Source: Pelagicoccus sp. SDUM812005
GTDB taxonomy: Bacteria > Verrucomicrobiota > Verrucomicrobiia > Opitutales > Opitutaceae
DNA: 64,000 bases
Reading direction: 5' to 3'
Assembly: GCF_031127875.1 (NCBI RefSeq)
Contig: NZ_JARXIA010000001.1
Coordinates: 868,001 to 932,000, forward strand
The translations under genes were made by a program, and so were the position numbers. The notes below the pieces were generated by a model that saw only the letters and a list, made by a program, of their open reading frames with translations, was not told the DNA's origin and did not search any database. Positions 1 to 64,000 of this stretch are shown piece after piece. The stretch's first letter is position 1, and the number at the start of each line of letters is the position of its first letter.

Positions 1-1346
1 AGTCCCCCGAGCTTGGGTCCCGTTCGCGTGGCGTCGTCGCTCTCGTGGACGATGCGGTAGATGCGGCCGAGTCCGACAGGCTGGTCCAAGCCGCGCTCGA
101 TGATTTGCTTGCGCAGGAAGGTGGTGAGGTAGGTCTTGTGCTGGAGGATGCCGCGGTACATGTCGACCACGTAGACGAAGCCGTCGGGGCCGACTGCGGT
201 GGCCACGGGGCGGAAGCGTTCGTCGGTGGAGGCTAGGAATTCGATTGGCCCCCAGGTTGGGTGCTCGTGCAGCTTCTTTTGCGCGGATACTTCGAGGCCT
301 TTGTCGTGTAGTTCGAATCTGGCTACGACGTTGCCGGACGGTTCCGGAATAAAGGTGCCGCCTTGGGCTGATTCAGGGTAGCGGTGGCCGCGGGCAATGG
401 TGGGGGCGCTGACGGCGGTAACGGTTCGGAGGCGGTAGTCGGGCCTGAGCGTGCTTTCTAGGTAGCCGCGATTGACGCCGGTGTTGACGCGAGCGGTGTA
501 GACGTTGCGGTCGGGGGCGACGGGGTGTTCGATACCGGCGGCGGGAGGATGGCCGGGGTGACCGTCGAGGGCTTCCCAGGGAACCATGTCGCCGTAGAGG
601 TAGAAGCTGTTGTTGTTGTAGTAGAGTCTTCCGTAGTCGTCTTGGGCGATGCCCCATTGACCCCTGAAGTTTGTCTCCTCTTCGTGGATACGTCCGTCTT
701 TGAACTGGAAGCGGCGGCTGGATTTGGCATTGTAGAGCCAGTTGTCCAAGGCGCGCAGAAGGCCGTTTTCGGCGTGTTCGACGTTTCCTTCGGCGCCGTA
801 GGTGGCGACGATGCTCTTTTGGTCGGCGACCAGGTCACCGTCGGTGTCCTGGGTATAGTAGAGGTGGGGTGGGTCGGCGATGAGGGCGCCGCCTTCCACG
901 AAGGAGATGGCGCGCGGGAGGACGAGCTTGTCCAGGTAGACGGTGGATCGGTCCATCTGTCCGTCGCCGTCATCGTCTTCGAGGATGACGATTCGGCTCA
1001 CCGGCTCGTGTTCGCCCTTGCCGTCGGCGTCGGGCATGTAGGCCCACATTTCGGCGGCCCAGAGGCGTCCCTGTTCGTCCCAAGCGATTGCGACCGGGTC
1101 GTTGACCAGAGGCTCCGCGGCGACCAGCTCGAGCTTGTATCCCGGCTCGATGGAGAAGCTTCGCATGGCTTCGTCCGGGGTGAGGATGGGGGCTGGCGGA
1201 ACGTCGATCTCTTTCCAGATTTCTTCTTGGGTTTGTCCTTCGCGGTCCTTGCGGTCTCCTGCCTGTGAGAATGCCGAGCTGGCAGGAAGGCACGCTAGGG
1301 CGAGAGCGCTTGCGAAGCGCGTGGCGTTTTTAGGGGGAAAAAGCAT
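1..1346 (-). CDS. PVC-type membrane-bound dehydrogenase domain protein (partial)
   Basis: About 448 N-terminal residues are visible and the gene runs off the left edge. The ATG at 1346 is followed by a signal peptide (hydrophobic stretch SALALACLPASSAFSQA). The mature part carries the hallmark of the Planctomycetes/Verrucomicrobia secreted dehydrogenase family: a beta-propeller segment with EPGYKLELVAAEPLV, WDEQGRLWAAEMW and DDDGDGQMD, and later VYVVDMYRGILQHKTYLT. Family members usually end in HEAT repeats and a c-type heme domain, which would lie outside the window. The role is probably oxidation of a sugar or other small substrate outside the cytoplasmic membrane; the substrate is unknown. 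It lies 49 nt downstream of the AraC gene on the same strand. Confidence 0.85.
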   Translation of the reverse strand, partial: MLFPPKNATRFASALALACLPASSAFSQAGDRKDREGQTQEEIWKEIDVPPAPILTPDEAMRSFSIEPGYKLELVAAEPLVNDPVAIAWDEQGRLWAAEMWAYMPDADGKGEHEPVSRIVILEDDDGDGQMDRSTVYLDKLVLPRAISFVEGGALIADPPHLYYTQDTDGDLVADQKSIVATYGAEGNVEHAENGLLRALDNWLYNAKSSRRFQFKDGRIHEEETNFRGQWGIAQDDYGRLYYNNNSFYLYGDMVPWEALDGHPGHPPAAGIEHPVAPDRNVYTARVNTGVNRGYLESTLRPDYRLRTVTAVSAPTIARGHRYPESAQGGTFIPEPSGNVVARFELHDKGLEVSAQKKLHEHPTWGPIEFLASTDERFRPVATAVGPDGFVYVVDMYRGILQHKTYLTTFLRKQIIERGLDQPVGLGRIYRIVHESDDATRTGPKLGG

Positions 1347-1395
1347 GGGCAATATGTGTTGTCAGGTTCGAAGAGATGACGCATCGGCGGCGGGT

Positions 1396-2271
1396 TCAAG
1401 TGCTTTGTCTCCAGTTTCGGGGTGACAGTCCGGTTTCTTTCTTGAACCAGTTCGAAAGGTGGAAGGGAGAGGCGAAGCCAAATTTGTCGGCGATTTCGGA
1501 TACGCTGCTGGAGCTGTCGCGCAGCTGTCGCTTCACGCGTTGGAGCCGAAGTTGGCTGTGGTAGCGCTTGGGGCTGATGCCGGTGTACTTGCGAAACATG
1601 CGACGGAAGTAAGTGTAGCCGGTTTTGAGTTCGGCGGCGAGTTCCTCGGGGCAGAGGGGGGCGTCGGAGCGCTGGCGCATGAGGAAGCAGGCTCGCCGGA
1701 TGGTCTTTCGCATGGGATGGTTTTCTTCCTCTTTCCGTTCAGGCAGGTGGGTGCAAAGTGCCAGTATTTGCATGATGGCGCTGGCGGCGATGGAGCGAAA
1801 TCCGAAGGCTTCGGATTTCACCTCGTCTTGGATCAGTTGGAATTGGGCGAGCAGCATTTCGCTGTTGCCGGTTTTGAGAATGGGATTCTGGGGCGAGAGG
1901 GCGCCCGATTGCTGGAGTTGCTCGGCGAAGGGGCCGTGGAAGCCTACCCAGCTTTCTTGCCAGCCGGTGTCGTTCTCGGGTCGGTAGCGGTGCCAGATTC
2001 CGGGAAAGACCAGAAAGAGGAAAGGCGCGTGCAGAGTAATCGGCGGCATGCTCTGCGTTTCGAAGGTGCCTGCTCCGTTGGTGATGAGGATGAGCTGGTA
2101 GGTTTCGAGGGTTCGGCCAAGCTTCCAGTCGAAGTAGTGGTCGCTGGGGTGGTGTTCCGGCGGGTAGCTCTGCCTCGGGGAGATGGTGGCGGAGCCGGCT
2201 CCCGTGATTTCGACGCCCCAGGGATTGGATTCCTCGGGTTGGGGAAGGTAGATTGCGAAGTCGCCACTCAT
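1396..2271 (-). CDS. AraC family transcriptional regulator, probable rhamnose regulator
   Basis: The 291-residue protein has an N-terminal cupin-like sensing half (about 1-170) and a C-terminal double helix-turn-helix (about 190-290), ending with the AraC signature SEIADKFGFASPFHLSNWFK and GLSPRNWR. I chose ATG 2271 over a TTG three codons upstream. It is divergent from rhaI across 105 nt (2272-2375), the usual arrangement for a sugar-responsive activator, so it probably activates rhaI-rhaB in response to rhamnose. That role is inferred from position only. It is not close enough to E. coli RhaS or RhaR to take their name. Confidence 0.85.
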   Translation of the reverse strand: MSGDFAIYLPQPEESNPWGVEITGAGSATISPRQSYPPEHHPSDHYFDWKLGRTLETYQLILITNGAGTFETQSMPPITLHAPFLFLVFPGIWHRYRPENDTGWQESWVGFHGPFAEQLQQSGALSPQNPILKTGNSEMLLAQFQLIQDEVKSEAFGFRSIAASAIMQILALCTHLPERKEEENHPMRKTIRRACFLMRQRSDAPLCPEELAAELKTGYTYFRRMFRKYTGISPKRYHSQLRLQRVKRQLRDSSSSVSEIADKFGFASPFHLSNWFKKETGLSPRNWRQST

Positions 2272-2375
2272 AAGTGTCAAAAGTTGTATGTAAAGAATCA
2301 GCCTGTCTATGGCAAACTGAAGCAGCGGGCGCTATGATTGGGGTTTTGAAACTCCCTGGATAATTTAGAAACATT

Positions 2376-3566
2376 ATGACTCCTGAAAAAGCGCTCAGAT
2401 CACTCGATCAATTGAAGATCGAACTCCCCTCCTGGGGGTTCGCGGACACCGGCACCCGCTTCGGAAAGTTTTTCCAAAAGGGTTCGGCCATCGACACGGC
2501 GGACAAGTTCGCCGACGCCGGCATGGTGAACAAGGTGACGGGCTGCTGCCCGACGGTCGCGGTGCACGTGCTCTGGGACTTCGTGGCTGGGGAAGATCCG
2601 AAGGCGACTGCGGAAATCGCGGCCAAGAACGGCGTTAGCGTCGGTTCGATCAATCCCAACCTTTTCCAGGACCAGGCGTACAAGTTCGGCAGCTTCGGAA
2701 ACCCGGATGCGGAAGTTCGCGCTCAGGCGGTAAGCCATGGCATCGATTGCGCTCGGATTGGCGAAGCGGTCGGAAGCAACCTCATCAGCTACTGGTTTGC
2801 GGACGGCACGAACTACCCCGGGCAGGACAGCATCCGCGCTCGCAAGCGTCGTTTCGAGAGCTGCTTGAAGTCTTGCTACGATGAACTGGGCAAGGATCAG
2901 GTCATGCTGATCGAGTACAAGCCTTTCGAGCCAGCCTTCTACCAGACCGATGTGGCGGACTGGGGCATGTCCTACGCGCTCTGCAAGAAGCTCGGCGAGC
3001 AGGCCAAGGTGCTGGTGGACACGGGGCACCACTATACTTCGCAGAACATCGAGCAGATCGTGGCTTGGCTGCTGGACGAGGAGATGCTCGGCGGCTTCCA
3101 TTTCAACGATCGCCGCTACGCCGACGACGACTTGACGCTCGGTTCGATCGATCCCTACCAGATCTTCCGCATCTTCAACGAGATCCACGGCTACGCTGCG
3201 GAGGTGGGCGCGTATCCGGATATCGCTTACATGATCGACCAGTCGCACAACTTGAAGCCAAAGATCGAGGCCATGATCCAAACGGTGACGACTGCCCAGG
3301 AGCTATGGGCTAAGGCGGCCTTAGTGGATCGCGAGGCCCTGGCCGTGGCGCAGCGCGACGGTAATATCGTGGATGCGGAAAACCTTTTGAAGACGGCTTA
3401 CAACACGGACGTCGCTCCCTTGCTCGCGCAATGGCGTGAGGAGAAGGGGCTCGACGCGAATCCGATGGAAGCTTACCGCAAGAGCGGCTACCTCGAGCAG
3501 ATCGAGGCTGACCGTTCGCGTCGCCGCGCGGAGTTGGGAATCTCGCAAGAGAGCTCCTACGCCTAA
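2376..3566 (+). CDS. rhaI: L-rhamnose isomerase
   Basis: The 396-residue TIM-barrel isomerase resembles the Pseudomonas stutzeri RhaI type rather than E. coli RhaA. It converts L-rhamnose to L-rhamnulose in the cytoplasm. The divalent-metal residues of the family can be traced: E180 in LIEYKPFEP, D215 and H218 in VDTGHHY, H242 and D245 in GFHFNDRRYADDD, and a late aspartate in YMIDQSHNLKPK. It is followed after 21 nt by rhaB, so the two form an operon, with the divergent AraC gene as the likely regulator. The ATG lies just downstream of an AT-rich stretch. No strong Shine-Dalgarno is visible, which is common in this phylum. Confidence 0.95.
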   Translation: MTPEKALRSLDQLKIELPSWGFADTGTRFGKFFQKGSAIDTADKFADAGMVNKVTGCCPTVAVHVLWDFVAGEDPKATAEIAAKNGVSVGSINPNLFQDQAYKFGSFGNPDAEVRAQAVSHGIDCARIGEAVGSNLISYWFADGTNYPGQDSIRARKRRFESCLKSCYDELGKDQVMLIEYKPFEPAFYQTDVADWGMSYALCKKLGEQAKVLVDTGHHYTSQNIEQIVAWLLDEEMLGGFHFNDRRYADDDLTLGSIDPYQIFRIFNEIHGYAAEVGAYPDIAYMIDQSHNLKPKIEAMIQTVTTAQELWAKAALVDREALAVAQRDGNIVDAENLLKTAYNTDVAPLLAQWREEKGLDANPMEAYRKSGYLEQIEADRSRRRAELGISQESSYA

Positions 3567-3587
3567 ACTCCAAAGGCTCGTATACTT

Positions 3588-5072
3588 ATGACAGACAACA
3601 ACCGAAAGGTCTATATTGCCGTGGACCTCGGTGCGACGAGCGGCCGGGTTATCGCGGGCGTGTGGAGCGATGGAAAATTGGAGCTGGTGGAAAAGCACCG
3701 CTTCGAAACTCCTTCGGTTCTTTTGAGAGGGCGTTGGTATTGGGATTTCCTATCCTTGTATTCAGAAATCCTCTACGGGATCAAGTCGGTGGTGGATTCC
3801 TATGGGGCCGCTGCCGTTTCGATCGGCGTGGACACCTGGGGCGTCGACTACGGACTGCTGGACGAAAAGGGAGAGCTGTTGGCAAATCCAGTTTGCTATC
3901 GCGACTCCCGCACTGCGAAGCCGTTCGAGTACTTGGCCAAGGAGCTCGGCAAGGACCTGATCTATTCCGAGACGGGAATCCAGTTCATGTTCTTCAATAC
4001 GCTTTACCAGATGGGGGCGGAAGTCGCGGAGAACCGCACGGCTTTCCGCAGCGCGAAGCGTATCCTGTTTCTGCCGGACCTGGTCAACTACTGGCTTTCC
4101 GGCGTGCAGGGAACAGAGCGTTCCATTGCCAGCACGACCCAGATGCTCAATCCGCATACGGGGGATTGGTCGGTTCCGATCCTGCAGCACCTGGGCGTCG
4201 AACCCGATTTTCTCGGCGAAATCGTCGAGCCGGGAACGAAGTTGGGGCCAGTGACGAAGGAGGTCGCCAGCGCTATTGGAGCGGCTGAACTTTCGGTCAC
4301 TACGGTGGCGGGTCACGATACGGGGAGCGCCTTTATGGCCTTGCCGGAGGTGCAGCCGAACTACGGTATCCTAAGTTCGGGTACGTGGTCGATCCTAGGA
4401 TTCGAGCTGGAAGAGCCGAATACCAGCCAAGCGGCTGCGGAGGCGGGCTTTTCCAATGAAGTCGGCTATGGTGGGACGATTCGTTTCCTCAAGAACATCT
4501 GCGGGCTGTGGTTGCTCGAGGAGTGTCGCCGAACTTGGTTGGCTAATGGCGAGGAAGCGTCCTATGCGACGATCGTCGAAGAAGCCGCCAAGTGCGAGCC
4601 GATGCGTTCCCTTATCGATCCGGATTACGACGCGTTTGCCACGGCGGGCGACATGCCGGAGAAGATCCGTGCCTTCTGCCGGGAGCGAGGCGAACCTGAG
4701 CCGCAAACCAATGCCCAAATGGCCCGCTGCATCTTCGACAGCTTGGCTTTGAAGTACGATTACGTGTTCTCCGTTTTGGAGAAGGTAACCGGCAAGAGCC
4801 TGGAAGGCCTGTTCATATTGGGAGGCGGGAGCCGCAACGATTTGGTCAACCAATTGGCGGCGGATGCCTTGGGCTTGCCGGTCGTAGTGGGCGCTGCGGA
4901 GGCGACGGCAGTCGGCAATGTGATGGCCCAGATGATTGCCGACGGCGTTGCCGCAAATCTGGCGGAAGCGCGAGAGCTCGTCGCCCCGTCCTTTTCGCCG
5001 CGGAGGTTCACTCCGCGGGAGGGAGCGGTGACGTCCGCAGTGAAGGCGCGTTTCTCGGCCCTGATCGCTTAG
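3588..5072 (+). CDS. rhaB: Rhamnulokinase (FGGY family)
   Basis: This 494-residue FGGY carbohydrate kinase phosphorylates L-rhamnulose with ATP, the second step of rhamnose breakdown. The N-terminal phosphate-1 motif is AVDLGATSGRVIAGVW. The segment GVDTWGVDYGLLD and the C-terminal nucleotide-binding segment LFILGGGSRNDLVNQLAADA are typical of RhaB. Length matches the family. It is second in the rhaI-rhaB operon, and a strong terminator follows at 5085. No aldolase (rhaD) or lactaldehyde dehydrogenase gene follows, so the pathway must be completed elsewhere. Confidence 0.94.
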   Translation: MTDNNRKVYIAVDLGATSGRVIAGVWSDGKLELVEKHRFETPSVLLRGRWYWDFLSLYSEILYGIKSVVDSYGAAAVSIGVDTWGVDYGLLDEKGELLANPVCYRDSRTAKPFEYLAKELGKDLIYSETGIQFMFFNTLYQMGAEVAENRTAFRSAKRILFLPDLVNYWLSGVQGTERSIASTTQMLNPHTGDWSVPILQHLGVEPDFLGEIVEPGTKLGPVTKEVASAIGAAELSVTTVAGHDTGSAFMALPEVQPNYGILSSGTWSILGFELEEPNTSQAAAEAGFSNEVGYGGTIRFLKNICGLWLLEECRRTWLANGEEASYATIVEEAAKCEPMRSLIDPDYDAFATAGDMPEKIRAFCRERGEPEPQTNAQMARCIFDSLALKYDYVFSVLEKVTGKSLEGLFILGGGSRNDLVNQLAADALGLPVVVGAAEATAVGNVMAQMIADGVAANLAEARELVAPSFSPRRFTPREGAVTSAVKARFSALIA

Positions 5073-5084
5073 TTGCTTTACGAC

Positions 5085-5117
5085 AAAGCCCGTTCGCGAA
5101 AGCGAGCGGGCTTTTTG
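5085..5117 (+). terminator. Rho-independent terminator of rhaI-rhaB
   Basis: An inverted repeat of AAAGCCCG and CGGGCTTT with a GC-rich apex is followed by a T tract, 12 nt after the rhaB stop codon. After it, 5173-5190 holds a short hairpin (CGACAC, 4-nt loop, GTGTCG) of unknown role. Confidence 0.85.
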
Positions 5118-5239
5118 TTGCGTCTTTAACGGGGGCGTCAGCTCTCGATGAAGCGAGGGCGAGGGCTGCGGGCGCGACACTCTGGTGTCGTTCCAGTTCA
5201 TGCTTGTGGGAGTTCGGCTGTCATGTTTCATCCTTCGGC

Positions 5240-6052
5240 ATGGAAAATACGCTCGAAGCGAGAATAGCCTATGGAAAGCAGGTGGTGAGGGAGCAGGTCG
5301 CGTACTTCACCACTCAGTTTGGCGATGTAGCGAGCCAGTGGAAGTTCGACGGATCCCGGGTGACGGAGGCGGATTTGCACTTGTCCCAGATCATCACCGA
5401 GCAGCTAGCGGAGGCCTTTCCGGAGGATCAGTTCTTTAGCGAAGAGTTGGAGCACGGCCCGAACCCGATCGAGGTAAAGCCCGGTTTTTCCTGGTTGTTG
5501 GATCCGATTGACGGGACGAATAACTTTGCCCGCTCGATTCCGAATTGCTCGATTTCGCTCGCCCTGTTGAAGGACGGAAATCCGGTTTATGGATACATTT
5601 ACGACCATGGAACGCAGAAGCTGATCCATGGTGGCATGGAGCAAGGACTATGGGTCGACGACCAGCGCGTCGAGCGCAAGGAAGCTGAGCTCAACAGCCA
5701 GAGCTTGATCGCTACACAAACGCTTGCAACGGAGGAGGCGATTCAGGACGACGACGCCTTGCGGATGGAGTTCAAGTTGCGGGCCTTCGGGAGCAGCGCT
5801 ATCCATATGGCGTATACGGCTCTGGGCTGGCTGGACGGGGTGATCGCCCATCGCGTCAAGGCATGGGATATCGCGGGCGGTATGCCTTTGTTGGCCGCGG
5901 TTGGCGGCAGTACCCGTTTTTTCGATACGGAAGTGTTTCCAATGAAGACCTTCTCTTCGAAGGCGAGCGGGTTCGCGCACATCGCGGGCAGCGGCGCGTT
6001 GTGCGACTCGATCGAGAAGACGATCGGGAAAGAGACCAAGTTCCGATGGTAG
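5240..6052 (+). CDS. Inositol monophosphatase family protein
   Basis: The 270-residue protein belongs to the IMPase/FBPase metal-dependent phosphatase superfamily. The metal-binding triad is visible as EEL (near residue 70), DPIDGTNNF and the late WDIAGGMPLLAAVGG (normally WDxAAG). Substrates in this family include inositol phosphates, 3'-phosphoadenosine 5'-phosphate and histidinol phosphate, and the sequence does not settle which applies. I chose ATG 5240 because the upstream in-frame TTG at 5204 adds an atypical extension. It stands alone, downstream of the rhaB terminator and convergent with the SLC13 gene. Confidence 0.88.
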   Translation: MENTLEARIAYGKQVVREQVAYFTTQFGDVASQWKFDGSRVTEADLHLSQIITEQLAEAFPEDQFFSEELEHGPNPIEVKPGFSWLLDPIDGTNNFARSIPNCSISLALLKDGNPVYGYIYDHGTQKLIHGGMEQGLWVDDQRVERKEAELNSQSLIATQTLATEEAIQDDDALRMEFKLRAFGSSAIHMAYTALGWLDGVIAHRVKAWDIAGGMPLLAAVGGSTRFFDTEVFPMKTFSSKASGFAHIAGSGALCDSIEKTIGKETKFRW

Positions 6053-6073
6053 CGTTTTAGTCCGAGCCGGCGC

Positions 6074-7870
6074 TTAGAAGCTCCAGATCATGGGGATGAG
6101 GGTGACGGCTATGATGAAGCAGATGAGGTTGAGAGGCGCTCCGACTTTGATGAAGTCGGAGAATCGGTAGCCGCCGGCCCCGTAGACGTAGGTGTTGGTC
6201 TGGTAGCCGATAGGGGTCGAGAAGCTGGCCGAGGCGGCGATGGCCACGGTCATGAGGAAAGGCTTCATGTCTACGCCGAGAGTTTGGGAAATGCCGACCG
6301 CGAGGGTGGCCATTAGGACGGCGGCGGCATTGTTGGAAAGGATTTCGGTAAGCAGGTTGGTCAGCAAGTAGAGACAGGCCAGCATGACGTAGGGGCGCAT
6401 CTCTTCGGTGGTGAAGAGGGTGACGCCGGAAATGAGTTGATCGGCCAGCCATTTGGAGGCTCCGGTTTCGGACATAGCCATGCCGAGGCTGAGCATGCCG
6501 AAGATGATGAAGAGGATGTTCCACTGCACGGCGGCGTATCCATCTTTGGGGCGCAGGCAGTTGGTTACGAAGAGGAGGGCGCAGGCCACGACGGCGGCGA
6601 CTTCGATGCCGGCGAATCCGGAGGAGGCGCAGGCTACGACGCCGGCGATGGCGGCCAGCACGATGAAGCTCTTGCGCTTTTCCGTCTTGGACGGGACGGC
6701 CCGGTTTTCCATGAGGATGATGTCCTCGCTTCCGCTCATGTTCTGGATGGCTTCGTCGGTACCCAGCAAGAGGAGGGTGTCGCCGAATTCGAGGCGAAGG
6801 GTGCCGAGCTGGTCGCGGAGGTTGCGGCCGTTGCGGTGGATGGCTAGAACTACTAGGCGGTAGCGTTGGCGGAAGTTTACTTCTTCGAGCGTTTTGCCGA
6901 GGATTTCGGAGTTGGGGCCCAGGATGCCTTCCACGATCAGGCCCTCGTGGGCGTTGATGTGCTCGAGGCCCAGCTCGCGTTCGGCGGCGAGGTCGATGCC
7001 TTCGATGGAGCGGGCCTTTGCTAGTCCGGAGGCCCGGCAGGCGAGGAAGAGGCGGTCGCCTTCGAGCAGCTTGACGTCGTGCATGCGGCCTTGCAGGGAG
7101 ACGCCGGAGCGCACGAGGTCGATGACTCGCATGCCGCTGGTGCTCTTGAAGCCCGCTTCCTTGAGGGTCTTGCCGATGGCGGAGGAGTTGGTGTTGACGA
7201 AGGCTTCGGCGATGTATTCGCGGCGCTCTTCTTCGGAAAGGATGGACGTGAGGGTTTCGCGCCAGGGGAGCAGCTTGTTGCCGAAGAGGAGCAGGTAAAT
7301 GACTCCGGCGACGAAGACGGGTACCCCGATGAAAGCGAACTCGAACATGCCGAGCGGCTCTCCGCCGACGCCTTCCGCCACGCCGGAGACGATGATGTTG
7401 GTGCTGGTTCCCAGGAGGGTGCAGGTGCCGCCGAGAATGGATGCGTAGGAGAGCGGGATGAGGACCTTCGATCCGGCGACGCCGATCTTGCTGGAAAGGG
7501 TCAGGACGATGGGCAGCATGACCACGACCACGGGGGTGTTGTTGATGAAGCCTGAGAGGACTCCGACCAGGACCATGATGACGAGCAGGAAGGGCCGGTA
7601 GCTTAGGCTTCCCAGGCCTTGCAGCTTTTGGCTAAGCAGGGCGATCAGGCCGGTTTTCTCCAGGGCGGCGCTGAGCATGAACATGGCCCCGACGGTGATG
7701 GGGGCCGGATTGGAGAAGACGGAGAAGGCTTGCTGCGAGCTGAGCGTCCCGGTGGCGATGAGGATCGCGAAAACGGATAGCGCAGTAACGTCGGCAGGCA
7801 GTTTTTCCCATACGAAGCTGATGAGCGTTAGTACGAGCAGAACGAATACGAATGCGATATCCCAGGTCAT
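6074..7870 (-). CDS. SLC13 family permease with two RCK_C domains
   Basis: A 598-residue membrane protein. The N-terminal helices contain the signature region GFINNTPVVVVMLPIV and the substrate/sodium loop LLGTSTNIIVSG. Two TrkA_C/RCK_C regulatory domains follow (about residues 205-375), then the second helix bundle with a matching LSNNAAAVLMATLAVG motif. This build is typical of SLC13-like transporters that move anions such as sulfate or dicarboxylates with sodium. Sulfate is plausible in a window that also has cysI and a sulfatase, but no closer genes support it. It is transcribed on its own; 55 nt separate it from the DUF420 gene, whose stop codon lies upstream on the same strand. Confidence 0.88.
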   Translation of the reverse strand: MTWDIAFVFVLLVLTLISFVWEKLPADVTALSVFAILIATGTLSSQQAFSVFSNPAPITVGAMFMLSAALEKTGLIALLSQKLQGLGSLSYRPFLLVIMVLVGVLSGFINNTPVVVVMLPIVLTLSSKIGVAGSKVLIPLSYASILGGTCTLLGTSTNIIVSGVAEGVGGEPLGMFEFAFIGVPVFVAGVIYLLLFGNKLLPWRETLTSILSEEERREYIAEAFVNTNSSAIGKTLKEAGFKSTSGMRVIDLVRSGVSLQGRMHDVKLLEGDRLFLACRASGLAKARSIEGIDLAAERELGLEHINAHEGLIVEGILGPNSEILGKTLEEVNFRQRYRLVVLAIHRNGRNLRDQLGTLRLEFGDTLLLLGTDEAIQNMSGSEDIILMENRAVPSKTEKRKSFIVLAAIAGVVACASSGFAGIEVAAVVACALLFVTNCLRPKDGYAAVQWNILFIIFGMLSLGMAMSETGASKWLADQLISGVTLFTTEEMRPYVMLACLYLLTNLLTEILSNNAAAVLMATLAVGISQTLGVDMKPFLMTVAIAASASFSTPIGYQTNTYVYGAGGYRFSDFIKVGAPLNLICFIIAVTLIPMIWSF

Positions 7871-7925
7871 AGCAGGGCGGAGGAGCGGCTGGAAGAGTTG
7901 GTTTTACTTCGCGGAGCGAAGCGGG

Positions 7926-8363
7926 TCAAGCTGCGGCTGGCTGGAACCAGACGTAGAGAAAGTAGTATACAAGCACGCCGGTGACGGAAACGTAGAGCCA
8001 AATCGGGTAGGTGATGCGAGCCCATTTCTTGTGGAGCTCGCGACGATCCTTGATGCCGAGGTAGGCGGTGCGGATGACCAGTACCGGAATGGCGGCCGCT
8101 AGCAGGATGTGGGAAATGAGCATCGTGTAGTAGACGTAGCGGATGAATCCCTCTCCGTTGAAGGGGGTGTGCACGCCTTGTACCGCGTACTTGTGGTACA
8201 CGTATCCGATAAGGAAAATGGCCGAAACGATGATGGAGGCGCCCATCAAGAAGCGGTGGGCTCCCTCTTTCTTCAGTTTGATCGAGACGACTCCCGCGAT
8301 GATGAGTACGGTTGCCAGTGCGTTCAGGGAAGCGTTGAGGGCTGGGATGTCGCTGATTTCCAT
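7926..8363 (-). CDS. DUF420 membrane protein, cytochrome oxidase assembly (CtaM-like)
   Basis: The 145-residue protein has four hydrophobic segments and the DUF420 pattern: conserved H57 and K58 in VYHKYAVQG, plus YYTMLISHILLAAAIPVL and the basic stretch DRRELHKKWARIT. DUF420 proteins (CtaM in Staphylococcus) help mature heme-copper oxidases. It follows ctaB by 7 nt, as the third gene of a ctaA-ctaB-DUF420 operon, which supports that role. Confidence 0.88.
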   Translation of the reverse strand: MEISDIPALNASLNALATVLIIAGVVSIKLKKEGAHRFLMGASIIVSAIFLIGYVYHKYAVQGVHTPFNGEGFIRYVYYTMLISHILLAAAIPVLVIRTAYLGIKDRRELHKKWARITYPIWLYVSVTGVLVYYFLYVWFQPAAA

Positions 8364-8370
8364 GGATGGT

Positions 8371-9306
8371 CTAAAACAGTATCCAACGATCGATTACGAG
8401 CGTGAAGAGAACGGCTGGCAGGTAGAGGATCGAATTGAAGAAAAGTTTGCGGGCTACGCCGTCGCGGTTGGTGGCGGTGGCGAAGGCGATGGAGCGAATC
8501 AGGTACCAGACGCCGAACACAGCTGCCACGATGGTGTAGAGCCAGCCGCAGAGGCCGAAGAAGATGGGCAGCAGGCTTACCACGAGCAAGGCGACCGCGT
8601 TGACGGTTGCCCAGATGCCGGCTTTCTTGCCTGAGGGGTCGACCACGGTGAGCATCGGGAATCCGGCGGAGCCGTAGTCCTTGCGGAAGGTCCAGGCGAT
8701 GGCCATGAAGTGCGGCATTTGCCAGAAGGCGAGGATGCCGAAGAGGATCCAGCCCAGCGGGGAAATGCTGCCCTCGGCGGCGGCCCAGCCGATGAGAGGC
8801 GGCAAGGCTCCAGGGAGGGCGCCAACTTCGGTGGCCCAGCGGGTCTTGAGCTTGAGCGGCGTGTAGATCGCGATGTAGGTGAGGATGGTGGCGAGGCCGA
8901 GCACGCCCGCTAAGGGGTTGGCTCCGAGCCAAAGGGAGGCGACCCCTACGATGGAGAGGGCGATGCCAAGCCAGAGGGCTACGCCGGGGGAAACTTGTCC
9001 GGCGGGGAGCGGACGCTCGCGGGTCCGCTTCATGAGGGCGTCGGTGTCGCGCTCGATGAATTGGTTGAGGGTGGCAGCTCCAGCGGCGCAGATGGCGGTG
9101 CCGCCCAGGAAGAAGACGAGGGTGGCGACGTCGCGGGAAGGGAGGGCCGCCAGGTAGCCCACAAGGGCGGTGATGACGGAAAGCAGGCTGAGGCGGGGCT
9201 TGGTCAGCTCGTAGTAGGCGGACCAGGCAATCGCTTTGTTTTCGGTACGATCGGACAAGGGAGCAGCGGGAGTCAGATCGACTCGTTTTGAAGGTTCTAG
9301 GCTCAC
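8371..9306 (-). CDS. ctaB: Protoheme IX farnesyltransferase (heme O synthase)
   Basis: A 311-residue UbiA-type polytopic prenyltransferase that adds a farnesyl group to heme B to give heme O. The first prenyl-diphosphate motif is NQFIERDTDALMKRTRERPL (N-x3-D-x2-D followed by RxRPLP). The second conserved loop is RKDYGSAGFPML. Its start overlaps the ctaA stop by 4 nt (9303-9306), so translation is probably coupled. Heme O is the substrate of the CtaA made by the preceding gene. Confidence 0.95.
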   Translation of the reverse strand: MSLEPSKRVDLTPAAPLSDRTENKAIAWSAYYELTKPRLSLLSVITALVGYLAALPSRDVATLVFFLGGTAICAAGAATLNQFIERDTDALMKRTRERPLPAGQVSPGVALWLGIALSIVGVASLWLGANPLAGVLGLATILTYIAIYTPLKLKTRWATEVGALPGALPPLIGWAAAEGSISPLGWILFGILAFWQMPHFMAIAWTFRKDYGSAGFPMLTVVDPSGKKAGIWATVNAVALLVVSLLPIFFGLCGWLYTIVAAVFGVWYLIRSIAFATATNRDGVARKLFFNSILYLPAVLFTLVIDRWILF

Positions 9307-10352
9307 GCTTTTGCGGTTTGGCCGATGCGGGAGGAATCGTCCTCAAGCGCGTCGCGGCGAGGCGCGGCGGCGGAGTTGGCGTTGAATTTGGACTTGAGGC
9401 TTCTGTACGTCATTGACCAGCAAAGGGCTAAGGTGAACGCCCCGTTTAGCATATGCAAGGTCGTGACGTGCTCGTTGCGAACTTTCCAGATTACGAGGGC
9501 GCCGAGGGCGACTTGTATTAATAGAAGCGCTAGCAGGCCCGCGGCCGATTTGCCCATGGCCTTGCGGCTGGCGGCGTCTCTCCAGACTTGCACGCAGAAG
9601 GCAAGGATGGCGACGGTGACGATGACGGCGCCGACGCGGTGGGCGAAGTGGATGCCGATCGCGAAGTTGAAGACGGGAGGGATCAAGGTGTCGTGCGGAG
9701 TGAGGGGAAAGGTGGGGATGGCCAAGCCGGCGTGGGCGTGCCTCATGATGGCTCCTACGATCAGCTGCAGGACGATGGCGCCGCAGGCGACGTAGCCCAA
9801 GGTGGTGACGGAGGCGCTGGGGGCGAAGGGGAAGCCGGCGTTTCGGTCGATCCAGGAGCGGCTGTTGCGGATGACGAAAGCCACCAGCAAGCAAAGGAAG
9901 ATCTGGGCCAGGGTGGCGTGGGCCACGGCGAAGCTTTGGGCGTAGAGGTTGTGGTCGATCTGCAGGTTGAGGGCGTCGAGCTTGACGCGCAGTCCGCCCA
10001 GGAGGCCTTGGACGATGACGAGGACCACCAGCCAGTTGCCCATCTTGCGGGCGGCACGGGACGCTTTGCAGGCGTGGGCCAGCACGCAGAGGGCGATGGA
10101 AAGCAGCCCCATGACCATGCCGAGGAGCCGGTGGGAGTGCTCGGCGGCCATGTCCTTGTCCTGCAGCCAGCCTTCCGGATTGATGGATCCGTTGGAAAGC
10201 GGCCAGTCGAGGAAGGCCATGCCGGCGCGGATCGTGGTGGTGAACCCGCCCGCATAGAGCAGAAAGGTGATCCATACGAGGGCGCCGAGGCTGGTCCAGA
10301 ACAAGGCTGGCAAGTATCGGTTTTCGTTTTGGTCTGGTGCTTTTGCTGGCAT
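9303..10352 (-). CDS. ctaA: Heme A synthase (COX15/CtaA)
   Basis: A 349-residue polytopic membrane protein that oxidises heme O to heme A for aa3-type oxidases. The conserved histidines lie in AAEHSHRLLG, AVAHATLAQ, FAHRVGAVIV and TTLHMLNGAF, the four-histidine pattern of the COX15/CtaA family. I chose ATG 10352 because the longer frame to 10409 would cross the start of the divergent SCO gene. Only 33 nt separate the two divergent starts, so their promoters must overlap each other or the coding regions. Confidence 0.93.
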   Translation of the reverse strand: MPAKAPDQNENRYLPALFWTSLGALVWITFLLYAGGFTTTIRAGMAFLDWPLSNGSINPEGWLQDKDMAAEHSHRLLGMVMGLLSIALCVLAHACKASRAARKMGNWLVVLVIVQGLLGGLRVKLDALNLQIDHNLYAQSFAVAHATLAQIFLCLLVAFVIRNSRSWIDRNAGFPFAPSASVTTLGYVACGAIVLQLIVGAIMRHAHAGLAIPTFPLTPHDTLIPPVFNFAIGIHFAHRVGAVIVTVAILAFCVQVWRDAASRKAMGKSAAGLLALLLIQVALGALVIWKVRNEHVTTLHMLNGAFTLALCWSMTYRSLKSKFNANSAAAPRRDALEDDSSRIGQTAKA

Positions 10353-10385
10353 CTTCTTGGCGGATCGTTTGTCTACCTTGGCACT

Positions 10386-11321
10386 ATGAACTCGGGACTC
10401 ACAAATCACTCTCTTTTCAGGTTCAATTCGCTTACGAAAAGCTTCCTTTTTCGAATGCTGCTAGTCGCGTCGGCTTCGGCAGGGCTTCTGGGATGCGCCC
10501 AAAAAAACGAAAGTCAAGAAGATGAAAATGAGGAAGGCTATGCGCTTCTAGGAGTGGTTCAGGCTGTCGACAGCGAGAAGGTCGAGATGACGGTGGCCCA
10601 CGAGGAGATCCCCGGATTCATGCAGGCGATGACAATGGTCTTTCGCGTGAGCGCCGGCGACGTGAAGACGTTCAAGGAAGGCGACCAGATCAAGGCCCGC
10701 ATGGTGCGCGACGAGGACGGCGGCTTTCGCTTGATCAAGATCTGGAAAATCGACGACGAGGCGGCGGCAACCATGCGTCGGGTCAACAAGCGCTTGGCGA
10801 AGACGGTGGACGACTTGGGATCCGGCTACTACTTGGCGGAGGGGGATGCGTTTCCCGAATTCGCTTTGGTCGACCAGTATGGGGAAACGGTTACGCCGAC
10901 CCGCTACGAAGGGAAGCCCTTCATGCTCAACTACATTTTCACCCGCTGCACGGATGCGGAAATGTGCCCGCTCTCGACCTCGAAGATGGCGACCATGCAG
11001 CGCCTCGCGAAGGAGGCCGGGCTGGAGGATCTGGAGTTCATCTCGGTGACCTTGGATCCGAAGTACGACACCCCCAGCGTGCTGCGCACTTTTGCGGACG
11101 CGTACGGGATCGACGGGGAGAACTTCCGTTTCGTGACGGGGGAGCGGGCGGCGGTGCGCCAGCTGATCAAGAGCATGGCCTTGACCCATATCGATACGGG
11201 CGAGGACATCGTGCACAGCTTGGCGACGGTGCTGGTGGGACGCGACCGCAAGATTGTGATGCGCTCGGTCAAGAAGGCCTGGGACCCGATGGCCTTTTTG
11301 GAAGCTGCCAAGGCGCTGTAA
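10386..11321 (+). CDS. SCO1/SenC copper chaperone lipoprotein with N-terminal CusF-like domain
   Basis: The 311-residue protein has a lipoprotein signal ending in SAGLLGC (Cys37), a CusF-like copper-binding domain (about 55-110, with TVAHEEIPGFMQAMTM) and a SCO/thioredoxin-fold domain (about 150-305). SCO proteins deliver copper to the CuA site of cytochrome oxidase. The copper ligands are C188 and C194 in TRCTDAEMCP, a CX5C spacing rather than the textbook CX3C, and H277 in EDIVHSLATVLVG. The CX5C form occurs in SCO proteins fused to such a domain. It is divergent from ctaA-ctaB-DUF420, so the whole block serves oxidase maturation. A start at 10455 would also keep the lipobox. Confidence 0.92.
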   Translation: MNSGLTNHSLFRFNSLTKSFLFRMLLVASASAGLLGCAQKNESQEDENEEGYALLGVVQAVDSEKVEMTVAHEEIPGFMQAMTMVFRVSAGDVKTFKEGDQIKARMVRDEDGGFRLIKIWKIDDEAAATMRRVNKRLAKTVDDLGSGYYLAEGDAFPEFALVDQYGETVTPTRYEGKPFMLNYIFTRCTDAEMCPLSTSKMATMQRLAKEAGLEDLEFISVTLDPKYDTPSVLRTFADAYGIDGENFRFVTGERAAVRQLIKSMALTHIDTGEDIVHSLATVLVGRDRKIVMRSVKKAWDPMAFLEAAKAL

Positions 11322-11359
11322 GCGAGGATGCTCGCGTTGTGGAGGATAGCTCCTGCAAC

Positions 11360-11388
11360 GCGGCCGCGGGCTGAAGCTCGGCGCTACG
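11360..11388. repeat. Intergenic repeat, family B copy 1
   Basis: GCGGGCTGAAGC followed closely by GGCGCTAC, lying 4 nt past the purK stop codon. The same pattern recurs at 24490-24512, again at the 3' end of a minus-strand gene. Probably a REP-like element; this copy has a weaker stem than the other. Confidence 0.4.
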
Positions 11389-11391
11389 GGC

Positions 11392-12516
11392 TTACAGCTT
11401 CTGCTTCAGCTCTTTCGCTAGCTCGTAGGAGGCTTCGGCGGAGTCGGCGAGGACGCAGAAGTGTCCCATCTTGCGGCCGGCTCGGGCTTGGGCCTTGCCG
11501 TAGAGGTGGAGCTTGGCGGAAGGGTGCTTGAGCAGCTCGGCGAAGTCCGGCTCGCGGCCGATCCAGGCGTCGCCAAGGATGTTGACCATAGTGACGGGGC
11601 TGAGCAGCTCCGTGGATCCGAGCGGCAGGCCGCAGACGGCCCGCACGAATTGCTCGAATTGGGAGGTGACGCAGGCGTCGATGGTGTAGTGGCCGGAATT
11701 GTGGGGCCGGGGAGCGAGCTCGTTAACGGCGATGCTGCCGTCGCGCAGGACGAAGAGCTCGACGCCGAGCAGTCCGACCAAGCCCAGCTTGCGGGCGATT
11801 TCCTTGGCCAGCTTTTCGGCCTCGGCGCGGAGCTCGGGCGAGATGCGGGCCGGGACGATGGAGTAGTCCAGGATGTGGTTGGTGTGGATGTTTTCGGCGA
11901 CGGGGAAAGTCGAGATCTCGCCTTGCTCGTTGGCGGCGACGAGGACGGAGATTTCCATGGTGAAGTCCATCCAGCCTTCCAGCACGGCGCGGTGTTCGCC
12001 GAATTCCTTCCAGATCGCGGCGGTATCCGGATTTTCGCTACTGATCTTGAGCTGGCCCTTGCCGTCGTAGCCGAAGGCGGCGGTCTTGAGGACGGATGGG
12101 GTGCCGATTTCGGCGATGGCCTTGTCGAGGTCCTCGAGGGAGTCGACGATGGCGAAAGGGGCGCAGGGAATGCCGGAGTCGCGCAGGAAGTTCTTCTCGC
12201 GTTCCCGGTTTTGGCAGATGTGCAGGATTTCCGGGCGCGGGTGGAGGGTGACCTTCTGTTCGAGTTCGCGGGTCGCTTCTACGGGAACGTTCTCGAATTC
12301 GTAGGTGACCACGTCCGAGGACTCGGCGAGGAGCTCGAGGGCGGACTTGTCGGAGTACTTGGCGTTGATCTCGAGGTCGGCCACGTGGCCGGCGGGGCAG
12401 CGGTCCTGGGGCTCGAAGACGACGAAGCCGTAACCGAGCGAGCGGGCTGCCTGTCCTGTCATGCGGCCGAGTTGTCCGCCGCCGAGAATGCCTAGGGTGG
12501 ATCCGGGAGTAATCAT
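11392..12516 (-). CDS. purK: N5-carboxyaminoimidazole ribonucleotide synthase
   Basis: A 374-residue ATP-grasp enzyme of purine synthesis that carboxylates AIR with bicarbonate and ATP to give N5-CAIR. It opens with [18 protein letters not shown], and the ATP-grasp core includes [13 protein letters not shown] and the metal/phosphate region [19 protein letters not shown]. The ATG at 12516 overlaps the purE stop as ATGA, which fixes the start and indicates coupled translation. It converges with the SCO gene across 70 nt. Confidence 0.96.
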
Positions 12517-13004
12517 TTGAGCTCCATTGCTTCGACCTTGGCCTTTTGCTCGTCGCGGAAGGTGTCGAGCTTGTGGCTGAGCGAATCGTCGCCGAGGGCG
12601 AGGATCGATACGGCGTAGAGGGCGGCGTTCTTGGCGCCGGCGGCTCCGATCGCGAAGGTCGCGGTGGGCACGCCGCCTGGCATTTGCACGATGGAAAGGA
12701 GGGAGTCGAGTCCCTTGAGGGCCTTCGATTCGACGGGGACCCCGAGGACGGGCAGGGTGGTGAGTGCGGAAACCATGCCGGGCAGGTGGGCGGCTCCGCC
12801 GGCACCTGCGATGATGCACTTGAGGCCGCGGGCCTTGGCGGTCTTGGCGTAGTCGTACATCTTTTCCGGCGTGCGGTGGGCGGAAACGACCTCTGCTTCG
12901 TAGGGGACGGCGAACGAGTCGAGCACGTCCGCGGCTTGGGAAAGGGTGGGCCAGTCGGAGTTGCTGCCCATAATGATTCCGACGAGAGGTGTTTTTTCTG
13001 ACAT
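12513..13004 (-). CDS. purE: N5-carboxyaminoimidazole ribonucleotide mutase
   Basis: The 163-residue class I PurE converts N5-CAIR to CAIR. Active-site segments are GSNSDWPT near the N-terminus, SAHRTPEK around residue 45 and [11 protein letters not shown] around residue 75. Length and motifs match the family. The frame is open further upstream to 13208, but ATG 13004 is the only start that gives the compact PurE N-terminus. It is first in a two-gene purEK operon and divergent from the ThuA-like gene across 148 nt. Confidence 0.96.
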
Positions 13005-13152
13005 GGCTTTGCGATTAAGTGGGCTCGAATAAGCAATCTGCGCTCGCCACGGGCAAGGGAAAAAGCAGGCCTTCGTTCTCGTGTTGTAGCAGACTATAGG
13101 CTGGATTGTGGCTGCCGATTTCCTAGGGTGCGGATCGAACCCCCGAACGCTT

Positions 13153-14001
13153 ATGCAAAAATCCGATTCCCAGAAAATCAAGGTTCTCCTGCTTACCGGC
13201 CAATCCAACCAGTGGCATAACTGGAAGGTGAGCAGCCAGGCGCTGCAAGCCGCTGTCGGCGGCGACGGTATGTTCGAAGTGGATACGTTGGTATCCCCTG
13301 CCGCAGGCGGCGACTTTTCCGGCTTCGCTCCGGCGTGGAGCGACTACGACGTGGTCTTGCTCGACTACGAGGGCGATCGCTGGCCGGAGGAATGCCGCGC
13401 CGCTTTCGTTCGCTATATGGAGGAAGGCGGTGGATTGGTTTCCTTTCACGCTTCCGACAACGCCTTCCCCGATTGGCCGGAGTTCAACGAGATGATCGGC
13501 GTCGGCGGCTGGGGCGGTCGCGACGAAAGCTCGGGGCCCAAGGTGCGCTGGCGCAAAGGCTCCATGGTCTTGGACCCCGGTCCCGGCGAAGCCATGCATC
13601 CGGAGCCGTTCGAGTATTTGGTAGAGACCCGCTCGCCCGAGCATCCGGTGATGCAGGGGCTGCCCGAGGCTTGGTTGCACGCGATCGACGAGCAGTACAG
13701 CCAGTTGCGCGGACCGGCCCAGAACCTGACGGTGCTGGCGACGGCCATCGCGGGGCCGGAGATCGACAAGGGCACGGGCGAGAACGAGCCGATGCTGATG
13801 GCCATCGAGTATGGCAAGGGGCGGATTTTCCATACGACCTTGGGCCATGTGGGAGCCGACGATACCGAGACGCCGCCAGCCATGAAATGCGTGGGCTTCC
13901 TGGAAACGCTTTTCCGCGGTCTGGAGTGGGCGGCCACGGGGGCGGTGACTCGCCCGGTGCCGGCGGATTTTCCCGGTACGGATTTTCCCTCTGTGCGTTA
14001 G
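13153..14001 (+). CDS. ThuA-like domain protein
   Basis: The 282-residue protein has the glutamine-amidotransferase-like ThuA fold: [15 protein letters not shown] at the N-terminus, [13 protein letters not shown], then [21 protein letters not shown], and near the end [17 protein letters not shown]. ThuA was first linked to trehalose/sugar use in rhizobia. In Verrucomicrobia such proteins are numerous, and the reaction is unclear. I chose ATG 13153 over an upstream in-frame start at 13108. There is no signal peptide, so it should be cytoplasmic. mazG starts 66 nt downstream. Confidence 0.85.
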
Positions 14002-14067
14002 CGGGGCGCGGTTTTGGCCGGAGCTGCTTCCATTCGGGAATTGCCTTGGCGGGAGCGGCTCGGCTTG

Positions 14068-14754
14068 ATGGCGGGCGTGAGTGCAATTGAAGAATTGGTA
14101 GAAACGATGGCTCGTCTACGGGGACCTGGCGGTTGTCCGTGGGACATGGAACAGGATCACCAGTCGATCGCCCAGTGCTTGGTCGACGAGTGTAGCGAAT
14201 TGTTGGAGACGATCGACAAGCTCGACATGGACCACATGCGCGAGGAGCTAGGGGACGTGCTGCTGCAGGTGGTTTTCCATGCCCAGCTGGCCAAGGAAGC
14301 GGGGCATTTCGACTTCGAGGCGGTGGCAGAGGAGATCAACGAGAAGCTGATTCGCCGCCATCCGCACGTGTTTGGCGACGTGGACCTGAACAATTCCGAT
14401 GCGGTGCTCAAGCAATGGGACGAGATCAAGGCCACGGAAAAGGCGAACAAGCCAGCGAGCGCTTCCCAGTTCAAGGACCTGCCGCCGGCGCTTCCCGCCC
14501 TGCTCTTCGCCTACGACGTTTTCAAGCAGATCGAGAAGAAGGCGTTGCCGGTGGGCGACTGCGTGGACATGGAGGCGATCGAGGCCATGGCCGAGGAATT
14601 GGACGAGGAGGCGGCTGGACACATCCTGTTCGAAATCGCGGCGGCTTGCCGCCTGAAGGGGATCGATCCGGAGAGCGCGGCGCGCAAGTTTGCCCGTCGC
14701 GTGATGGCGGAGAGCGACGCCTTGGTGGCGCCCTTGGAAGCGGACGCAAGTTGA
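14068..14754 (+). CDS. mazG: Nucleoside triphosphate pyrophosphohydrolase
   Basis: A 228-residue two-domain MazG that hydrolyses NTPs to NMP and pyrophosphate and so helps clear abnormal nucleotides. The first domain carries GCPWDMEQDHQSIAQCLVDE and the ExxED-type EELGDVLLQVVFHAQLA. The second, weaker repeat spans about 125-225 (DLPPALPALLFAYDVFKQIE). ATG 14068 is preceded by GGGAG; an upstream TTG at 14014 is less likely. The xerC start follows after 32 nt, so both are probably cotranscribed. Confidence 0.92.
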   Translation: MAGVSAIEELVETMARLRGPGGCPWDMEQDHQSIAQCLVDECSELLETIDKLDMDHMREELGDVLLQVVFHAQLAKEAGHFDFEAVAEEINEKLIRRHPHVFGDVDLNNSDAVLKQWDEIKATEKANKPASASQFKDLPPALPALLFAYDVFKQIEKKALPVGDCVDMEAIEAMAEELDEEAAGHILFEIAAACRLKGIDPESAARKFARRVMAESDALVAPLEADAS

Positions 14755-14786
14755 GTCCCGGCGTCGGGCCGGAATCCAAAGGTGGC

Positions 14787-15710
14787 ATGAGCGAGGAGGA
14801 AGCTTGGCGGAAGCGCTGGATGGAGCCGTTTGTGCGGCACCTGTCGGGCGAGCGTCGGCTTTCGGCCTACACGGCCCGCAACTACCAGACGGCGCTGGAG
14901 GCGTTTTTTCGTTTCCTCGATGCGGAGACTTCTTGGAGCGGCGACTTGGAGAAGGTCGACCTGCGCACGGCTCGCGACTTCGTGATCGAGCAGCAGAATC
15001 GGGTGTCGCGGCGTACGGTGCACAACTACGTCTCGGGCTTGCGGACCTTCTTCAAGTATTGGATCCGCCAGGGGAAGCTGGAGACGAATCCTTTGCAGGG
15101 GATCGTATTGCCCAAGCTGCCCAAGAAGCTGCCGGCCTTCATGACGGTGAAGCAGGTGAAGCTTTTGATCGACGGCCCCATGCGCCTGCTGGAGAACGAG
15201 GCGATCCCTCCCTACCAGGCGTGGCGGGACCGGCTGGTGCTGGAGCTGCTGTACGGGGCTGGCTTTCGCGTGAGCGAGCTGTGCGACTTGACCTACGGGC
15301 AAGTGAGCTTCGACGAGGGAGTGGCCCGGATCGTGGGCAAGGGAGGCAAGTCTCGCATTTGTCCGCTCGGTCGGGTGGCGCTGGCTGTATTGGATAAGTG
15401 GAGACGGGAGTTCGCGGTGGGGACGGCGTTTCTGGATCCCGTGGTGCTGAGCAATTCGGGGAAGAAGTGGAATCCGCGGGCGGTGCAGCTGCTGTTGAAG
15501 AAATACCTGGCCTTGGCGGAGCTTCCCATGGACCTGAGCCCGCACAAGATCCGCCACTCCTACGCGACGCATCTTTTGGACAATGGGGCGGACCTGCGGC
15601 TGGTGCAGGAGCTGCTCGGGCATGCGAAGCTGTCCACGACCCAGATCTACACGCACGTGAACATCGGTCGGCTCAAGGAAGCCTTCGACCAGGCCCATCC
15701 CAGAGCGTAG
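14787..15710 (+). CDS. xerC: Tyrosine recombinase XerC/XerD
   Basis: A 307-residue site-specific recombinase of the Xer family, which resolves chromosome dimers at dif. The N-terminal SAM-like core-binding domain spans about 10-100. The catalytic domain has R161 (GAGFRVSELC), K185 in GKGGKSR, H253 and R256 (SPHKIRHSYA), H279 (LLGHAKLSTT) and the nucleophile Y288 (IYTHV). All catalytic residues are present. The housekeeping neighbours (mazG, purEK) argue for a chromosomal Xer rather than a phage integrase. XerC and XerD are hard to tell apart from sequence alone. Confidence 0.92.
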   Translation: MSEEEAWRKRWMEPFVRHLSGERRLSAYTARNYQTALEAFFRFLDAETSWSGDLEKVDLRTARDFVIEQQNRVSRRTVHNYVSGLRTFFKYWIRQGKLETNPLQGIVLPKLPKKLPAFMTVKQVKLLIDGPMRLLENEAIPPYQAWRDRLVLELLYGAGFRVSELCDLTYGQVSFDEGVARIVGKGGKSRICPLGRVALAVLDKWRREFAVGTAFLDPVVLSNSGKKWNPRAVQLLLKKYLALAELPMDLSPHKIRHSYATHLLDNGADLRLVQELLGHAKLSTTQIYTHVNIGRLKEAFDQAHPRA

Positions 15711-15814
15711 CGATGCGGTTGCCGATAGCGGCTGCGGCGGGGCGGGGATTTCCAAGGCGCTAGGGAGAAACAGGTTGCAAGCGTGGGACGGATTTCCGTT
15801 CATAGCTTTAACCA

Positions 15815-16879
15815 ATGCCACAACCCGCTAGAAAAAAGGGCAAGCGCCCCCCCACGCTTGCTGATGTTGGCCGAGAGGCTGGCGTATCAGCAATGGCAGT
15901 ATCAGCCGTTCTCAATGGCTCAAACTCTTCCGTTCGCATTTCCGAGGAAACGCAACGGAGGATTCGCAAGGCGGCCGCCGATCTGCGGTATCGACCGAAT
16001 ATCGCGGCCCGGGCCCTCGTGAACCGTCGCATGAATACGATCGGCACCTTTATCGTGGTGGAGGGCTTGGAGTTGAACCACTACTTCTTGGAGGTCTTCA
16101 ACGGGATCATCGCGGGCGCGTCCAAGCACAAGCAAAACGTGACGGTCTTTACTTTGGATACCTGGTCGGACGCCAAGGAACAGCTGGAACGGGCCTTCGA
16201 CGGACGCATCGACGGGATGATCCTCATCGCCCCGATCGTGGGCGAGGAATTCGCCAAAGGGATGAACGCGGACATGCCTTGCGTTTCCCTGCACTCCAAC
16301 GTGGATATACAAGGCATCGTAAACCTCGAGTCGGACGAGGAGAAGGGCGCCTACGAAATGGTGCGCTTCCTGATCGAGAAGGGGCACCGCCGCATCCTGC
16401 ACTTGGCGGGGCCGCGAGGACTCGTGGGAGCCGAACGGCGTATCGCTGGCTACAAGCAGGCCTTGTCGGAGGCGGGGATCGCGTTCGAGGAATCCCTGCT
16501 GAAGTCCATGGCCTACAGCGATGTGGAAGCGCGGGCTGTAATGACGGAATGGTTACAGGATAATCCCCGTGAAGCGTTGCCGGACGCGATCTTTTGCGCG
16601 AACGACCAGATGGCTTTGGGATGCGTGGAAGCGCTTTCCGCGGCGGGCCTTCGCGTGCCGGAGGATGTTTCGGTTTCCGGATTCGACGATACTTTGATTG
16701 CCCGCGTCTCGATGCCGCCCTTGACGACGGTGCGGCAGCCGCTGCGCGAGATGGGCATGGAGGCTGTTTCGATGTTGCTCAAGCGCATCGACGGCGAGGA
16801 TGTCGAGGGCGAGGGGACGCAGCAGTCTGTGGTTTTCCCGACGGAGCTGGTTGTTCGCAAGTCCGTGGAGGAGCGCTGA
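15815..16879 (+). CDS. LacI family transcriptional regulator
   Basis: The 354-residue regulator has an N-terminal LacI HTH and hinge (TLADVGREAGVSAMAVSAVL, residues about 12-60) and a periplasmic-binding-protein-like sensor domain with IFCANDQMALGCVEAL and VSVSGFDDT. It probably binds a sugar or derivative and controls a carbohydrate locus. No sugar gene is adjacent: upstream is xerC, and glpD converges 13 nt downstream. The target is therefore unknown, and glpD is only one possibility. Confidence 0.92.
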   Translation: MPQPARKKGKRPPTLADVGREAGVSAMAVSAVLNGSNSSVRISEETQRRIRKAAADLRYRPNIAARALVNRRMNTIGTFIVVEGLELNHYFLEVFNGIIAGASKHKQNVTVFTLDTWSDAKEQLERAFDGRIDGMILIAPIVGEEFAKGMNADMPCVSLHSNVDIQGIVNLESDEEKGAYEMVRFLIEKGHRRILHLAGPRGLVGAERRIAGYKQALSEAGIAFEESLLKSMAYSDVEARAVMTEWLQDNPREALPDAIFCANDQMALGCVEALSAAGLRVPEDVSVSGFDDTLIARVSMPPLTTVRQPLREMGMEAVSMLLKRIDGEDVEGEGTQQSVVFPTELVVRKSVEER

Positions 16880-16892
16880 GCTGGCCTTGTGG

Positions 16893-18479
16893 TCAGCTTT
16901 GGCCTACCGAGTCCGGATGCAGGAAGTCGTAGCCTTGGGCGAGTCGGGTAAAGCTTTCGACCTGTTGGGCTGCCCAGGTCGCCTCGCGTCCCAGTTCGGT
17001 AGCCAGCAACGCGGCTACGCGTGGGGCGGCTTCGATGGCGGCCCGAGCGTCGAGCAGGAGGGCTCGGGTACGGCGGGACAGCACGTCTTCCACGCTGCGG
17101 GCCATTTCCGTGCGGGCGTGGTAGAGGACTTCCGCTTCCTGGTAGGGAAGCTTGGGATGAAGCAGGGCGGAGGAGTTCGGCTGTTCGCGGATGAGTTTAC
17201 GGATGGCTTGGGAAGCGGAGCCGTAGGGAGCGAGGTTGGCCTCGGCGATGGCATCTTGGGTGGCGCCGTAGATGGGTAGCTGCTTGGTGGAGCAGGGCAA
17301 TTCTTCGATGCCGGAGAGGATCTCGAGGTGGTCGACGACGTCTTCGGCCATTTTGCGGTAGGTGGTCCATTTGCCGCCCGTAACGGTGAGCAGACCGGAG
17401 TCGGATATGAGAATGGTATGGTCGCGGGAGAGGGCGGCGGTGTTGGAGGAGTCGCCCGACTTCACGAGCGGGCGTAGGCCGGCGTAGATGGAGAGCACGT
17501 CTTCGGGCTGCGGATCGTGGGCGAGGTACTTGGCGGCGTGCTCCATGATGAAGTCGCGCTCGGATTGCAGGGCTCGCGGTTCGAGGGAGTTTCCGTCGCG
17601 AGGCGTGTCGGTGGTGCCGACCACGACGCGGTCGTGCCAGGGGACGGCGAAGAGGACGCGGCCATCCTCGGTCTTGGGCACCATGATGGCGGCATCGTTG
17701 GGGAGGAATTTCTTCGGAAGCACGATGTGGATGCCTTGGGAGGCGGAAATGATGGGGGCGGCGTTGGGGTCGTCCTGTTGGCGTAGTGTGTCCGCGAATA
17801 CGCCGGTGGCGTTGACGACTGCGTTGGCGAGAATCTCGAAGCGTTCTCCCGTTTCTTGATCTTCGACGAGGGCTCCGCGAACGAGATTGTCCTTTGTCTT
17901 GAGCAACTGGATACACTGGGTGTAGTTGGCGACGACGGCGCCGTGCTTGGCGGCGCTTTGGGCGAGATTGATGGCGAGGCGGGAATCGTCGAACTGTCCG
18001 TCGTGGTAGACGACTCCGCCGGTGAGGCCTTGGGTCTCGATGGTGGGGATGCGTTCGATGGTTTGGGCGAGCGAAAGGGTTTTGGAAGAGGCCAGTCCGA
18101 GCTTTCCGGCGAGGGCATCGTAGACTTTCATGCCGACGCCGTAGAAGGGACCTTCCCACCAATGGTAGTTGGGAATGACGAAGGCCTGGTCGTGCACGAG
18201 GTGGGGAGCGTTGCGGTAGAGGTAGCCGCGTTCGCGCAGGGCTTCGAGCACGAGGGAGACGTTGCCTTGGCGGAGGTAGCGCACGCCGCCGTGTACCAGC
18301 TTGGTGGAGCGGGAGGAGGTGCCCTTGGCGAAGTCGGCCTGCTCGATGAGGGCGACCGTGTGGCCGCGGGTGGCGGCGTCGACGGCGGTGCCGAGGCCGG
18401 TGGCTCCGCCTCCTACGATTAGGATATCGAAAGGCTCGTTTTGGGAACGGAGGGTAGAGAGGGCGTTCTCGCGATTCAC
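16893..18479 (-). CDS. glpD: Aerobic glycerol-3-phosphate dehydrogenase
   Basis: The 528-residue FAD enzyme oxidises sn-glycerol-3-phosphate to dihydroxyacetone phosphate at the membrane and passes electrons to quinone. The dinucleotide-binding motif is ILIVGGGATGLGTAVDAATR at the N-terminus, followed by SSRSTKLVHGGVRYL, a GlpD signature. VVVGTTDTP and LLTVTGGKWTTYRKMAEDVV are conserved in the substrate/FAD half. It is divergent from the TonB receptor across 151 nt. No glpK or glpF is nearby. Confidence 0.95.
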   Translation of the reverse strand: MNRENALSTLRSQNEPFDILIVGGGATGLGTAVDAATRGHTVALIEQADFAKGTSSRSTKLVHGGVRYLRQGNVSLVLEALRERGYLYRNAPHLVHDQAFVIPNYHWWEGPFYGVGMKVYDALAGKLGLASSKTLSLAQTIERIPTIETQGLTGGVVYHDGQFDDSRLAINLAQSAAKHGAVVANYTQCIQLLKTKDNLVRGALVEDQETGERFEILANAVVNATGVFADTLRQQDDPNAAPIISASQGIHIVLPKKFLPNDAAIMVPKTEDGRVLFAVPWHDRVVVGTTDTPRDGNSLEPRALQSERDFIMEHAAKYLAHDPQPEDVLSIYAGLRPLVKSGDSSNTAALSRDHTILISDSGLLTVTGGKWTTYRKMAEDVVDHLEILSGIEELPCSTKQLPIYGATQDAIAEANLAPYGSASQAIRKLIREQPNSSALLHPKLPYQEAEVLYHARTEMARSVEDVLSRRTRALLLDARAAIEAAPRVAALLATELGREATWAAQQVESFTRLAQGYDFLHPDSVGQS

Positions 18480-18630
18480 GGGTAGAGTTCTAAGGAATAC
18501 AGGGGCAGAGGGAAGAGCGAAGTTGCGAGCGGAATTGAACTTCAGCGAGCGCCCTTTATCCCGCTCGGGGCTGGATTCGTCCCTCTTGGGGTAGCGGCCG
18601 AATTGAGTTTTCTGGCATCTTGTGGCCGAA

Positions 18631-20820
18631 ATGAAAATGCTGACTTATCACAACTATAAACGGAAGCGCTGTTTAAAAGCCTGCTGTATCACGTTCGCGA
18701 CTACGCTAGTGGGGATGGTTTCGACCAGCTGGGCTCAAGTCGACCAGCCGAGCTTGGAAGGCGAGGCGGTGGAGCTGGATGCCGTGGTGGTGACGGCTGC
18801 GGGCTTCGAGCAGAGCATCGCCCAAGCTCCGGCCAGCATATCGGTGCTGACCTCTGCAGACCTAGGCGCGACACGGATCAACAGCCTTGCGGATGTTTTG
18901 TCGACGGTTGAAGGAATCGACGTGGGCGCCTCTGCGGGCAAGACAGGGGGGCTTAACATCAGCATGCGTGGAATGCCCAGCGACTACACTTTGATACTGG
19001 TAGATGGACGTCGCCAGAACGCGGCAGGCAATATCACTCCCAATGGATTTGGCGAAACTTCGAGCAGCTTCCTGCCGCCCGCTTCGGCGATCGACAGGGT
19101 CGAGGTTATTCGAGGGCCGATGTCGACGCTTTACGGGTCGGACGCGATGGGGGGCGTCGTTAATATCATTACTCGCCGCGGCGAGAGCGCTTGGAGCGGG
19201 AGCGTGACGGCGGGTGGAACCTTGCAGGGCGACTCCGATTTCGGAAACACCGCCGAGACCAATTTTTATGCAACAGGCCCCTTGTTTGTGGACAAGCTGG
19301 GGCTGACCTTGCGCGGCAGCTTCTTCAATCGCCAGGCCTCCGACCTTAGCTACCTTGACGAGAACGGAGAGGAGCTTGAAGTCAGCAAGCGTGGTCCCAG
19401 CCCGGTCGGGGCCGACGTCTACTCGGCAGGGGCTCGCTTGAACCTGCTTGGCAGCCGTGATCATGACCTTTGGTTCGATGCCGACATCAATCGCCAGACC
19501 TACGATAACTCTGAAGCTCAGCTCGGTACCCTAGGCGTGCGAGGTTATGCGGAAGAGCTTAAGTTCAACCGTAGCCAATTGACCTTGGCCCACACTTGGA
19601 GGCTGGGCGACGTGCAGTTGGAGTCCAGCCTGATGCAGAACGAGACCGAGACCATTGGACGGGTTATTCCTTCGGGTACGCCAGGCAAGGAGCCCGGCAG
19701 CGCGCGCGACCTGACGAACGAGAACATCGTTTTCGACGTGAAGGCTTTGGTGAATACAAACGAATCGCATTCGTTGGTGATTGGCGCCCAGTGGTGGGAC
19801 GCGGAAATGGTAGACGGCGTGGCTCCCGCGCCTTACCAGCAAACCCAATGGGCTCTCTTCGTCGAAGACGAATGGAAGCTCGCTGAGTCCTTGCGTTTGA
19901 CTCTTGGCGCTCGTTTGGACGACCACAGCCAGTTTGGGCAGCACACGAGCCCGCGCGCTTACGCTGTTTGGAACGCGACTTCGAATTGGTCGTTCAAGGG
20001 TGGCGTTAGCAAGGGCTTCAAGGTGCCGCGCCTCGACCAGATCGCGGAGGGCATCATTGGCTTCACTGGACAGGGGACGATCCCGAATATCGGTTCGCCG
20101 GATCTCGAGCCCGAGACCAGCGTCACCACAGAACTGGTGGCGATGTACGACAACCTGGAGGGCTTTCGGGCTGGCGTGACGGTTTTCCACAACTCGTTTG
20201 ACGATAAGATCGCTCGCGGTCCCGGCTTGCTCAATGCAACTTGGGCCTCCGACCCGAATCGCCCCGGTTCCGTCGACTACGGATACTGGCCGCTCGTGGA
20301 CGAGTTTTCCCAGTCGATCAATGTTGACGAGGCGGAAACCTACGGCATGGAGGCTACGACCCGTATCGATTTCTCTTCCCGCTTGTCATTGAAAGCCAAC
20401 TACACGTATACGGAGAGCGAGCAGAAAAGCGGCGAGAGCGCAGGACAGCCTCTCTACGCCACGCCGAAGCATATGCTCAATAGCCGTCTGAAGTGGAACG
20501 CTGGAGAAGATTATTCGTTTTGGCTGAGCGGCGAATACCGCAGCGAGCGCTACCGTTCGCCAGATCGCAGTTCCACCTCCTTGGCCAAGGATACTTGGGG
20601 CAACTATCGGGCCTACAGCTTGTTTCACCTCGGGGGAGATTGGGAAATCAACGAGTCCCTCACTCTCAATGCCACCATCTATAACCTCTTCGACAAGAAC
20701 TTCGTAGATTACCGCCCTTATGTGAGCAACACGGGGACTGGCGCGATCAGCTATACCAATCTCTATGCAAACAGCCAGGAGCCTCGCAGGCTCTGGTTGA
20801 CCGCTACTTATAGCTTCTAG
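18631..20820 (+). CDS. TonB-dependent outer-membrane receptor (siderophore/metal type)
   Basis: A 729-residue receptor. After a signal peptide ending near TSWAQ comes a TonB-box-like segment (LDAVVVTAAGFEQ), the plug domain (about 55-165, with SMRGMPSDYTLILVDGRR and VEVIRGPMSTLYGSDAMGGV) and a 22-strand barrel ending in aromatic F. The plug resembles FepA/CirA-type siderophore or heme receptors more than SusC. I chose ATG 18631 over a GTG nine bases upstream. It converges with the ApbE/PepSY flavin-type operon; iron-reduction genes often accompany such receptors, so ferric-chelate uptake is the working guess. Confidence 0.9.
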   Translation: MKMLTYHNYKRKRCLKACCITFATTLVGMVSTSWAQVDQPSLEGEAVELDAVVVTAAGFEQSIAQAPASISVLTSADLGATRINSLADVLSTVEGIDVGASAGKTGGLNISMRGMPSDYTLILVDGRRQNAAGNITPNGFGETSSSFLPPASAIDRVEVIRGPMSTLYGSDAMGGVVNIITRRGESAWSGSVTAGGTLQGDSDFGNTAETNFYATGPLFVDKLGLTLRGSFFNRQASDLSYLDENGEELEVSKRGPSPVGADVYSAGARLNLLGSRDHDLWFDADINRQTYDNSEAQLGTLGVRGYAEELKFNRSQLTLAHTWRLGDVQLESSLMQNETETIGRVIPSGTPGKEPGSARDLTNENIVFDVKALVNTNESHSLVIGAQWWDAEMVDGVAPAPYQQTQWALFVEDEWKLAESLRLTLGARLDDHSQFGQHTSPRAYAVWNATSNWSFKGGVSKGFKVPRLDQIAEGIIGFTGQGTIPNIGSPDLEPETSVTTELVAMYDNLEGFRAGVTVFHNSFDDKIARGPGLLNATWASDPNRPGSVDYGYWPLVDEFSQSINVDEAETYGMEATTRIDFSSRLSLKANYTYTESEQKSGESAGQPLYATPKHMLNSRLKWNAGEDYSFWLSGEYRSERYRSPDRSSTSLAKDTWGNYRAYSLFHLGGDWEINESLTLNATIYNLFDKNFVDYRPYVSNTGTGAISYTNLYANSQEPRRLWLTATYSF

Positions 20821-20861
20821 CCTGCTGCAGAACGGGTGTAACGCCCTTTCCCCACACTAAG

Positions 20862-20892
20862 AAAGGCCAGCCTGAGAGGGTTGGCCTTTTTT
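20862..20892 (+). terminator. Terminator between the TonB receptor and apbE
   Basis: An 11-bp stem (AAAGGCCAGCC with GGTTGGCCTTT, one G-T pair, 6-nt loop) is followed by further T residues. It sits between two convergent genes and may also act on the minus strand. Confidence 0.85.
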
Positions 20893-20906
20893 GGGGTTTC
20901 GGTGGA

Positions 20907-21914
20907 TTAGCCGAGCAACTTTCGAGCGCGGCCGCTCAAGAGGAGGTCGTCTGCGGTTTGGAAGAGGGCGGCGAGATTGCGTTTGTCGGCGAAGGCGAGG
21001 CCTGCTTCGGCGCCGAGAAGAAAGAGGGCGGTGGCGTAGGCGTCGGCCTCCATGCAGCTGTCGTGAAAAATGGATACGCTTAGGAGTTTATCGTCTCCGT
21101 CTTGGCAGCGAGGGGAGACGATGTGAGCCACGGTTTGGCCGTGGCGCTGCTCGTAGCGAAGGTAGTTTCCAGAGGTGGCGACCGCCAGGCCGCAGAGCGC
21201 GACCTGCGCTTTGGACAGACTGGCTTTTGCGTTTGGGGGCGGCTCTATTTCGTAGAGCCAAGGGAGCCCATCCGGCTTGCAGCCAAGGCCTTTGGCTTCG
21301 CCCCCGATTTCGAAGAGGTAGTTTTCCAGGCCGAGCTCGCGCAGGCGTTGGCAGACGAGATCGACGGCGAATCCTTTGGCGATGGAGCAGAGGTCGACTC
21401 TGAGGTTACCCGGTTGGAAGAGGGAGTTCGTTTCGGCAGAGAGCGCTGCCTTTTGGTATCCAGCTTGGGCGAAGGCCTGTTGGACTTCGGGGGATGCGTA
21501 GCTGTATCCACTATGCGGTGACGGACCGAATCCGAGCAAGTCGACTGCGGTGGCAAAAGTCGGGTCGTAGGCGCCGTCGGTTTCCTGGGCGATGGAAAGG
21601 GCTCGTTCGAGGACGTGAAAGGCTTCCGGACGAAAAGCGCACCAGCTGCCTGAGGCGGCCTTTTGGTAGCGACGAAGGTCGGAATCCGTTTCCCATGGGC
21701 TCATTTGGGAAATGACTGTATCCAGATTTTGGGTGATTGACAGTTCGATGGCCTGAAGGTCGAGCTGCTCGGGCGACGAAAACTTGGCGGACCAGTGGGT
21801 CCCCATCGTTTCGCCCGCGAGGGAGCGCATCTGCCAGTCGGCGCGAAAGGCTCCGCTGCGGGCGGAGCTTATGTCTTCCGGTATGAATACGAGGGTTTCT
21901 GTAGCTTGGCTCAC
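20907..21914 (-). CDS. apbE: FAD:protein FMN transferase (ApbE family)
   Basis: The 335-residue enzyme covalently attaches FMN from FAD to Ser/Thr of target proteins. Family motifs are AGETMGTHWSAKF near the N-terminus, RVDLCSIAKGFAVDLV around residues 172-187, IGGEAKGLG, and the late SCMEADAYATALFLLG with the metal-binding Asp. No signal peptide or lipobox is evident in MSQATETLVFIPEDIS, which is odd because most ApbE proteins act outside the cytoplasm. It is last in a minus-strand run of PepSY, DUF2271 and DUF4198 genes. The DUF2271 protein has a motif resembling an ApbE target site. Confidence 0.92.
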   Translation of the reverse strand: MSQATETLVFIPEDISSARSGAFRADWQMRSLAGETMGTHWSAKFSSPEQLDLQAIELSITQNLDTVISQMSPWETDSDLRRYQKAASGSWCAFRPEAFHVLERALSIAQETDGAYDPTFATAVDLLGFGPSPHSGYSYASPEVQQAFAQAGYQKAALSAETNSLFQPGNLRVDLCSIAKGFAVDLVCQRLRELGLENYLFEIGGEAKGLGCKPDGLPWLYEIEPPPNAKASLSKAQVALCGLAVATSGNYLRYEQRHGQTVAHIVSPRCQDGDDKLLSVSIFHDSCMEADAYATALFLLGAEAGLAFADKRNLAALFQTADDLLLSGRARKLLG

Positions 21915-21957
21915 GGTGGAGTCGAGGTGCGCGCTTGGCGATTGGGAGAATGCGAAA

Positions 21958-21984
21958 TCGCTCTCCTGGCGGGCAGGAGAGCGA
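21958..21984. other. Strong hairpin between the DUF4198 gene and apbE
   Basis: A perfect 11-bp inverted repeat (TCGCTCTCCTG and CAGGAGAGCGA, 5-nt loop) lies in the 106-nt gap between the two minus-strand genes. On the minus strand it is followed by only three T residues, so it is a weak terminator at best. It may lower apbE expression relative to upstream genes or act as a 3' stabiliser. Confidence 0.6.
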
Positions 21985-22020
21985 TCGAAGAATTTTGTGA
22001 GAGAGCGGAGACGGCGAGCC

Positions 22021-22827
22021 TTATTCAGGCAGCACCTCTACGGTGAGCGTGTAGCTGGCGCTGCGGGCGAGGGGAAAGCCACGGAAGTCGCCGCCATCGA
22101 TGCGAGCGCTGGCGTTGATCCAGTAGCGGCCTGCCTGCTTCCAGGGAATTTCGATGAGGCCGTTCTCGTCGCTGACGAAGGTCTGGTCTCCCGCTTCGTT
22201 GCGGAAACGGTCGTTTCCTTGCACGACTGTCACTTCGACACCCGCGGTCGCGTTGCCGTTGAGCAAGACGCGGAAGGAGGCCGACTCGCCGGTATAGAGA
22301 TCGTTCGGATGGGTGAGGAATTCGAATTCGAGGCCTTCGCCCGATACGGCGATCTCGCTTGGAGCTCCGCTGGTAACGATGGTTTCGACGCGGCTGGCGT
22401 TTTCGCGAAGTTGAAGCTTTTCCAGGGAGGCAAGATCCATGGCGGCAAAGTCTGCGGCGCTGCCGCGCTGGCGCTTGCGCTCGCCGTTTTCTTCCCAGGA
22501 GGCGAACATGCCGGAGCGGCCGCTGAAAATGCGGTAGCTACCGGGCTCTTCGAGCTGGAGTTCGAAGGTGCTGCGGATTTTGCCCTCTGCGGCGCTTTGC
22601 TTTTGCAGGGCTTTGCCGGTCGGGCTTAGCACGGTGATGTTGTCCAAGCCGATGGCGTGGTGGTTGGGGAAATAGAGGTTGTTGGAGATGGCAGCTTCGA
22701 CGGAGATCCATTGGTCTTCTCCGGAGAGAACGGAGGTCGAAGGCAGGATCCACTGGCGGTGCGCGAGGGCGCTGGAAGCCAGGGCGGCTATCGTTGTGAC
22801 GAGGGCAATTTGCTTGAGTTGTTTCAT
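22021..22827 (-). CDS. DUF4198 domain secreted protein
   Basis: The 268-residue protein has an N-terminal signal peptide (about 1-22, cut after SSALA) and the DUF4198 pattern starting HRQWILPST, then ISNNLYFPNHHAIGLDNITV. The C-terminal half (about 165-268) looks like a beta-sandwich, with VEVTVVQGNDRFRNE, DENGLIEIPWKQAGRYWI and SYTLTVEVLPE. DUF4198 proteins are periplasmic and often sit beside TonB receptors and metal-uptake genes; some resemble nickel/cobalt-associated binding proteins. The histidines at the mature N-terminus could bind metal. It follows the DUF2271 gene by 67 nt. Confidence 0.88.
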   Translation of the reverse strand: MKQLKQIALVTTIAALASSALAHRQWILPSTSVLSGEDQWISVEAAISNNLYFPNHHAIGLDNITVLSPTGKALQKQSAAEGKIRSTFELQLEEPGSYRIFSGRSGMFASWEENGERKRQRGSAADFAAMDLASLEKLQLRENASRVETIVTSGAPSEIAVSGEGLEFEFLTHPNDLYTGESASFRVLLNGNATAGVEVTVVQGNDRFRNEAGDQTFVSDENGLIEIPWKQAGRYWINASARIDGGDFRGFPLARSASYTLTVEVLPE

Positions 22828-22894
22828 AATGACGAATTAAGCGGTGTTGGTATCAGGAAATGGCGTTGGCTGGATGGAGGCCGCTTGGGGCGGG

Positions 22895-23425
22895 CTAACG
22901 AGAAATTTCTAGGGTGACTTTGCCGAGCTCTCGCTCCCCGGTGGCTTCTCCTTGGCCGGCTGGGGTTTCGCTCCATTGAAAAGGGATGCGCAGGAGCTCT
23001 CGGCCGCCGACTTCTCGAGAGGCTTCGACGACGAAGTAGTAGGTTCCGGGGGCTTGCTCCACCATAGCGCTCTGGCCGAGGTCGAAGCTCAGCTCGTGGG
23101 AGCCGACCGGTTTGGTGGGGCCCGTGACGCCGTCGATGGGTAGCTCCGTGGCGCGGCCGCCTTTGCGCCACCATTGGCGGAGGTCCTTGAGCCAGGTTTC
23201 GCCTTCGCGATCCTTCATCTCGATGTCGTACCATACGGCGAGGTGGGTAATCAGCTGGCGCTCTTCGGACTCGATCCAAGCGGCGACGTAGGGGCGATGG
23301 TATTCGGCTACGTCGAGGCGAGGGATCTCGATGGAGGCGCTCAATTCTCCAGCCTGCAACCCGGCGAGGCCGGTGAGGCTTGGCAAGGTCAAGGTGGCGA
23401 GGGTCTTCAGTTTTCGGTCGTTCAT
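22895..23425 (-). CDS. DUF2271 domain secreted protein, candidate FMN-carrying protein
   Basis: The 176-residue protein has a signal peptide (MNDRKLKTLATLTLPSLTG, cut near LQAGE) and a DUF2271 core: RPYVAAWIESEERQLITHLA, W/D-rich YDIEMKDREGETWLKDLRQW, and APGTYYFVVEASREVGG. The segment DGVTGPTKPVG (D98 to T104 onward) resembles the ApbE flavinylation consensus D-x-x-S/T-G-A-T, with Pro in place of Ala, so T104 could carry FMN. An alternative ATG lies four codons upstream at 23437. It stands between the PepSY and DUF4198 genes. Confidence 0.85.
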   Translation of the reverse strand: MNDRKLKTLATLTLPSLTGLAGLQAGELSASIEIPRLDVAEYHRPYVAAWIESEERQLITHLAVWYDIEMKDREGETWLKDLRQWWRKGGRATELPIDGVTGPTKPVGSHELSFDLGQSAMVEQAPGTYYFVVEASREVGGRELLRIPFQWSETPAGQGEATGERELGKVTLEISR

Positions 23426-23453
23426 GAATGTGTTCAAGGCAGTGGCTCTTCCG

Positions 23454-24134
23454 TCAATGGACGAAGATGGCGATGACGAGGAAGGGAATGAGGAAGCCGG
23501 CGGCTACGATGGGCCAAGTGCTCGGGCGACGTCTGGCGTGCACCCACAGCAAGGCGAGGCCGGTGAGGCAGAAGACCACGCAAGCGACGGAGAAGATGTC
23601 CATGTACAGGACCCAAGCGGCTCCGGTGTTACGGCCTTTGTGAAGGTCGTTGAGGTAGGCGATGAAGCCTCGGGTGGTCTTTTCGTAGATGATCTCGCCG
23701 GTTTCGCGGTCGATGCTCATCCATGCGTCACCGCCCGGTCGGGGCAGGTCGACATAGATGTCGACGTCCGACCATTCGTAGGCTTTTCCGCCCACGGCGA
23801 TGTCGAGCTCTTGGTCGATCCAAAGCCGCAATTCGCGTGGCAGGGGCTGTTTCTGCTCGGTTTCTTCGCCGTCCTGGAAGCGAATTTGATCGAGCAAGTC
23901 AGGAGGGAGGTCGACCGTTAATTCGGATACGGTCGGGGTCGCCTTGATCTGGCCCGCGTGGTTGAGGGTGATACCAGTGACTGCGAAGAGGATCATGGCC
24001 ACGAGGCAGATGGCGCTGCTCACCCAGTGCCAAATATAGAATTGTTTGGTCCAGTAGGCTTTGGCGGATTTGGGTCTCGATTTGGATTTTGGGTGAGTTT
24101 GAGTGGCGGACTCAGGACTGGTGGCGGTAGGCAT
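23454..24134 (-). CDS. PepSY-associated transmembrane protein
   Basis: The 226-residue membrane protein has a basic N-terminus, a first helix (about 30-57, WHWVSSAICLVAMILFAVTG) with H37 and a following TLNHAG, an extracytoplasmic PepSY-like segment (about 65-165, WMSIDRETGEIIYEKTTRG, then NDLHKGRNTGAAWVLYMD), and two C-terminal helices (170-196 and 205-226). Conserved histidines in helices and in LHKG suggest heme or electron transfer, as in ferric-reductase-like PepSY_TM proteins. It is the first gene of the minus-strand PepSY-DUF2271-DUF4198-apbE run. Confidence 0.88.
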   Translation of the reverse strand: MPTATSPESATQTHPKSKSRPKSAKAYWTKQFYIWHWVSSAICLVAMILFAVTGITLNHAGQIKATPTVSELTVDLPPDLLDQIRFQDGEETEQKQPLPRELRLWIDQELDIAVGGKAYEWSDVDIYVDLPRPGGDAWMSIDRETGEIIYEKTTRGFIAYLNDLHKGRNTGAAWVLYMDIFSVACVVFCLTGLALLWVHARRRPSTWPIVAAGFLIPFLVIAIFVH

Positions 24135-24433
24135 TGGATCGGGAAAGGTCGCTCGGGCGTCGGTTGGACGATCGGGCTATCGGAGGGCACCCGCAGGGAA
24201 CGGGACCTTCTTTACCGGCAATCGCTGGGCGAAAGCGGAGCAAGGTCGCTTGCTGGTAAGATCGGATTTTGGCATGGTCGGTTGTAGGAAGTTGGATGGT
24301 TCGCTTTAGCGTTTAGGCGACGGAAGGTTTACTAGAATTCGGCTTAGGGGACTACCCCGTAGCGGATTTTCAGCGCCCGTAGCGGGATTTTTTGCGCGTG
24401 TTGTTCGCCGAGCGACGAAGGAGAGTGTGCATG
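24135..24433. other. Upstream region of the PepSY operon
   Basis: About 300 nt with no convincing gene. I looked for a cobalamin or other riboswitch on the minus strand and found none of the conserved boxes. A 32-codon minus-strand frame starting near 24276 has no support. The promoter of the PepSY operon should lie here, but I cannot place it. Confidence 0.5.
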
Positions 24434-24463
24434 AAAAAACGCTAGCCGAGGTGGCTAGCGTTT
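24434..24463 (-). terminator. Terminator of the IMP cyclohydrolase-like gene
   Basis: A perfect 11-bp stem (AAACGCTAGCC and GGCTAGCGTTT, 5-nt loop). On the minus strand it runs into a U tract (the A run at 24434-24439), 46 nt past the stop codon. Confidence 0.85.
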
Positions 24464-24489
24464 AGGGGAGAATTGGTGGTCTTTGGAGA

Positions 24490-24512
24490 CGCGGGCTGAA
24501 GCACCGCGCTAC
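24490..24512. repeat. Intergenic repeat, family B copy 2
   Basis: CGCGG, a GCTGAAGCA-containing loop, and CCGCG form a small hairpin that overlaps the stop codon of the minus-strand gene ending at 24509. It matches the pattern at 11360-11388. Confidence 0.4.
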
Positions 24513-25240
24513 TTGGTGTATTTGTTGCGCAGGACGACGCGGGAGGAGGAGCCGTCGAGGGCGATTTCCTTAACTGCGAGCGAGATGCGGTTGTCTTCGT
24601 CGAGGGCGCTCCAGTAGAGCTCGAGCGTTTCTTCGGGAGTGGCCGCGATGGGGAGGAGCAGCGGGTCGACGTTGAAGGTCGGGAGCGGGTTGCCGTCGCC
24701 CATGTAGGTGGTGAGTCCGTAGCCGATGCCGTTGGCTGGCTCTTGCGGGTAGTAGTAGTGGCGATCCGAATACTTGGGGTCGATCTTGTTGGCCTTGAGG
24801 ATGGAGAGGCCGATCTCGGGGGAATCGCCGGTGAGGTCGAGTTGGCCGGTGATGCGAGGCGTGTAGTTAGGGGCGTCGGGTTCGCGGTCGCGAGTGGAGA
24901 GGGCTTCCTTGGCGGTCTTGCCGGCGGCGAGGCCGTCGCAGAGGGTGCGGGTTTGGTCGCCGTTGGAAACGAGGAACTGGCCGGGCAGTTCGAGCATGGC
25001 TTCGTAGATGATGAGGCTGGGATCCTCGACCTTGGAGGGATCGAAGGGCTCGGTGCTGAGCGTGGCGCCTTCGAGCGAGAACTGGCGGTTGCGGCTGTTG
25101 GGGCTGCGGCCCATGATCCAGTAGACTTGCTGCCAGGCATCGCCCGAGGCGGACTTGCCGATGACGAGGCCGCGACCGGGGTAGGGATTTCCGGCGACGT
25201 GGGACTGGAGGGTGGCGGATGCGATTTCTGAAGCGCTCAT
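24509..25240 (-). CDS. IMP cyclohydrolase-like protein (PurO family)
   Basis: The 243-residue protein matches the archaeal PurO-type IMP cyclohydrolase fold, not bacterial PurH. It starts with NPYPGRGLVIG and YWIMGRSPNSRNRQF. The middle has FLVSNGDQTRTLCDGLAAGK and PNYTPRITGQLDL, which align with the VSNG and TPRI blocks of PurO. The family closes FAICAR to IMP; in bacteria the true substrate may differ. I chose ATG 25240, although an in-frame ATG at 25261 also exists. It lies alone on the minus strand with its own terminator, downstream of the sulfatase by 44 nt. Confidence 0.8.
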   Translation of the reverse strand: MSASEIASATLQSHVAGNPYPGRGLVIGKSASGDAWQQVYWIMGRSPNSRNRQFSLEGATLSTEPFDPSKVEDPSLIIYEAMLELPGQFLVSNGDQTRTLCDGLAAGKTAKEALSTRDREPDAPNYTPRITGQLDLTGDSPEIGLSILKANKIDPKYSDRHYYYPQEPANGIGYGLTTYMGDGNPLPTFNVDPLLLPIAATPEETLELYWSALDEDNRISLAVKEIALDGSSSRVVLRNKYTK

Positions 25241-25284
25241 AGGGCGGCAGAGGTTTGGCATTTGCCGAGGCGGGGCAATCTAAA

Positions 25285-26712
<1,428 letters not shown>

Positions 26713-26904
26713 TGTTTTATATCGTTGGGGGGGTAGTTTGGGGCTGCGAAGCTGGGTGGCTAGGGGTGAGCGGCGCTAATGGTATGAGGATTGCGTGGGG
26801 GGCTTCGAGTGTTGGCTGAGGAAGGCATCTGTAAAGGATGTATCAGATTCTTTGGGGCGGAATTTTTTCGCTCAGCTTGGCGCTGGCGATGCTACGTTAA
26901 GGGC

Positions 26905-27339
26905 ATGTTGAAAATCGCCATTGTTTCATGCCTGATATCGTTCACCACGCTCGCGCATGCGGGCGATGCCTTCAAACTTTTGCAAAGCGACAAGCACGCT
27001 GCAGCGATCATCGCCTACTTGGAGTCGGTCGACATCGCTGGCGTCGAGGCGAGTCCTTTCGTGGAGTACCAGCGTTCCGAAGAGCTGGTCGCGGCCCTAG
27101 CTCGCTACGCGGCCTTGATGGAAGAAACAATCTACCAAGGCCGGGAGGAGCTGTATCAAGCGGGCAAGGGTTCAGCGGTGGGCTTTGCCGCTTTGCTCGA
27201 CGCTAAGATCCGCCACCAGATGGCAATGGGAGCCGTCCAGACTCTGAAACCTGAGCACTTTCTGGCGGAGGTTTCTGGGAGCGAGGCGAGCGCGCCCGTG
27301 AAGCCGCTCCTCGCTGGAGTGGCCGCGGCGACAGAGTGA
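26905..27339 (+). CDS. Small secreted protein of unknown function
   Basis: The 144-residue protein has a clear signal peptide (MLKIAIVSCLISFTTLAHA) and a mostly helical mature part with no family I recognise. Features seen: KLLQSDKHAAAIIAYLESVD, repeated Ala/Glu-rich helices, no cysteines after the signal, and a C-terminus ending in AGVAAATE. I chose ATG 26905 over an upstream in-frame start at 26791, because only this start gives the signal peptide. It is divergent from the sulfatase across 192 nt; whether they share a function is unknown. Confidence 0.65.
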   Translation: MLKIAIVSCLISFTTLAHAGDAFKLLQSDKHAAAIIAYLESVDIAGVEASPFVEYQRSEELVAALARYAALMEETIYQGREELYQAGKGSAVGFAALLDAKIRHQMAMGAVQTLKPEHFLAEVSGSEASAPVKPLLAGVAAATE

Positions 27340-27353
27340 TCGATTAATCGATC
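27338..27353. repeat. Perfect 16-bp palindrome over a stop codon
   Basis: GATCGATTAATCGATC is perfectly symmetrical and overlaps the TGA (27337-27339) of the small secreted protein gene. No T tract follows, so it is not a standard terminator. It could be a binding site or simply chance. Confidence 0.5.
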
Positions 27354-27406
27354 TTTCCTCACAGGAAGCTGGGCGATCCAGGGGCGCACCTCGAAAGCGG
27401 CGTCGA

Positions 27407-28075
27407 CTACGTGGCAGCGTTTTTGAGGAGCTGCTCGATATGTGGCGGCGTGCTGGTATCAGGTGGCATCTGGCCATCGGGAATGGGCGCCGAGTAGCCG
27501 CTTTGAGTAGGGACGACGCCGGCCCAGTAAGGCCCGTTGAGGTCGGAGGCGACGTCGTTGGGCGGACCGCTGCGGACTTTAAGCGTGGCCTCCTCGATGC
27601 GCAGGGCAGCGATGGCGGTGGCCTTTGACTCGGCTTCGTTGGGCTGGCGGCAATTTTCCCAGCGCCCGGGGATGAGCTTTTCCACGGTGAGGCGAAAGGC
27701 TTCCCAGCGTTCCGCTTCGTCGCTGAGCAGGTGTCCGCTGCCGAAGGCGACGACGGAGCGGTAGTTCATGGAGTGGTGCATGGCGGAGCGGGCGGCCACG
27801 ATGCCGTCGAGGAAGGTGAAGGTGCAGCAGATCGGGTTTCCCGAAGCGATGGCTTGCAGGAGTCGGCTTTGGGTGGAGCCATGGAAATAGAGGGTATCGC
27901 CGCTGCGGGCGTGGATGGTTGGGATCACGAAGGGTTGGCCGTTTGGCAGGCTGAAGCCCACGTGGCAGATGGGAGCGGCATCGATAACGGCGTAGACCGG
28001 CTGGCGCTCGAAGGTGACCCGCTTGGGGGCGCGGTTAGGCGTGGAGCGTTCGGTTTTTGCGAAGGGACAGGTCAT
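27407..28075 (-). CDS. Pyridoxamine 5'-phosphate oxidase-like FMN-binding protein
   Basis: The 222-residue protein has the split-barrel flavin-binding fold of the PNPOx-like family. Seen: VYAVIDAAPICHVGFSLP, then FVIPTIHARSGDTLYFHGS, and HHSMNYRSVVAFGSGHLL. This pattern is typical of the NimA/flavin-nucleotide-binding subgroup, not of true PdxH. The start at 28075 is the first ATG giving the usual short N-terminus. It is divergent from a MocR-type regulator across 87 nt. That pairing is common, and it suggests the regulator controls this gene and that both answer to a B6 vitamer. Confidence 0.85.
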   Translation of the reverse strand: MTCPFAKTERSTPNRAPKRVTFERQPVYAVIDAAPICHVGFSLPNGQPFVIPTIHARSGDTLYFHGSTQSRLLQAIASGNPICCTFTFLDGIVAARSAMHHSMNYRSVVAFGSGHLLSDEAERWEAFRLTVEKLIPGRWENCRQPNEAESKATAIAALRIEEATLKVRSGPPNDVASDLNGPYWAGVVPTQSGYSAPIPDGQMPPDTSTPPHIEQLLKNAAT

Positions 28076-28162
28076 GGGAGATCGGGATGGGTTTGTCGGT
28101 TCGAATTTTGATTTCGGGCTGGATGATAGCGTAGTAGTGGCGTTAGGAATAGATCCACTTTT

Positions 28163-29608
28163 ATGAAAAATAATAAGTCCACTAGCGTGCCTCGACTCGG
28201 TCGCGGCAAGCTGCCCGCGTACCAGCGGGTTTATGTGGCGTTCCGCGACGCGGTGCGTTCCGGGAAGCTGAAGGCGGGGCAGCAGGTGCCGTCCAGCCGG
28301 GAGTTGGCTTTGCGGTATGGGGTGGCGCGGATCACGGTGACGCAGGCCTACGAGCAATTGATCGCGGAGGGTTATCTGGAAACGCGTCGCGGCGCGGGGA
28401 CCTTCGTGGCGGCGGAGTTGCCCGAGCGCTTTTTTCGGGCGCAAGGAGTTGCAGAGGCTAGCGGCAAGGAAGGGAAACGCGAAGGCGGCGCGGGCGCTCG
28501 GTACGTGGAGCAGCCTCCGTTCTTGTCGGGGAGCGCGGATTTGCAGGCCTTTCCGATGGAGCTATGGCTAAAGCTCTACGCGAAGCAGTTGCGAGGTTCG
28601 CCGTATGCGCTCAACAACTACGGACATGGGGAAGGCGGATATGCGGGCTTGCGGGAAGCGATTGCCGCCCACCTGAGCACGCAGCGTGGGGTGCGTTGCG
28701 AAGCGGGACAGATTTTAATTTTGAGCGGTAGCCAGCCGGGAATCGAGCTGGTGGCGAGGGCTTTGGTGAAGCCCGGCGATGCGGTGGCCCTGGAGAACCC
28801 GAGCTATGGCGGGATCACGAGTTCCTTTCGCCTAAACGGGGCGCAGATCTGTCCGTTGCCGGTGGACGAGCTGGGGATGCGGGTGGACGCCCTTGAGGCT
28901 TTGCGGGATTGTCCGCGTTTGGTGGTGGCCACCCCGGCACGGCAGTTCCCTCTGGGAGTGGCGATGCCGGTGGGGCGTCAAGCGGCTTTGCTGGAGTGGG
29001 CCGAAAAGACTGGGGCCTGGATCTTGGAGGACGACTACGACAGCGAGTTTCGCTTTCGTGGGAAGCCCTTGCCGGCGATGCAGGGGCTATCGGCTAGCGA
29101 GCGTATTTTGTATTTGGGTACGTTTACGCGATCGATGTTTCCGGACCTTAGGATTGGGTACTTGGTGGTGCCGAAGGCGGTGTATCCTGATTTTCTAGCG
29201 CTTTGGAAAGCGGGCGCGATGAATCCGCCGGTTTCTCTGCAGGCGACGCTGGCGGATTTTATGCGCGAATGCCACTACGCGCGTCACCTGCGAAAGATGC
29301 GCAAGCTCTACGAGAAGCGCAGCCGATGGTTGGCTGGGCGTGTGGAGGAGCTCTTGGGCGATTGGTTCGAGCTCGGTGTCACGGACGGCGGCATGCATTT
29401 CGTCGGCTTTTACCGGAAGCCCGTCGACGCGCGGCGCTTGGCCGAGGAAGGCCGGAGGCGAGGTTATGTTTTCATGTCGATTTCGAGCTACGGACCGGCG
29501 CCGCTAGAGCGTGACGGGATGATGTTCGGTTTTTCCTCGTTCAGCGAAGAGAAGATGGGAGCGGCCCTGAAGGGCCTACGTGAGGCGCTTGAGAGGGCGG
29601 GGCGATAG
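28163..29608 (+). CDS. MocR/PdxR-type transcriptional regulator lacking the PLP lysine
   Basis: The 481-residue protein has a GntR winged HTH (about 20-85: VPSSRELALRYGVARITVTQ) joined by a linker to a fold-type I aminotransferase domain (about 115-480). Cofactor residues remain: NPSYGG and the Asp pair in LEDDYDSEF (D290-D293). The Schiff-base lysine, normally in a TFSKxLFPxLRLGY context, is Arg323 here (TFTRSMFPDLRIGY, codon CGA at 29129-29131). PLP could still bind non-covalently, or another ligand may be sensed. It is divergent from the PNPOx-like gene. TCCACT occurs at 28154 and 28178, with an inverted AGTGG at 28136, as a possible operator. Confidence 0.92.
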   Translation: MKNNKSTSVPRLGRGKLPAYQRVYVAFRDAVRSGKLKAGQQVPSSRELALRYGVARITVTQAYEQLIAEGYLETRRGAGTFVAAELPERFFRAQGVAEASGKEGKREGGAGARYVEQPPFLSGSADLQAFPMELWLKLYAKQLRGSPYALNNYGHGEGGYAGLREAIAAHLSTQRGVRCEAGQILILSGSQPGIELVARALVKPGDAVALENPSYGGITSSFRLNGAQICPLPVDELGMRVDALEALRDCPRLVVATPARQFPLGVAMPVGRQAALLEWAEKTGAWILEDDYDSEFRFRGKPLPAMQGLSASERILYLGTFTRSMFPDLRIGYLVVPKAVYPDFLALWKAGAMNPPVSLQATLADFMRECHYARHLRKMRKLYEKRSRWLAGRVEELLGDWFELGVTDGGMHFVGFYRKPVDARRLAEEGRRRGYVFMSISSYGPAPLERDGMMFGFSSFSEEKMGAALKGLREALERAGR

Positions 29609-29661
29609 GTCGCCGTTTGTGGCGGGCCCGTACTATTTAGGCATACGGTCCGTGTGAATTT

Positions 29662-30009
29662 CTAGATGGGAGGTGCGAGGTCGTACTCGGCTGTGTTGCG
29701 CTTGACGCGGCAAGTATCGAGGTAGTCGGCGTCCTCTTGGTGCTCCTTGCCTAGGACGTAAGGGAGGGACTGCAGGGTGCGGTAGTGGGCTAGGTTTTTG
29801 TCGGCTCGATAGCCTTCGGCGTAGAGTAAGATGGCACAGAGTTTGAGAGCTGCGTTATAGGCGATGCCAAATTGCCAATCGCTTGAGAGTCGGGCCGTTT
29901 GGGCATCCTTTAAATCACGCTCGGCGATTTCCCACAGCTCCTTGATCTGCAAGGGCGTCGTGTTGTGGAGCTTGAGCCACCCGTTTTTATGCCATTGCTG
30001 CAAGCTCAT
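29662..30009 (-). CDS. HEPN-like protein, partner of the nucleotidyltransferase
   Basis: The 115-residue, mainly helical protein resembles small HEPN-domain proteins encoded beside nucleotidyltransferases. Seen: LWEIAERDLKDAQ, AYNAALKLCAILLYAEGYRA and a C-terminal CRVKRNTAEYDLAPPI, the RN-x-x-EY ending of this subgroup. The canonical RX4-6H RNase motif of toxin HEPNs is not evident. Its start overlaps the end of the upstream HTH-nucleotidyltransferase gene by 23 nt, so the two are translated together. This may be a toxin-antitoxin-like pair, but toxicity is inference. Confidence 0.75.
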   Translation of the reverse strand: MSLQQWHKNGWLKLHNTTPLQIKELWEIAERDLKDAQTARLSSDWQFGIAYNAALKLCAILLYAEGYRADKNLAHYRTLQSLPYVLGKEHQEDADYLDTCRVKRNTAEYDLAPPI

Positions 30010-30571
30010 CGTCGCTGCCCTTGACCCAGAGTTTTGGAGCGTTCAGCACACTCTCGATGAACGCATCTCCACTGCTCGCTTTCTCGGAAAAACTCTTGGC
30101 GGAGATGGTGTAGGGATTGATTTCGCGTCCTAAGGATTCGGATACGGGCCTTAATTTCGGTGTGAGTTTTCGAAGGCCGACATTACCAATCGCAAAAAAG
30201 TCGATATCACTGTTCGCCTTGGCTTCACCGCGGGCTGTCGAACCGAACACGAATGCGAGTTCGATACCTGCCATTTCTTTGATTGCTTCGGAGAGTTGGT
30301 CCGCGAGTCCGCTGGTCTTTTCGACGATGCCACGTAGCTCTGGATAGATGGGATGGGATTCGTTGGCTCGGAAGTAAAGTCGGTTGCCGTCGCGACGGGA
30401 CGTGATCAGTTCCAGCTCTTCGAGTCGTTGCACTTCTTTCTGCAGAGCTCCTACAGCCATTCCGCTCTGTCGAGCGAGGTCCCGAAGGTGGAGTTTTTTG
30501 TCAGGATCTACGAGCAAAAGGCGAAAGATCTCCGCCCGGGCTTTGGGGAAAAATGAGTGTAGAGTCGCCAT
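29987..30571 (-). CDS. HTH domain-nucleotidyltransferase fusion protein
   Basis: The 194-residue protein has an N-terminal winged HTH (about 1-75: LHLRDLARQSGMAVGALQKE) and a minimal nucleotidyltransferase domain (about 95-190). The catalytic block is VFGSTARGEAKANSDIDFFA, with the GS and D-x-D residues of the pol-beta superfamily. Such proteins can AMPylate or otherwise modify a HEPN partner, and the HTH suggests self-regulation. Its ATG lies 4 nt from the first of two tandem operators (30575-30614), and a TATAAT box sits inside the second operator. It follows the three-gene OLD operon by 78 nt on the same strand. Confidence 0.82.
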   Translation of the reverse strand: MATLHSFFPKARAEIFRLLLVDPDKKLHLRDLARQSGMAVGALQKEVQRLEELELITSRRDGNRLYFRANESHPIYPELRGIVEKTSGLADQLSEAIKEMAGIELAFVFGSTARGEAKANSDIDFFAIGNVGLRKLTPKLRPVSESLGREINPYTISAKSFSEKASSGDAFIESVLNAPKLWVKGSDDELAAMA

Positions 30572-30574
30572 GAA

Positions 30575-30614
30575 TGTACGAAAAATAAGTACAGATGTAC
30601 TGAATTATAGTACA
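30575..30614 (-). promoter_or_regulatory. Tandem operators and -10 box of the HTH-nucleotidyltransferase gene
   Basis: Two 19-bp sites of the form TGTACN-N7-AGTACA lie at 30575-30593 and 30596-30614, exactly 21 bp apart, so they face the same side of the helix. The minus-strand -10 sequence TATAAT (30604-30609) is inside the second site. Binding there would block transcription of the gene that starts at 30571. The HTH of that gene is the obvious candidate repressor. Confidence 0.75.
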
Positions 30615-30649
30615 AATTGGATTCTTAAGTTTGTCGATTTAGTGAGGTT

Positions 30650-31771
30650 TTAGCTCCGTAGTCTTTGCTTGGCTGTTTGCAGGTGAGGGGTGATAGCCTT
30701 TCCCAAGAGTTGGATGTGTTCACTGATCCATAGGATCATCTCGGGCCAACTATCGCGGTTGTATCCATCGAACGGGTTACGGTAGATTATTCGAGAGGAC
30801 TTTGCTTCGTCCATTCGGTGCCACTCTAAGCACGCTCCGAAATCCTCTTCGATCGACTCGCGTTTGCTTGATAGGAAATCAAAGACGGCTTTGTTCTCTT
30901 CCTGGCTAGCTCGAGTTAGATTTACTTGAACCCGGGCTTCTGTCTTTGAAAAAATCACGCCCAAAGTTACGTTGGCCACTCCAGAACCGACGTTTAGCCA
31001 GTGGTCCTTTGTGGGGTTCACGTTCCCAAAACGAGGAATGCCCTGCTTTTCAAATTCATCGAGCATAACCCTCCAGAAATCCAATCGGAGGATATGGCGG
31101 TTCGCTTTCACCCTTTCAGTAGTTTGCTGCTCTTTTTCCTTTTCCGAGATACCGATCATGAAGTCGGCTGATTCAGGGGTAGGTATGATTTGTTCGAGTT
31201 TGAGATAAAGCTGGTCGCCGTGTTGGTAAGGTGTAGCTTTAAAACACTGTACGCTTACGCCCTTCTGCAGAAGCCAAAGAACAGTAGACGTCACTTCGCG
31301 TCGAAATTTTGCGGATACAAGGATGAGGCGTTGGTCACTGCCAGGGTTGAGCGTTACGTCAGACAAGTCTTCCGTATCCAAAAACTCGCAGATTAGTTCT
31401 TTGGCGTCTCCAAAACCTTGATACTTGTTTAGGTAGCTCTGGAAAATATCGATGACTTGGCTGGTCTTCAAGGACGAGCAGTAGGAAGCGTATTTGAGGG
31501 CCTGCCAGACGACGTCTCGGCCTGAGTCATCAAGTTTGTTCTCGATTACAACTATCTTTCCGTTCTTGTCTAGGGCCAGAAGGTCCAGTCGCTCCCGGGT
31601 TTCATCGAAGCCGTCGAACTCCTTCTGAATAATGAGCAGTTCCTCTCCGAGGGATGAAGGGCACTTGGAAATCCATTCCTGCAAGTGTCCGCGTTCGGTG
31701 AATCCCAGCTCGCCGAATCGCTTTTCTTCGAGCTGTACGATATTGTTGGAATGGGAATCGATACGGTACAT
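30650..31771 (-). CDS. DUF4268 protein with PD-(D/E)XK nuclease-like N-terminal domain
   Basis: The 373-residue protein has a restriction-endonuclease-like N-terminal domain (about 1-200) with D63 (ERLDLLALD), E77-x-K79 (VVIENK) and Q90-x3-Y94 (WQALKYASY), the full PD-(D/E)XK set. The C-terminal DUF4268 domain (about 220-365) includes HWLNVGSG and GACLEWHRMD. Such proteins occur in bacterial defence islands and are predicted DNA nucleases. It is the third gene of a tight operon, starting 3 nt after the membrane protein gene. Base composition is lower in GC than the flanking chromosome. Confidence 0.85.
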   Translation of the reverse strand: MYRIDSHSNNIVQLEEKRFGELGFTERGHLQEWISKCPSSLGEELLIIQKEFDGFDETRERLDLLALDKNGKIVVIENKLDDSGRDVVWQALKYASYCSSLKTSQVIDIFQSYLNKYQGFGDAKELICEFLDTEDLSDVTLNPGSDQRLILVSAKFRREVTSTVLWLLQKGVSVQCFKATPYQHGDQLYLKLEQIIPTPESADFMIGISEKEKEQQTTERVKANRHILRLDFWRVMLDEFEKQGIPRFGNVNPTKDHWLNVGSGVANVTLGVIFSKTEARVQVNLTRASQEENKAVFDFLSSKRESIEEDFGACLEWHRMDEAKSSRIIYRNPFDGYNRDSWPEMILWISEHIQLLGKAITPHLQTAKQRLRS

Positions 31772-31774
31772 GGT

Positions 31775-32566
31775 TTAGGTCGTTGGAACTATTGATGGGG
31801 TTGGAGCTGATTCGAAGGAAGTGGATTGAGTCGAGACTAACTCCTGCATGAATTCGTTCAAATTGGCTTCGTAGGCGTCCATTTGCTTTTGCAATTCAGA
31901 TTCTCCGACTTTATCGGCCTTTTTGATCCTCCTCAGTGTGAAACAACTGATTTTGGCGAACATCAAATAGCTGACTTTGCGGGCTGTCGTTTTTATTCGT
32001 GCTTCGAGAAGCTTGTTTGCATCGTCGCTTTGCATGGCGGTGCCTTTGAATAGCCGTTCCGTCGTGCCATCATCTAGTTCAGTGAATGAACTGCGAACCA
32101 ATGATAAAAGCTGTTGATGAATCTTGGCTATGTTTTCGATTCCGCGTAGCTGAAATGCCAATACAGGAAAGTCTTTGGAGAGTTCCTCTAAGTCGGAGTG
32201 ATACGATTCGACGGGGTAGTTGAACTGAATCGATGCGAGCCCTGACATTTCCGAAATAATCGGTTCGATCTGTTTGAGGACTTCACTCACCTCCTCATCG
32301 TTCGCTTGTGGGAAGTGTTTTGTAGTCAATCTTCTCAGCAGGGAAGATATTCTGCTGCGTAAGGTACGATCGAAATCGCTGAGCTCCTTTTGACACCAAT
32401 AGAGATTTAGGAGATGGCAAAGGACTTTGCGGAGAGTTCTCTTTCGGTTGTATTTTTCTTTCCAGAGGTAGGCGGACGTGCCAAGCGAAACGGTCGAAAG
32501 AGTCGTGAATAGAATAGACGCCAGAGCGGTGTTAGTTTTGTAGAAATTCAGAAGAGATTCGAGCAT
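31775..32566 (-). CDS. Single-pass membrane protein of unknown function in the OLD operon
   Basis: A 263-residue protein with no family I recognise. One N-terminal helix (about 14-34, LASILFTTLSTVSLGTSAYL) should anchor it in the membrane, followed by a basic segment and a long, mostly helical cytoplasmic region (about 40-245) with several charged heptad-like stretches. The C-terminal tail is Ser/Thr/Pro-rich. It lies 1 nt after the OLD-family gene and 3 nt before the DUF4268 gene, so it is part of the same system. A membrane-effector or anchoring role is inference from that position. Confidence 0.75.
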   Translation of the reverse strand: MLESLLNFYKTNTALASILFTTLSTVSLGTSAYLWKEKYNRKRTLRKVLCHLLNLYWCQKELSDFDRTLRSRISSLLRRLTTKHFPQANDEEVSEVLKQIEPIISEMSGLASIQFNYPVESYHSDLEELSKDFPVLAFQLRGIENIAKIHQQLLSLVRSSFTELDDGTTERLFKGTAMQSDDANKLLEARIKTTARKVSYLMFAKISCFTLRRIKKADKVGESELQKQMDAYEANLNEFMQELVSTQSTSFESAPTPSIVPTT

Positions 32567-32567
32567 C

Positions 32568-34496
32568 TTAAGCAGGCAGTTGAATTTGGGTGGCTGCTCT
32601 GATAATTGACTTGCAGAGATTTTCGAGTGTGGGCGAGCGATGGCCAGATTCAGATGCGATGGTTAACCATTCGCTGATGAACATAGAGTTTTTCGCTATT
32701 TGTCCTGCTCCCCCGCATCTCCGTCGGGCTTCCTGCATATGTTTGCAAAGGTCCTGTCTCGAAAAGTCAGCTTCCACTGATTTTCCCATGTTTACTGGCC
32801 ATGCTTTGCAGTTGGCGGATAGGTAACCGTCTGTAGGAAAAGCGTCTACAGTGCTATGGCCGACGAGACTGAACAGGATGAGGTTGTCCAGTTTTTGTTT
32901 TTCTCGATTTTTACCTATTTGATTTGAGTCGCAGTCAAAGATTAAGAAGAAAGGAATACCTAGTTTGTTTGCTATGGCTACGGGATGTATGAGGTGATTT
33001 TTGCCATTCGTTGGAATCAAATGGCAACCGGATGCGTGAAAGTCGTCCCAGAGATCGAAGATATGCAGCGCCGTTGTTATGAAAGCGACGTCCTCCAGCC
33101 CCTCGACGAAAACGGGAAACCGGCAGAAGAACATTTCATTTAGATGGGGAAGCAGCGACTGATTGATTTTTACCCTGAGACCTGATGGATTGTAGATCTC
33201 TCTATGCTGACGATGCTTGTTTAAGTAGTTGCTTATATCGTTGCTGGATGAATATGAAGGCTTGGATTGTCCTGTGCGTAGATCCTTGTGAAGTAGCCGG
33301 ACATTTTCAAAATCTTTTCCTTTGACGAAATGCGGACTATGGGTGGTCACTAGGACCTGCGAATTTGTTTCGACCAAATTAGTGAACACCTCGGATAGTC
33401 GTCGAATCTGTGGAGGATGCTGGTAGAGCTCAGGCTCTTCGCATGCGAAGATGAGTGTAGGCTGATTGTCTGACTCCACGTTTGCGACCTCGATGAGAAG
33501 AGCGAGTAGGTAAGATCGTTGAAGCCCATGCCCCATTCTCGATAGCTTGCCGGAGAATTTGCCCTCACCTGTGTAAACTCCTGCGCTGGGGTCCTGTACT
33601 TGAACTGATTTGGCAGAGTCCGTTAGCCATTCCAGGTTTAATGTGGTGTTTTGATGTGACCAAGCAGCGAGACGATTCTGCAAATTGCGACTTACGTCAT
33701 CCAGTGCCGATTGATTTTCATTCAGCAGTTTTCTGTAGGCGATCAGGGTATCGGTTTTCAGTTCCTCTAGTTTTTCTCCAAAATTGGTCTTCTGCCGTAC
33801 CGTTCTGGCGAGTAGTTGACCAAGCGCCGACTTCTTTGATTCCTCTCCTTCCTCCTGCGCTTCTTTGACGGCGGGAACGTAAACCCATTGCACAAATCGA
33901 TTTAGTTTTCCCGAATTAGCCCCATAAAATTCATCTTCACTTTGAAGCTCCTCGCATTGCCCGCGGTGAGTAGCCTCGTAATCTCGAAGGGCTTGCTCCA
34001 TATCTACCTTCGATGTTGCGGTAGCTATTCCATCGAACTCAGTTCTAAGCTGTTTGAAGATCTCTTTGAGTTCCTTTGCAGGGCTTGAAGACTTTGAAAA
34101 ATATCTTTCGGCAAAGGCACGCATACCTAGTCGGCTGCCACATTGCTTCACTTTTGCTTCGTTTTTATCCGTATCCCAGACAGCTTCGGTAGAGACGATT
34201 AACTCGTTCTGGCGGACGTAATGATTTAACTCTTCGCTCTCTTCTTTCGAAAGATCCCTGAAGGTAACAGTTATGCGAATCGGATTCTCTCCGTTTTTAT
34301 TGTGGAAGTCTTCCAAATCGAGTTGCTTTACGCTGGGTAGTGAAGAAGTTGGATTCTGGAAAAAGAGGTTTAGAGCTGAGAGTACATTTGATTTACCCGC
34401 TCCGTTTGGACCAACGAAACAAGTATAATTATCGAGGGGAATCGTTTCGTCGCTATACGAGCGGAAGTTCTGGATTCTGACCGATGATAGTTTCAT
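32568..34496 (-). CDS. OLD-family ATPase-TOPRIM nuclease
   Basis: The 642-residue protein combines an ABC-type/SMC-like ATPase with a TOPRIM nuclease. Walker A is G29PNGAGKS36, the signature segment is LSRMGHGLQRSYLL (about 315-328), Walker B is IFACEEPELYQHP (about 346-358), and the H-loop is VTTHSPHFVKG. The TOPRIM domain (about 455-570) shows VFVEGLEDVAFI and the metal Asp pair in FLIFDCDSNQIG. OLD proteins cut DNA and serve in phage defence (P2 Old, GajA). The usual UvrD-like GajB partner is absent here. It is first in the operon, with a structured AT-rich leader upstream. Confidence 0.9.
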   Translation of the reverse strand: MKLSSVRIQNFRSYSDETIPLDNYTCFVGPNGAGKSNVLSALNLFFQNPTSSLPSVKQLDLEDFHNKNGENPIRITVTFRDLSKEESEELNHYVRQNELIVSTEAVWDTDKNEAKVKQCGSRLGMRAFAERYFSKSSSPAKELKEIFKQLRTEFDGIATATSKVDMEQALRDYEATHRGQCEELQSEDEFYGANSGKLNRFVQWVYVPAVKEAQEEGEESKKSALGQLLARTVRQKTNFGEKLEELKTDTLIAYRKLLNENQSALDDVSRNLQNRLAAWSHQNTTLNLEWLTDSAKSVQVQDPSAGVYTGEGKFSGKLSRMGHGLQRSYLLALLIEVANVESDNQPTLIFACEEPELYQHPPQIRRLSEVFTNLVETNSQVLVTTHSPHFVKGKDFENVRLLHKDLRTGQSKPSYSSSNDISNYLNKHRQHREIYNPSGLRVKINQSLLPHLNEMFFCRFPVFVEGLEDVAFITTALHIFDLWDDFHASGCHLIPTNGKNHLIHPVAIANKLGIPFFLIFDCDSNQIGKNREKQKLDNLILFSLVGHSTVDAFPTDGYLSANCKAWPVNMGKSVEADFSRQDLCKHMQEARRRCGGAGQIAKNSMFISEWLTIASESGHRSPTLENLCKSIIRAATQIQLPA

Positions 34497-34887
34497 CTAC
34501 TTACTGTATTCAGATTTCAAATTATCTTGTGATGGCAGGGAATACTCAGCATTGGAGCAAATGACATCATGTTGACTGAGTATTTTTGTTCGCAGATTGG
34601 AGCTGCTCCTTGATTCTATTGGTGGAATTAATGGTGAACCTGACCTTGTACTACAATGGTAAAAATACTGATCCAGTCGATAGTGATGGGATCTTGCAGC
34701 GTAGGGTCTAATCCATCTCATCTCTACCTAACCCGCCTTTATCTGCAGTATGTGGGCAGCTGTAGTTGAACGGTAACTCGGGGCGAATCATTACACCTAG
34801 TTGGAAGTGGTCGGGGCCTGTGCATTCGTATGAGAGCGAATAGAGCCGTGAGCTGGCGGTTGATCAGTTCTCTCTTAGTTAGCCTAC
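34497..34887. other. AT-rich leader and boundary of the defence-type operon
   Basis: This 391-nt gap separates the OLD operon start from the stop of the polysaccharide deacetylase gene. Base composition shifts from AT-rich (34497-34740) to the GC-rich chromosomal level. The promoter of the OLD operon should be here, but no clear -35/-10 pair was found. No tRNA, integrase site or terminal repeat was seen. Confidence 0.5.
34541..34584. repeat. Inverted repeat in the OLD operon leader
   Basis: AATACTCAG (34541-34549) and CTGAGTATT (34576-34584) form a perfect 9-bp stem around a 26-nt loop that itself holds ATGACATCAT. A T run follows on the plus strand. It would be a stem-loop in the leader of the OLD mRNA or an operator. 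Confidence 0.5.
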
Positions 34888-35712
34888 CTATTCCACGGGC
34901 CAGCCGAGGCGGGTGAACTCGGCGTGGGTGTGGGTCATGACGTTTTGGAAGGTGTCGATCCAGAAGCGGTCTTGGTTGGCTGCGAGGTAGTCGAGTATTT
35001 CTTGGTGTAGTTGGGAGTCGGTTACAAGGTAGTCGCCGCCGACGCCGTGGTTCAGGAGGATGGCGACGGTGCCGTTTTCGTAGCAGTCTTCCAAATACGC
35101 GATCGTCTGGGCGAAGTCGTGGGAGGAGAGGTCGAAGGCGGGGGTGTTGTTGAAGTCCAGTTCCCGCATGGATTGGAGCTGGGGCGATACGCCGCGAGAG
35201 GCGAGGTAGAGCTCTTGGGTGACGGGTAGGAAGGAGTGGCTGCCGTTGGCGACGGCGGTGTCGCCGCAGGGGTAGGCGAAGGTGCGGGTGGTTTTGCCGT
35301 CGATGGCGTTGAGCAGGGTGTTGGTGAGCTGGAGCTCGCTGCGGACGCGTTCGATGGTGTAGTGGTCGAGGTTGCGTTCGTCGCTTACCCAATCGCGTCC
35401 GGGGAGGCCTTGGCGGCAGGGGTGGACGAGGGAGTGGCTGGCTAGCTCGTGCCCGGCGGCGGCTACGGCTCGCCATTCGGACAAGCGGTTTTCCATGGTA
35501 TCGGCTTTGGCCTGCAGGAAGAAGGTGCCCTTGAGGCCGGCGGCTTGAAGCTGGGGAAAGGCGATGTCGAGCTGGGAGGGCAGGGAGTCGTCGTAGGTGA
35601 GGCAGACGGCGGCTTGGGCGCCATGGGGCCACTGGAAGCCGGTTTCGGCGGGAGAGATGCTTGGGGCGAAGAGCAGAACGAGCAGGGCGAGGATGCGTGG
35701 GGCTGGGTGCAT
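34888..35712 (-). CDS. Polysaccharide deacetylase family protein (NodB homology)
   Basis: A 274-residue secreted deacetylase with a signal peptide (about 1-22, LLVLLFAPSISPAE). The NodB motifs are TYDDS for the catalytic Asp pair (about residue 40) and HSLVHP for the zinc histidines (about 93-98). YPCGDTAVANG is the third motif. Substrates in this carbohydrate-esterase group are acetylated glycans; which one is unknown. I chose ATG 35712 over 35748 because the signal peptide begins there. A terminator follows the upstream hydrolase gene, so it is probably transcribed separately. Confidence 0.9.
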   Translation of the reverse strand: MHPAPRILALLVLLFAPSISPAETGFQWPHGAQAAVCLTYDDSLPSQLDIAFPQLQAAGLKGTFFLQAKADTMENRLSEWRAVAAAGHELASHSLVHPCRQGLPGRDWVSDERNLDHYTIERVRSELQLTNTLLNAIDGKTTRTFAYPCGDTAVANGSHSFLPVTQELYLASRGVSPQLQSMRELDFNNTPAFDLSSHDFAQTIAYLEDCYENGTVAILLNHGVGGDYLVTDSQLHQEILDYLAANQDRFWIDTFQNVMTHTHAEFTRLGWPVE

Positions 35713-35763
35713 GCTGGGAGTTCTAGGCGTTTCGCTGGCCCGGGACAACGTGGGAGTTCGCGG

Positions 35764-35794
35764 AAAAGCGCCCTTGCTATTGAACGCAAGGGCG
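35764..35794 (-). terminator. Terminator of the alpha/beta hydrolase gene
   Basis: A perfect 9-bp stem (CGCCCTTGC and GCAAGGGCG, 8-nt loop) is followed on the minus strand by a short T run. A second hairpin (CTCTGCCT and AGGCAGAG) lies at 35806-35826, nearer the stop codon at 35850. Confidence 0.75.
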
Positions 35795-35849
35795 GCGGTG
35801 GTGAGCTCTGCCTGTGGCAGGCAGAGGCGGCGAGATTCTCGTTAGGCCT

Positions 35850-36887
35850 TTAGTTGCTCTGGGGGGTGGAATGGGCGACGAGGAACTGCAGGTAGGGAGT
35901 GATGAAGCGGTCGAAGGCTTCTATGTGGGGAAGGTGGCCGATGCCGGGAAGTTCCACGAGTTGGGAGTTGGGAATGGCGTCTTGGGTGGTTTGGCCGAGT
36001 TTGGAGTAGTCGCCGAGCTTGGCTCGTTCTTGGGCGGTAACGGCGTCCTTGCCGAGGGCGGTACGGTCGCGTTGGCCGATGACGAGCAGGGTGGGCATTT
36101 GCAGTTTGGGAAATTCGTAGACGACTGGCTGTGTGAAGATCATGTCGTAGGTGAGGGCTTGGTTCCAGGCCATGCGGGCGTAGTCGGGGCTGTCGAGGTA
36201 GCTGGCGAGCTGCTGGACCCAGGGGTCGTAGGCGGGCTTCCATTTGCCGTCGTAGTAGGAATTGAGTTGGTAGGCCTTGATCTTTTCGGCGGTCTTGCCG
36301 AGCTCTTGCTGGTACCAGGCTTCGACGGGTCGGTAGGGCACGCCGAGGGCTTTCCAGTCTTCGAGGCCGATGGGGTTGAGCAGGGTGAGCGTTTCGGTGA
36401 ACTCCGGGTACATGAGGGCGAAGCGGGTGGCCAGCATGCCGCCCATGGAGTGCCCGAGGATGTGGGCGCTGTCGATTTCGAGCGATTGGAGCAGTCCCAT
36501 GGTGTTGATGGCGAGCTGCTGGAAGGTGTAGTGGTAGTGTTCCGGCTTGGTGGACTTTCCGAAGCCGATCTGGTCCGGCATGATGACGCGGAAACCTTGT
36601 TCGCTCAAGGCGGTAGCGGTTTCCTGGAAGTAGGATCCGGAGAAGTTCTTGCCGTGGAGGAGGACGACGGTTTCGCCGTTGGACGCATTCTCGGGAAAGA
36701 GGTCCATGTAGACCATCTCGTGGTTTTCGAGCTGGCTCTCGAATTGGTAGGTGTATTCAGGGAATGGATATTCCCAGTCTTCGAGACGGAGCTTGGATTC
36801 CTGGGCTTGGGCCGAGGAGACGGCGAAAGCGGCGGCTAGGCTCAGGAGTCCGGCTAGTTTAACGAGGGGGAAAGTGGCTGGTTTCAT
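35850..36887 (-). CDS. Secreted alpha/beta hydrolase
   Basis: The 345-residue protein has a signal peptide ending near residue 29 (SSAQAQ) and an alpha/beta-hydrolase fold: oxyanion motif LLHGKNFSGSYF, nucleophile S147 in LGHSMGGMLA, acid near LLVIGQRDRTA, and catalytic His in GIGHLPHIE. The general sequence resembles haloalkane-dehalogenase/epoxide-hydrolase-like proteins, but the substrate cannot be named. I chose ATG 36887 because it starts the signal peptide; the open frame extends to 37061 through a repeat-rich region without coding character. Confidence 0.88.
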   Translation of the reverse strand: MKPATFPLVKLAGLLSLAAAFAVSSAQAQESKLRLEDWEYPFPEYTYQFESQLENHEMVYMDLFPENASNGETVVLLHGKNFSGSYFQETATALSEQGFRVIMPDQIGFGKSTKPEHYHYTFQQLAINTMGLLQSLEIDSAHILGHSMGGMLATRFALMYPEFTETLTLLNPIGLEDWKALGVPYRPVEAWYQQELGKTAEKIKAYQLNSYYDGKWKPAYDPWVQQLASYLDSPDYARMAWNQALTYDMIFTQPVVYEFPKLQMPTLLVIGQRDRTALGKDAVTAQERAKLGDYSKLGQTTQDAIPNSQLVELPGIGHLPHIEAFDRFITPYLQFLVAHSTPQSN

Positions 36888-36953
36888 GCAAGGGTTTACG
36901 AATCGAAGCGGGGCTTGGATGCGATTTAGCGTCGGCCTTTGGCGGCTTGGGAA

Positions 36954-36972
36954 GGGGATGAAGCAAAAAAAA
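36954..36972. repeat. 19-nt direct repeat, left copy
   Basis: GGGGATGAAGCAAAAAAAA, identical to 37115-37133 and 161 nt away. The right copy supplies the U tract of the cysI terminator. Confidence 0.8.
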
Positions 36973-37008
36973 GGTTCATCACCAAAAGGAGTCGGATAGC
37001 CGCTTACC

Positions 37009-37037
37009 TGTAGGTCCGTCGCTTGCGACGTGCCACA
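37009..37037 (-). repeat. REP-like hairpin, copy in inverted orientation
   Basis: Read on the minus strand, this 29-nt unit matches the copy at 59296-59324 at 20 of 29 positions and keeps the 6-bp stem (CGTCGC, AA, GCGACG) through two compensatory base-pair changes. Confidence 0.7.
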
Positions 37038-37061
37038 GATCCCTGCTCTAATATCCTGCAT

Positions 37062-37090
37062 TGCGGCGTGGCGCGAGCGCCAGCCCTACA
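37062..37090 (+). repeat. REP-like hairpin, direct orientation
   Basis: A 29-nt unit with stem TGGCGC, loop GA, GCGCCA. It differs from 59296-59324 at three positions, two of which swap a C-G stem pair for G-C. It forms an inverted pair with 37009-37037. Confidence 0.75.
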
Positions 37091-37114
37091 CTCGAGAGCG
37101 TCTCCCCGCAAAAT

Positions 37115-37133
37115 GGGGATGAAGCAAAAAAAA
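37115..37133. repeat. 19-nt direct repeat, right copy
   Basis: Identical to 36954-36972; overlaps the A tract that is the U tract of the cysI terminator on the minus strand. Confidence 0.8.
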
Positions 37134-37159
37134 AGCGGACCGCTGTGAGGCGGTCCGCT
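37124..37159 (-). terminator. Terminator of cysI
   Basis: A perfect 10-bp stem (AGCGGACCGC and GCGGTCCGCT, 6-nt loop) followed on the minus strand by a run of nine U, 35 nt beyond the cysI stop codon. Confidence 0.9.
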
Positions 37160-37193
37160 GGGGAAATGGGAATCGTGACGTCTGTGGCTCCTG

Positions 37194-38894
37194 CTAGTCT
37201 TGGCCGACGGTGTACTTGCTCGGAGGCGTGACGACGCCGGTGCGTACGCAGAAGTCGCCGAAGCCTTCGCCTTCCTGGCGCTCCTTGGCGTAGGCCTTGA
37301 GGTGCGGTTCCACGGAGGGGACGATTTCCTCGGCCTTGATGCTTTCCTTGTAGAGGGTGTTGAGTCGCATGCCGTTGTAGGCGGCGCCGAGGTAGAGGTT
37401 GTACTTGCCGGGAGCCTTGCCGATAAGTCCGATTTCGGCGAGGTAGGGGCGAGCGCAGCCGTTCGGGCAACCGGTCATGCGGATGCTGATGGAGTCGTCG
37501 GTGAGGCCCGCTTCGTCGAGGACCTTCTCGAACTCGTCGAGCAGCTCCGGGATGAAGCGTTCGGACTCGGAGAGGGCGAGGCCACAGGTCGGCAGGGCTG
37601 GGCAGGACATGGCGTTCTTGCGCAGGCCGGAGAGCTTCTCGGGGCCGGCGACGCCGTTGTCGTCGAGAATTTTCTGGATGGCAGCCTTATCCGCTTCGTC
37701 GATCCCGCAGAAGGCCAGGTTCTGGGTGGGAGTGAGGCGGATGTCGCCCTTGTGGATCTTGGCGATCTCGCGGAAGGCGGTGCGCAGGTTGACGCCGTCC
37801 TTGTCGACGATGCGGCCGGAGGCGACGAACTGCACGTAGTACCACTTGCCGTTGATGTCTTGGTTCCAGCCGTAGTCGTCCTCGATGGTGGTGAACTCGA
37901 AGGGCTTGGCTTCGCCGAGGGCGAAACCGGTGCGCTTCTCGACCTCGGCCTTGAAGGCGGCGAGTCCCATGCGGTCGATGGTGTACTTGAGGCGGGCGTT
38001 TTTGCGGTCGACGCGGTTGCCGTGGTCGCGTTGGGCGAGCACGACGGCTTCGGCGACTTGGTTGACTTGGTCGGGGGTGCAGAAGCCCATGACGTCGCCG
38101 ACGCGCGGGTAGGTGGCTTCGTTGCCGTGGGTGGTGCCGAGTCCGCCGCCGACGGTGACGTTGAAGCCGAGCAGCTTTTCGCCTTCGAAGATGGCGATGT
38201 AGCCGAGGTCTTGGGAGAATACGTCGATGTCGTTGGTGGGCGGGATGGCTACGCCGATCTTGAACTTGCGAGGCAAGTAGGTCTTGCCGTAGATGGGTTC
38301 CTCTTCGACTTCGCCGGAGTACTTCTCGCCGTCGATGAAGATTTCGCGGTAGGCCTTGCCCTTGGGCAGCAGGTGGAGGGAAATGTTCTTGGCGATCTCG
38401 TAGACCTTGGCGTGGGCGTGGGTCTTCTTGAAATCGGGCTGGCACATGACGTTGCGGTTGATGTCGCCGCAAGCTCCGATGGAGTCCATGAGGACCTTGT
38501 CCATGTTGCGGATGACGTTTCGCAAGTTGCCTTTGAGAAGGCCGTGCAGCTGGTAGGTTTGACGGGTGGTGAGGCGGATGGTGTGGTTTCCGTAGTCGGT
38601 GGAAAGCTGGTCCATCATGAGGTACTGCTCGGGGGAGCAGACTCCGCCCGGCAGGCGTACGCGAAGCATGAAGGAAAATGCTTTTTCGAGCTTCTTGGCC
38701 CGGCGCTCGCCGCGGATGTCGCGGTCGTCCTGCACGTACATGCCGTGGAACTTGGTCAATTGCCCGGAATCGTCGGTAATGCCAGCGGTGCTGTTGTCGG
38801 CCAACTCTTCCATTAGGTTGCCGCGGAGATTGTTGCTCTCCTCTTTAAGGTACTCGTTCTTGGCGAGCTTTGGTGTCGCGTCTGCGGAACTCAT
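37194..38894 (-). CDS. cysI: Assimilatory sulfite reductase hemoprotein (CysI type)
   Basis: A 566-residue siroheme/[4Fe-4S] enzyme reducing sulfite to sulfide. Two cysteine motifs bind the coupled cofactors: SCPALPTCGLALSE (C-x5-C, about 435-450) and TGCPNGCARPYLAE (C-x3-C, about 475-490). N-terminal substrate/siroheme arginines lie in MLRVRLPGGVCSP and IRLTTRQTYQLHG. Length and motifs match NADPH-sulfite reductase beta subunit rather than the shorter ferredoxin nitrite reductases. No cysJ flavoprotein or cysH gene is adjacent, so the electron donor must be encoded elsewhere. Upstream, 38895-39116 holds no gene. Confidence 0.93.
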   Translation of the reverse strand: MSSADATPKLAKNEYLKEESNNLRGNLMEELADNSTAGITDDSGQLTKFHGMYVQDDRDIRGERRAKKLEKAFSFMLRVRLPGGVCSPEQYLMMDQLSTDYGNHTIRLTTRQTYQLHGLLKGNLRNVIRNMDKVLMDSIGACGDINRNVMCQPDFKKTHAHAKVYEIAKNISLHLLPKGKAYREIFIDGEKYSGEVEEEPIYGKTYLPRKFKIGVAIPPTNDIDVFSQDLGYIAIFEGEKLLGFNVTVGGGLGTTHGNEATYPRVGDVMGFCTPDQVNQVAEAVVLAQRDHGNRVDRKNARLKYTIDRMGLAAFKAEVEKRTGFALGEAKPFEFTTIEDDYGWNQDINGKWYYVQFVASGRIVDKDGVNLRTAFREIAKIHKGDIRLTPTQNLAFCGIDEADKAAIQKILDDNGVAGPEKLSGLRKNAMSCPALPTCGLALSESERFIPELLDEFEKVLDEAGLTDDSISIRMTGCPNGCARPYLAEIGLIGKAPGKYNLYLGAAYNGMRLNTLYKESIKAEEIVPSVEPHLKAYAKERQEGEGFGDFCVRTGVVTPPSKYTVGQD

Positions 38895-39116
38895 GATTCG
38901 CGCGGTTCTAGGTTCGAGGGCTTAGATGGCAAGTTAATTGCCTTGCTTCTCTCTTAATAGTGCGTGCTTGCAGGCCCTTTTCCTTGGACGAAGGGAAGGC
39001 TGTTTCGGCTGCGTGGGAAGCGGGCGAGCGATCGAGATGCCGTCGCCTGCGAGGTGCGAAAGGGTAGCAGCGACGGGGCGGAGGCGCGCGATTTGCCTAG
39101 GGCGTCGGACGGTTGC

Positions 39117-39983
39117 TTATTCGTCGGCGAGCTTGTATTCCTCGAGGCGGATGGAGGCGTTGCCGACGGAGGTTTTCACGTCGAAGCGCACGGGGATGCG
39201 GCGTTCGTCGGTGGTGATCCAGACGGCCATTTTTCCGCCTTCGCGGAAAACTTTGCTGACGGGAAAGGAGCTGATGGGTTCGAGGCGGAAGCATTCGACC
39301 TCGCCGATATCGGTGTCGAGTTCCTCGATTTCCATGACTTGCAGGACGGCGTAGTAGAATTTCCCCTTGGTGCTGACGAAGATGGGATAGGTCCCGCCGA
39401 CGGCGAGGTCCATGCCGCGGAGCTGGAGGAAGGCGGAGGAGTAGTCGACGGGGCAATCGTAGGGCAGCTCGCGGATGTGGCTGTACTCGGGCTCGAGGAT
39501 GTCCTCGTAGTTCATGAGGTCGCGTTCGAAGTCGAAGAGGGTGACGGTGGAGCTCTCTTCGGAGCGGACCTTGCCTTTGGTCTCGTTGCGGAGCATGCGC
39601 CAATTTTCGGCGTCGAGGAAGGTGGTGGCGACCAGGGTCATCGGGTAGAATTTCCGAATCATGCCGGCGGAGGCGGTTTCGGTTTTTACGATGAGGGCAG
39701 GCTGGTCGGGATCGTCGCTTTCCTCGGTGGAGAAGGCGATGCGTCCGGCTTTGCGAAACCAACCCCATTGGGCGCGGTACTCGAAGGATTCGCCGGCCTT
39801 GAAGCCGCGTCCACGGACTTCTGCGGAGGGGAATTCGACCTCGGGCCAGTCTAGGTTGTCTTCCTGGCGAAGCTTGGGATCGTCCTCGAAGGCGTCGTTG
39901 CCGAATCCGGCGTGGAGGTTTGGGGGAGCTGCGAGCAGGAGCAGGCTGGCGGCTAGGAGGAGCGGGCTGAAATTCTTGAACAT
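39117..39983 (-). CDS. DUF3108 domain secreted protein
   Basis: The 288-residue protein has a signal peptide (about 1-25, LLLAASLLLLAAPPNLHAG) and the DUF3108 pattern: GRGFKAGESFEYRAQWGWFR, GRIAFSTEES, then a run of beta strands ending in RFDVKTSVGNASIRLEEYKL. DUF3108 proteins are periplasmic or outer-membrane-associated beta-rich proteins, and their role is not established. I chose ATG 39983 because the frame up to 40049 lacks coding character and the signal peptide begins here. It follows the exonuclease-ligase gene by 79 nt on the same strand. Confidence 0.85.
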   Translation of the reverse strand: MFKNFSPLLLAASLLLLAAPPNLHAGFGNDAFEDDPKLRQEDNLDWPEVEFPSAEVRGRGFKAGESFEYRAQWGWFRKAGRIAFSTEESDDPDQPALIVKTETASAGMIRKFYPMTLVATTFLDAENWRMLRNETKGKVRSEESSTVTLFDFERDLMNYEDILEPEYSHIRELPYDCPVDYSSAFLQLRGMDLAVGGTYPIFVSTKGKFYYAVLQVMEIEELDTDIGEVECFRLEPISSFPVSKVFREGGKMAVWITTDERRIPVRFDVKTSVGNASIRLEEYKLADE

Positions 39984-40062
39984 GGTTCGGCTGTTGGAGA
40001 GACGGATTGTCCGAGGATTTTTGATGCCTGCGGTGTGGGGGAGTTCCACGCTTTCTGCAAGC

Positions 40063-42351
40063 CTAGTCGCAGGGCTTGGCGGGGAGCCTTAGCCAGGACG
40101 GTGATTTGCTCAAGGGGTTGTAGGGGCTTTGGGAGTCCTTGAATACGAGGCCGGCGTTTCCGGCGCGGGCGGCTTGGGCGAGGGCGGCTTCGACTTGGTC
40201 GGCTCCGAGCAGCGGCAGGACGGGGGTAATGCGGATCTTCGGGGTGACGGAAAAGGTGTCGAGAAGCTGGCGCCGTTGCTCGAGGGGGCGGTCCAGCAGG
40301 TCTTCTCCGGCGAGGGAAAGCAGGTCGAAGAGCCAGAGCATCACGGGAACTTCCTCGCCGAGGAAGAGTTCTTCCGCTTTGCGGTTGAGGCGTTTGTCCA
40401 GCTCGGCTCGCGGCAGCGGCTTTTCGTAGCCCCACGGCACGACGACGGCGTCGCAAATGAAGTGTTGGGGAATCTTGCGGGCTTCGTCCACGAACTCGGG
40501 AAAGAGGTGGGTGACGCGTTCGCCCTTGCGGTCGTAGAGGTCGACGTGCTCGCGGTCCTTGTGGATCTGGCAGCGGATGCCGTCGTGCTCTTGCTCGGCC
40601 CAAAGCGAGAGCCCTTGCTTTTCGATGACCGCTTCGGGGGTAGGCTCCGTTTGTGCGGGCATCGGCAGGATCGGCTGGAAAGGCTGGATGCGGATGCTTG
40701 CCAGCTCGTTTCGCGCGGCGGCTTGGGAGACGGAGGCAAGGCAGGCGCTGCGCAGGTAGGCGGCCTCCACGGTGTCGGCGTCGAGCTGGTAGCGGTTTGC
40801 GATGGCTTGGCAGAGGAGCGTCGAGTCGAGCCCGCACGGGGAATTGCCGCAGAGGTAGTCGAAGAAGTAGCAGCCTTCGACGGGGGAAAGCTTGCGGAAC
40901 TGTTCGCTGAGCAGGGACTGCTTGAAGATGGGATTCGGGGCGGAGCTCAGCGTTTTGAGGAAGGAGACGAGCTGCGAAAGCGTACGGCTGGGGTTGGCTG
41001 GGTTTTGGTTGAAAAGGACGCGAGCCACTTTTCGGTTGTCGCGAAAATCGTGATACAGGCTCTTGAACTTGGCCTCAGTGGAGCCGGTTGCGAAGATGAG
41101 GCTTTGCTTGACGAGTTTGGGCGGCAGTTCGTTGAGGACGGTGGGGCTGGGCCTATCCAGCAAGGAGAGGGCGTGGGCGACGTTGTCGCTGTCGAGCGGG
41201 GCCAGGAGGGCGTCCAGGTTTTCTAGCTTCCGTTGCAGGCTGTCGGTTTGGGCGAGCGCTTCGGCGGTTTCCGCGAGCCGCTGGAAGGAGTCGCTGGGAA
41301 GGGTTTCGGCGAGTGGCGTGGCTGGAGCGCTGGGCGTGCTCGCTGGGGCGTCGGGAGCGGGGGCGACGGCGTCGATGGCGAGTCCGAGCTGGTTTTCGCG
41401 GCCGAGGGCCCAAGCTTGGTAACCCTGTTCCCGGAGGGTGGCGGCGAATTCCTTGGCGAAGCCGTGGACGGTGAATATTTCCTTGGGTTGGACCTTGGCG
41501 ACGAAGTTCTGCAGGTCGAGGTAGTCGGCGTGGTCGGAGAGTGGGAAGGCTTTGTCGCACTGGTAGCGGTAGGTCGAGGACGGGTCGATGGCCCAGCCTG
41601 AGATCATCGCTGTCTTGGCATTATGGATACTCTGGATCCATTCGGATTTCTTGGGGAGGGGCGGCGAGATTATGACCTTGCCGCTCTGGTTGCGGTGGTC
41701 GAAGGGGAGGTAGTTGGGGAACTTCCAGCCGAGCTTCTGGCAGGAGCGGGTGAGCTTGTGGGCTGCGGGATGCAGCATGACTTCGAAGCCTTGGTCGGTG
41801 AGCGACTTGAGGATGGCCTGGCTTTTGCCGAGGCTATAGCCGAAGAGTACGGGGCTGTGCCCGTTTTCTAGGGTTTCGCGGCAGAAGCGTACGATGTCGG
41901 CGTAGACTTCGTTTTCCGGGGGAAAGGTGTATCGAGGAAGTCCATACGTGGTTTCGATTACGAGGGTGTCGGCTGGAACGGGCTGGCAGGGTTCTGCGGA
42001 TATTCCGGGGGTGAGCTTGAAGTCGCCGGTGTAGAGGAAGCTGCGACCGTCTTTTTCCAGCCAGAGCATGGCCGATCCGATGATGTGGCCTGCGGGGTAG
42101 AGGCAGGCTTTGACGCCCGGTTCCAGCTCGAAGGTTTCGCCGAACTCGCGAATGAGCCATTTCCGTTCGCCGGGGAGGCGTTGCTGGATGAGCTTGGCGG
42201 TGGGCGGGCTGCAGAGGATGCTCTGGTGCTTGCCCATGTGGTCGAAATGGGCGTGGGAAACGAAGGAGCGGGCGACGGGCTTGCGCGCGTCGAGGTGCCA
42301 GTCGAGCTCGGGAAGGTAGAGCCCGTTGCGTTGCTCGATTTGCCAGCCCAC
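40063..42351 (-). CDS. Ligase-associated DNA exonuclease fused to a degenerate ATP-dependent DNA ligase
   Basis: A single 762-residue protein. Residues 1-330 are a beta-CASP/MBL exonuclease with intact metal sites: H33-x-H35-x-D37-H38, H89 (PAGHIIG), D110 (YTGDF) and SDHADY (D273-H274). After a Pro/Ala linker (330-350), residues about 352-555 match the ligase N-terminal helical domain and 575-762 the adenylation domain. Catalytic motifs are lost: the KxDG lysine is E588 (EHDGIR), motif III DGE reads DAV, and motif IV keeps only K738 in NAGLVFK. There is no OB-fold. The ligase half therefore probably binds DNA or a partner. Separate genes are the norm for this pair. Confidence 0.88.
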   Translation of the reverse strand: MGWQIEQRNGLYLPELDWHLDARKPVARSFVSHAHFDHMGKHQSILCSPPTAKLIQQRLPGERKWLIREFGETFELEPGVKACLYPAGHIIGSAMLWLEKDGRSFLYTGDFKLTPGISAEPCQPVPADTLVIETTYGLPRYTFPPENEVYADIVRFCRETLENGHSPVLFGYSLGKSQAILKSLTDQGFEVMLHPAAHKLTRSCQKLGWKFPNYLPFDHRNQSGKVIISPPLPKKSEWIQSIHNAKTAMISGWAIDPSSTYRYQCDKAFPLSDHADYLDLQNFVAKVQPKEIFTVHGFAKEFAATLREQGYQAWALGRENQLGLAIDAVAPAPDAPASTPSAPATPLAETLPSDSFQRLAETAEALAQTDSLQRKLENLDALLAPLDSDNVAHALSLLDRPSPTVLNELPPKLVKQSLIFATGSTEAKFKSLYHDFRDNRKVARVLFNQNPANPSRTLSQLVSFLKTLSSAPNPIFKQSLLSEQFRKLSPVEGCYFFDYLCGNSPCGLDSTLLCQAIANRYQLDADTVEAAYLRSACLASVSQAAARNELASIRIQPFQPILPMPAQTEPTPEAVIEKQGLSLWAEQEHDGIRCQIHKDREHVDLYDRKGERVTHLFPEFVDEARKIPQHFICDAVVVPWGYEKPLPRAELDKRLNRKAEELFLGEEVPVMLWLFDLLSLAGEDLLDRPLEQRRQLLDTFSVTPKIRITPVLPLLGADQVEAALAQAARAGNAGLVFKDSQSPYNPLSKSPSWLRLPAKPCD

Positions 42352-42388
42352 GGTGGAAAAGGTGATGCCTGTAGAAGTGGAGGCTAGC

Positions 42389-42808
42389 CTAGATCCCCTT
42401 GCGGTCGAGGCTGAGGCGTCCTGGTCCGATGAATACGAGGCCGAGCAGGGCTAGGGTCATCTGGAGGTGGGCGAGGAAGCTGAGCTGGAAGGAGGAAGCG
42501 GCGATGTGGTTGGCGAGGGCGAAACCGACGATCACAGTTAGCAGCAGGGCGGTACCGCGGGTGAACATGCCGATGATGAGAAGGATGCCGCCGAGAAACT
42601 GGACGATTCCGGAAGCGAGCCCGGCGTATTCAAAAAAGTTGGCAGGCAGGCTGGCGATTGCGGCGCCTTCTCCGACGTCAGCCCATACGGTTCCGCCTCC
42701 GGTGAGGATGGGGTAACCGTGGAAGGCGAGCAAGGCGCCTACTCCGATGCGGAGAAGGAGGACGCCGATAAAGTCGAATTTGCTGAGGCCTGCGAGGGGA
42801 GATTTCAT
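42389..42808 (-). CDS. DoxX family membrane protein
   Basis: A 139-residue protein with four hydrophobic helices and the DoxX pattern: LLRIGVGALLAFHGYPIL in helix 1, ANFFEYAGLASGIVQFLGGILL in the middle, and MTLALLGLVFIGPGRLSLD at the end. DoxX proteins are small quinone- or thiosulfate-linked membrane proteins with varied roles. It lies 37 nt upstream of the exonuclease-ligase gene on the same strand and may be cotranscribed with it, without an evident functional link. Confidence 0.85.
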   Translation of the reverse strand: MKSPLAGLSKFDFIGVLLLRIGVGALLAFHGYPILTGGGTVWADVGEGAAIASLPANFFEYAGLASGIVQFLGGILLIIGMFTRGTALLLTVIVGFALANHIAASSFQLSFLAHLQMTLALLGLVFIGPGRLSLDRKGI

Positions 42809-42888
42809 TTTTGCGATCGAAAAGGGTCTTTGTTGCGAAGGATAAAAGCAGAGTCGGGCGGGAAGAGCAATGAGGGAGTTTTGCTTGT

Positions 42889-43740
42889 TCAGTCCTCGGG
42901 CTTCTCTTCGAGAATGCGGAGCTCGTGGAGTCGGGCAACGATTTCGGGCGGTAGCAGCGGGAGGATTTCGTTTTCGGTGGTTTGGTACTGGGCTGGGTAG
43001 GAGCTGGCAAGGGTTCCGGAGTTGGTCGAGTATCCGTTTTCTCGATCGGCGCGGCGTTCGTACATGATGCGTTTGCGGCCTTGGGGATCTAGCTGGGCCC
43101 AGATCTTGTACTGGGCTACTTCGGCGCCGAACTGGTGGAAATGGTTGTCGATTTGTTCTCCGGCGATCCGCTCGAGAGCGTTGAGTTTTTCCGAGCCGAA
43201 TAAGGTTTCCATCTCCGAATAGAAGTTGTCGAGAATGCTCCCGCCTGTTTCGAGGAAGGGGTGGAGTTGGACGAGAAGGCTGCCGTCTTCTCGACTCGAA
43301 GTCTCGGAGTGTTTTATGCGTTCTTCGAGCAGGGCTTGCTTGGTATCGGCGAAGAGTTGATCGAGTCGACGTTTCTGAGCTGGATCGATGTCGAAGAGTT
43401 CGGCGGTTTCCTGTTTGATGGTGCCGTCGAAGAAATTTATGACGCGAATGTTCACGTCGACCGATGGGTGTTTTTCGAGCTCGACGAGCACTTCGAGTTT
43501 CTCTTCGAGGCTGAGCGGCGGATTGTCGCTGTTGGCGGTTGCGAAGGAGGTGCCGGTTTGGGGTCGCGTCGAGGTGGGCATCGGAGAGGGCGAGGGGCGC
43601 GGCGCTGCGTCTGTGGTTGGGGGTAGGTTTTGCGGGGATGGGGCGGAGGGAAGGGTGAGCAGCTTGATCCCGAGCGCGGCGCTGAGGAGGAGCAGGCAGT
43701 AGAAGCCGATCGCGTAGAATCGAAGGGAACCGATTTGCAT
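42889..43740 (-). CDS. Membrane-anchored protein of unknown function
   Basis: A 283-residue protein that I do not recognise. It has an N-terminal helix (about 7-31, FYAIGFYCLLLLSAALGIKL), a Pro/Ser/Thr-rich spacer (about 32-75) and a helical domain (about 78-283) rich in acidic residues, with LSLEEKLEVLVELEKHPSVD, LFDIDPAQKRRLDQLFADTK and many possible coiled-coil stretches. Topology suggests the domain lies outside the cytoplasmic membrane. I chose ATG 43740 because it begins the membrane helix; the open frame to 43896 overlaps the HD gene. It may be cotranscribed with the HD gene 37 nt upstream. Confidence 0.65.
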   Translation of the reverse strand: MQIGSLRFYAIGFYCLLLLSAALGIKLLTLPSAPSPQNLPPTTDAAPRPSPSPMPTSTRPQTGTSFATANSDNPPLSLEEKLEVLVELEKHPSVDVNIRVINFFDGTIKQETAELFDIDPAQKRRLDQLFADTKQALLEERIKHSETSSREDGSLLVQLHPFLETGGSILDNFYSEMETLFGSEKLNALERIAGEQIDNHFHQFGAEVAQYKIWAQLDPQGRKRIMYERRADRENGYSTNSGTLASSYPAQYQTTENEILPLLPPEIVARLHELRILEEKPED

Positions 43741-43777
43741 GGGCGGGCAGCGAGTTGAGAGGGGGGCTTTGAGGAGG

Positions 43778-44380
43778 CTAGGCGTCGGGCAGGGTTCCGG
43801 AGGCGATGGCTTTTTCGATGAGCCCTTGGGCGTATTCCCAAAGGGTATCGCTGCCGTCTCCGATCTTATGGTTGATGGCGCGTACTTGGCTGGCAACTAC
43901 GCCGTGCTTGGACCAGGTGATGCCGCCGGCGAGGTAGTTGAGCAGCATGGGGTGGAGGCGGTCGACGGCTTTGGCGAAGCGCGCCTCCGGGGAGGCTCCG
44001 GCTTCGAATTCGTCCCAGGCGGAGCGAAATTCGGTGGCCTGGTCGGGCGGCAGCAGGCCAAAGAGCCGGTCGGCTGCTTTCTGCTCGCGTTCCGCTTGGT
44101 CCTGCTTGTGGGCTTCGTCGTAGATGTAGGTGTCGCCGGCGTCGATTTCCACGATGTCGTGCAGGATGACCATGCGTAGGATCTTGAGCAGGTCCAAGTT
44201 GGGATCGTTGGCGTGCTCGTAGAGGGTGATGGCCATGAGCGAAAGGTGCCAGGAGTGTTCGGCGTCGTTTTCGCGGCGGGATCGGTCGCTGATGTAGGAC
44301 TGGCGGAAGATGTTCTTGAGCTTGTCGGCTTCGATGATGAAGGCCATTTGCTGGGCGAGTCGGCTCGAGTGGGAGGACAT
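43778..44380 (-). CDS. HD domain phosphohydrolase (YfbR/HDDC2-like)
   Basis: A 200-residue protein with the HD metal motif: H40 in NDAEHSWHLSLMA, HD in MVILHDIVEIDAGD (about 69-82), and D in RFAKAVDRLHPMLLNYL (about 140-156). This is the 5'-deoxynucleotidase subgroup seen in YfbR and human HDDC2, acting on nucleoside monophosphates. I chose ATG 44380 over an in-frame start at 44416. It is divergent from the flagellin gene across 200 nt. Confidence 0.88.
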   Translation of the reverse strand: MSSHSSRLAQQMAFIIEADKLKNIFRQSYISDRSRRENDAEHSWHLSLMAITLYEHANDPNLDLLKILRMVILHDIVEIDAGDTYIYDEAHKQDQAEREQKAADRLFGLLPPDQATEFRSAWDEFEAGASPEARFAKAVDRLHPMLLNYLAGGITWSKHGVVASQVRAINHKIGDGSDTLWEYAQGLIEKAIASGTLPDA

Positions 44381-44482
44381 GTGGGGGAGGAAATGAATTC
44401 GAAAGTACCGAAGCAAAGGGAAAAGTAGGGATGCCTAGGAATGGACCTTAGAAACGTTTTGGAGAAATCCTCATGTTTCGCG

Positions 44483-44509
44483 TAAAGTAATTCAGCTAAT
44501 ATCCGAAGT
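44483..44509 (+). promoter_or_regulatory. Sigma-28-like promoter of the flagellin gene
   Basis: TAAAGTAA (44483-44490), an 11-nt spacer and TCCGAAGT (44502-44509) follow the flagellar FliA consensus TAAAGTTT-N11-GCCGATAA, with the strong TAAAGT and CCGA cores present. It lies about 70 nt upstream of the flagellin ATG, in the position expected for a class III flagellar promoter. Confidence 0.6.
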
Positions 44510-44516
44510 AGTGCCT

Positions 44517-44540
44517 AGGGGTTGCTGAGCTGCAACCTCT
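44517..44540 (+). other. Stem-loop in the flagellin mRNA leader
   Basis: A 9-bp stem (AGGGGTTGC and GCAACCTCT, one G-T pair) with loop TGAGCT. It sits just after the predicted transcription start, and AAGGA occurs twice between it and the ATG (about 44549 and at the ribosome site 44569-44573). The arrangement could stabilise the mRNA or serve post-transcriptional control of a CsrA kind; that is inference. Confidence 0.45.
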
Positions 44541-44580
44541 AGCCGCGGCAAGGAAGTCGCGTGAAGTTCAAGGATTGAGA

Positions 44581-45849
44581 ATGTCTATTTCGCTGTTAAC
44601 CAACCAATCGGCGACTTTGGCTAGGGACCACCTATCCACAGTCAGCTCGAATCTGCAGCAGAGCCTGGGTCGGCTCTCGAGCGGAAGCCGTATCATGGCT
44701 CCGGCGGACGATGCGGGCGGCTTGGCTGTTTCCATGCAGATGGGGGCGGCGATCAAGCGTCAGGCGGCGGCGAGCGGGACTATTTCGAATGCGATGTCGT
44801 ATTTGCAGACTCAGGACGGGGCTTTGGGAGCCGTGAACGAAATCTTTTCTCGCATCGGCGAGTTGAAGGTCTTGTCGGAGGACGTGACGAAAAACGCTAC
44901 CGACAAGGAAAACTACGAGACGGAGTTCCAAGCCCTGCAGGAGCAGCTGCAGGCCTTGTCGGTCGAGAAGTTCAATGGACTGTCGCTATTTAATACGGTG
45001 TCGCTGGATGTTTCGACGTCGATCGACGGCGAAGGAGCTTCGGTCGAGCTGGCGGCGGTGGATCTGATGGGGATCGGGGCGTCCCTCTTTCCGGACTTTT
45101 CGGATCCATTGCTTAACGGGGATGCCTTCAATACGAGCAAGGTAGGCGGAATCGGGGGCGGGGTTTCGATATCGGGCGGAACGATTTCTCTGGACGGAGG
45201 GACGGGCGCGATCGTGGCGGCGGAGACCAAGACCAGCTTCTCCGGACCAATGGAGATTAGCTTCGACATCAATCAGAACGGGGTGACGGGGGCGGTGTTC
45301 AGCGCCTCGATTGCGGGGACTCAGTTTTATTCCCGAGTGAACGAAACGGGATCGAAGAATGTCAGGATGGAGTACGACGGCGACAATATCGACGTATTCG
45401 TCGATGGTGCTTCGACGCCGAGCCAGACCATTTCCGGGGTCGGGACCTTGGATGGGCCTTTGTCTTTGGAGGGGATCGGCGGGGTTTCGGGCTTGCAGCA
45501 GGTCAGCAACTTGAGCGTGCGCAGCACGGCTCCGGCGGGCGACGCTTCGGACGTAGCGAATGCCTCGAATCTGGACTCCCTCACCTTGAGCGACGTGAAA
45601 GGAGCCATCGAAAGCGTGGCCACTTACCGTTCGCAAAACGGCGCCCAGCAAAGTCGCCTCCAGTACGCCAAGGAACAGCTGGAGGTCAACCGGGCGAACC
45701 TTTCGGCGGCGAACAGTCGCATCTTGGATGTCGACGTGGCGACCGAGTCGACCGCCTTGGCCCGTTTCAACATCCTGCAGCAAGCGGGGGCGTCGATGTT
45801 GAGCCAGGCGAACCAGAGCCAGCAGGTGGCCTTGAAGCTGATCGGCTAG
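44581..45849 (+). CDS. fliC: Flagellin with a beta-rich central insert
   Basis: The 422-residue filament protein has conserved flagellin ends: SLLTNQSATLARDHLSTVSS with RLSSGSRIMAPADDAGGLAV at the N-terminus (D0/D1) and LDVDVATESTALARFNILQQ to the C-terminal QANQSQQVALKLIG. The central part (about 165-330) is Gly/Ser/Asp-rich and beta-like, with EISFDINQNGVTGAVFSASI, MEYDGDNIDVFVDG and LSLEGIGGVSGLQ, a pattern recalling jelly-roll lectin-like domains. ATG 44581 is preceded by AAGGA; a TTG two codons upstream is less likely. No other flagellar gene is in the window. Its stop overlaps the convergent TRIC gene in CTAG. Confidence 0.92.
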   Translation: MSISLLTNQSATLARDHLSTVSSNLQQSLGRLSSGSRIMAPADDAGGLAVSMQMGAAIKRQAAASGTISNAMSYLQTQDGALGAVNEIFSRIGELKVLSEDVTKNATDKENYETEFQALQEQLQALSVEKFNGLSLFNTVSLDVSTSIDGEGASVELAAVDLMGIGASLFPDFSDPLLNGDAFNTSKVGGIGGGVSISGGTISLDGGTGAIVAAETKTSFSGPMEISFDINQNGVTGAVFSASIAGTQFYSRVNETGSKNVRMEYDGDNIDVFVDGASTPSQTISGVGTLDGPLSLEGIGGVSGLQQVSNLSVRSTAPAGDASDVANASNLDSLTLSDVKGAIESVATYRSQNGAQQSRLQYAKEQLEVNRANLSAANSRILDVDVATESTALARFNILQQAGASMLSQANQSQQVALKLIG

Positions 45850-46502
45850 CGCTTGGTAATCGTGAACTCCGGCAGCCGGATGCGCCAGATGATGGCGGCG
45901 AAGCGGGTCAGGGCGATCGCTGCCACGCCGGCGAGGGTAGCGGTTTGGGAAGGGATGCCGAAGTGTTTCAAGCCAAGGTAGAACGCGATGCCGGCTGCGG
46001 CTGAGACGGAGTAGATCGGCTCGCTGGAACGGAAGATAAGGGGGATTTCGTTGGCGAGCACGTCCCGTACGATTCCCCCTGCTACGCCGGTTATGACTCC
46101 CATGAGCACGACGATGGAGGGGGCCACTTCGGCGCTTTCCGCGATCTTGGCTCCGAGGATGGAAAACATGGCGAGCCCGATCGCGTCCGCGTAGAGCAAG
46201 GCATTGGTCGGCGGCTTGAGGAAGCGGACGTAGATGATGGTGAAGGCCGTGGCGCCGACCACGACCCAAAGGTAAGCGGTATCGGCGATCCAAAAGACGG
46301 ATTCGCGGCGCAGGAGGACGTCTCGGATGCTGCCGCCTCCGAGCCCGGTCGCGGCTGCGAGGCACAGCACGCCGATCCAGTCGGAGCCCTTGCGATCGGC
46401 GGCGAGGGCGCCGCTGATGGCGAACACGGCTACGCCGATGAGGCCTAGGTAGTAGGTCAGGCTGTGGCTGAGGTGGGAGGCGGCTAGGAGCTCCGCAAGC
46501 AT
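45846..46502 (-). CDS. TRIC-type cation channel family protein (UPF0126)
   Basis: A 218-residue membrane protein with seven predicted helices in two repeated halves. Seen: GVAVFAISGALAADRKGSDW, LGGGSIRDVLLRRESVFW in the first half and VAGGIVRDVLANEIPLIFR in the second, with the paired GGG/GG-x-RD motif of prokaryotic TRIC channels (YicG-like). These form trimeric potassium channels in studied cases. It follows rpoN by 6 nt on the same strand, so it is probably cotranscribed with it. Confidence 0.88.
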   Translation of the reverse strand: MLAELLAASHLSHSLTYYLGLIGVAVFAISGALAADRKGSDWIGVLCLAAATGLGGGSIRDVLLRRESVFWIADTAYLWVVVGATAFTIIYVRFLKPPTNALLYADAIGLAMFSILGAKIAESAEVAPSIVVLMGVITGVAGGIVRDVLANEIPLIFRSSEPIYSVSAAAGIAFYLGLKHFGIPSQTATLAGVAAIALTRFAAIIWRIRLPEFTITKR

Positions 46503-46508
46503 CGCTTT

Positions 46509-47969
46509 CTAGTACTGGCGGCGGAGGTTGCTGGGCAGGATGCCGAGCTCCTCGCGGTATTTAGCCACGGTACGACGGGCGATCTTGAGGTCCTTTTCCT
46601 GGAGTCGGGTTACGATTTCCTGGTCGCTCAAAGGCTTGGAGCTGTCCTCGGCAGCGATGAGCTGCTGGATCATGTCCTTGACGCTGGTGTTCGAAATGGA
46701 TTCCCCGTCGGAGCCTTTGTAGCCCGGAGTGAAGAAGAATTTCATTTCGAAGATGCCGTGCGGCGTTTGCATGTACTTGTTGGCGAGGGCGCGCGAGACG
46801 GTGGTTTCGTGAACTCCTACGATTTCCGCCACTTGGGTCATGGTGCAGGGGCGGAGCTTGGAGACGCCTTCGTCGAAAAAGTCTTTCTGCAGCTTGATGA
46901 TCTCGTTGGCAATGCGCTCGATGGTTTGCTGGCGCTGCTCGATGGAGCTCATGAGGAACTTGCCGGAGCGGATTTTTTCCTGGATGTATTCCTTTTCCTG
47001 CTTCGAGACGCTGCCCTTGGCGATCATCTCCTTGTAGGTGGGACTGATGCGCAGGCGGGGAATGTAGTCGGAATTGAGGGTGACCTTCCACTTGTCCTCG
47101 TCCCATTCGACGATGACGTCCGGCATGATGGAGCGGTTGGTGTCGTCGGCGAAGCGGCGCCCCGGAGCGGGGTCGAGCTGGGCGATTTCCTCGATCGCTT
47201 CCTGCACCTCCTCGACGTCGATGCCCATGCGGCGGGCGATGTCGGGGATGCGGCGGCGCGAGAGCAGCTTGAAGTGGTCGCGAATGATTTCGGCGGCGAT
47301 GGAGCGTCCGCGGAACTTGGCCTTGAGCTGCATGAGCAGGCAGTCTTGCACGTCGAAGGCGCCGATGCCGGTGGGCTCGAAGGTTCTCAGGATGTTGTGG
47401 GCCTCCTGCATTTCGCCGAGGGAGAGCCCGGAGAGCAGGGCCAGGTCGGAAAGGGAGGTCGAGAGGAAGCCGCTGTTGTCGATGCTGCCGACCAGGTATT
47501 CGATGGCTTCGCGCTGGTTTGGCTCGAGGTCTGCGAGGGAGGCCTGGTCGAGCAGGTGTTCCTGTAGTGAAGTCTCGGATACTAGGGAGTTGAAGAAGTG
47601 CTCCCGCTTTTCGGCGTCCTCGCTGGTGTAGTTTTGAGCGCCGCCGACTTGGGACATGTAGTCGCGCCAGTCTTCGTCGAGCTTGTTGAGGATCTCGAAG
47701 TTTTCGCCGAACTCCAGCTCCTCGCTCTGGGAGTGCTCGTCCTTGGGATCGTTGGATTCGGAGTCGTTGGAGGAAGGCTCGTCCAAGCTCGGAGTGTCCA
47801 TGGACATCTCCTCGAGGGAGGGATTGGTCTGGAGCTCCTCCAGGATGGTGGTGCGCAGATCCATCTGCGCGACCTGCAGGATCTTGAGCGACTGGCGAAG
47901 CTGGGGCGCGAGTACGAGGGATTGAGTTTGTTTCTGTCTTAACTCTTGGTTGAAACCTTGCGCGGCCAT
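46509..47969 (-). CDS. rpoN: RNA polymerase sigma-54 factor
   Basis: The 486-residue RpoN recognises -24/-12 promoters and needs enhancer-binding activators. Region I is seen in LRQKQTQSLVLAPQLRQSLK, followed by an acidic region II (about 60-110), the core-binding region (about 120-330) and the DNA-binding end, with the RpoN box ARRTVAKYREELGI near the C-terminus and a helix-turn-helix in MTQVAEIVGVHETTVSRALA. Sigma-54 often controls flagellar and nitrogen genes; the flagellin 3.4 kb away shows a sigma-28-like rather than a sigma-54 promoter. Confidence 0.96.
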   Translation of the reverse strand: MAAQGFNQELRQKQTQSLVLAPQLRQSLKILQVAQMDLRTTILEELQTNPSLEEMSMDTPSLDEPSSNDSESNDPKDEHSQSEELEFGENFEILNKLDEDWRDYMSQVGGAQNYTSEDAEKREHFFNSLVSETSLQEHLLDQASLADLEPNQREAIEYLVGSIDNSGFLSTSLSDLALLSGLSLGEMQEAHNILRTFEPTGIGAFDVQDCLLMQLKAKFRGRSIAAEIIRDHFKLLSRRRIPDIARRMGIDVEEVQEAIEEIAQLDPAPGRRFADDTNRSIMPDVIVEWDEDKWKVTLNSDYIPRLRISPTYKEMIAKGSVSKQEKEYIQEKIRSGKFLMSSIEQRQQTIERIANEIIKLQKDFFDEGVSKLRPCTMTQVAEIVGVHETTVSRALANKYMQTPHGIFEMKFFFTPGYKGSDGESISNTSVKDMIQQLIAAEDSSKPLSDQEIVTRLQEKDLKIARRTVAKYREELGILPSNLRRQY

Positions 47970-48009
47970 GTGTTGGATTGGTGCTTTTAAGAAAGGGTTA
48001 GATCGGATT

Positions 48010-48047
48010 CGTTCGAGATGGCTCGCTTAGCCAGAACGTCTCGAACG
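48010..48047. other. Extended hairpin upstream of rpoN
   Basis: CGTTCGAGA pairs with TCTCGAACG, enclosing an inner stem TGGCT/AGCCA with loop CGCTT. It lies 41 nt upstream of the rpoN start codon, inside the rpoN-erpA divergent region (47970-48191). It could be a structured leader of rpoN mRNA; no gene is in this gap. Confidence 0.45.
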
Positions 48048-48191
48048 GAAGGGAGTGAAAGAGTTTTTTTTAGCAAATGCAAGCCGCTTGAGCTGGTTGA
48101 GCACGATTTATGCTAGAGAATCTCTCGTGAAAGGCTTCCTCAGCGTCTCGCGTGGTTGACAGCGGGCTGGTTGTGGCTAGAGGATCGCAGC

Positions 48192-48506
48192 ATGATCACA
48201 TTAACACCAAGAGCTGCGGCAAAGGTTCAGGAGCTTCAGGAGGACGCTGGCGAAGGTAAGCTGTTGCGCGTCTTCGTGGAGTCGGGAGGCTGTTCGGGCT
48301 TCCAGTACGGGATGTCGTTCGACGAGCAGAAAGCGGACGACAAGGTGCTGGAGAGCGAAGGGGTGCGTTTCCTCACGGACGAGGCCAGCCTTGCTTACAT
48401 GGAAGGCAGCAAGATCGACTTCGACGATGGCCTGCAAGGCAAGGGCTTCGACATCCAGAACCCGAATGCGGAAAGCACTTGCGGTTGCGGCAAGTCCTTC
48501 AGCTAA
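48192..48506 (+). CDS. erpA: Iron-sulfur cluster insertion protein (ErpA/IscA family)
   Basis: A 104-residue A-type Fe-S carrier. The three conserved cysteines are in SGGCSGFQYG (around residue 34) and in STCGCGKSF at the end. It delivers [2Fe-2S] or [4Fe-4S] clusters to target proteins. The IscA and ErpA names are hard to separate by sequence; the sequence from ITLTPRAAAKV onward is ErpA-like. I chose ATG 48192 over an in-frame start at 48156. It is transcribed alone and ends at a strong terminator. Confidence 0.9.
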   Translation: MITLTPRAAAKVQELQEDAGEGKLLRVFVESGGCSGFQYGMSFDEQKADDKVLESEGVRFLTDEASLAYMEGSKIDFDDGLQGKGFDIQNPNAESTCGCGKSFS

Positions 48507-48533
48507 GCTTTCGAAGCTCGATAGTATTGATGC

Positions 48534-48562
48534 AAGCGCGGCTCGAGGAGTCGCGCTTTTTT
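48534..48562 (+). terminator. Terminator of the ErpA-like gene
   Basis: An 11-bp stem (AAGCGCGGCTC and GAGTCGCGCTT, one G-T pair, loop GAG) ends in a T6 tract, 28 nt past the stop codon. Confidence 0.88.
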
Positions 48563-48654
48563 GTGGGCTCTTCGTTCGGCGGGCGCTGGGGAGTCTAGAG
48601 CGGCGACTGGCGGGGCGGGGTCGGAGCGTGTTTCTTTTTGCAGTATCTCGGCGC

Positions 48655-48678
48655 TGCGGCGTGGTGCAAGCTGCAGCG
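48655..48678. repeat. Degenerate REP-like unit upstream of gcvT
   Basis: TGCGGCGTGGTGCAAGC resembles the first half of the 29-nt repeat at 37062, but the stem is broken. The rest of 48563-48757 holds no gene or recognised riboswitch. Confidence 0.3.
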
Positions 48679-48757
48679 AGTCGCGAGGGGAGGTCCTCGG
48701 CCACAGGTCGGGCGCTTCGTCCTTGCCTTGGAAAAGAGGGCCAAACTAGATACGCGC

Positions 48758-49861
48758 ATGTCAGACGCAAAGCGTACTCCTCTCTACGATTTTAACGTCG
48801 CTCACGGTGGGCGCATGGTAGACTTCGCCGGTTGGGAAATGCCGGTTCAGTACACGAGTATCGTGGACGAGCACAAGGCGACCCGCGCCGCAGCGGGCCT
48901 CTTCGACGTGAGTCATATGGGCGAAGCTACGGTGGAGGGCGCTGGAGCGGAAGCCTTCCTGAACTACGTGCTGACGAACGACGTATCCGGAATGGATGAC
49001 GGCAAGGCTCTCTACAGCTTGATGTGCCGTCCGGACGGAGGAGTGGTGGACGACTTGCTGGTCTATCGCAAGGCGGCGGGCTCGTACTTGCTTTGCTTGA
49101 ATGCGTCCAATGTGGACAAGGACCTGGCCTGGCTTGCCAAGGAGGCGGCGGCCTTCGATGTGAACTTGGAGGACGTTTCCGATTCCTTCGGGTTGATCGC
49201 CCTGCAAGGCCCCAAGGCTTTCGAAATCCTGGCCGAGCTCAGCGCGGCGGACCTTTCGGGCTTGGGTTACTATCGTTTCGTGGAAGGCGAAGTCGCGGGC
49301 GTGCCCTGCCTCGTGAGCCGCACCGGCTATACCGGAGAAGTGGGAGTGGAGCTTTTCGTGCCCGCGGATCGCACGGCTGAGTTGGCGGAAGCCTTGCTCG
49401 CGGTGGGGACTCCCAAGGGGCTCATGCTGGCGGGCTTGGGAGCTCGCGACAGTCTTCGCCTAGAGGCTGGGTATTCACTTTATGGGCACGAGATCGACGA
49501 TGCCGTAGGACCGGTCGAGGCGAATTTGATGTGGACGGTTAGCCTGAAGAAGGAGGGCGACTTCATCGGCAAGGCGGCGATATTGGCCAAGAAGGCGGCG
49601 GGGCCGGACAGGAAAGTTATCTTTTTCAAGACGGGCGGGCGTCGCATCGCGCGCCCCGGCACGGATATCGTGGCGGGTGGAGAGAAAGTGGGTACGGTGG
49701 TGTCCGGCACCTTTTCGCCCATTCTGAACGAGGCGATCGGTTCCGCTCTGGTCAAGGCAGCGGTGGCGAAGTCGGACGAGCTGGCGGTCGACCTACGAGG
49801 CAAGGCTTACCCGATCGAACGGACCCGTCCGCCGTTTCTGCCTTTGAATCCGCAAGCCTGA
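48758..49861 (+). CDS. gcvT: Glycine cleavage system T protein (aminomethyltransferase)
   Basis: The 367-residue T protein transfers the methylene group from aminomethylated H-protein to tetrahydrofolate and releases ammonia. It opens with TPLYDFNVAHGGRMVDFAGW, then VSHMGEATVEG, CLVSRTGYTGEVGVELFVP and LGARDSLRLEAGYSLYGHEI, all core GcvT blocks. gcvH follows 102 nt downstream. A gcvP gene does not follow within the window, so the P protein must lie elsewhere, although gcvTHP clusters are common. Confidence 0.95.
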   Translation: MSDAKRTPLYDFNVAHGGRMVDFAGWEMPVQYTSIVDEHKATRAAAGLFDVSHMGEATVEGAGAEAFLNYVLTNDVSGMDDGKALYSLMCRPDGGVVDDLLVYRKAAGSYLLCLNASNVDKDLAWLAKEAAAFDVNLEDVSDSFGLIALQGPKAFEILAELSAADLSGLGYYRFVEGEVAGVPCLVSRTGYTGEVGVELFVPADRTAELAEALLAVGTPKGLMLAGLGARDSLRLEAGYSLYGHEIDDAVGPVEANLMWTVSLKKEGDFIGKAAILAKKAAGPDRKVIFFKTGGRRIARPGTDIVAGGEKVGTVVSGTFSPILNEAIGSALVKAAVAKSDELAVDLRGKAYPIERTRPPFLPLNPQA

Positions 49862-49963
49862 TTTCTTGGATTTGGAACTTGTCGGCGGGCAAGTCGCTGT
49901 CGATGATTCGCGAATCCGATCCCTTTTTCCTCTAATCAATATAGCAAGACCTTCGATCCGAAA

Positions 49964-50347
49964 ATGAGTATCCCTGCAGACCTGAAGTATACTAAAGACC
50001 ATGAATGGCTAAAGCTCCTCGACGGGGATGAGGCGATTATCGGCATCACCGATTTCGCTCAGAACAGCTTGGGCGATATCACCTTCGTGGAAGTTCCGGA
50101 AGTGGGAGACAGTTTCGATGCGGGCGAAAGTTTTGGGGTGGTGGAGTCCGTGAAGGCGGCTTCGGACCTGTACATGCCGGTCGATGCGGAGGTTTTGGAG
50201 GTGAACGAGGCTCTGGAAGATTCGCCGGAAAGCGTGAACTCGTCCCCGTACGAAGACGGCTGGATCATGAAGATCAAGGTCAAGGATGCCGCTTCCCTCG
50301 AGGCGTTGCTCGACGCTGCGGCCTACGAGGAGATCGCGAAGGACTAG
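49964..50347 (+). CDS. gcvH: Glycine cleavage system H protein
   Basis: The 127-residue lipoyl carrier shuttles the aminomethyl group between P, T and L proteins. The lipoylated lysine is K64 in [13 protein letters not shown]. The hybrid sandwich motif continues with [19 protein letters not shown] and ends in the usual acidic tail. It is last in a gcvT-gcvH pair, and a strong terminator follows. Confidence 0.96.
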
Positions 50348-50370
50348 TTGCGCGAGAATTGAATTTATGG

Positions 50371-50404
50371 AAAAGCCCGAGGCGATGCGCCTCGGGCTTT
50401 TTTG
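50371..50404 (+). terminator. Terminator after gcvH
   Basis: A 13-bp stem (AAAGCCCGAGGCG and CGCCTCGGGCTTT) with loop ATG and T tract. The A run on the other side means it may also stop minus-strand transcription of the gene ending at 50484. Confidence 0.9.
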
Positions 50405-50483
50405 GGGTGATGAACCGAAAAGAAAAACGGTCCCGCTTGGAGCTGGGACCGTAGGAGATTCGTAGGCGGCCGTATTTGGTTCG

Positions 50484-51113
50484 CTAGAAAAGGGGGCTGA
50501 ACCCGAGCCGCACCTTCTTTCGCAGCACGACGCATTCCGCTTCGATCTGGGTGTCGGTAGCGAAGACGCGCTTCTTGAGGGAGTTGTCGCGGCTTCCTTG
50601 GCATAGGAGGCGGGCGATGCTTTCCTCTTCGACTTTGGCCCGGGATTCGCCGGAAGAACTTCCGCGGAAGAAGAAGCGGAAACACAAGCCATGCGAGTGG
50701 GGAGCGGCGTCGATCTTGAGCTCGTCGAGCTTGCGGCAGTAGCTGGCGATCAGGCTCAAGTCGTCTGCGAACTCGACCAGCTTGAGCGGCGCCGTTTCGT
50801 CGAGGTTGGCCTTGGCGCTGCTCTGGTCGATGCGGTTGCAGAAGCCGTAGGAGAGACCGATGGCTGGCAAACGTTCGGCAGCCCAAGACTTGAGAGCTTG
50901 GGCGCTGTCGAGGCTGGCGATTCGGGTAGCGTTGGCGTAGCGTTCGTGCTCGTCCAGAAAAAGCTCCAGCGTCCGATCGAGGGATTCCGGGGCTTCGATT
51001 GAGAGTCGATCGGCGAGTCCACGCAAGACTCGGCCGAGCGGCACTGAGTCCAGCTTAGGGCTGGATGAGGTTAGGGAGGCAAAGCCTCCTGGTTTCGGTA
51101 GATCGACTATCAT
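50484..51113 (-). CDS. Hypothetical protein
   Basis: A 209-residue protein of no family I recognise. It starts MIVDLPKPGGFASL and has a helical, charged body (EAPESLDRTLELFLDEHERY, LKLVEFADDLSLIASYCRKL) and a basic C-terminus (RKKVRLGFSPLF). Neither a signal peptide nor a membrane segment is visible, so it is cytoplasmic. I chose ATG 51113; the frame is open to 51224 but without coding character. It is divergent from the TonB receptor gene. Confidence 0.6.
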   Translation of the reverse strand: MIVDLPKPGGFASLTSSSPKLDSVPLGRVLRGLADRLSIEAPESLDRTLELFLDEHERYANATRIASLDSAQALKSWAAERLPAIGLSYGFCNRIDQSSAKANLDETAPLKLVEFADDLSLIASYCRKLDELKIDAAPHSHGLCFRFFFRGSSSGESRAKVEEESIARLLCQGSRDNSLKKRVFATDTQIEAECVVLRKKVRLGFSPLF

Positions 51114-51591
51114 TGGATGTTCGTTGGGTTGGAAGCGACTACTTGTCGCGGAGCTTGCCTTCGGCGTATCCGTTTTGGGAGGGATCCGTTGCTTCGAAGG
51201 GGCCGGTCTTCCTTGTATCGACATTTGCAGGACGGAATCTGCGTTCTCACGTTTTTAAAAAAGAGTGAATCGAGGTGTCATAGGGGAGGAATGGGGGACG
51301 GTGCTACCCCTGGCTCGGGGAAAGGCTCCCCTTCGCTGGGAGCCGCGGCGGCGATTCTGCGGAAAGCGCTCATGGGCGCTGGGCCGGGCGCCTAAGAGCG
51401 GTGGAGGCTTGGGGAAGGCTGCCTCGGGGGAAGGCGAGCGTGAGGGCGGTTTTGTGACGGACAGGGGAGGAATGTGACGGAGCGAAGGCGGAAAGGTTAA
51501 GAAACGGCGCCGCTGCGGGAGCTCGATTGACAGCCATGTGACGGCCTCACAGCTCCTGAGTTTTCCTGTCTTAGCTCAAACTACTACAAAC
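51114..51591. other. Promoter region of the TonB receptor-propeller pair
   Basis: A 478-nt gap without a gene. TGTGACGG occurs three times in one orientation at 51453-51460, 51473-51480 and 51537-51544, and the last is part of an inverted repeat. AGGGGAGGAATG also recurs at about 51282 and 51463. No convincing -35/-10 pair was placed. Confidence 0.5.
51537..51551 (+). promoter_or_regulatory. Inverted-repeat operator upstream of the TonB receptor
   Basis: TGTGA-N5-TCACA, 41 nt upstream of the start codon at 51592, with two further TGTGACGG half-sites at 51453 and 51473. The shape recalls a CRP-type site but with a 5-nt rather than a 6-nt spacer, so the regulator is unknown. Confidence 0.5.
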
Positions 51592-54411
51592 ATGAGAATA
51601 TCATCATTGTCACTTCTGGGAGGCGCCTGTCGTCTCTTTGCGATCCTATTTATAGGCGCTACCGTCGCTTACTCTCAGAGCGCGAAGATCGTTGGCCGCG
51701 TGACCGACGAGTTCGTCGATCTCGCTTTGGGCGGCGCCTTGGTCCAGGTTTTGAATACCGACGCGAAGGCTTATACGGACGACCAGGGAAACTTCGTGCT
51801 TACGAACGTCCCTGCCGGCAAGAAGATGCTGCGCGTCTCGTATCTCGGATACGATGCGAGCGAGAAGTACGTCGAGGTTCCGACGACTGGAACGATCCGG
51901 GCGGACGTAAAGTTCGCTAGCGACGTGGTCGAAATGGATTCGTTTCGCGTGCAAGGAACCTTGGTCGGTTCGGCCCGCGCTTTGAACCGCCAGAGAGCGG
52001 CCGACTCCTTGAGCAACATCGTAGCTTCGGACGAGATCGGCAACTTTCCCGACCAGAACGCGGCGGAGTCCATGCAGCGCATCCCAGGCGTTGCCCTCTA
52101 TCGCGACCAAGGCGAGGGACGCTATGTGGTTCTGCGCGGATTGAACTACACGTTCACTTCGGTCGAGCTCGATGGGGCGGCCTTTGCGGGGGCGGACCTA
52201 GGCGAGAGGGCGACTGCTTTGGACGTTGTTTCCTCGGACATGCTTTCTTCGATCGAAGTGACCAAGGTTCCGACTCCGGACATGGATGCCGAGGGCATCG
52301 CCGGCAAGGTGAACATCAAGACGAAGAGCGCTTTCGATGGCGACGTTTTTGGGGCTCAGGTCGGACTGCAGATGACCTATTCCGACATCACGGGAGACTG
52401 GAGCCACAAGTTCAATGGCGAGAGCTCTTGGATCTCCGAGGACGGCAAGTGGGGCTTCCTGGTAGCTCCCTCTTTGCAGACGCGCGAGTATGGATCCCAC
52501 AACTACGAAGTAGCGGACGCGTGGGACGTGGACGAGGACACCGGTTTCTACACGCCTGCTGAGGTTCAGTTTCGCGAATACGAAATCAAGCGCGAGCGCA
52601 AGGGGCTGACCGCTTCGATCGAGTCGCGTCCGAACGACGAAACGAAGGTGTATCTAAGAACCAGCTACAGCAATTTCAAGGATACTGAAAATCGCTACCG
52701 TACCATTATTCCTTTCGAAGACGGGGAACTCACGGCGCTGGCCGAAGGTTCCGGTACCGTTGAAAACGTAGAAGGGCTTTCGCGCCGCCTTCGCCAACGC
52801 GAAAAGGACCAAGAAGTTTTTGGGGCCATCGTCGGCTTCGAAAAGCTGATCGACAGCTGGACCGTTGACGGCTTCGCCGGACTTTCGAAGGGCGAGGAAA
52901 CGCGTCCCAACGAAACCTCTACTCAGTTCGAGCGCGGAGAAGGCGATGTGAGCTTCGGCTACAGCTTTACCAATCCATACGACTTCACCGTTACCCAGGT
53001 CGCGGGTCCGAGCATCTTGGAAGCGGCCACCTACGACGAGTTCGACAAGATCGAGCTCACGAACGAGTCGGGCGAGGAGGATTCCTTGGACCTCGCTCTC
53101 AATGCTCGCTACGACTTTGCCGGCGACGCTCAGTCTTACCTTAAGTTCGGCGTGCGTTTGCGTACGAAGGAGAAGAGCAGCGAAGCGGAGCTGATCGAGT
53201 TCGACGGCGGACCGGATTCCTTTACCTTCGCCAATCTTGCCGGCAGCGTAACGGACTATCCTTTCTTGAAGGCCCCTCGTATCGATCCGGCCAAGGTGAA
53301 CGACGCTTTCTTCGGCAACCAATCCTCCTTCGATTCCGAGCGAGTAATCGAGGACAGCACCATGGACGACTGGAATTCCGAAGAAGACGTGCTGGCGGTA
53401 TACGGCATGGCTGGCTGGTCGGTCGGCAAATCCAGCTTCATCGCGGGAGCGCGTTTCGAGCAAACCGATTTCAAGACCCGTGGCTACGAGTTCCTGGAGG
53501 ACTCGGAATCCGTTTCCCAAATCACGGCTAGCAACGACTACGACAACTTCCTCCCCAGCTTCCAGTATCGCTACGACGCCACTGATAATATTGTCTACCG
53601 CGCTTCTTGGTCGAACTCCTTGGCTCGTCCTAGCTTTGGGGATACGGCATACCGCAGTTTCATCAACGACGACGGGGATGAAATGGAGATTGGAAATCCG
53701 AACCTGAAGACCTTGGAGTCCACCAATTGGGACGCTTCGGTCGAGTACTACCTGCCATCTCTCGGCATGGTTTCCGCAGCGGTTTTCTACAAGGATATCG
53801 AAAACTTCTCTTTCGAGCAAAGCTACGAGCGTGACGAAAATCCGGAAATGTTTAGCGCGATCTTGGGCGACAATCCCGCCTTCGACGGTATCGAGGAAAT
53901 AACTACGTTCAGCAACGGCAGCGCGGGCGAGATCAAGGGGCTTGAGTTGGCCTACCAGCAGCAGCTCGGTTTCCTTGGGGATGCCTTCGAGGCCTTTGGC
54001 TTGATGGCGAACGTGACCTTCTTGGACAGCGAGGCGATCTATCCGACTCGCGAGGACGAAAACGTACCCTTCGTCGGCCAGTCCGACACGGTGGGTAACT
54101 TGGCTTTCACCTACGAGCAGGGCGAGTTCTTCGGCCGCGTGGCTATGAACTGGCGCAGCGAGCGCTTGCGTGAAGACGAAGCGATCGGTGGCGACATCTA
54201 CGAAGACCTTTACGTCGACGATTTCAGCCAGATCGACCTGACCTTCCGCTATCGGGCGACGGAAAACTGGACCTTCTACACGGAAGTCCTAAACGTCACG
54301 GACGAGCCTTTCCGCGTGTTCCTCAAGTCGCCGAACGGCGCGCCGGAGCGTAACGGACAAGTCGAAGAGTACGGCTGGAGCTCCAACATCGGTTTCCGCT
54401 GGCACTACTAG
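51592..54411 (+). CDS. TonB-dependent receptor with carboxypeptidase-like N-terminal domain
   Basis: A 939-residue outer-membrane receptor. A signal peptide (about 1-29, ending VAYSQS) is followed by a carboxypeptidase-regulatory-like domain (about 32-105, AKIVGRVTDEFVDLALGGA to TLVGSARAL), then a plug (about 125-235, SLSNIVASDEIGNFPDQNAA and IPGVALYRDQGEGRYVVLRG) and a long barrel ending in WHY. The plug opening with SLSNIVASDEIGNFPDQNAA is typical of the TonB_Xanth_Caul subgroup. It is followed by a phytase-like propeller gene, which suggests uptake of inositol phosphates or a related phosphoester. Confidence 0.92.
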   Translation: MRISSLSLLGGACRLFAILFIGATVAYSQSAKIVGRVTDEFVDLALGGALVQVLNTDAKAYTDDQGNFVLTNVPAGKKMLRVSYLGYDASEKYVEVPTTGTIRADVKFASDVVEMDSFRVQGTLVGSARALNRQRAADSLSNIVASDEIGNFPDQNAAESMQRIPGVALYRDQGEGRYVVLRGLNYTFTSVELDGAAFAGADLGERATALDVVSSDMLSSIEVTKVPTPDMDAEGIAGKVNIKTKSAFDGDVFGAQVGLQMTYSDITGDWSHKFNGESSWISEDGKWGFLVAPSLQTREYGSHNYEVADAWDVDEDTGFYTPAEVQFREYEIKRERKGLTASIESRPNDETKVYLRTSYSNFKDTENRYRTIIPFEDGELTALAEGSGTVENVEGLSRRLRQREKDQEVFGAIVGFEKLIDSWTVDGFAGLSKGEETRPNETSTQFERGEGDVSFGYSFTNPYDFTVTQVAGPSILEAATYDEFDKIELTNESGEEDSLDLALNARYDFAGDAQSYLKFGVRLRTKEKSSEAELIEFDGGPDSFTFANLAGSVTDYPFLKAPRIDPAKVNDAFFGNQSSFDSERVIEDSTMDDWNSEEDVLAVYGMAGWSVGKSSFIAGARFEQTDFKTRGYEFLEDSESVSQITASNDYDNFLPSFQYRYDATDNIVYRASWSNSLARPSFGDTAYRSFINDDGDEMEIGNPNLKTLESTNWDASVEYYLPSLGMVSAAVFYKDIENFSFEQSYERDENPEMFSAILGDNPAFDGIEEITTFSNGSAGEIKGLELAYQQQLGFLGDAFEAFGLMANVTFLDSEAIYPTREDENVPFVGQSDTVGNLAFTYEQGEFFGRVAMNWRSERLREDEAIGGDIYEDLYVDDFSQIDLTFRYRATENWTFYTEVLNVTDEPFRVFLKSPNGAPERNGQVEEYGWSSNIGFRWHY

Positions 54412-54448
54412 AGCTATCGATTCAGCTCGACCCGTTTAAGCTTTAATC

Positions 54449-54489
54449 GCCGCCGGCCGCTTCGCATGCGGTCGGCGGCCCTTTGTCTT
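54449..54489 (+). terminator. Hairpin between the receptor and propeller genes
   Basis: A 12-bp GC-rich stem (GCCGCCGGCCGC and GCGGTCGGCGGC, one G-T pair, 7-nt loop) is followed by CTTTGTCTTTTTC. It is probably a terminator or attenuator lowering expression of the downstream gene. Confidence 0.75.
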
Positions 54490-54502
54490 TTTCTATAGAT
54501 TC

Positions 54503-55549
54503 ATGAAGAATATTATCGGTATATGCATCTGTCTCTGCGCCCTCTCGGCGAGCGAGGCGGAAGTTAACAAGATCGTCGTCAAGGAGACGTTTTTCACGAC
54601 GGACCAATCGCGGGAGAACATCGACTCTCCCGCCGTTTGGCACGCTCCCGACGGCAGGAACCTGCTTTTCGCGACCAGCAAGGCGGGGCACTCCGTGAAC
54701 GTGTTCGACGCGGAAAACGGAGCCATGCTCAGCCGTCTAGGCGGATTGGGCTCCGAGCTCGGCCAGTTCAATCGACCGAACGGAGTTTGGGTGGTGGACG
54801 ACTACATGCTGGTGGTCGAGCGCGACAACCGCCGCGTGCAGGTGGTGTACCTGCCGACGATGGTAGGGATCGCCACCTTCGGCGAAGAGGAGCTCGGAAA
54901 GCCCTACGGCCTCTACGTTCGCCCGCTTGGCGGAGGCGAGTACGCAGTGTATGTGGCTGACAACTACGAGACGGCGGAAGAGGAAATCCCTGCCGACAAG
55001 GACCTGAACCGCCGCATAAACCGCTACTTGCTGGAAACGGCAGGCTCCACCGCGGATGCGGAATGGGAGGCCGCTTTTGGAGCCACCTCTGGGGCAGGCC
55101 GCTTGTACGTGGTCGAATCGATCTACGGCGACCCGATCCATAACCGCCTCCTCGTGGCCGAGGAGCTGGAGGACGACAAGAAAGGCCGCCAGGTGAAAGT
55201 CTACGATTTGGAGGGTAGATTCACGGGAAAGACCTTCGGGCAGGGCGTTTTTAAGCACCAAGTCGAAGGGATCGCCCTGTACGAGGTGACCGATAAGTCG
55301 GGTTACTGGATCGTGACGGATCAAGGGAAGATCGAGAACTGGTACCATGTTTTCGATCGCGAGAGCCTGGAGTTTCTCGGTTCCTTCTCCGGGGAGCGGA
55401 CCTTGAATACGGATGGCATTTGGCTGAGCCAGAAGCCGTTGCCTCGTTATCCGCATGGCGTTTTCTACGCTTGCGACAACGATCGCGCGATCTCGGCCTT
55501 CGACCTCGGAGAGATCATTCGTGGCCTAGGTTTGAAAACGCGAGACTAG
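54503..55549 (+). CDS. Secreted phytase-like beta-propeller protein
   Basis: The 348-residue protein has a signal peptide (MKNIIGICICLCALSASEAE) and a six-bladed propeller pattern reminiscent of BPP phytases and related phosphodiesterases: IDSPAVWHAPDG, LFATSKAGHSVNVFDAENG, NRPNGVWVVDDYMLVVERDN, then VYVADNYE, LLVAEELEDDKKGRQVKVYD and VEGIALYEVTDKSGYW. Calcium-binding acidic residues of phytases are only partly evident, so a related hydrolase is possible. It lies 92 nt after the TonB receptor on the same strand; receptor-phytase pairs are known in several marine and freshwater bacteria. Confidence 0.75.
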   Translation: MKNIIGICICLCALSASEAEVNKIVVKETFFTTDQSRENIDSPAVWHAPDGRNLLFATSKAGHSVNVFDAENGAMLSRLGGLGSELGQFNRPNGVWVVDDYMLVVERDNRRVQVVYLPTMVGIATFGEEELGKPYGLYVRPLGGGEYAVYVADNYETAEEEIPADKDLNRRINRYLLETAGSTADAEWEAAFGATSGAGRLYVVESIYGDPIHNRLLVAEELEDDKKGRQVKVYDLEGRFTGKTFGQGVFKHQVEGIALYEVTDKSGYWIVTDQGKIENWYHVFDRESLEFLGSFSGERTLNTDGIWLSQKPLPRYPHGVFYACDNDRAISAFDLGEIIRGLGLKTRD

Positions 55550-55573
55550 GCCAGGCCCAGCAGCGCTTTTACG

Positions 55574-55607
55574 GAGACCGTATCCCCTGCGAGGATACGG
55601 TCTCTTG
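55574..55607 (+). terminator. Terminator after the propeller gene
   Basis: A 12-bp perfect stem (GAGACCGTATCC and GGATACGGTCTC, 7-nt loop) with a weak T-rich tail, 25 nt past the stop codon. Confidence 0.65.
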
Positions 55608-55761
55608 TCGTTCCAGCCGAGCAGCAAGGGTGCCTTATAGGATTCCATTACGGGAAAAGCCTTTACAAGGCATGGCATCTGCTAGTCTATTTCGCTCTCG
55701 AACAAGCGCAGGGTCACGGCCTTGCTGTTCCTCCTCCCCACAACTTCTTATCCCCACATAT

Positions 55762-56580
55762 ATGGCAGAATCCCGATCCGAAAAGGCGAGTAACGATACC
55801 GCCTTGAGGTTTTACCGCGACGTGCTCGGTCTCGAGCGACTTCACTACGGAATTTGGAACGACGACGACGAGTTGACGTTCGAGGCGCTCAAAGAAGCGC
55901 AGGAACGCTACGAGAACTACTTGCTCGATAGCATTCCTGAGGGGAGTTCCACGATTTTGGACGTAGGCTGCGGAACGGGAGAGATGTGCGTAAACCTGCA
56001 AAAGCGCGGCTACGAGGTGGAAGGGCTTTCACCGGACCGCAACCAGAAGCGCTACTTCGCGGAGAAGCTGAAGGTACCGTTTCACCACTACAAGTTCGAG
56101 GACTTCCAACCGGAAGCCGGCAAGTACGACTGCATTATTATGAGCGAATCGTGCCAGTACATCCCGGTGAACCGCGTATTCGAAAACGCGGGCGTGGCCC
56201 TCAAGCCCGGCGGCCACCTGATGGTGTGCGACTATTTCGTGGTCGACCACGAAGCGGGAATCCTCTCCAAGAGCGGGCACGATCGGGCGACTTTCCTGAA
56301 GGCGGCGGAAGACAATGGCTATACGATCGTGCAGCAGCGCGACATCACCCACGAGGCAGCCAAGACCCTGGACATGGGCAAGCTGATTGCGGATCGGATC
56401 CTGATGGCGGTGGACATGTTTACGGAGCGCTTTCGGGAGAAGCACAGCTTTTGCTACAAGTGCGTGAAGTGGCTCGGTCGCAAGAAGATCAAGAAGATGG
56501 AGGATCAGTTGCCGCTTCTCGATTCCAAGCGCTTCAGCGAAGTGAAGCGTTACGAGTTTTACCTCTTCGAAAAGGCGTAG
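55762..56580 (+). CDS. Class I SAM-dependent methyltransferase
   Basis: A 272-residue methyltransferase. The SAM motif I is ILDVGCGTGEMCV (about 68-80), motif post-I is EGLSPDR, and CIIMSESCQYIP with VALKPGGHLMVCDYF form motifs II and III. The C-terminal helices (RFREKHSFCYKCVKWLGRKK) may define the substrate. The order of blocks resembles methyltransferases acting on small molecules such as cyclopropane-like or quinone-type substrates, but no specific one is assigned. I chose ATG 55762; the much longer frame to 55420 overlaps the propeller gene. aroF follows after 40 nt. Confidence 0.85.
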   Translation: MAESRSEKASNDTALRFYRDVLGLERLHYGIWNDDDELTFEALKEAQERYENYLLDSIPEGSSTILDVGCGTGEMCVNLQKRGYEVEGLSPDRNQKRYFAEKLKVPFHHYKFEDFQPEAGKYDCIIMSESCQYIPVNRVFENAGVALKPGGHLMVCDYFVVDHEAGILSKSGHDRATFLKAAEDNGYTIVQQRDITHEAAKTLDMGKLIADRILMAVDMFTERFREKHSFCYKCVKWLGRKKIKKMEDQLPLLDSKRFSEVKRYEFYLFEKA

Positions 56581-56620
56581 TCCGATTTGAGATCGGGAAG
56601 AAGGCGGCTAGGATAGGGGT

Positions 56621-57652
56621 ATGATTATCCCGAAGACGCCGAAGCTAAGCGATGCCCAGTTAAAGGAAATCCTCTCCATCGTGAAGGATTTCGATTGTAC
56701 GATCCATGTCATAGAAGGGGCGGGGCAAAACGTGTATGCGATTGTTGGAGACGAGCGCCACGAGCTCATGATCAATCGTCTGGAAGGGTTGGCTTACGTC
56801 GACCGGGTGGATACGATCCAGTCGCCGCACAAGTTGCTCGATATCCGCTCCGGTTTGAACCACCACCGCGTGGTGTTCGGCGGGGTGGAGCTAGGCAAGG
56901 AGCTGCTCTTCATCGGCGGGCATTGTACGGTCGATCCGAAGGAGCCGAACAAGTTTTACGAGACGGCGGACGCCCTGAAGGAAGCGGGCGTGCAGGCCTT
57001 GCGGGGCGGTGTTTGGAAGCCGCGTACCAATCCGTATTCGTATCAAGGAGACGTGAAGGCTCTCGATATCTTGATGGAAGCGTCGCGGCGGACGGGGCTG
57101 CCGGTCAACGCGGAGGTGATGGACGAGGAGCAGCTTCGCATCGCGGTGGACGCCGGGGTTCATATGCTGCAGGTGGGTACGCGCAACGCTTTGAACTATT
57201 CGCTGCTGCGGCAGATTGGCAAGGCGATTGCCGGTCGCGATACGGTGGTGCTGCTCAAGCGCGGTCGGCACATCGGGGCAATCAATGAGTTCATTTCTGC
57301 GGCCGAGTACATCGTGACCTTTGGCAATCCCAACGTGATCCTCTGTCCGCGCGGGACCCTGCCGGGCATGGAAGGCTACCGGAACCATCCGGACGAGTGC
57401 ATCACTCCGCTGCTCAAGGAGAAGACCTGGGCGCCGGTGGTTGTCGACCCCTCGCACTCGGTCGGGAAGTCGACCTATGTGGAAGCGTGCAGCATGGCAG
57501 CGGTAGCCTACGGGGCGGACGGGCTTTGCATCGAGTCGAACATCGATCCGCTAGGCGGATTGGGCGACGACCCGAAGCAAGCTATCACGCCGGAAGCCTT
57601 CAAGCGCTTGGTCAAGAAATGCCGCGCGATCTGGGACCTGCGGCACGCTTGA
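56621..57652 (+). CDS. aroF: 3-deoxy-7-phosphoheptulonate synthase (DAHP synthase, type I-beta)
   Basis: The 343-residue enzyme condenses phosphoenolpyruvate and erythrose-4-phosphate, the first step of the shikimate pathway. It carries an N-terminal ferredoxin-like regulatory segment (about 1-75) and the barrel with LRGGVWKPRTNPYSYQG, VLLKRGRHIGAINEFISAAE, ILCPRGTLPGMEGYRN and VVVDPSHSVGKS, the signature sites of the I-beta (AroA/KDO8P-like) class. The N-terminal extension is the usual site of feedback regulation. Confidence 0.93.
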   Translation: MIIPKTPKLSDAQLKEILSIVKDFDCTIHVIEGAGQNVYAIVGDERHELMINRLEGLAYVDRVDTIQSPHKLLDIRSGLNHHRVVFGGVELGKELLFIGGHCTVDPKEPNKFYETADALKEAGVQALRGGVWKPRTNPYSYQGDVKALDILMEASRRTGLPVNAEVMDEEQLRIAVDAGVHMLQVGTRNALNYSLLRQIGKAIAGRDTVVLLKRGRHIGAINEFISAAEYIVTFGNPNVILCPRGTLPGMEGYRNHPDECITPLLKEKTWAPVVVDPSHSVGKSTYVEACSMAAVAYGADGLCIESNIDPLGGLGDDPKQAITPEAFKRLVKKCRAIWDLRHA

Positions 57653-57677
57653 GGAAGTCCTGCAGCGCAGCGGGAGA

Positions 57678-59252
57678 CTACTTCTCGGTCTTGGCGCTTT
57701 TGAGCAGGTACTCGAAGGCGGAGAGGCCGGCTTTGGCGCCTTCGCCCATGGAGACTACGATTTGCTTATAGGGCACGGTGGTGACGTCGCCGGCGGCGAA
57801 GAGACCGCTTTGGTTGGTTTCGCAGCGGGTGTTGATTTCGATCTCGCCGTACTTGTTGGTGGCGACCACGTCCTTGGCGAAAGCGCTGTTGGGGGCGAGG
57901 CCGATCTGCACGAAGACGCCGTCGGTCGGGTATTCGCTGGTTTCGCCGTTGGCGCGATCCTTGAGGATGATGGAGGTGACCTTCTTGCCGTCGGACTCGA
58001 TCTTTTCGGTTGCGGTGCCGGTGATGACGGTGGCGTTTGCGGTACCCTGTAGTTGGTCGACCAATACCTTGTCCGCTTTGAGCGTATCCAGAAATTCCAC
58101 TACGGTTACGCTCTTGACGATGCCGGAAAGGTCGAGAGCAGCTTCGACACCGGAGTTGCCGCCGCCGACTACCACTACGTCCTTGCCCTTGAAGAAAGGA
58201 CCGTCGCAGTGCGGGCAGTAGGCGACGCCTTTGCCCACGTTTTCCTTTTCGCCAGGCACGCCCAGCTCGCGCCACTTGGCTCCGGTGGCGAGGATGACGG
58301 TGCGGCTGGTGATGGTTTCCTTGCTGGTCAGGCTTAGCTGCCAGTCGCCGGAGTCCTTTTTGGCTAGTCCGTTGACGCGGACTTCCTCGCGGATCTTGAC
58401 TGGGTAGGCTTCGACGTGGGCCCGGAGGTTTTTGGTGAGTTCCGGTCCGGTGGTCTTGCTGATGCCGATGAGGTTTTCGATGCCCATGGTGTCGGCTACC
58501 TGGCCACCGATCTTTTCGGCGAGCATGAGGACCTTGAGGCCCTTGCGAGCGGTGTAGATCGCGGCTGCGGCTGCGGCGGGACCACCTCCCACCACGGTGA
58601 CGTCGTACAGGGTGTCGTCGGCGACGGCGGCCACGGGGGCGACGGTTACGATCTTGGCCAGCTTCTCGAGAATCTCGGCGGCGTTGATTTGTCCGCTGGA
58701 GAAAGGCTTGCGGTTGAGGAAGACGGTAGGGACGCCTTGCACGTTTCGCTCTTCGGCGAATTTCTTGTGGGTGGCGCCGTCGATCATCTCGCAGGAGATG
58801 AGCGGGTTGATGATGGAAAATTGGTTGAGCGTCTGCACGACGTCCGGGCAATTGTGGCAGTCGAGGGAGACGATGACTTCGAAGCTGAGTTCGGTGTCGA
58901 TGGCGGCGACTTGGCGGATGATGCTGTCGTCGAGCTTAACGGGGATGCCGCCGGCTTGCAGGAAGGCGAGCACGAAGGAGTTGAACTCGTGTCCGCCGGG
59001 AATGCCGGAGAAGCGGATGCCGGTGGGCTTGTGGTCGGCTTGGATTTCGAAGGTGAGGCCTTCGCGAACGTTGAAGCCGGTTTCGCTGTAGATGAAGTCG
59101 ATCTTGTCGGACACGGAGTCGACTTGCTTGAGCATGTCCACGAGTTCGGGGCGCTTGGAGTGCTTGCCGTCGAAGAGCTTGATTTGCACCGATCGCGTGA
59201 GCTTCTCGGAGTAGGCTTTGAGAGTGTCGATAATTTGCGGAGTGAGCTTCAT
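57678..59252 (-). CDS. ahpF: Alkyl hydroperoxide reductase subunit F
   Basis: A 524-residue FAD flavoprotein that reduces AhpC with NADH. The N-terminal thioredoxin-like domain (about 1-200) carries a C-x2-C in [12 protein letters not shown]. The FAD/NADH domains have [19 protein letters not shown] and [15 protein letters not shown], and the redox disulfide in [13 protein letters not shown]. The order is ahpC then ahpF on the minus strand, with the ahpC terminator between them at 59337, so ahpF may be made at a lower level or from its own promoter. Confidence 0.96.
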
Positions 59253-59295
59253 TTTATGGGCCTTCGATAGTTAGGCGGTAGGCTGTAGCTGTGGT

Positions 59296-59324
59296 CTGCG
59301 GCGTGCCGCGAGCGGCAGCCCTGC
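59296..59324 (+). repeat. REP-like hairpin in the ahpC-ahpF gap
   Basis: A 29-nt unit with stem TGCCGC, loop GA, GCGGCA. Related copies at 37062-37090 and, inverted, at 37009-37037 keep the stem through compensatory changes. Confidence 0.75.
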
Positions 59325-59336
59325 AGGAAAGGGTCG

Positions 59337-59369
59337 AAAAAAATCCCCCTCGCGTGGAGGCGAAGGGGA
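59337..59369 (-). terminator. Terminator of ahpC
   Basis: On the minus strand a 10-bp stem (CCCCTTCGC pairing with GCGAGGGGG, one G-U) runs into a U7 tract, 24 nt beyond the ahpC stop codon. Confidence 0.8.
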
Positions 59370-59392
59370 CTGTTTGAAAGACTGGATACGGC

Positions 59393-59956
59393 TTAGATCT
59401 TGCCGACGAGGTCGAGGCTCGGCGTGAGGGTCTCTTCGCCTGGCTCCCACTTGGCTGGGCAAACTTGGCCGTCGTTGTTGGCGACGTACTGGGCTGCCTT
59501 AACCTTGCGGACGAGATCCTTGGCGGAGCGGCCGATGCCGAGGTCGTGAACTTCGGCTACCTTGATCTGTCCTTCTGGGTTCACTACGAAAGTGCCGCGC
59601 AGGGCGAGGCCTTCTTCTTCGATCATGACGTCGAAGCCGCGTGTGAGGGCGCCGGTTGGGTCGCCGATCATTGGGAACTTGATCTTGTTGATGGTCTCGG
59701 ACGCGTCGTGCCAAGCCTTGTGGACGAAGTGCGTGTCAGTGGAAACCGAATACACCTCTACGCCTGCCGCTTGCAGTTCTTCGTAGTGGTCAGCGAGGTC
59801 GCCGAGCTCGGTTGGGCAGACGAAGGTGAAGTCCGCTGGGTAGAAGCAGAATACTGCCCACTTGCCCTTCACGTCATCGGAGGAGACGGTAATGAACTCT
59901 CCGTTGTGGAAAGCTTGCGCTGTGAATTCAGGAATAGTGCTGTTGATTTTTGCCAT
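59393..59956 (-). CDS. ahpC: Alkyl hydroperoxide reductase subunit C (peroxiredoxin)
   Basis: A 187-residue typical 2-Cys peroxiredoxin that reduces hydrogen peroxide and alkyl hydroperoxides. The peroxidatic cysteine is C47 in [11 protein letters not shown] and the resolving cysteine is C166 in [12 protein letters not shown] chose ATG 59956 because the extra 27 codons upstream (to 60037) lie in the oxyR-ahpC divergent region. It is divergent from oxyR and upstream of ahpF on the same strand. Confidence 0.97.
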
Positions 59957-60055
59957 AAATTGGAAGCAGAGGTGAAGCCTCTGACGGGTTTTGTCACGCC
60001 CGATTTTTCGGAGCGTTTCCTTTGTTACGGGCGGCATCCTAGCATGCGAGGGAAG

Positions 60056-60081
60056 ATAGTTGAAATATATAATAGATATGG
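60056..60081. promoter_or_regulatory. Possible OxyR site in the oxyR-ahpC intergenic region
   Basis: ATAG, N7, ATAT, N7, ATGG matches three of the four quarter-sites of the OxyR pattern (ATAG-N7-CTAT-N7-ATAG-N7-CTAT) with one mismatch in two of them. It lies in the 143-nt divergent gap, as in other oxyR-ahpC loci. A TATAAT sequence at 60068-60073 overlaps it. Confidence 0.35.
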
Positions 60082-60099
60082 TTTCGATAAGCTAGATTT

Positions 60100-60993
60100 A
60101 TGGAATTGCAGCAGTTGAGGTATTTCACGTCGGTGGCGAGGCATCGAAATTTCACGCGGGCAGCGGAGGAGTGTCGGGTGTCTCAGCCGGCTTTGAGCAT
60201 TCAGATAAAGAAGCTGGAGGCGGAGTTGGGCGGTCCCTTGTTTCATCGGCAGGGGCGGACCATCGCCTTGACGAACGTGGGCAAGCAGTTGGAGGGCAAG
60301 GCGGAGTCGCTGCTGCGGCTGCACCGGAGCACTTTGGACGAGATGAAGGACGCGGTGGTGTCGGGGGGAGAGGCCCATTTCGGGGCGACGCTTACGATCG
60401 CTCCCTATTTGGTGCCGTACGTGGTGAGCCATGCCAGCAAGTCCGACATTCCGCCCTTCACGATGCAGGAGAATTTCACGGAAGGCTTGCTGGCCAGCAT
60501 ATTGGACGGAAGCCTCGACTTCGCTTTGATGTCGACGCCGGTGGAGGAGCCTCGGCTGCTGGTGAAGGTCATCGCGCGGGAGCCCTTCGTGCTGGTGTTG
60601 CCCAAGGGGCATGCGTTGACGAAGAAGCGGCGAATTTCGTCGGCGGACGTGCAGAAGGAGCCGTTCCTGCCTTTGAGCCAAATCCATTGCGCGGGGCGTC
60701 AGATCAACGAGTTTATCCAAGAAGCGGATACGCGGCCGAAAGCGATGTTCGAAAGCGCCCAGATCGACACCATCCTGAAACTAGTAAATAGCGGGCAGGG
60801 CGTTTCTTTGCTGCCGAAGATGGCGGTGCTCGGTTCGCTGAGCGAGGGGCTTTGCTATCGGGAGATTTCCGACGCCAAGCTCGGTCGCGACATTTCGATG
60901 GTGCACCATCCCGACCGCTATTTGAGCGAAGCGGTGCGCAAGCTGATGAAGCTGCTGGAGGGCTGCATAAACGATTTCGTGAAGGAAGGCTGA
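60100..60993 (+). CDS. oxyR: LysR-family regulator, OxyR-like hydrogen peroxide sensor
   Basis: The 297-residue regulator has the LysR HTH (about 1-60: MELQQLRYFTSVARHRNFTR, AEECRVSQPALSIQIKKLE) and a regulatory domain. The redox-cysteine region reads LPLSQIHCAGRQINEFI: C197 sits where OxyR has its peroxide-reacting Cys (HC motif), but the partner Cys nine residues later is Ile. Other cysteines near the C-terminus (LCYREIS, EGCIND) could partner it. It is divergent from ahpC, the usual OxyR target. Confidence 0.88.
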   Translation: MELQQLRYFTSVARHRNFTRAAEECRVSQPALSIQIKKLEAELGGPLFHRQGRTIALTNVGKQLEGKAESLLRLHRSTLDEMKDAVVSGGEAHFGATLTIAPYLVPYVVSHASKSDIPPFTMQENFTEGLLASILDGSLDFALMSTPVEEPRLLVKVIAREPFVLVLPKGHALTKKRRISSADVQKEPFLPLSQIHCAGRQINEFIQEADTRPKAMFESAQIDTILKLVNSGQGVSLLPKMAVLGSLSEGLCYREISDAKLGRDISMVHHPDRYLSEAVRKLMKLLEGCINDFVKEG

Positions 60994-61108
60994 GCTCGAC
61001 AGGGCGCGGCTTCGTCACCACGTTTCCGCCATCAAAAAGAAATCAGACAATTCCGAGGCGGGCGGCGAGCCTGCGCGTTTCATTTCCGAGGAGCTCGACG
61101 GAGCTCGC

Positions 61109-62011
61109 TTGGACAAGACGGTGAAGCAGCACTTCGACTTGCCCTGGGGCAAGGCTAGGGCCTGGATCGATACCGGCAAGGTCTTCATTGACGGAAATTG
61201 CGTGTCCGACCAGGCCTTTGCGGTGAAGGCGGGCACTCGCATCGAGCTGCGCATGAGCCAGCCTAAGAAGCGTCCAGAGCCGAAGCTCGATCCCGAGGCG
61301 GTGGTGTATTTCGACGCGGATTTGATCGTGGTGAACAAGGCGTCCGGCGTGATGACGGTGCCGCATCCCGAGAGCGACGAGGAAGAGACGCTGGATCGCC
61401 TCGCCTTGGACTACCTGCGGGCTAAGGATCCGAAGGCGGCAAGCAATCGAGCGAGCTTGGGCGTGGTGCATCGCATCGACAAGGATACCAGCGGCTTGGT
61501 GGTTTTCGCTCGGACTTATGCGGCCTTGAAGGCGCTTTCGGAGCAATTCCGGGCTCACTCCATAGAGCGTCGCTATTTGGCGATCGTTCACGGTCGTCCT
61601 AAGAACCAGACCATCGAGACGCGGATCGCTCGGGATGCGGGCGACGGTCTGCGCGGTTCGGTTCCGGAGGGAACCGTGAACAAGGTGGGCGAGGAATTGG
61701 GCCGGCGGGCGGTGACGCATGTGGAGCTGGTGGAGAAGCTGGCTGGGGCGGCATTGGTTTCGTGTCGCATCGAGACCGGCCGGACGCACCAGATCCGCAT
61801 CCACCTGAGCGAAATCGGGCATCCCATCGTGGGGGAGAAGGTTTACGTTCGCAGCTTTGCGGGGGAAGCGATTCCTGCTTGGCGCACGATGTTGCACGCG
61901 GAGCAGCTCGGCTTCATCCATCCCGGCACGGGAAAGCCGGTCGCTTGGAGCGAGCCGGCGCCTAAGGATTTTCAGAAGGTGTACAAGTCACTGAAAATCA
62001 AGGAATCCTGA
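61109..62011 (+). CDS. RluA-family pseudouridine synthase (start probably further upstream)
   Basis: The enzyme isomerises uridine in rRNA or tRNA to pseudouridine. The catalytic block is VVHRIDKDTSGLVVFART, and CRIETGRTHQIRIHLSEIGH is the second family motif. The listed start is a TTG inside the S4 RNA-binding domain, which would lose the R of the ARLDKxVKQ opening. The same frame stays open upstream without any ATG, GTG or TTG back to a stop near 60980, and the codons from ATC 61031 encode IKKKSDNSEAGGEPARFIS. A non-standard start or a start-codon change at 61031 is therefore likely. Confidence 0.88.
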   Translation: MDKTVKQHFDLPWGKARAWIDTGKVFIDGNCVSDQAFAVKAGTRIELRMSQPKKRPEPKLDPEAVVYFDADLIVVNKASGVMTVPHPESDEEETLDRLALDYLRAKDPKAASNRASLGVVHRIDKDTSGLVVFARTYAALKALSEQFRAHSIERRYLAIVHGRPKNQTIETRIARDAGDGLRGSVPEGTVNKVGEELGRRAVTHVELVEKLAGAALVSCRIETGRTHQIRIHLSEIGHPIVGEKVYVRSFAGEAIPAWRTMLHAEQLGFIHPGTGKPVAWSEPAPKDFQKVYKSLKIKES

Positions 62012-62091
62012 TATTTGGTAAAAAACGAGGGCGCCGCGCGATTTAGCTCGCTGTTGCCCATTAAATCGCCGTTGTGAGTGTCCTTGTTTAG

Positions 62092-62117
62092 GGGACTCCG
62101 CCTTTTATAGGAGTTCC
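62092..62117 (+). other. Hairpin in the leader of the RRM protein gene
   Basis: GGGACTCC and GGAGTTCC pair (8 bp, one G-T) around a 10-nt loop, 74 nt upstream of the ATG at 62192. The 180-nt leader (62012-62191) has no gene; long structured leaders are common on genes of this family, including cold-induced ones. Confidence 0.45.
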
Positions 62118-62191
62118 GAGGTGTTTTTCCGGTTTGGCGTCGCTGTTCGAATTACCCTTTTTCGAATACAGTGATGCTCAAAATATAAGTT

Positions 62192-62596
62192 ATGGAAATA
62201 TACGTTGGAAACATCTCCTTCGACGCCTCTGAAGGCGATTTGCAAGACGCATTCGAAGAATTCGGTGCAGTCTCCCAGCTCAAGATCATCACTGATCGTG
62301 AAACTGGACGTTCGCGCGGTTTCGCGTTTGTGACAATGGATAATGCTGAAGAAGCGAAGGCCGCAATTGAAGGCCTGAACGGTCGCGATATCGCGGGTCG
62401 TGAGCTTTCTGTCCGCGAAGCAACTCCTCGCGCTCCTCGCAGCGGCGGTGGCGGCTTCGGCGGCGGCGGTCGTGGCCATGGTGGCGGCGGCGGTTACGGC
62501 GGCGGTGGCCGCGGTGGCAATGGTGGCGGCGGCTACGGTGGCGGAGGTCGCGGTGGCGATCGTCGCGGCGGTGGCGGTTACGGCCGTGGACGCTAA
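62192..62596 (+). CDS. Glycine-rich RNA-binding protein (single RRM)
   Basis: A 134-residue protein with one RNA recognition motif (about 1-80) and a Gly/Arg-rich tail (about 83-134) of GGGG-Y/F and RGG units. RNP2 is IYVGNI and RNP1 is RGFAFVTM. Such proteins in cyanobacteria and marine bacteria bind single-stranded RNA and often rise in the cold. It is monocistronic with its own terminator. Confidence 0.93.
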   Translation: MEIYVGNISFDASEGDLQDAFEEFGAVSQLKIITDRETGRSRGFAFVTMDNAEEAKAAIEGLNGRDIAGRELSVREATPRAPRSGGGGFGGGGRGHGGGGGYGGGGRGGNGGGGYGGGGRGGDRRGGGGYGRGR

Positions 62597-62626
62597 GCTC
62601 TAAGCGAGCCCAGCAAAAGACTTTCG

Positions 62627-62659
62627 AAGACTCCGTTCCTGATAGGGCGGAGTCTTTTT
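62627..62659 (+). terminator. Terminator of the RRM protein gene
   Basis: A 9-bp stem (AAGACTCCG and CGGAGTCTT, 12-nt loop) with a T5 tail, 30 nt after the stop codon. Confidence 0.88.
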
Positions 62660-62756
62660 CATGGGCGGATGGAGCGGAGCGAGGCCTGTACTATGCTGCC
62701 GCTGGGAATGGGGCAGATTCCGACCTCGCTGGCTGGAGCGCGGCGTTACGGTATCC

Positions 62757-63065
62757 TTACTCGCAATACAGTTTGCGCAAGGTCCCGATAAGGGTGGCGA
62801 TTTCCGGGGAATCCAGCCGGTAGTAGATCGCTTGCTGGTCGCGTCGCGTGGACACAAGGTTTAGTTCACGCAGCTTGGCGAGATGCTGTGAGAGGGCGGA
62901 TTGGCTCAGGTCTACCTCGACGCAGAGTTCGCTCACGTTGACCTCTCCTTCGCCGAGGCGACAGAGGATGGCGAGTCGCTTGGGATTGGCCATGGCCTTT
63001 AGCGTACCTACTGCCTGCATCAGCGAAGCTATTTCTTTTTCCGTCGGCATGATTTCTTGAGTCAT
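62757..63065 (-). CDS. ArsR-family regulator, BigR/SqrR-type sulfide sensor
   Basis: A 102-residue winged-HTH protein. The DNA-recognition helix region is DLSQSALSQHLAKLRELNLV. C35 (ILCRL) and C101 (penultimate residue, LYCE) match the pair of thiols that form a polysulfide link in BigR, SqrR and YgaV. C48 (ELCVEVD) is extra. The metal-binding cysteine pattern of true arsenic or metal ArsR proteins is not seen. It is divergent from a DUF2892 gene, and two matching operators lie between. ATG 63065 is used; 63095 is an alternative. Confidence 0.88.
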   Translation of the reverse strand: MTQEIMPTEKEIASLMQAVGTLKAMANPKRLAILCRLGEGEVNVSELCVEVDLSQSALSQHLAKLRELNLVSTRRDQQAIYYRLDSPEIATLIGTLRKLYCE

Positions 63066-63100
63066 TTGGCTTAGGTTCCCTCCTGTTGGATGCAAGTAAA

Positions 63101-63147
63101 TATTAGTGAACGCTAAAGTAAAGCTTGCAGTATTAGAAGAAACTAAA
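63101..63147. promoter_or_regulatory. Duplicated ArsR-type operators
   Basis: Two copies of TATTAG-N6-CTAAA lie at 63101-63117 and 63131-63147, exactly 30 bp apart, between the divergent regulator gene and the DUF2892 gene. The dyad resembles BigR-type sites. The neighbouring regulator is the obvious protein to bind them and so control both directions. Confidence 0.75.
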
Positions 63148-63160
63148 TTAGAAGAGGCTT

Positions 63161-63364
63161 ATGAATATTGATCGTATTGTTTTCGCATTTGCAGGGGCCA
63201 TGATCCTTTTGGGGGTAGCTCTGGGAATATGGGTTCATCAGCTGTGGTTTATCCTGCCAGCCTTCGTGGGGCTGAACATGTTCCAAGCTGCGTTTACGCG
63301 CTTTTGTCCTTTGGCCACTGTTCTTAAGAGGGTTGGAATGAAGAGCGGCTGTGCCTTCGAATAG
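63161..63364 (+). CDS. DUF2892 (YgaP-like) small membrane protein
   Basis: A 67-residue protein with two helices (about 7-30 and 31-50) and the DUF2892 pattern: FAFAGAMILLGVALG, then FVGLNMFQAAFTRFCPLATVLKRVGM. It equals the membrane part of YgaP without the rhodanese domain. Such genes follow sulfur-sensing ArsR regulators and are linked to thiosulfate or sulfide handling. It lies just beyond the two operators, with the DUF6132 gene 20 nt downstream. Confidence 0.85.
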   Translation: MNIDRIVFAFAGAMILLGVALGIWVHQLWFILPAFVGLNMFQAAFTRFCPLATVLKRVGMKSGCAFE

Positions 63365-63384
63365 AGTGGGGACCGGTAAAGAAG

Positions 63385-63555
63385 ATGCTGCGTTATCTCA
63401 TCGCGATCGGATTTGGGCTACTGCTGGGTGCAGTCATGGGCTATTTCGGCCAATGCAGCTCTGGGGCTTGCCCGCTGACTTCGACTTGGTGGCGCGGGGC
63501 CCTCTATGGAGGTATCATAGGACTCCTTTACGCTTTGGGAAGCGCGAGCAACTAA
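63385..63555 (+). CDS. Small membrane protein (DUF6132-like)
   Basis: A 56-residue protein with two short helices and the conserved middle motif GQCSSGACPLTSTWWRGALY, as in DUF6132 proteins. The Cys pair (CSSGAC) may bind metal or take part in sulfur chemistry; the function is unknown. It sits between the DUF2892 and TolC-like genes, so it is part of the operon under the operators at 63101. Confidence 0.7.
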   Translation: MLRYLIAIGFGLLLGAVMGYFGQCSSGACPLTSTWWRGALYGGIIGLLYALGSASN

Positions 63556-63561
63556 ATTGCC

Positions 63562-64000
63562 ATGAAACAGAAGATAGTTAGAATGATTGTCGGCTTTTGC
63601 CTTTTGTATGCAGGGGGTGTGGGGCTTCAGGCGGAGACATGGACGTTGGAGTCGGCTATCGAAGCGGCTTTGGAGAACAGTCCAGATGCGCAGGTAGCTC
63701 AGTCCCGTATCGATGGTGCGGAAGCCATGCTGGAAGAAGCTCGATCGTATGGGATGCCGCAATTGTCTTTGATCGGCAGTTATACGCAAACGGACAGTCC
63801 GATGATGGCTTTTGGTTCGATTCTGGGTCAGCGAGCCTTCGACTTCAGCCTTGATTTCAACAATCCCGGTACGGTCGACAATCTCAATGCGACCGCAGCG
63901 GTTGGCGTGAATCTCTATGCAGGAGGTCAGGTTGCTGCTGGGAAGCGAGCTGCGACGGCGGGTGTCAATGCGGCCATGCACGAGGAGGAGGCAACACGTC
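63562..64000 (+). CDS. TolC-like outer membrane efflux protein (partial)
   Basis: 146 codons are visible before the window ends. A signal peptide (about 1-24, MIVGFCLLYAGGVGLQA) is followed by the outer-membrane-factor pattern ETWTLESAIEAALENSPDAQ, with the helical repeat SRIDGAEAMLEEARSYGMPQ and SYTQTDSPMMAF. It would form the outer-membrane channel of an RND or ABC exporter, whose other parts should lie beyond the right edge. It follows the small DUF6132-like gene by 6 nt and probably shares its promoter. Confidence 0.88.
   Translation, partial: MKQKIVRMIVGFCLLYAGGVGLQAETWTLESAIEAALENSPDAQVAQSRIDGAEAMLEEARSYGMPQLSLIGSYTQTDSPMMAFGSILGQRAFDFSLDFNNPGTVDNLNATAAVGVNLYAGGQVAAGKRAATAGVNAAMHEEEATR

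What the first reader, a model, noticed from the sequence alone, without database searches (positions are those of the whole stretch)
40063..42351. DNA exonuclease fused to a catalytically dead DNA ligase
Seen: residues 1-330 keep every MBL metal ligand, while the C-terminal ATP-ligase region has lost the adenylated lysine (E588 replaces K in KxDG), the motif III Glu and the OB-fold. Known: the exonuclease and an active LigB-like ligase are usually separate neighbouring genes. Inference: the ligase half has become a DNA- or protein-binding module for the exonuclease, a repurposed pseudoenzyme.
Basis: partly seen in the sequence, partly recalled or inferred. Interest (0 to 1): 0.7.

Follow-up and report, generated by a model that had tools for sequence, protein, structure and literature searches.

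The report
Nuclease fused to dead DNA ligase
A DNA-cutting enzyme of the marine bacterium Pelagicoccus carries a DNA-joining enzyme that can no longer join DNA but appears to have been kept by evolution, apparently after losing its activity twice in related lineages.

Summary
The 762-aa minus-strand ORF 40063-42351 is a beta-CASP metallo-beta-lactamase exonuclease (1-330) fused to a LigB-type ligase. The ligase lacks the motif I lysine (E588) and the motif III and IV glutamates, and stops just after motif V, without an OB fold. It is not an error: 6 of 8 Pelagicoccus genomes, the window's included, share K-to-E and the truncation (63-77% identity to the window). In a second genus of uncultured Opitutaceae, 7 of 11 genomes have the truncated form, with K-to-L (6) or K-to-R (1).

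Intact fusions, known in print from Opitutus terrae, sit at the same locus in the other two Pelagicoccus genomes and in the second genus's sister genus. Exonuclease and RpoN trees reject one origin for the dead forms (p-AU 0.008, 0.003); the ligase-half tree disagrees. So the ligase most likely died twice.

The dead half is not drifting freely: dN/dS is 0.05-0.09, no stops occur where a neutral simulation expects 11-12, and constraint resumed after a burst on each stem. Key ATP-pocket residues are gone in both lineages, and the DNA-contact loop is gone in Pelagicoccus. I favour a structural or docking module over a nick-binding one; no partner is known.

The parts
40063..42351 (-). exonuclease / pseudo-ligase fusion gene, GTG start, 762 aa, stop at 40063-40065
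   Evidence: single full-length match in the genome
41362..42351 (-). beta-CASP metallo-beta-lactamase exonuclease domain (residues 1-330); active-site positions kept
   Evidence: TIGR04122 230.5 bits over 7-316 (below its cut-off of 325), RMMBL, Z 29.2 to archaeal beta-CASP protein 2xr1, rmsd 2.9, 308 aligned, invariant residues
41287..41388 (-). disordered, fast-changing linker (residues 322-355)
   Evidence: pLDDT under 50 at 322-344; 12-85% identity at 331-355 over 14 pairs
40702..41286 (-). ligase N-terminal DNA-binding-type domain (residues 356-550), degenerate
   Evidence: PF04675 355-518; of 34 sites conserved in the 23 other fusions, 4 lost and 5 kept in all 13 dead copies
40834..40845 (-). 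former D-L-R-I(G) loop (residues 503-506), now N-S-P-C
   Evidence: its role in DNA contact is recalled from human LIG1 structures
40081..40701 (-). ligase nucleotidyltransferase core (residues 551-757), scaffold kept, active site lost
   Evidence: PF01068 98 bits; of 85 conserved sites, 24 kept and 15 lost in all 13 dead copies
40588..40590 (-). codon of E588, replacing the adenylated lysine of motif I
40444..40446 (-). codon of V636, replacing the motif III glutamate
40153..40155 (-). codon of A733, replacing the motif IV glutamate
42389..42808 (-). DoxX-family gene upstream; marks the orthologous locus
   Evidence: PF07681; same neighbour beside intact, dead and broken copies
39117..40049 (-). 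DUF3108 gene downstream; marks the orthologous locus
   Evidence: PF11306

Best explanation
The gene descends from an intact exonuclease-LigB ligase fusion of the ligase-associated DNA repair (LAD) type. SHOWN by sequence: in the Pelagicoccus lineage the ligase half lost its adenylated lysine, key ATP-pocket residues, its OB fold and its DLRIG loop, while the exonuclease active-site positions stayed complete; the remaining two ligase domains are still under purifying selection. SUPPORTED by trees: the same conversion occurred a second time in a related genus. INFERRED: the LAD helicase and PdeM endonuclease were lost first (the four nearest intact fusions already lack them), which removed the need for ligation; the ligase core then served only as a non-catalytic attachment of the exonuclease. 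Most likely it is a structural or protein-docking module that positions or stabilises the exonuclease at its repair site, with sealing left to another ligase. Rough odds: catalytically dead 0.97; kept by selection 0.9; two separate inactivations 0.8 (lowered from 0.85 when I recounted the conflicting site patterns in the ligase half); docking or structural role rather than DNA binding 0.6.
For: Motifs: 13 of 13 dead copies lack the lysine (6 E, 6 L, 1 R), while 23 of 23 other fusions aligned keep it. In the named-genome scan I read 55 of the 80 loci returned (those matching beyond the exonuclease): 9 dead, 4 broken or cut before motif I, and 42 of the remaining 42 keep the lysine (partly the same genomes as above). 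Which sites went: 15 of 85 conserved core sites are lost in all 13, including K588, E636, Y675, E733, R748 and R749; 0 of 118 conserved exonuclease sites are. Selection: ML dN/dS of the core is 0.057 (dead Pelagicoccus) and 0.049 (dead second genus), of the N-domain 0.088 and 0.053, of the exonuclease 0.045 and 0.063; the one intact group of similar divergence (g4) has 0.075, 0.086 and 0.057. Pairwise: core 0.05-0.21 in dead and 0.08-0.17 in intact pairs. Neutral simulation, three pairs: 11-12 stops and 15-18% identity expected, 0 stops and 60-74% observed. Burst then constraint, on one fixed topology: ligase-half over exonuclease-half length is 7.3 and 3.7 on the two dead stems, 0.7 and 1.0 on the two intact sister stems, then 2.1 and 1.2 within the dead clades against 1.2-1.6 within three intact ones. 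Two origins: exonuclease tree p-AU 0.008 and RpoN tree p-AU 0.003 against one clade; shared locus. Partner loss: a LAD-type helicase and PdeM (scores below the family cut-offs) sit beside the fusion in 6 of 13 intact genomes; neither was found beside it or over cut-off in the 4 nearest intact ones or in 12 of 13 dead ones. Against DNA binding: basic sites 494, 498, 505 and 509 are lost in 6 of 6 dead Pelagicoccus copies; mean core net charge is -9.8 and -8.6 in the dead groups against -4.8 (4 nearest intact) and +0.4 (16 other intact; 3 incomplete rows dropped).
Against: No partner, no conserved docking surface and no biochemistry are known; docking is chosen by elimination. The second genus keeps basic residues at 494, 498, 505 and 529 in 57-86% of copies, so weak DNA binding is open there. 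The ligase-half tree joins the two dead groups (100/98); holding the 8 Pelagicoccus copies together on it is not rejected (p-AU 0.07). Site patterns in the ligase half conflict: 21 sites unite dead and intact Pelagicoccus, 10 unite the dead second genus with its intact sister, 11 the two dead groups, but 15 the dead second genus with intact Pelagicoccus and 5 the reverse pair; only the exonuclease half is clear (26, 19, 5, 7, 5). Other intact groups have lower core dN/dS (0.014-0.023) than the dead ones, though on near-saturated trees. Two genomes have the locus broken altogether (G354, G302), so the protein is dispensable somewhere. Eight sampled relatives have the exonuclease and no PF01068 ligase at all. 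An AlphaFold run with dead sequences only (11 rows) was poor (pLDDT 65, 639-710 under 50), though it failed on residues 1-42 of the exonuclease too.
Confidence: 0.6

Rival explanations
1. The ligase half is a DNA-end or nick-binding module that delivers the exonuclease to damaged DNA, having lost only catalysis.
For: It keeps a fold like DNA ligase domains 1 and 2; Arg593, Arg654, Arg693 and Lys738 are kept in all 13; the second genus retains part of the basic loop in some members.
Against: The OB fold, which closes the clamp around a nick (recalled), is missing in 13 of 13; the DLRIG loop and four conserved basic sites are lost in 6 of 6 dead Pelagicoccus copies; the core is more acidic.
Confidence: 0.22
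2. The ligase half is a decaying remnant with no function, on its way to loss.
For: The N-domain changes fast in Pelagicoccus (47-70% identity where the exonuclease has 78-85%, six pairs); G354 and G302 carry broken copies; two exonuclease-alone relatives lie inside the intact-fusion clade, so the half has apparently been lost outright there (L019, L020).
Against: dN/dS 0.05-0.09 and no stop in 13 of 13 copies although dS is about 1 or more for most pairs; neutral simulation rejected; constraint resumed after the stem burst; all 13 end within a few residues of one point instead of at scattered stops.
Confidence: 0.1
3. A single inactivation in the common ancestor, with the intact form later restored in two lineages by exchange with an intact donor.
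For: The ligase-half tree groups the 13 dead copies; 11 ligase-half sites, among them the Pro-Leu after Tyr-Asn/Asp, are shared by the dead groups only, and ligase-half site patterns conflict; the end point is the same.
Against: Exonuclease and RpoN trees place intact and dead copies together within each lineage; 21 ligase-half sites unite dead and intact Pelagicoccus; intact, dead and broken copies sit in the same locus.
Confidence: 0.13
4. The half still seals DNA in an unusual way, for example only the last step on pre-adenylated DNA or with another lysine.
For: Arg593 and Lys738 are kept in all 13.
Against: Motif III and IV glutamates and the OB fold are replaced or absent in all 13; the second motif V lysine is replaced in dead Pelagicoccus. 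The nearby conserved lysine K598 is also present in most intact copies, so it is not a substitute gained.
Confidence: 0.03

Closest known systems
Exonuclease-LigB fusion of Opitutus terrae (Ejaz and Shuman 2018, known to me only as cited in PMC10140301) and Antarctic metagenome fusion DV-1-1-Nuc-Lig (PMC10140301, passages read)
   Same: Same domain order: RMMBL exonuclease, DNA_ligase_A_N, A_M. The ligase half alone of DV-1-1 seals nicks with ATP; its nuclease half was insoluble and untested.
   Different: DV-1-1 has the C-terminal OB domain and an active ligase; the Pelagicoccus protein lacks the OB domain and the catalytic residues.
LAD operon: TIGR04120 ligase, TIGR04122 exonuclease, TIGR04121 helicase, TIGR04123 PdeM
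   Same: Homologous exonuclease and ligase.
   Different: Here fused, ligase dead, no LAD helicase or PdeM found in the genome; scores below the family cut-offs.
Poxvirus A20 polymerase processivity factor, middle domain described as an inactive DNA ligase (PMC11142717, passages read)
   Same: A natural dead DNA ligase used as a non-catalytic part of a larger DNA enzyme: the best functional analogue.
   Different: Viral, keeps an OB fold, serves a polymerase; no claim of direct kinship.
Catalytically inactive mammalian DNA ligase 4 (PMC11754673 abstract; PMC9638927 search listing only)
   Same: Shows that a ligase without catalysis can keep a structural repair role.
   Different: An engineered point mutant, not a natural lineage; no fusion to a nuclease.

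Membership tests
LigB-type ATP-dependent DNA ligase (TIGR04120) | score above family cut-off (400 bits) | tested here: not met
   116.3 bits
LigB-type ATP-dependent DNA ligase (TIGR04120) | motif I lysine and motif III glutamate | tested here: not met
   E588 and V636
LigB-type ATP-dependent DNA ligase (TIGR04120) | C-terminal OB fold | tested here: not met
   no PF04679 match in the protein, no remnant downstream
LigB-type ATP-dependent DNA ligase (TIGR04120) | DNA-binding plus nucleotidyltransferase domain folds | tested here: met
   predicted model 354-762 vs 3rr5, Z 36.1, rmsd 3.6, 406 aligned; the alignment behind the model held 19 intact relatives, and a dead-only alignment gave a poor model
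LAD exonuclease (TIGR04122) | complete beta-CASP MBL active-site positions | tested here: met
   invariant in 32 of 32 fusions; position names recalled
LAD exonuclease (TIGR04122) | score above family cut-off (325 bits) | tested here: not met
   230.5 bits over 7-316; the separate canonical exonuclease of G345 scores 472.5
LAD exonuclease (TIGR04122) | exonuclease activity on DNA | not testable with these tools
   none
LAD repair system | helicase and PdeM in the genome or beside the gene | tested here: not met
   best helicase hit in G000 is a 1438-aa Lhr-type frame on another contig (448 bits, cut-off 850); best PdeM hit 22.8 bits (cut-off 150)
Pseudoenzyme | catalytic residues lost in a conserved fold | tested here: met
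Pseudoenzyme | retained by selection | tested here: met
Pseudoenzyme | demonstrated absence of activity and a demonstrated new role | not testable with these tools
   none

The most novel reading that the evidence does not exclude
A natural bacterial pseudo-DNA-ligase: an active nuclease-ligase fusion converted twice in parallel, by loss of the ATP pocket and removal of the OB fold at the same point, into a non-catalytic scaffold domain of a beta-CASP repair nuclease, a bacterial counterpart of the dead ligase in the poxvirus polymerase holoenzyme.
Probability: 0.5. Interest if true: 0.75.

Novelty: new variant of a known kind. Interest (0 to 1): 0.6.

Why it matters
The role of the LAD exonuclease, and why it is fused to a ligase, is stated to be undetermined (PMC10140301, passages). 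A lineage in which evolution removed ligation but kept the ligase body separates the two questions: what the ligase domain does for the nuclease other than sealing can be tested directly by comparing intact and dead orthologues at one locus, within one genus that has cultured members. Parallel inactivation with the same domain deletion would be a rare natural replicate of pseudoenzyme birth.

Tried and rejected
Sequencing error or a lone mutant: rejected, because 6 of 8 Pelagicoccus genomes (the named ones include strain SDUM812002, P. mobilis and DG1235) and 7 of 11 genomes of a second genus share the state. Horizontal transfer of the dead form: disfavoured by shared synteny and an agreeing RpoN tree. 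OB fold kept as a separate gene just downstream: none found. ATP-sensor role: disfavoured because pocket residues are lost. Fold control: the dead-only AlphaFold run was too poor to use. Papers: 'DNA ligase' with 'pseudoenzyme', 'Pelagicoccus' with 'DNA ligase' (none) and with 'DNA repair' (one listing, on an endosymbiont genome), pseudoligase-type terms, inactive ligase with Opitut and LAD terms listed no title or abstract describing this dead fusion; this covers one open-licence library only and most listed papers were not opened. Ejaz and Shuman 2018 is not held. A vaccinia A20 search needing four of five terms found nothing.

Technical failures: one search read minus-strand loci on the wrong strand (redone); one search failed on a thread setting (trees redone with treekit); one search's pattern misread motif I in L124, L126 and L172 (checked); searches did not parse dN/dS (found, read).
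Full report
What is there. Minus-strand ORF 40063-42351 encodes 762 aa, with one full-length match in a 6.65-Mb genome. Residues 7-316 match the ligase-associated exonuclease model TIGR04122 (230.5 bits, cut-off 325) and 357-756 match ATP-dependent ligase models (TIGR04120 116.3, NF002868 130.7 bits, far below cut-offs). Pfam gives RMMBL, DNA_ligase_A_N and DNA_ligase_A_M but no OB fold. An AlphaFold model on a 32-row alignment has mean pLDDT 86.9 and pTM 0.53, with a disordered linker at 322-344. Its C-terminal half aligns with archaeal DNA ligase residues 12-437 (Z 36.1, rmsd 3.6, 406 residues) and its N-terminal half with archaeal beta-CASP proteins (Z 29.2 to 2xr1, rmsd 2.9, 308 residues). 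The relative placing of the two halves is not known (pTM 0.53).

Relatives. I searched 223 genomes of the order, 200 of the family, the 8 held of the genus and the 11 held of a second genus. Among the loci read, three forms occur: exonuclease alone; full-length fusion (887-969 aa where seen) with KYDG-, DGE-, EGL-, WLKLKK- and RFPR-type motifs; and the truncated form of 753-765 aa. The truncated form is in 6 of 8 genomes of the window's genus and 7 of 11 of the second genus; the latter also has one broken copy (G354), one remnant (G302), one contig-end fragment (G402) and one genome without a match (G393). A named scan identifies the window's genus as Pelagicoccus (SDUM812002, P. mobilis, DG1235 titled 'Verrucomicrobiae bacterium'; one intact Pelagicoccus MAG) and the second genus as uncultured Opitutaceae or Opitutales MAGs (I matched names to handles by protein length, motif and in part contig length). 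By record title, intact fusions also occur in Akkermansiaceae and Verrucomicrobiales MAGs.

Motifs. In 35 aligned fusions plus G401 the motif I lysine is E in 6 of 6 dead Pelagicoccus copies, L in 6 and R in 1 of 7 dead copies of the second genus, and K in 23 of 23 others. The motif III Glu is V or A in the first group and T or L in the second. All 13 dead copies end just after the motif V region; tblastn with two intact OB regions finds a remnant downstream of 0 of 13. Of sites at least 95% conserved in the 23 others, 15 of 85 core sites and 4 of 34 N-domain sites are lost in all 13 dead copies, against 0 of 118 exonuclease sites; 24, 5 and 89 are kept in all 13. The lost core sites include the catalytic and ATP-pocket positions (motif names recalled).

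History. Exonuclease tree of 47 rows: dead Pelagicoccus copies join the two intact Pelagicoccus ones (100/97), and the dead second genus joins two intact genomes of another genus (95/84); the dead as one clade are rejected (p-AU 0.008). RpoN tree of 24 genomes: Pelagicoccus including the intact ones 100/99, dead Pelagicoccus 100/100, second genus with its intact sister 85/83; dead plus broken as one clade rejected (p-AU 0.003). The ligase-half tree of 36 rows joins the dead groups instead (100/98), and holding the 8 Pelagicoccus copies together on it costs 24.8 log units, p-AU 0.07. Site patterns are clear in the exonuclease half (26 sites unite dead with intact Pelagicoccus, 19 the second pair, 5 the two dead groups, 7 and 5 the crossed pairs) and mixed in the ligase half (21, 10, 11, and 15 and 5 crossed). 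I read this as two inactivations with convergence and long branches in the dead halves. Of 20 stretches tested, some of them the same locus held twice, 19 have DoxX and 17 have DUF3108 near the fusion; without both is only L089, the second operon of G345, and without DUF3108 also L105 and L091, which hold the same intact copy.

Selection. ML dN/dS for exonuclease, N-domain and core: dead Pelagicoccus 0.045, 0.088, 0.057; dead second genus 0.063, 0.053, 0.049; intact group g4 0.057, 0.086, 0.075; three other intact groups, most with longer and near-saturated trees, 0.012-0.029, 0.013-0.035, 0.014-0.023. Pairwise counts over 14 pairs: core 0.05-0.21 in dead, 0.08-0.17 in intact; N-domain 0.09-0.43 and 0.14-0.34; a few pairs gave no value because of saturation. 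A neutral simulation over three pairs expects 11-12 stops in the ligase half and 15-18% identity; observed are none and 60-74%. On one fixed topology the ligase half shows a burst on the two dead stems (0.689 vs 0.095 and 0.810 vs 0.221 for the exonuclease), not on the two intact sister stems (0.037 vs 0.056; 0.292 vs 0.305), and returns to ratios of 2.1 and 1.2 inside the dead clades, against 1.2-1.6 inside three intact ones. This looks like a change of function followed by constraint rather than drift, with some relaxation of the N-domain in Pelagicoccus.

System context. Over 36 chosen genomes (13 intact, 13 dead, 2 broken, 8 exonuclease-alone), a LAD-type helicase and PdeM lie beside the fusion in 6 of 13 intact ones (G231, G172, G114, G013, G035, G135; all below the curated cut-offs). 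The other 7, including the 4 nearest to the dead forms, show neither beside the fusion nor over cut-off. Of 13 dead-fusion genomes only G345 has them, in a second, complete canonical operon with its own ligase over the TIGR04120 cut-off; of 2 broken ones G302 has a helicase and PdeM over cut-off beside a separate exonuclease and ligase; 0 of 8 exonuclease-alone genomes have them. Helicase hits of about 415-456 bits in frames of 1435-1481 aa lie elsewhere in many of these genomes and look like full-length Lhr (recalled). In 11 of 13 dead-fusion genomes the pseudo-ligase is the only PF01068 match; the window's genome and G345 have others, in the window's genome a LigD beside a Ku gene. Partner loss before ligase death is a reasonable, inferred order.

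Mechanism. Without the lysine the half cannot charge itself with AMP (established ligase chemistry, recalled). In dead Pelagicoccus copies the DLRIG loop and the basic sites 494, 498, 505 and 509 are also lost, and the core is more acidic than in intact fusions; the second genus keeps some of these basic residues. I therefore favour a structural or docking role for the exonuclease. The only experimental hint is indirect: in PMC10140301 (passages) the nuclease half of an intact fusion was insoluble when made alone, but the full-length protein also expressed poorly, with poor solubility. A natural precedent for a dead ligase as scaffold is the poxvirus A20 middle domain (PMC11142717, passages); a mutant precedent is dead Lig4 (PMC11754673, abstract).

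Known or new. The intact fusion is known. The dead, OB-less form, its likely double origin and its retention appeared in none of the listings of nine literature searches of one open-licence library, most listed papers not being opened. I file it as a new variant of a known kind.

Noticed in passing
G345:C73:27064-33122 (L089:3065-9123) and G302:C13:99439-105128: Canonical LAD operon (exonuclease, ligase, DEXH helicase, PdeM; all four over the family cut-offs in G345, helicase and PdeM in G302) in genomes whose fusion is dead or broken: the pathway seems to have been regained as a separate operon.
   Followed up: partly
L072 / L088 (G354) and L087 (G302), between DoxX and DUF3108: Broken copies of the fusion at the same locus: an in-frame stop in the exonuclease plus frameshifts in the ligase half (G354), and a remnant lacking most of the exonuclease (G302). 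Assembly error cannot be excluded for G354.
   Followed up: partly
G000:C35:34494-38012 (L003): The window's genome has a Ku gene next to a three-domain LigD.
   Followed up: partly
G094:C1:1974769-1977039: A distant fusion-like match (25% identity over 7-745, 914-aa frame, 2 TAA inside the match) in another family of the order; not read.
   Followed up: no
order-level relatives in families f11, f20, f21, f24: Exonuclease-length matches 39-45% identical to the fused exonuclease, distinct from the canonical ~30% LAD exonucleases; whether they act without a ligase is unknown.
   Followed up: no
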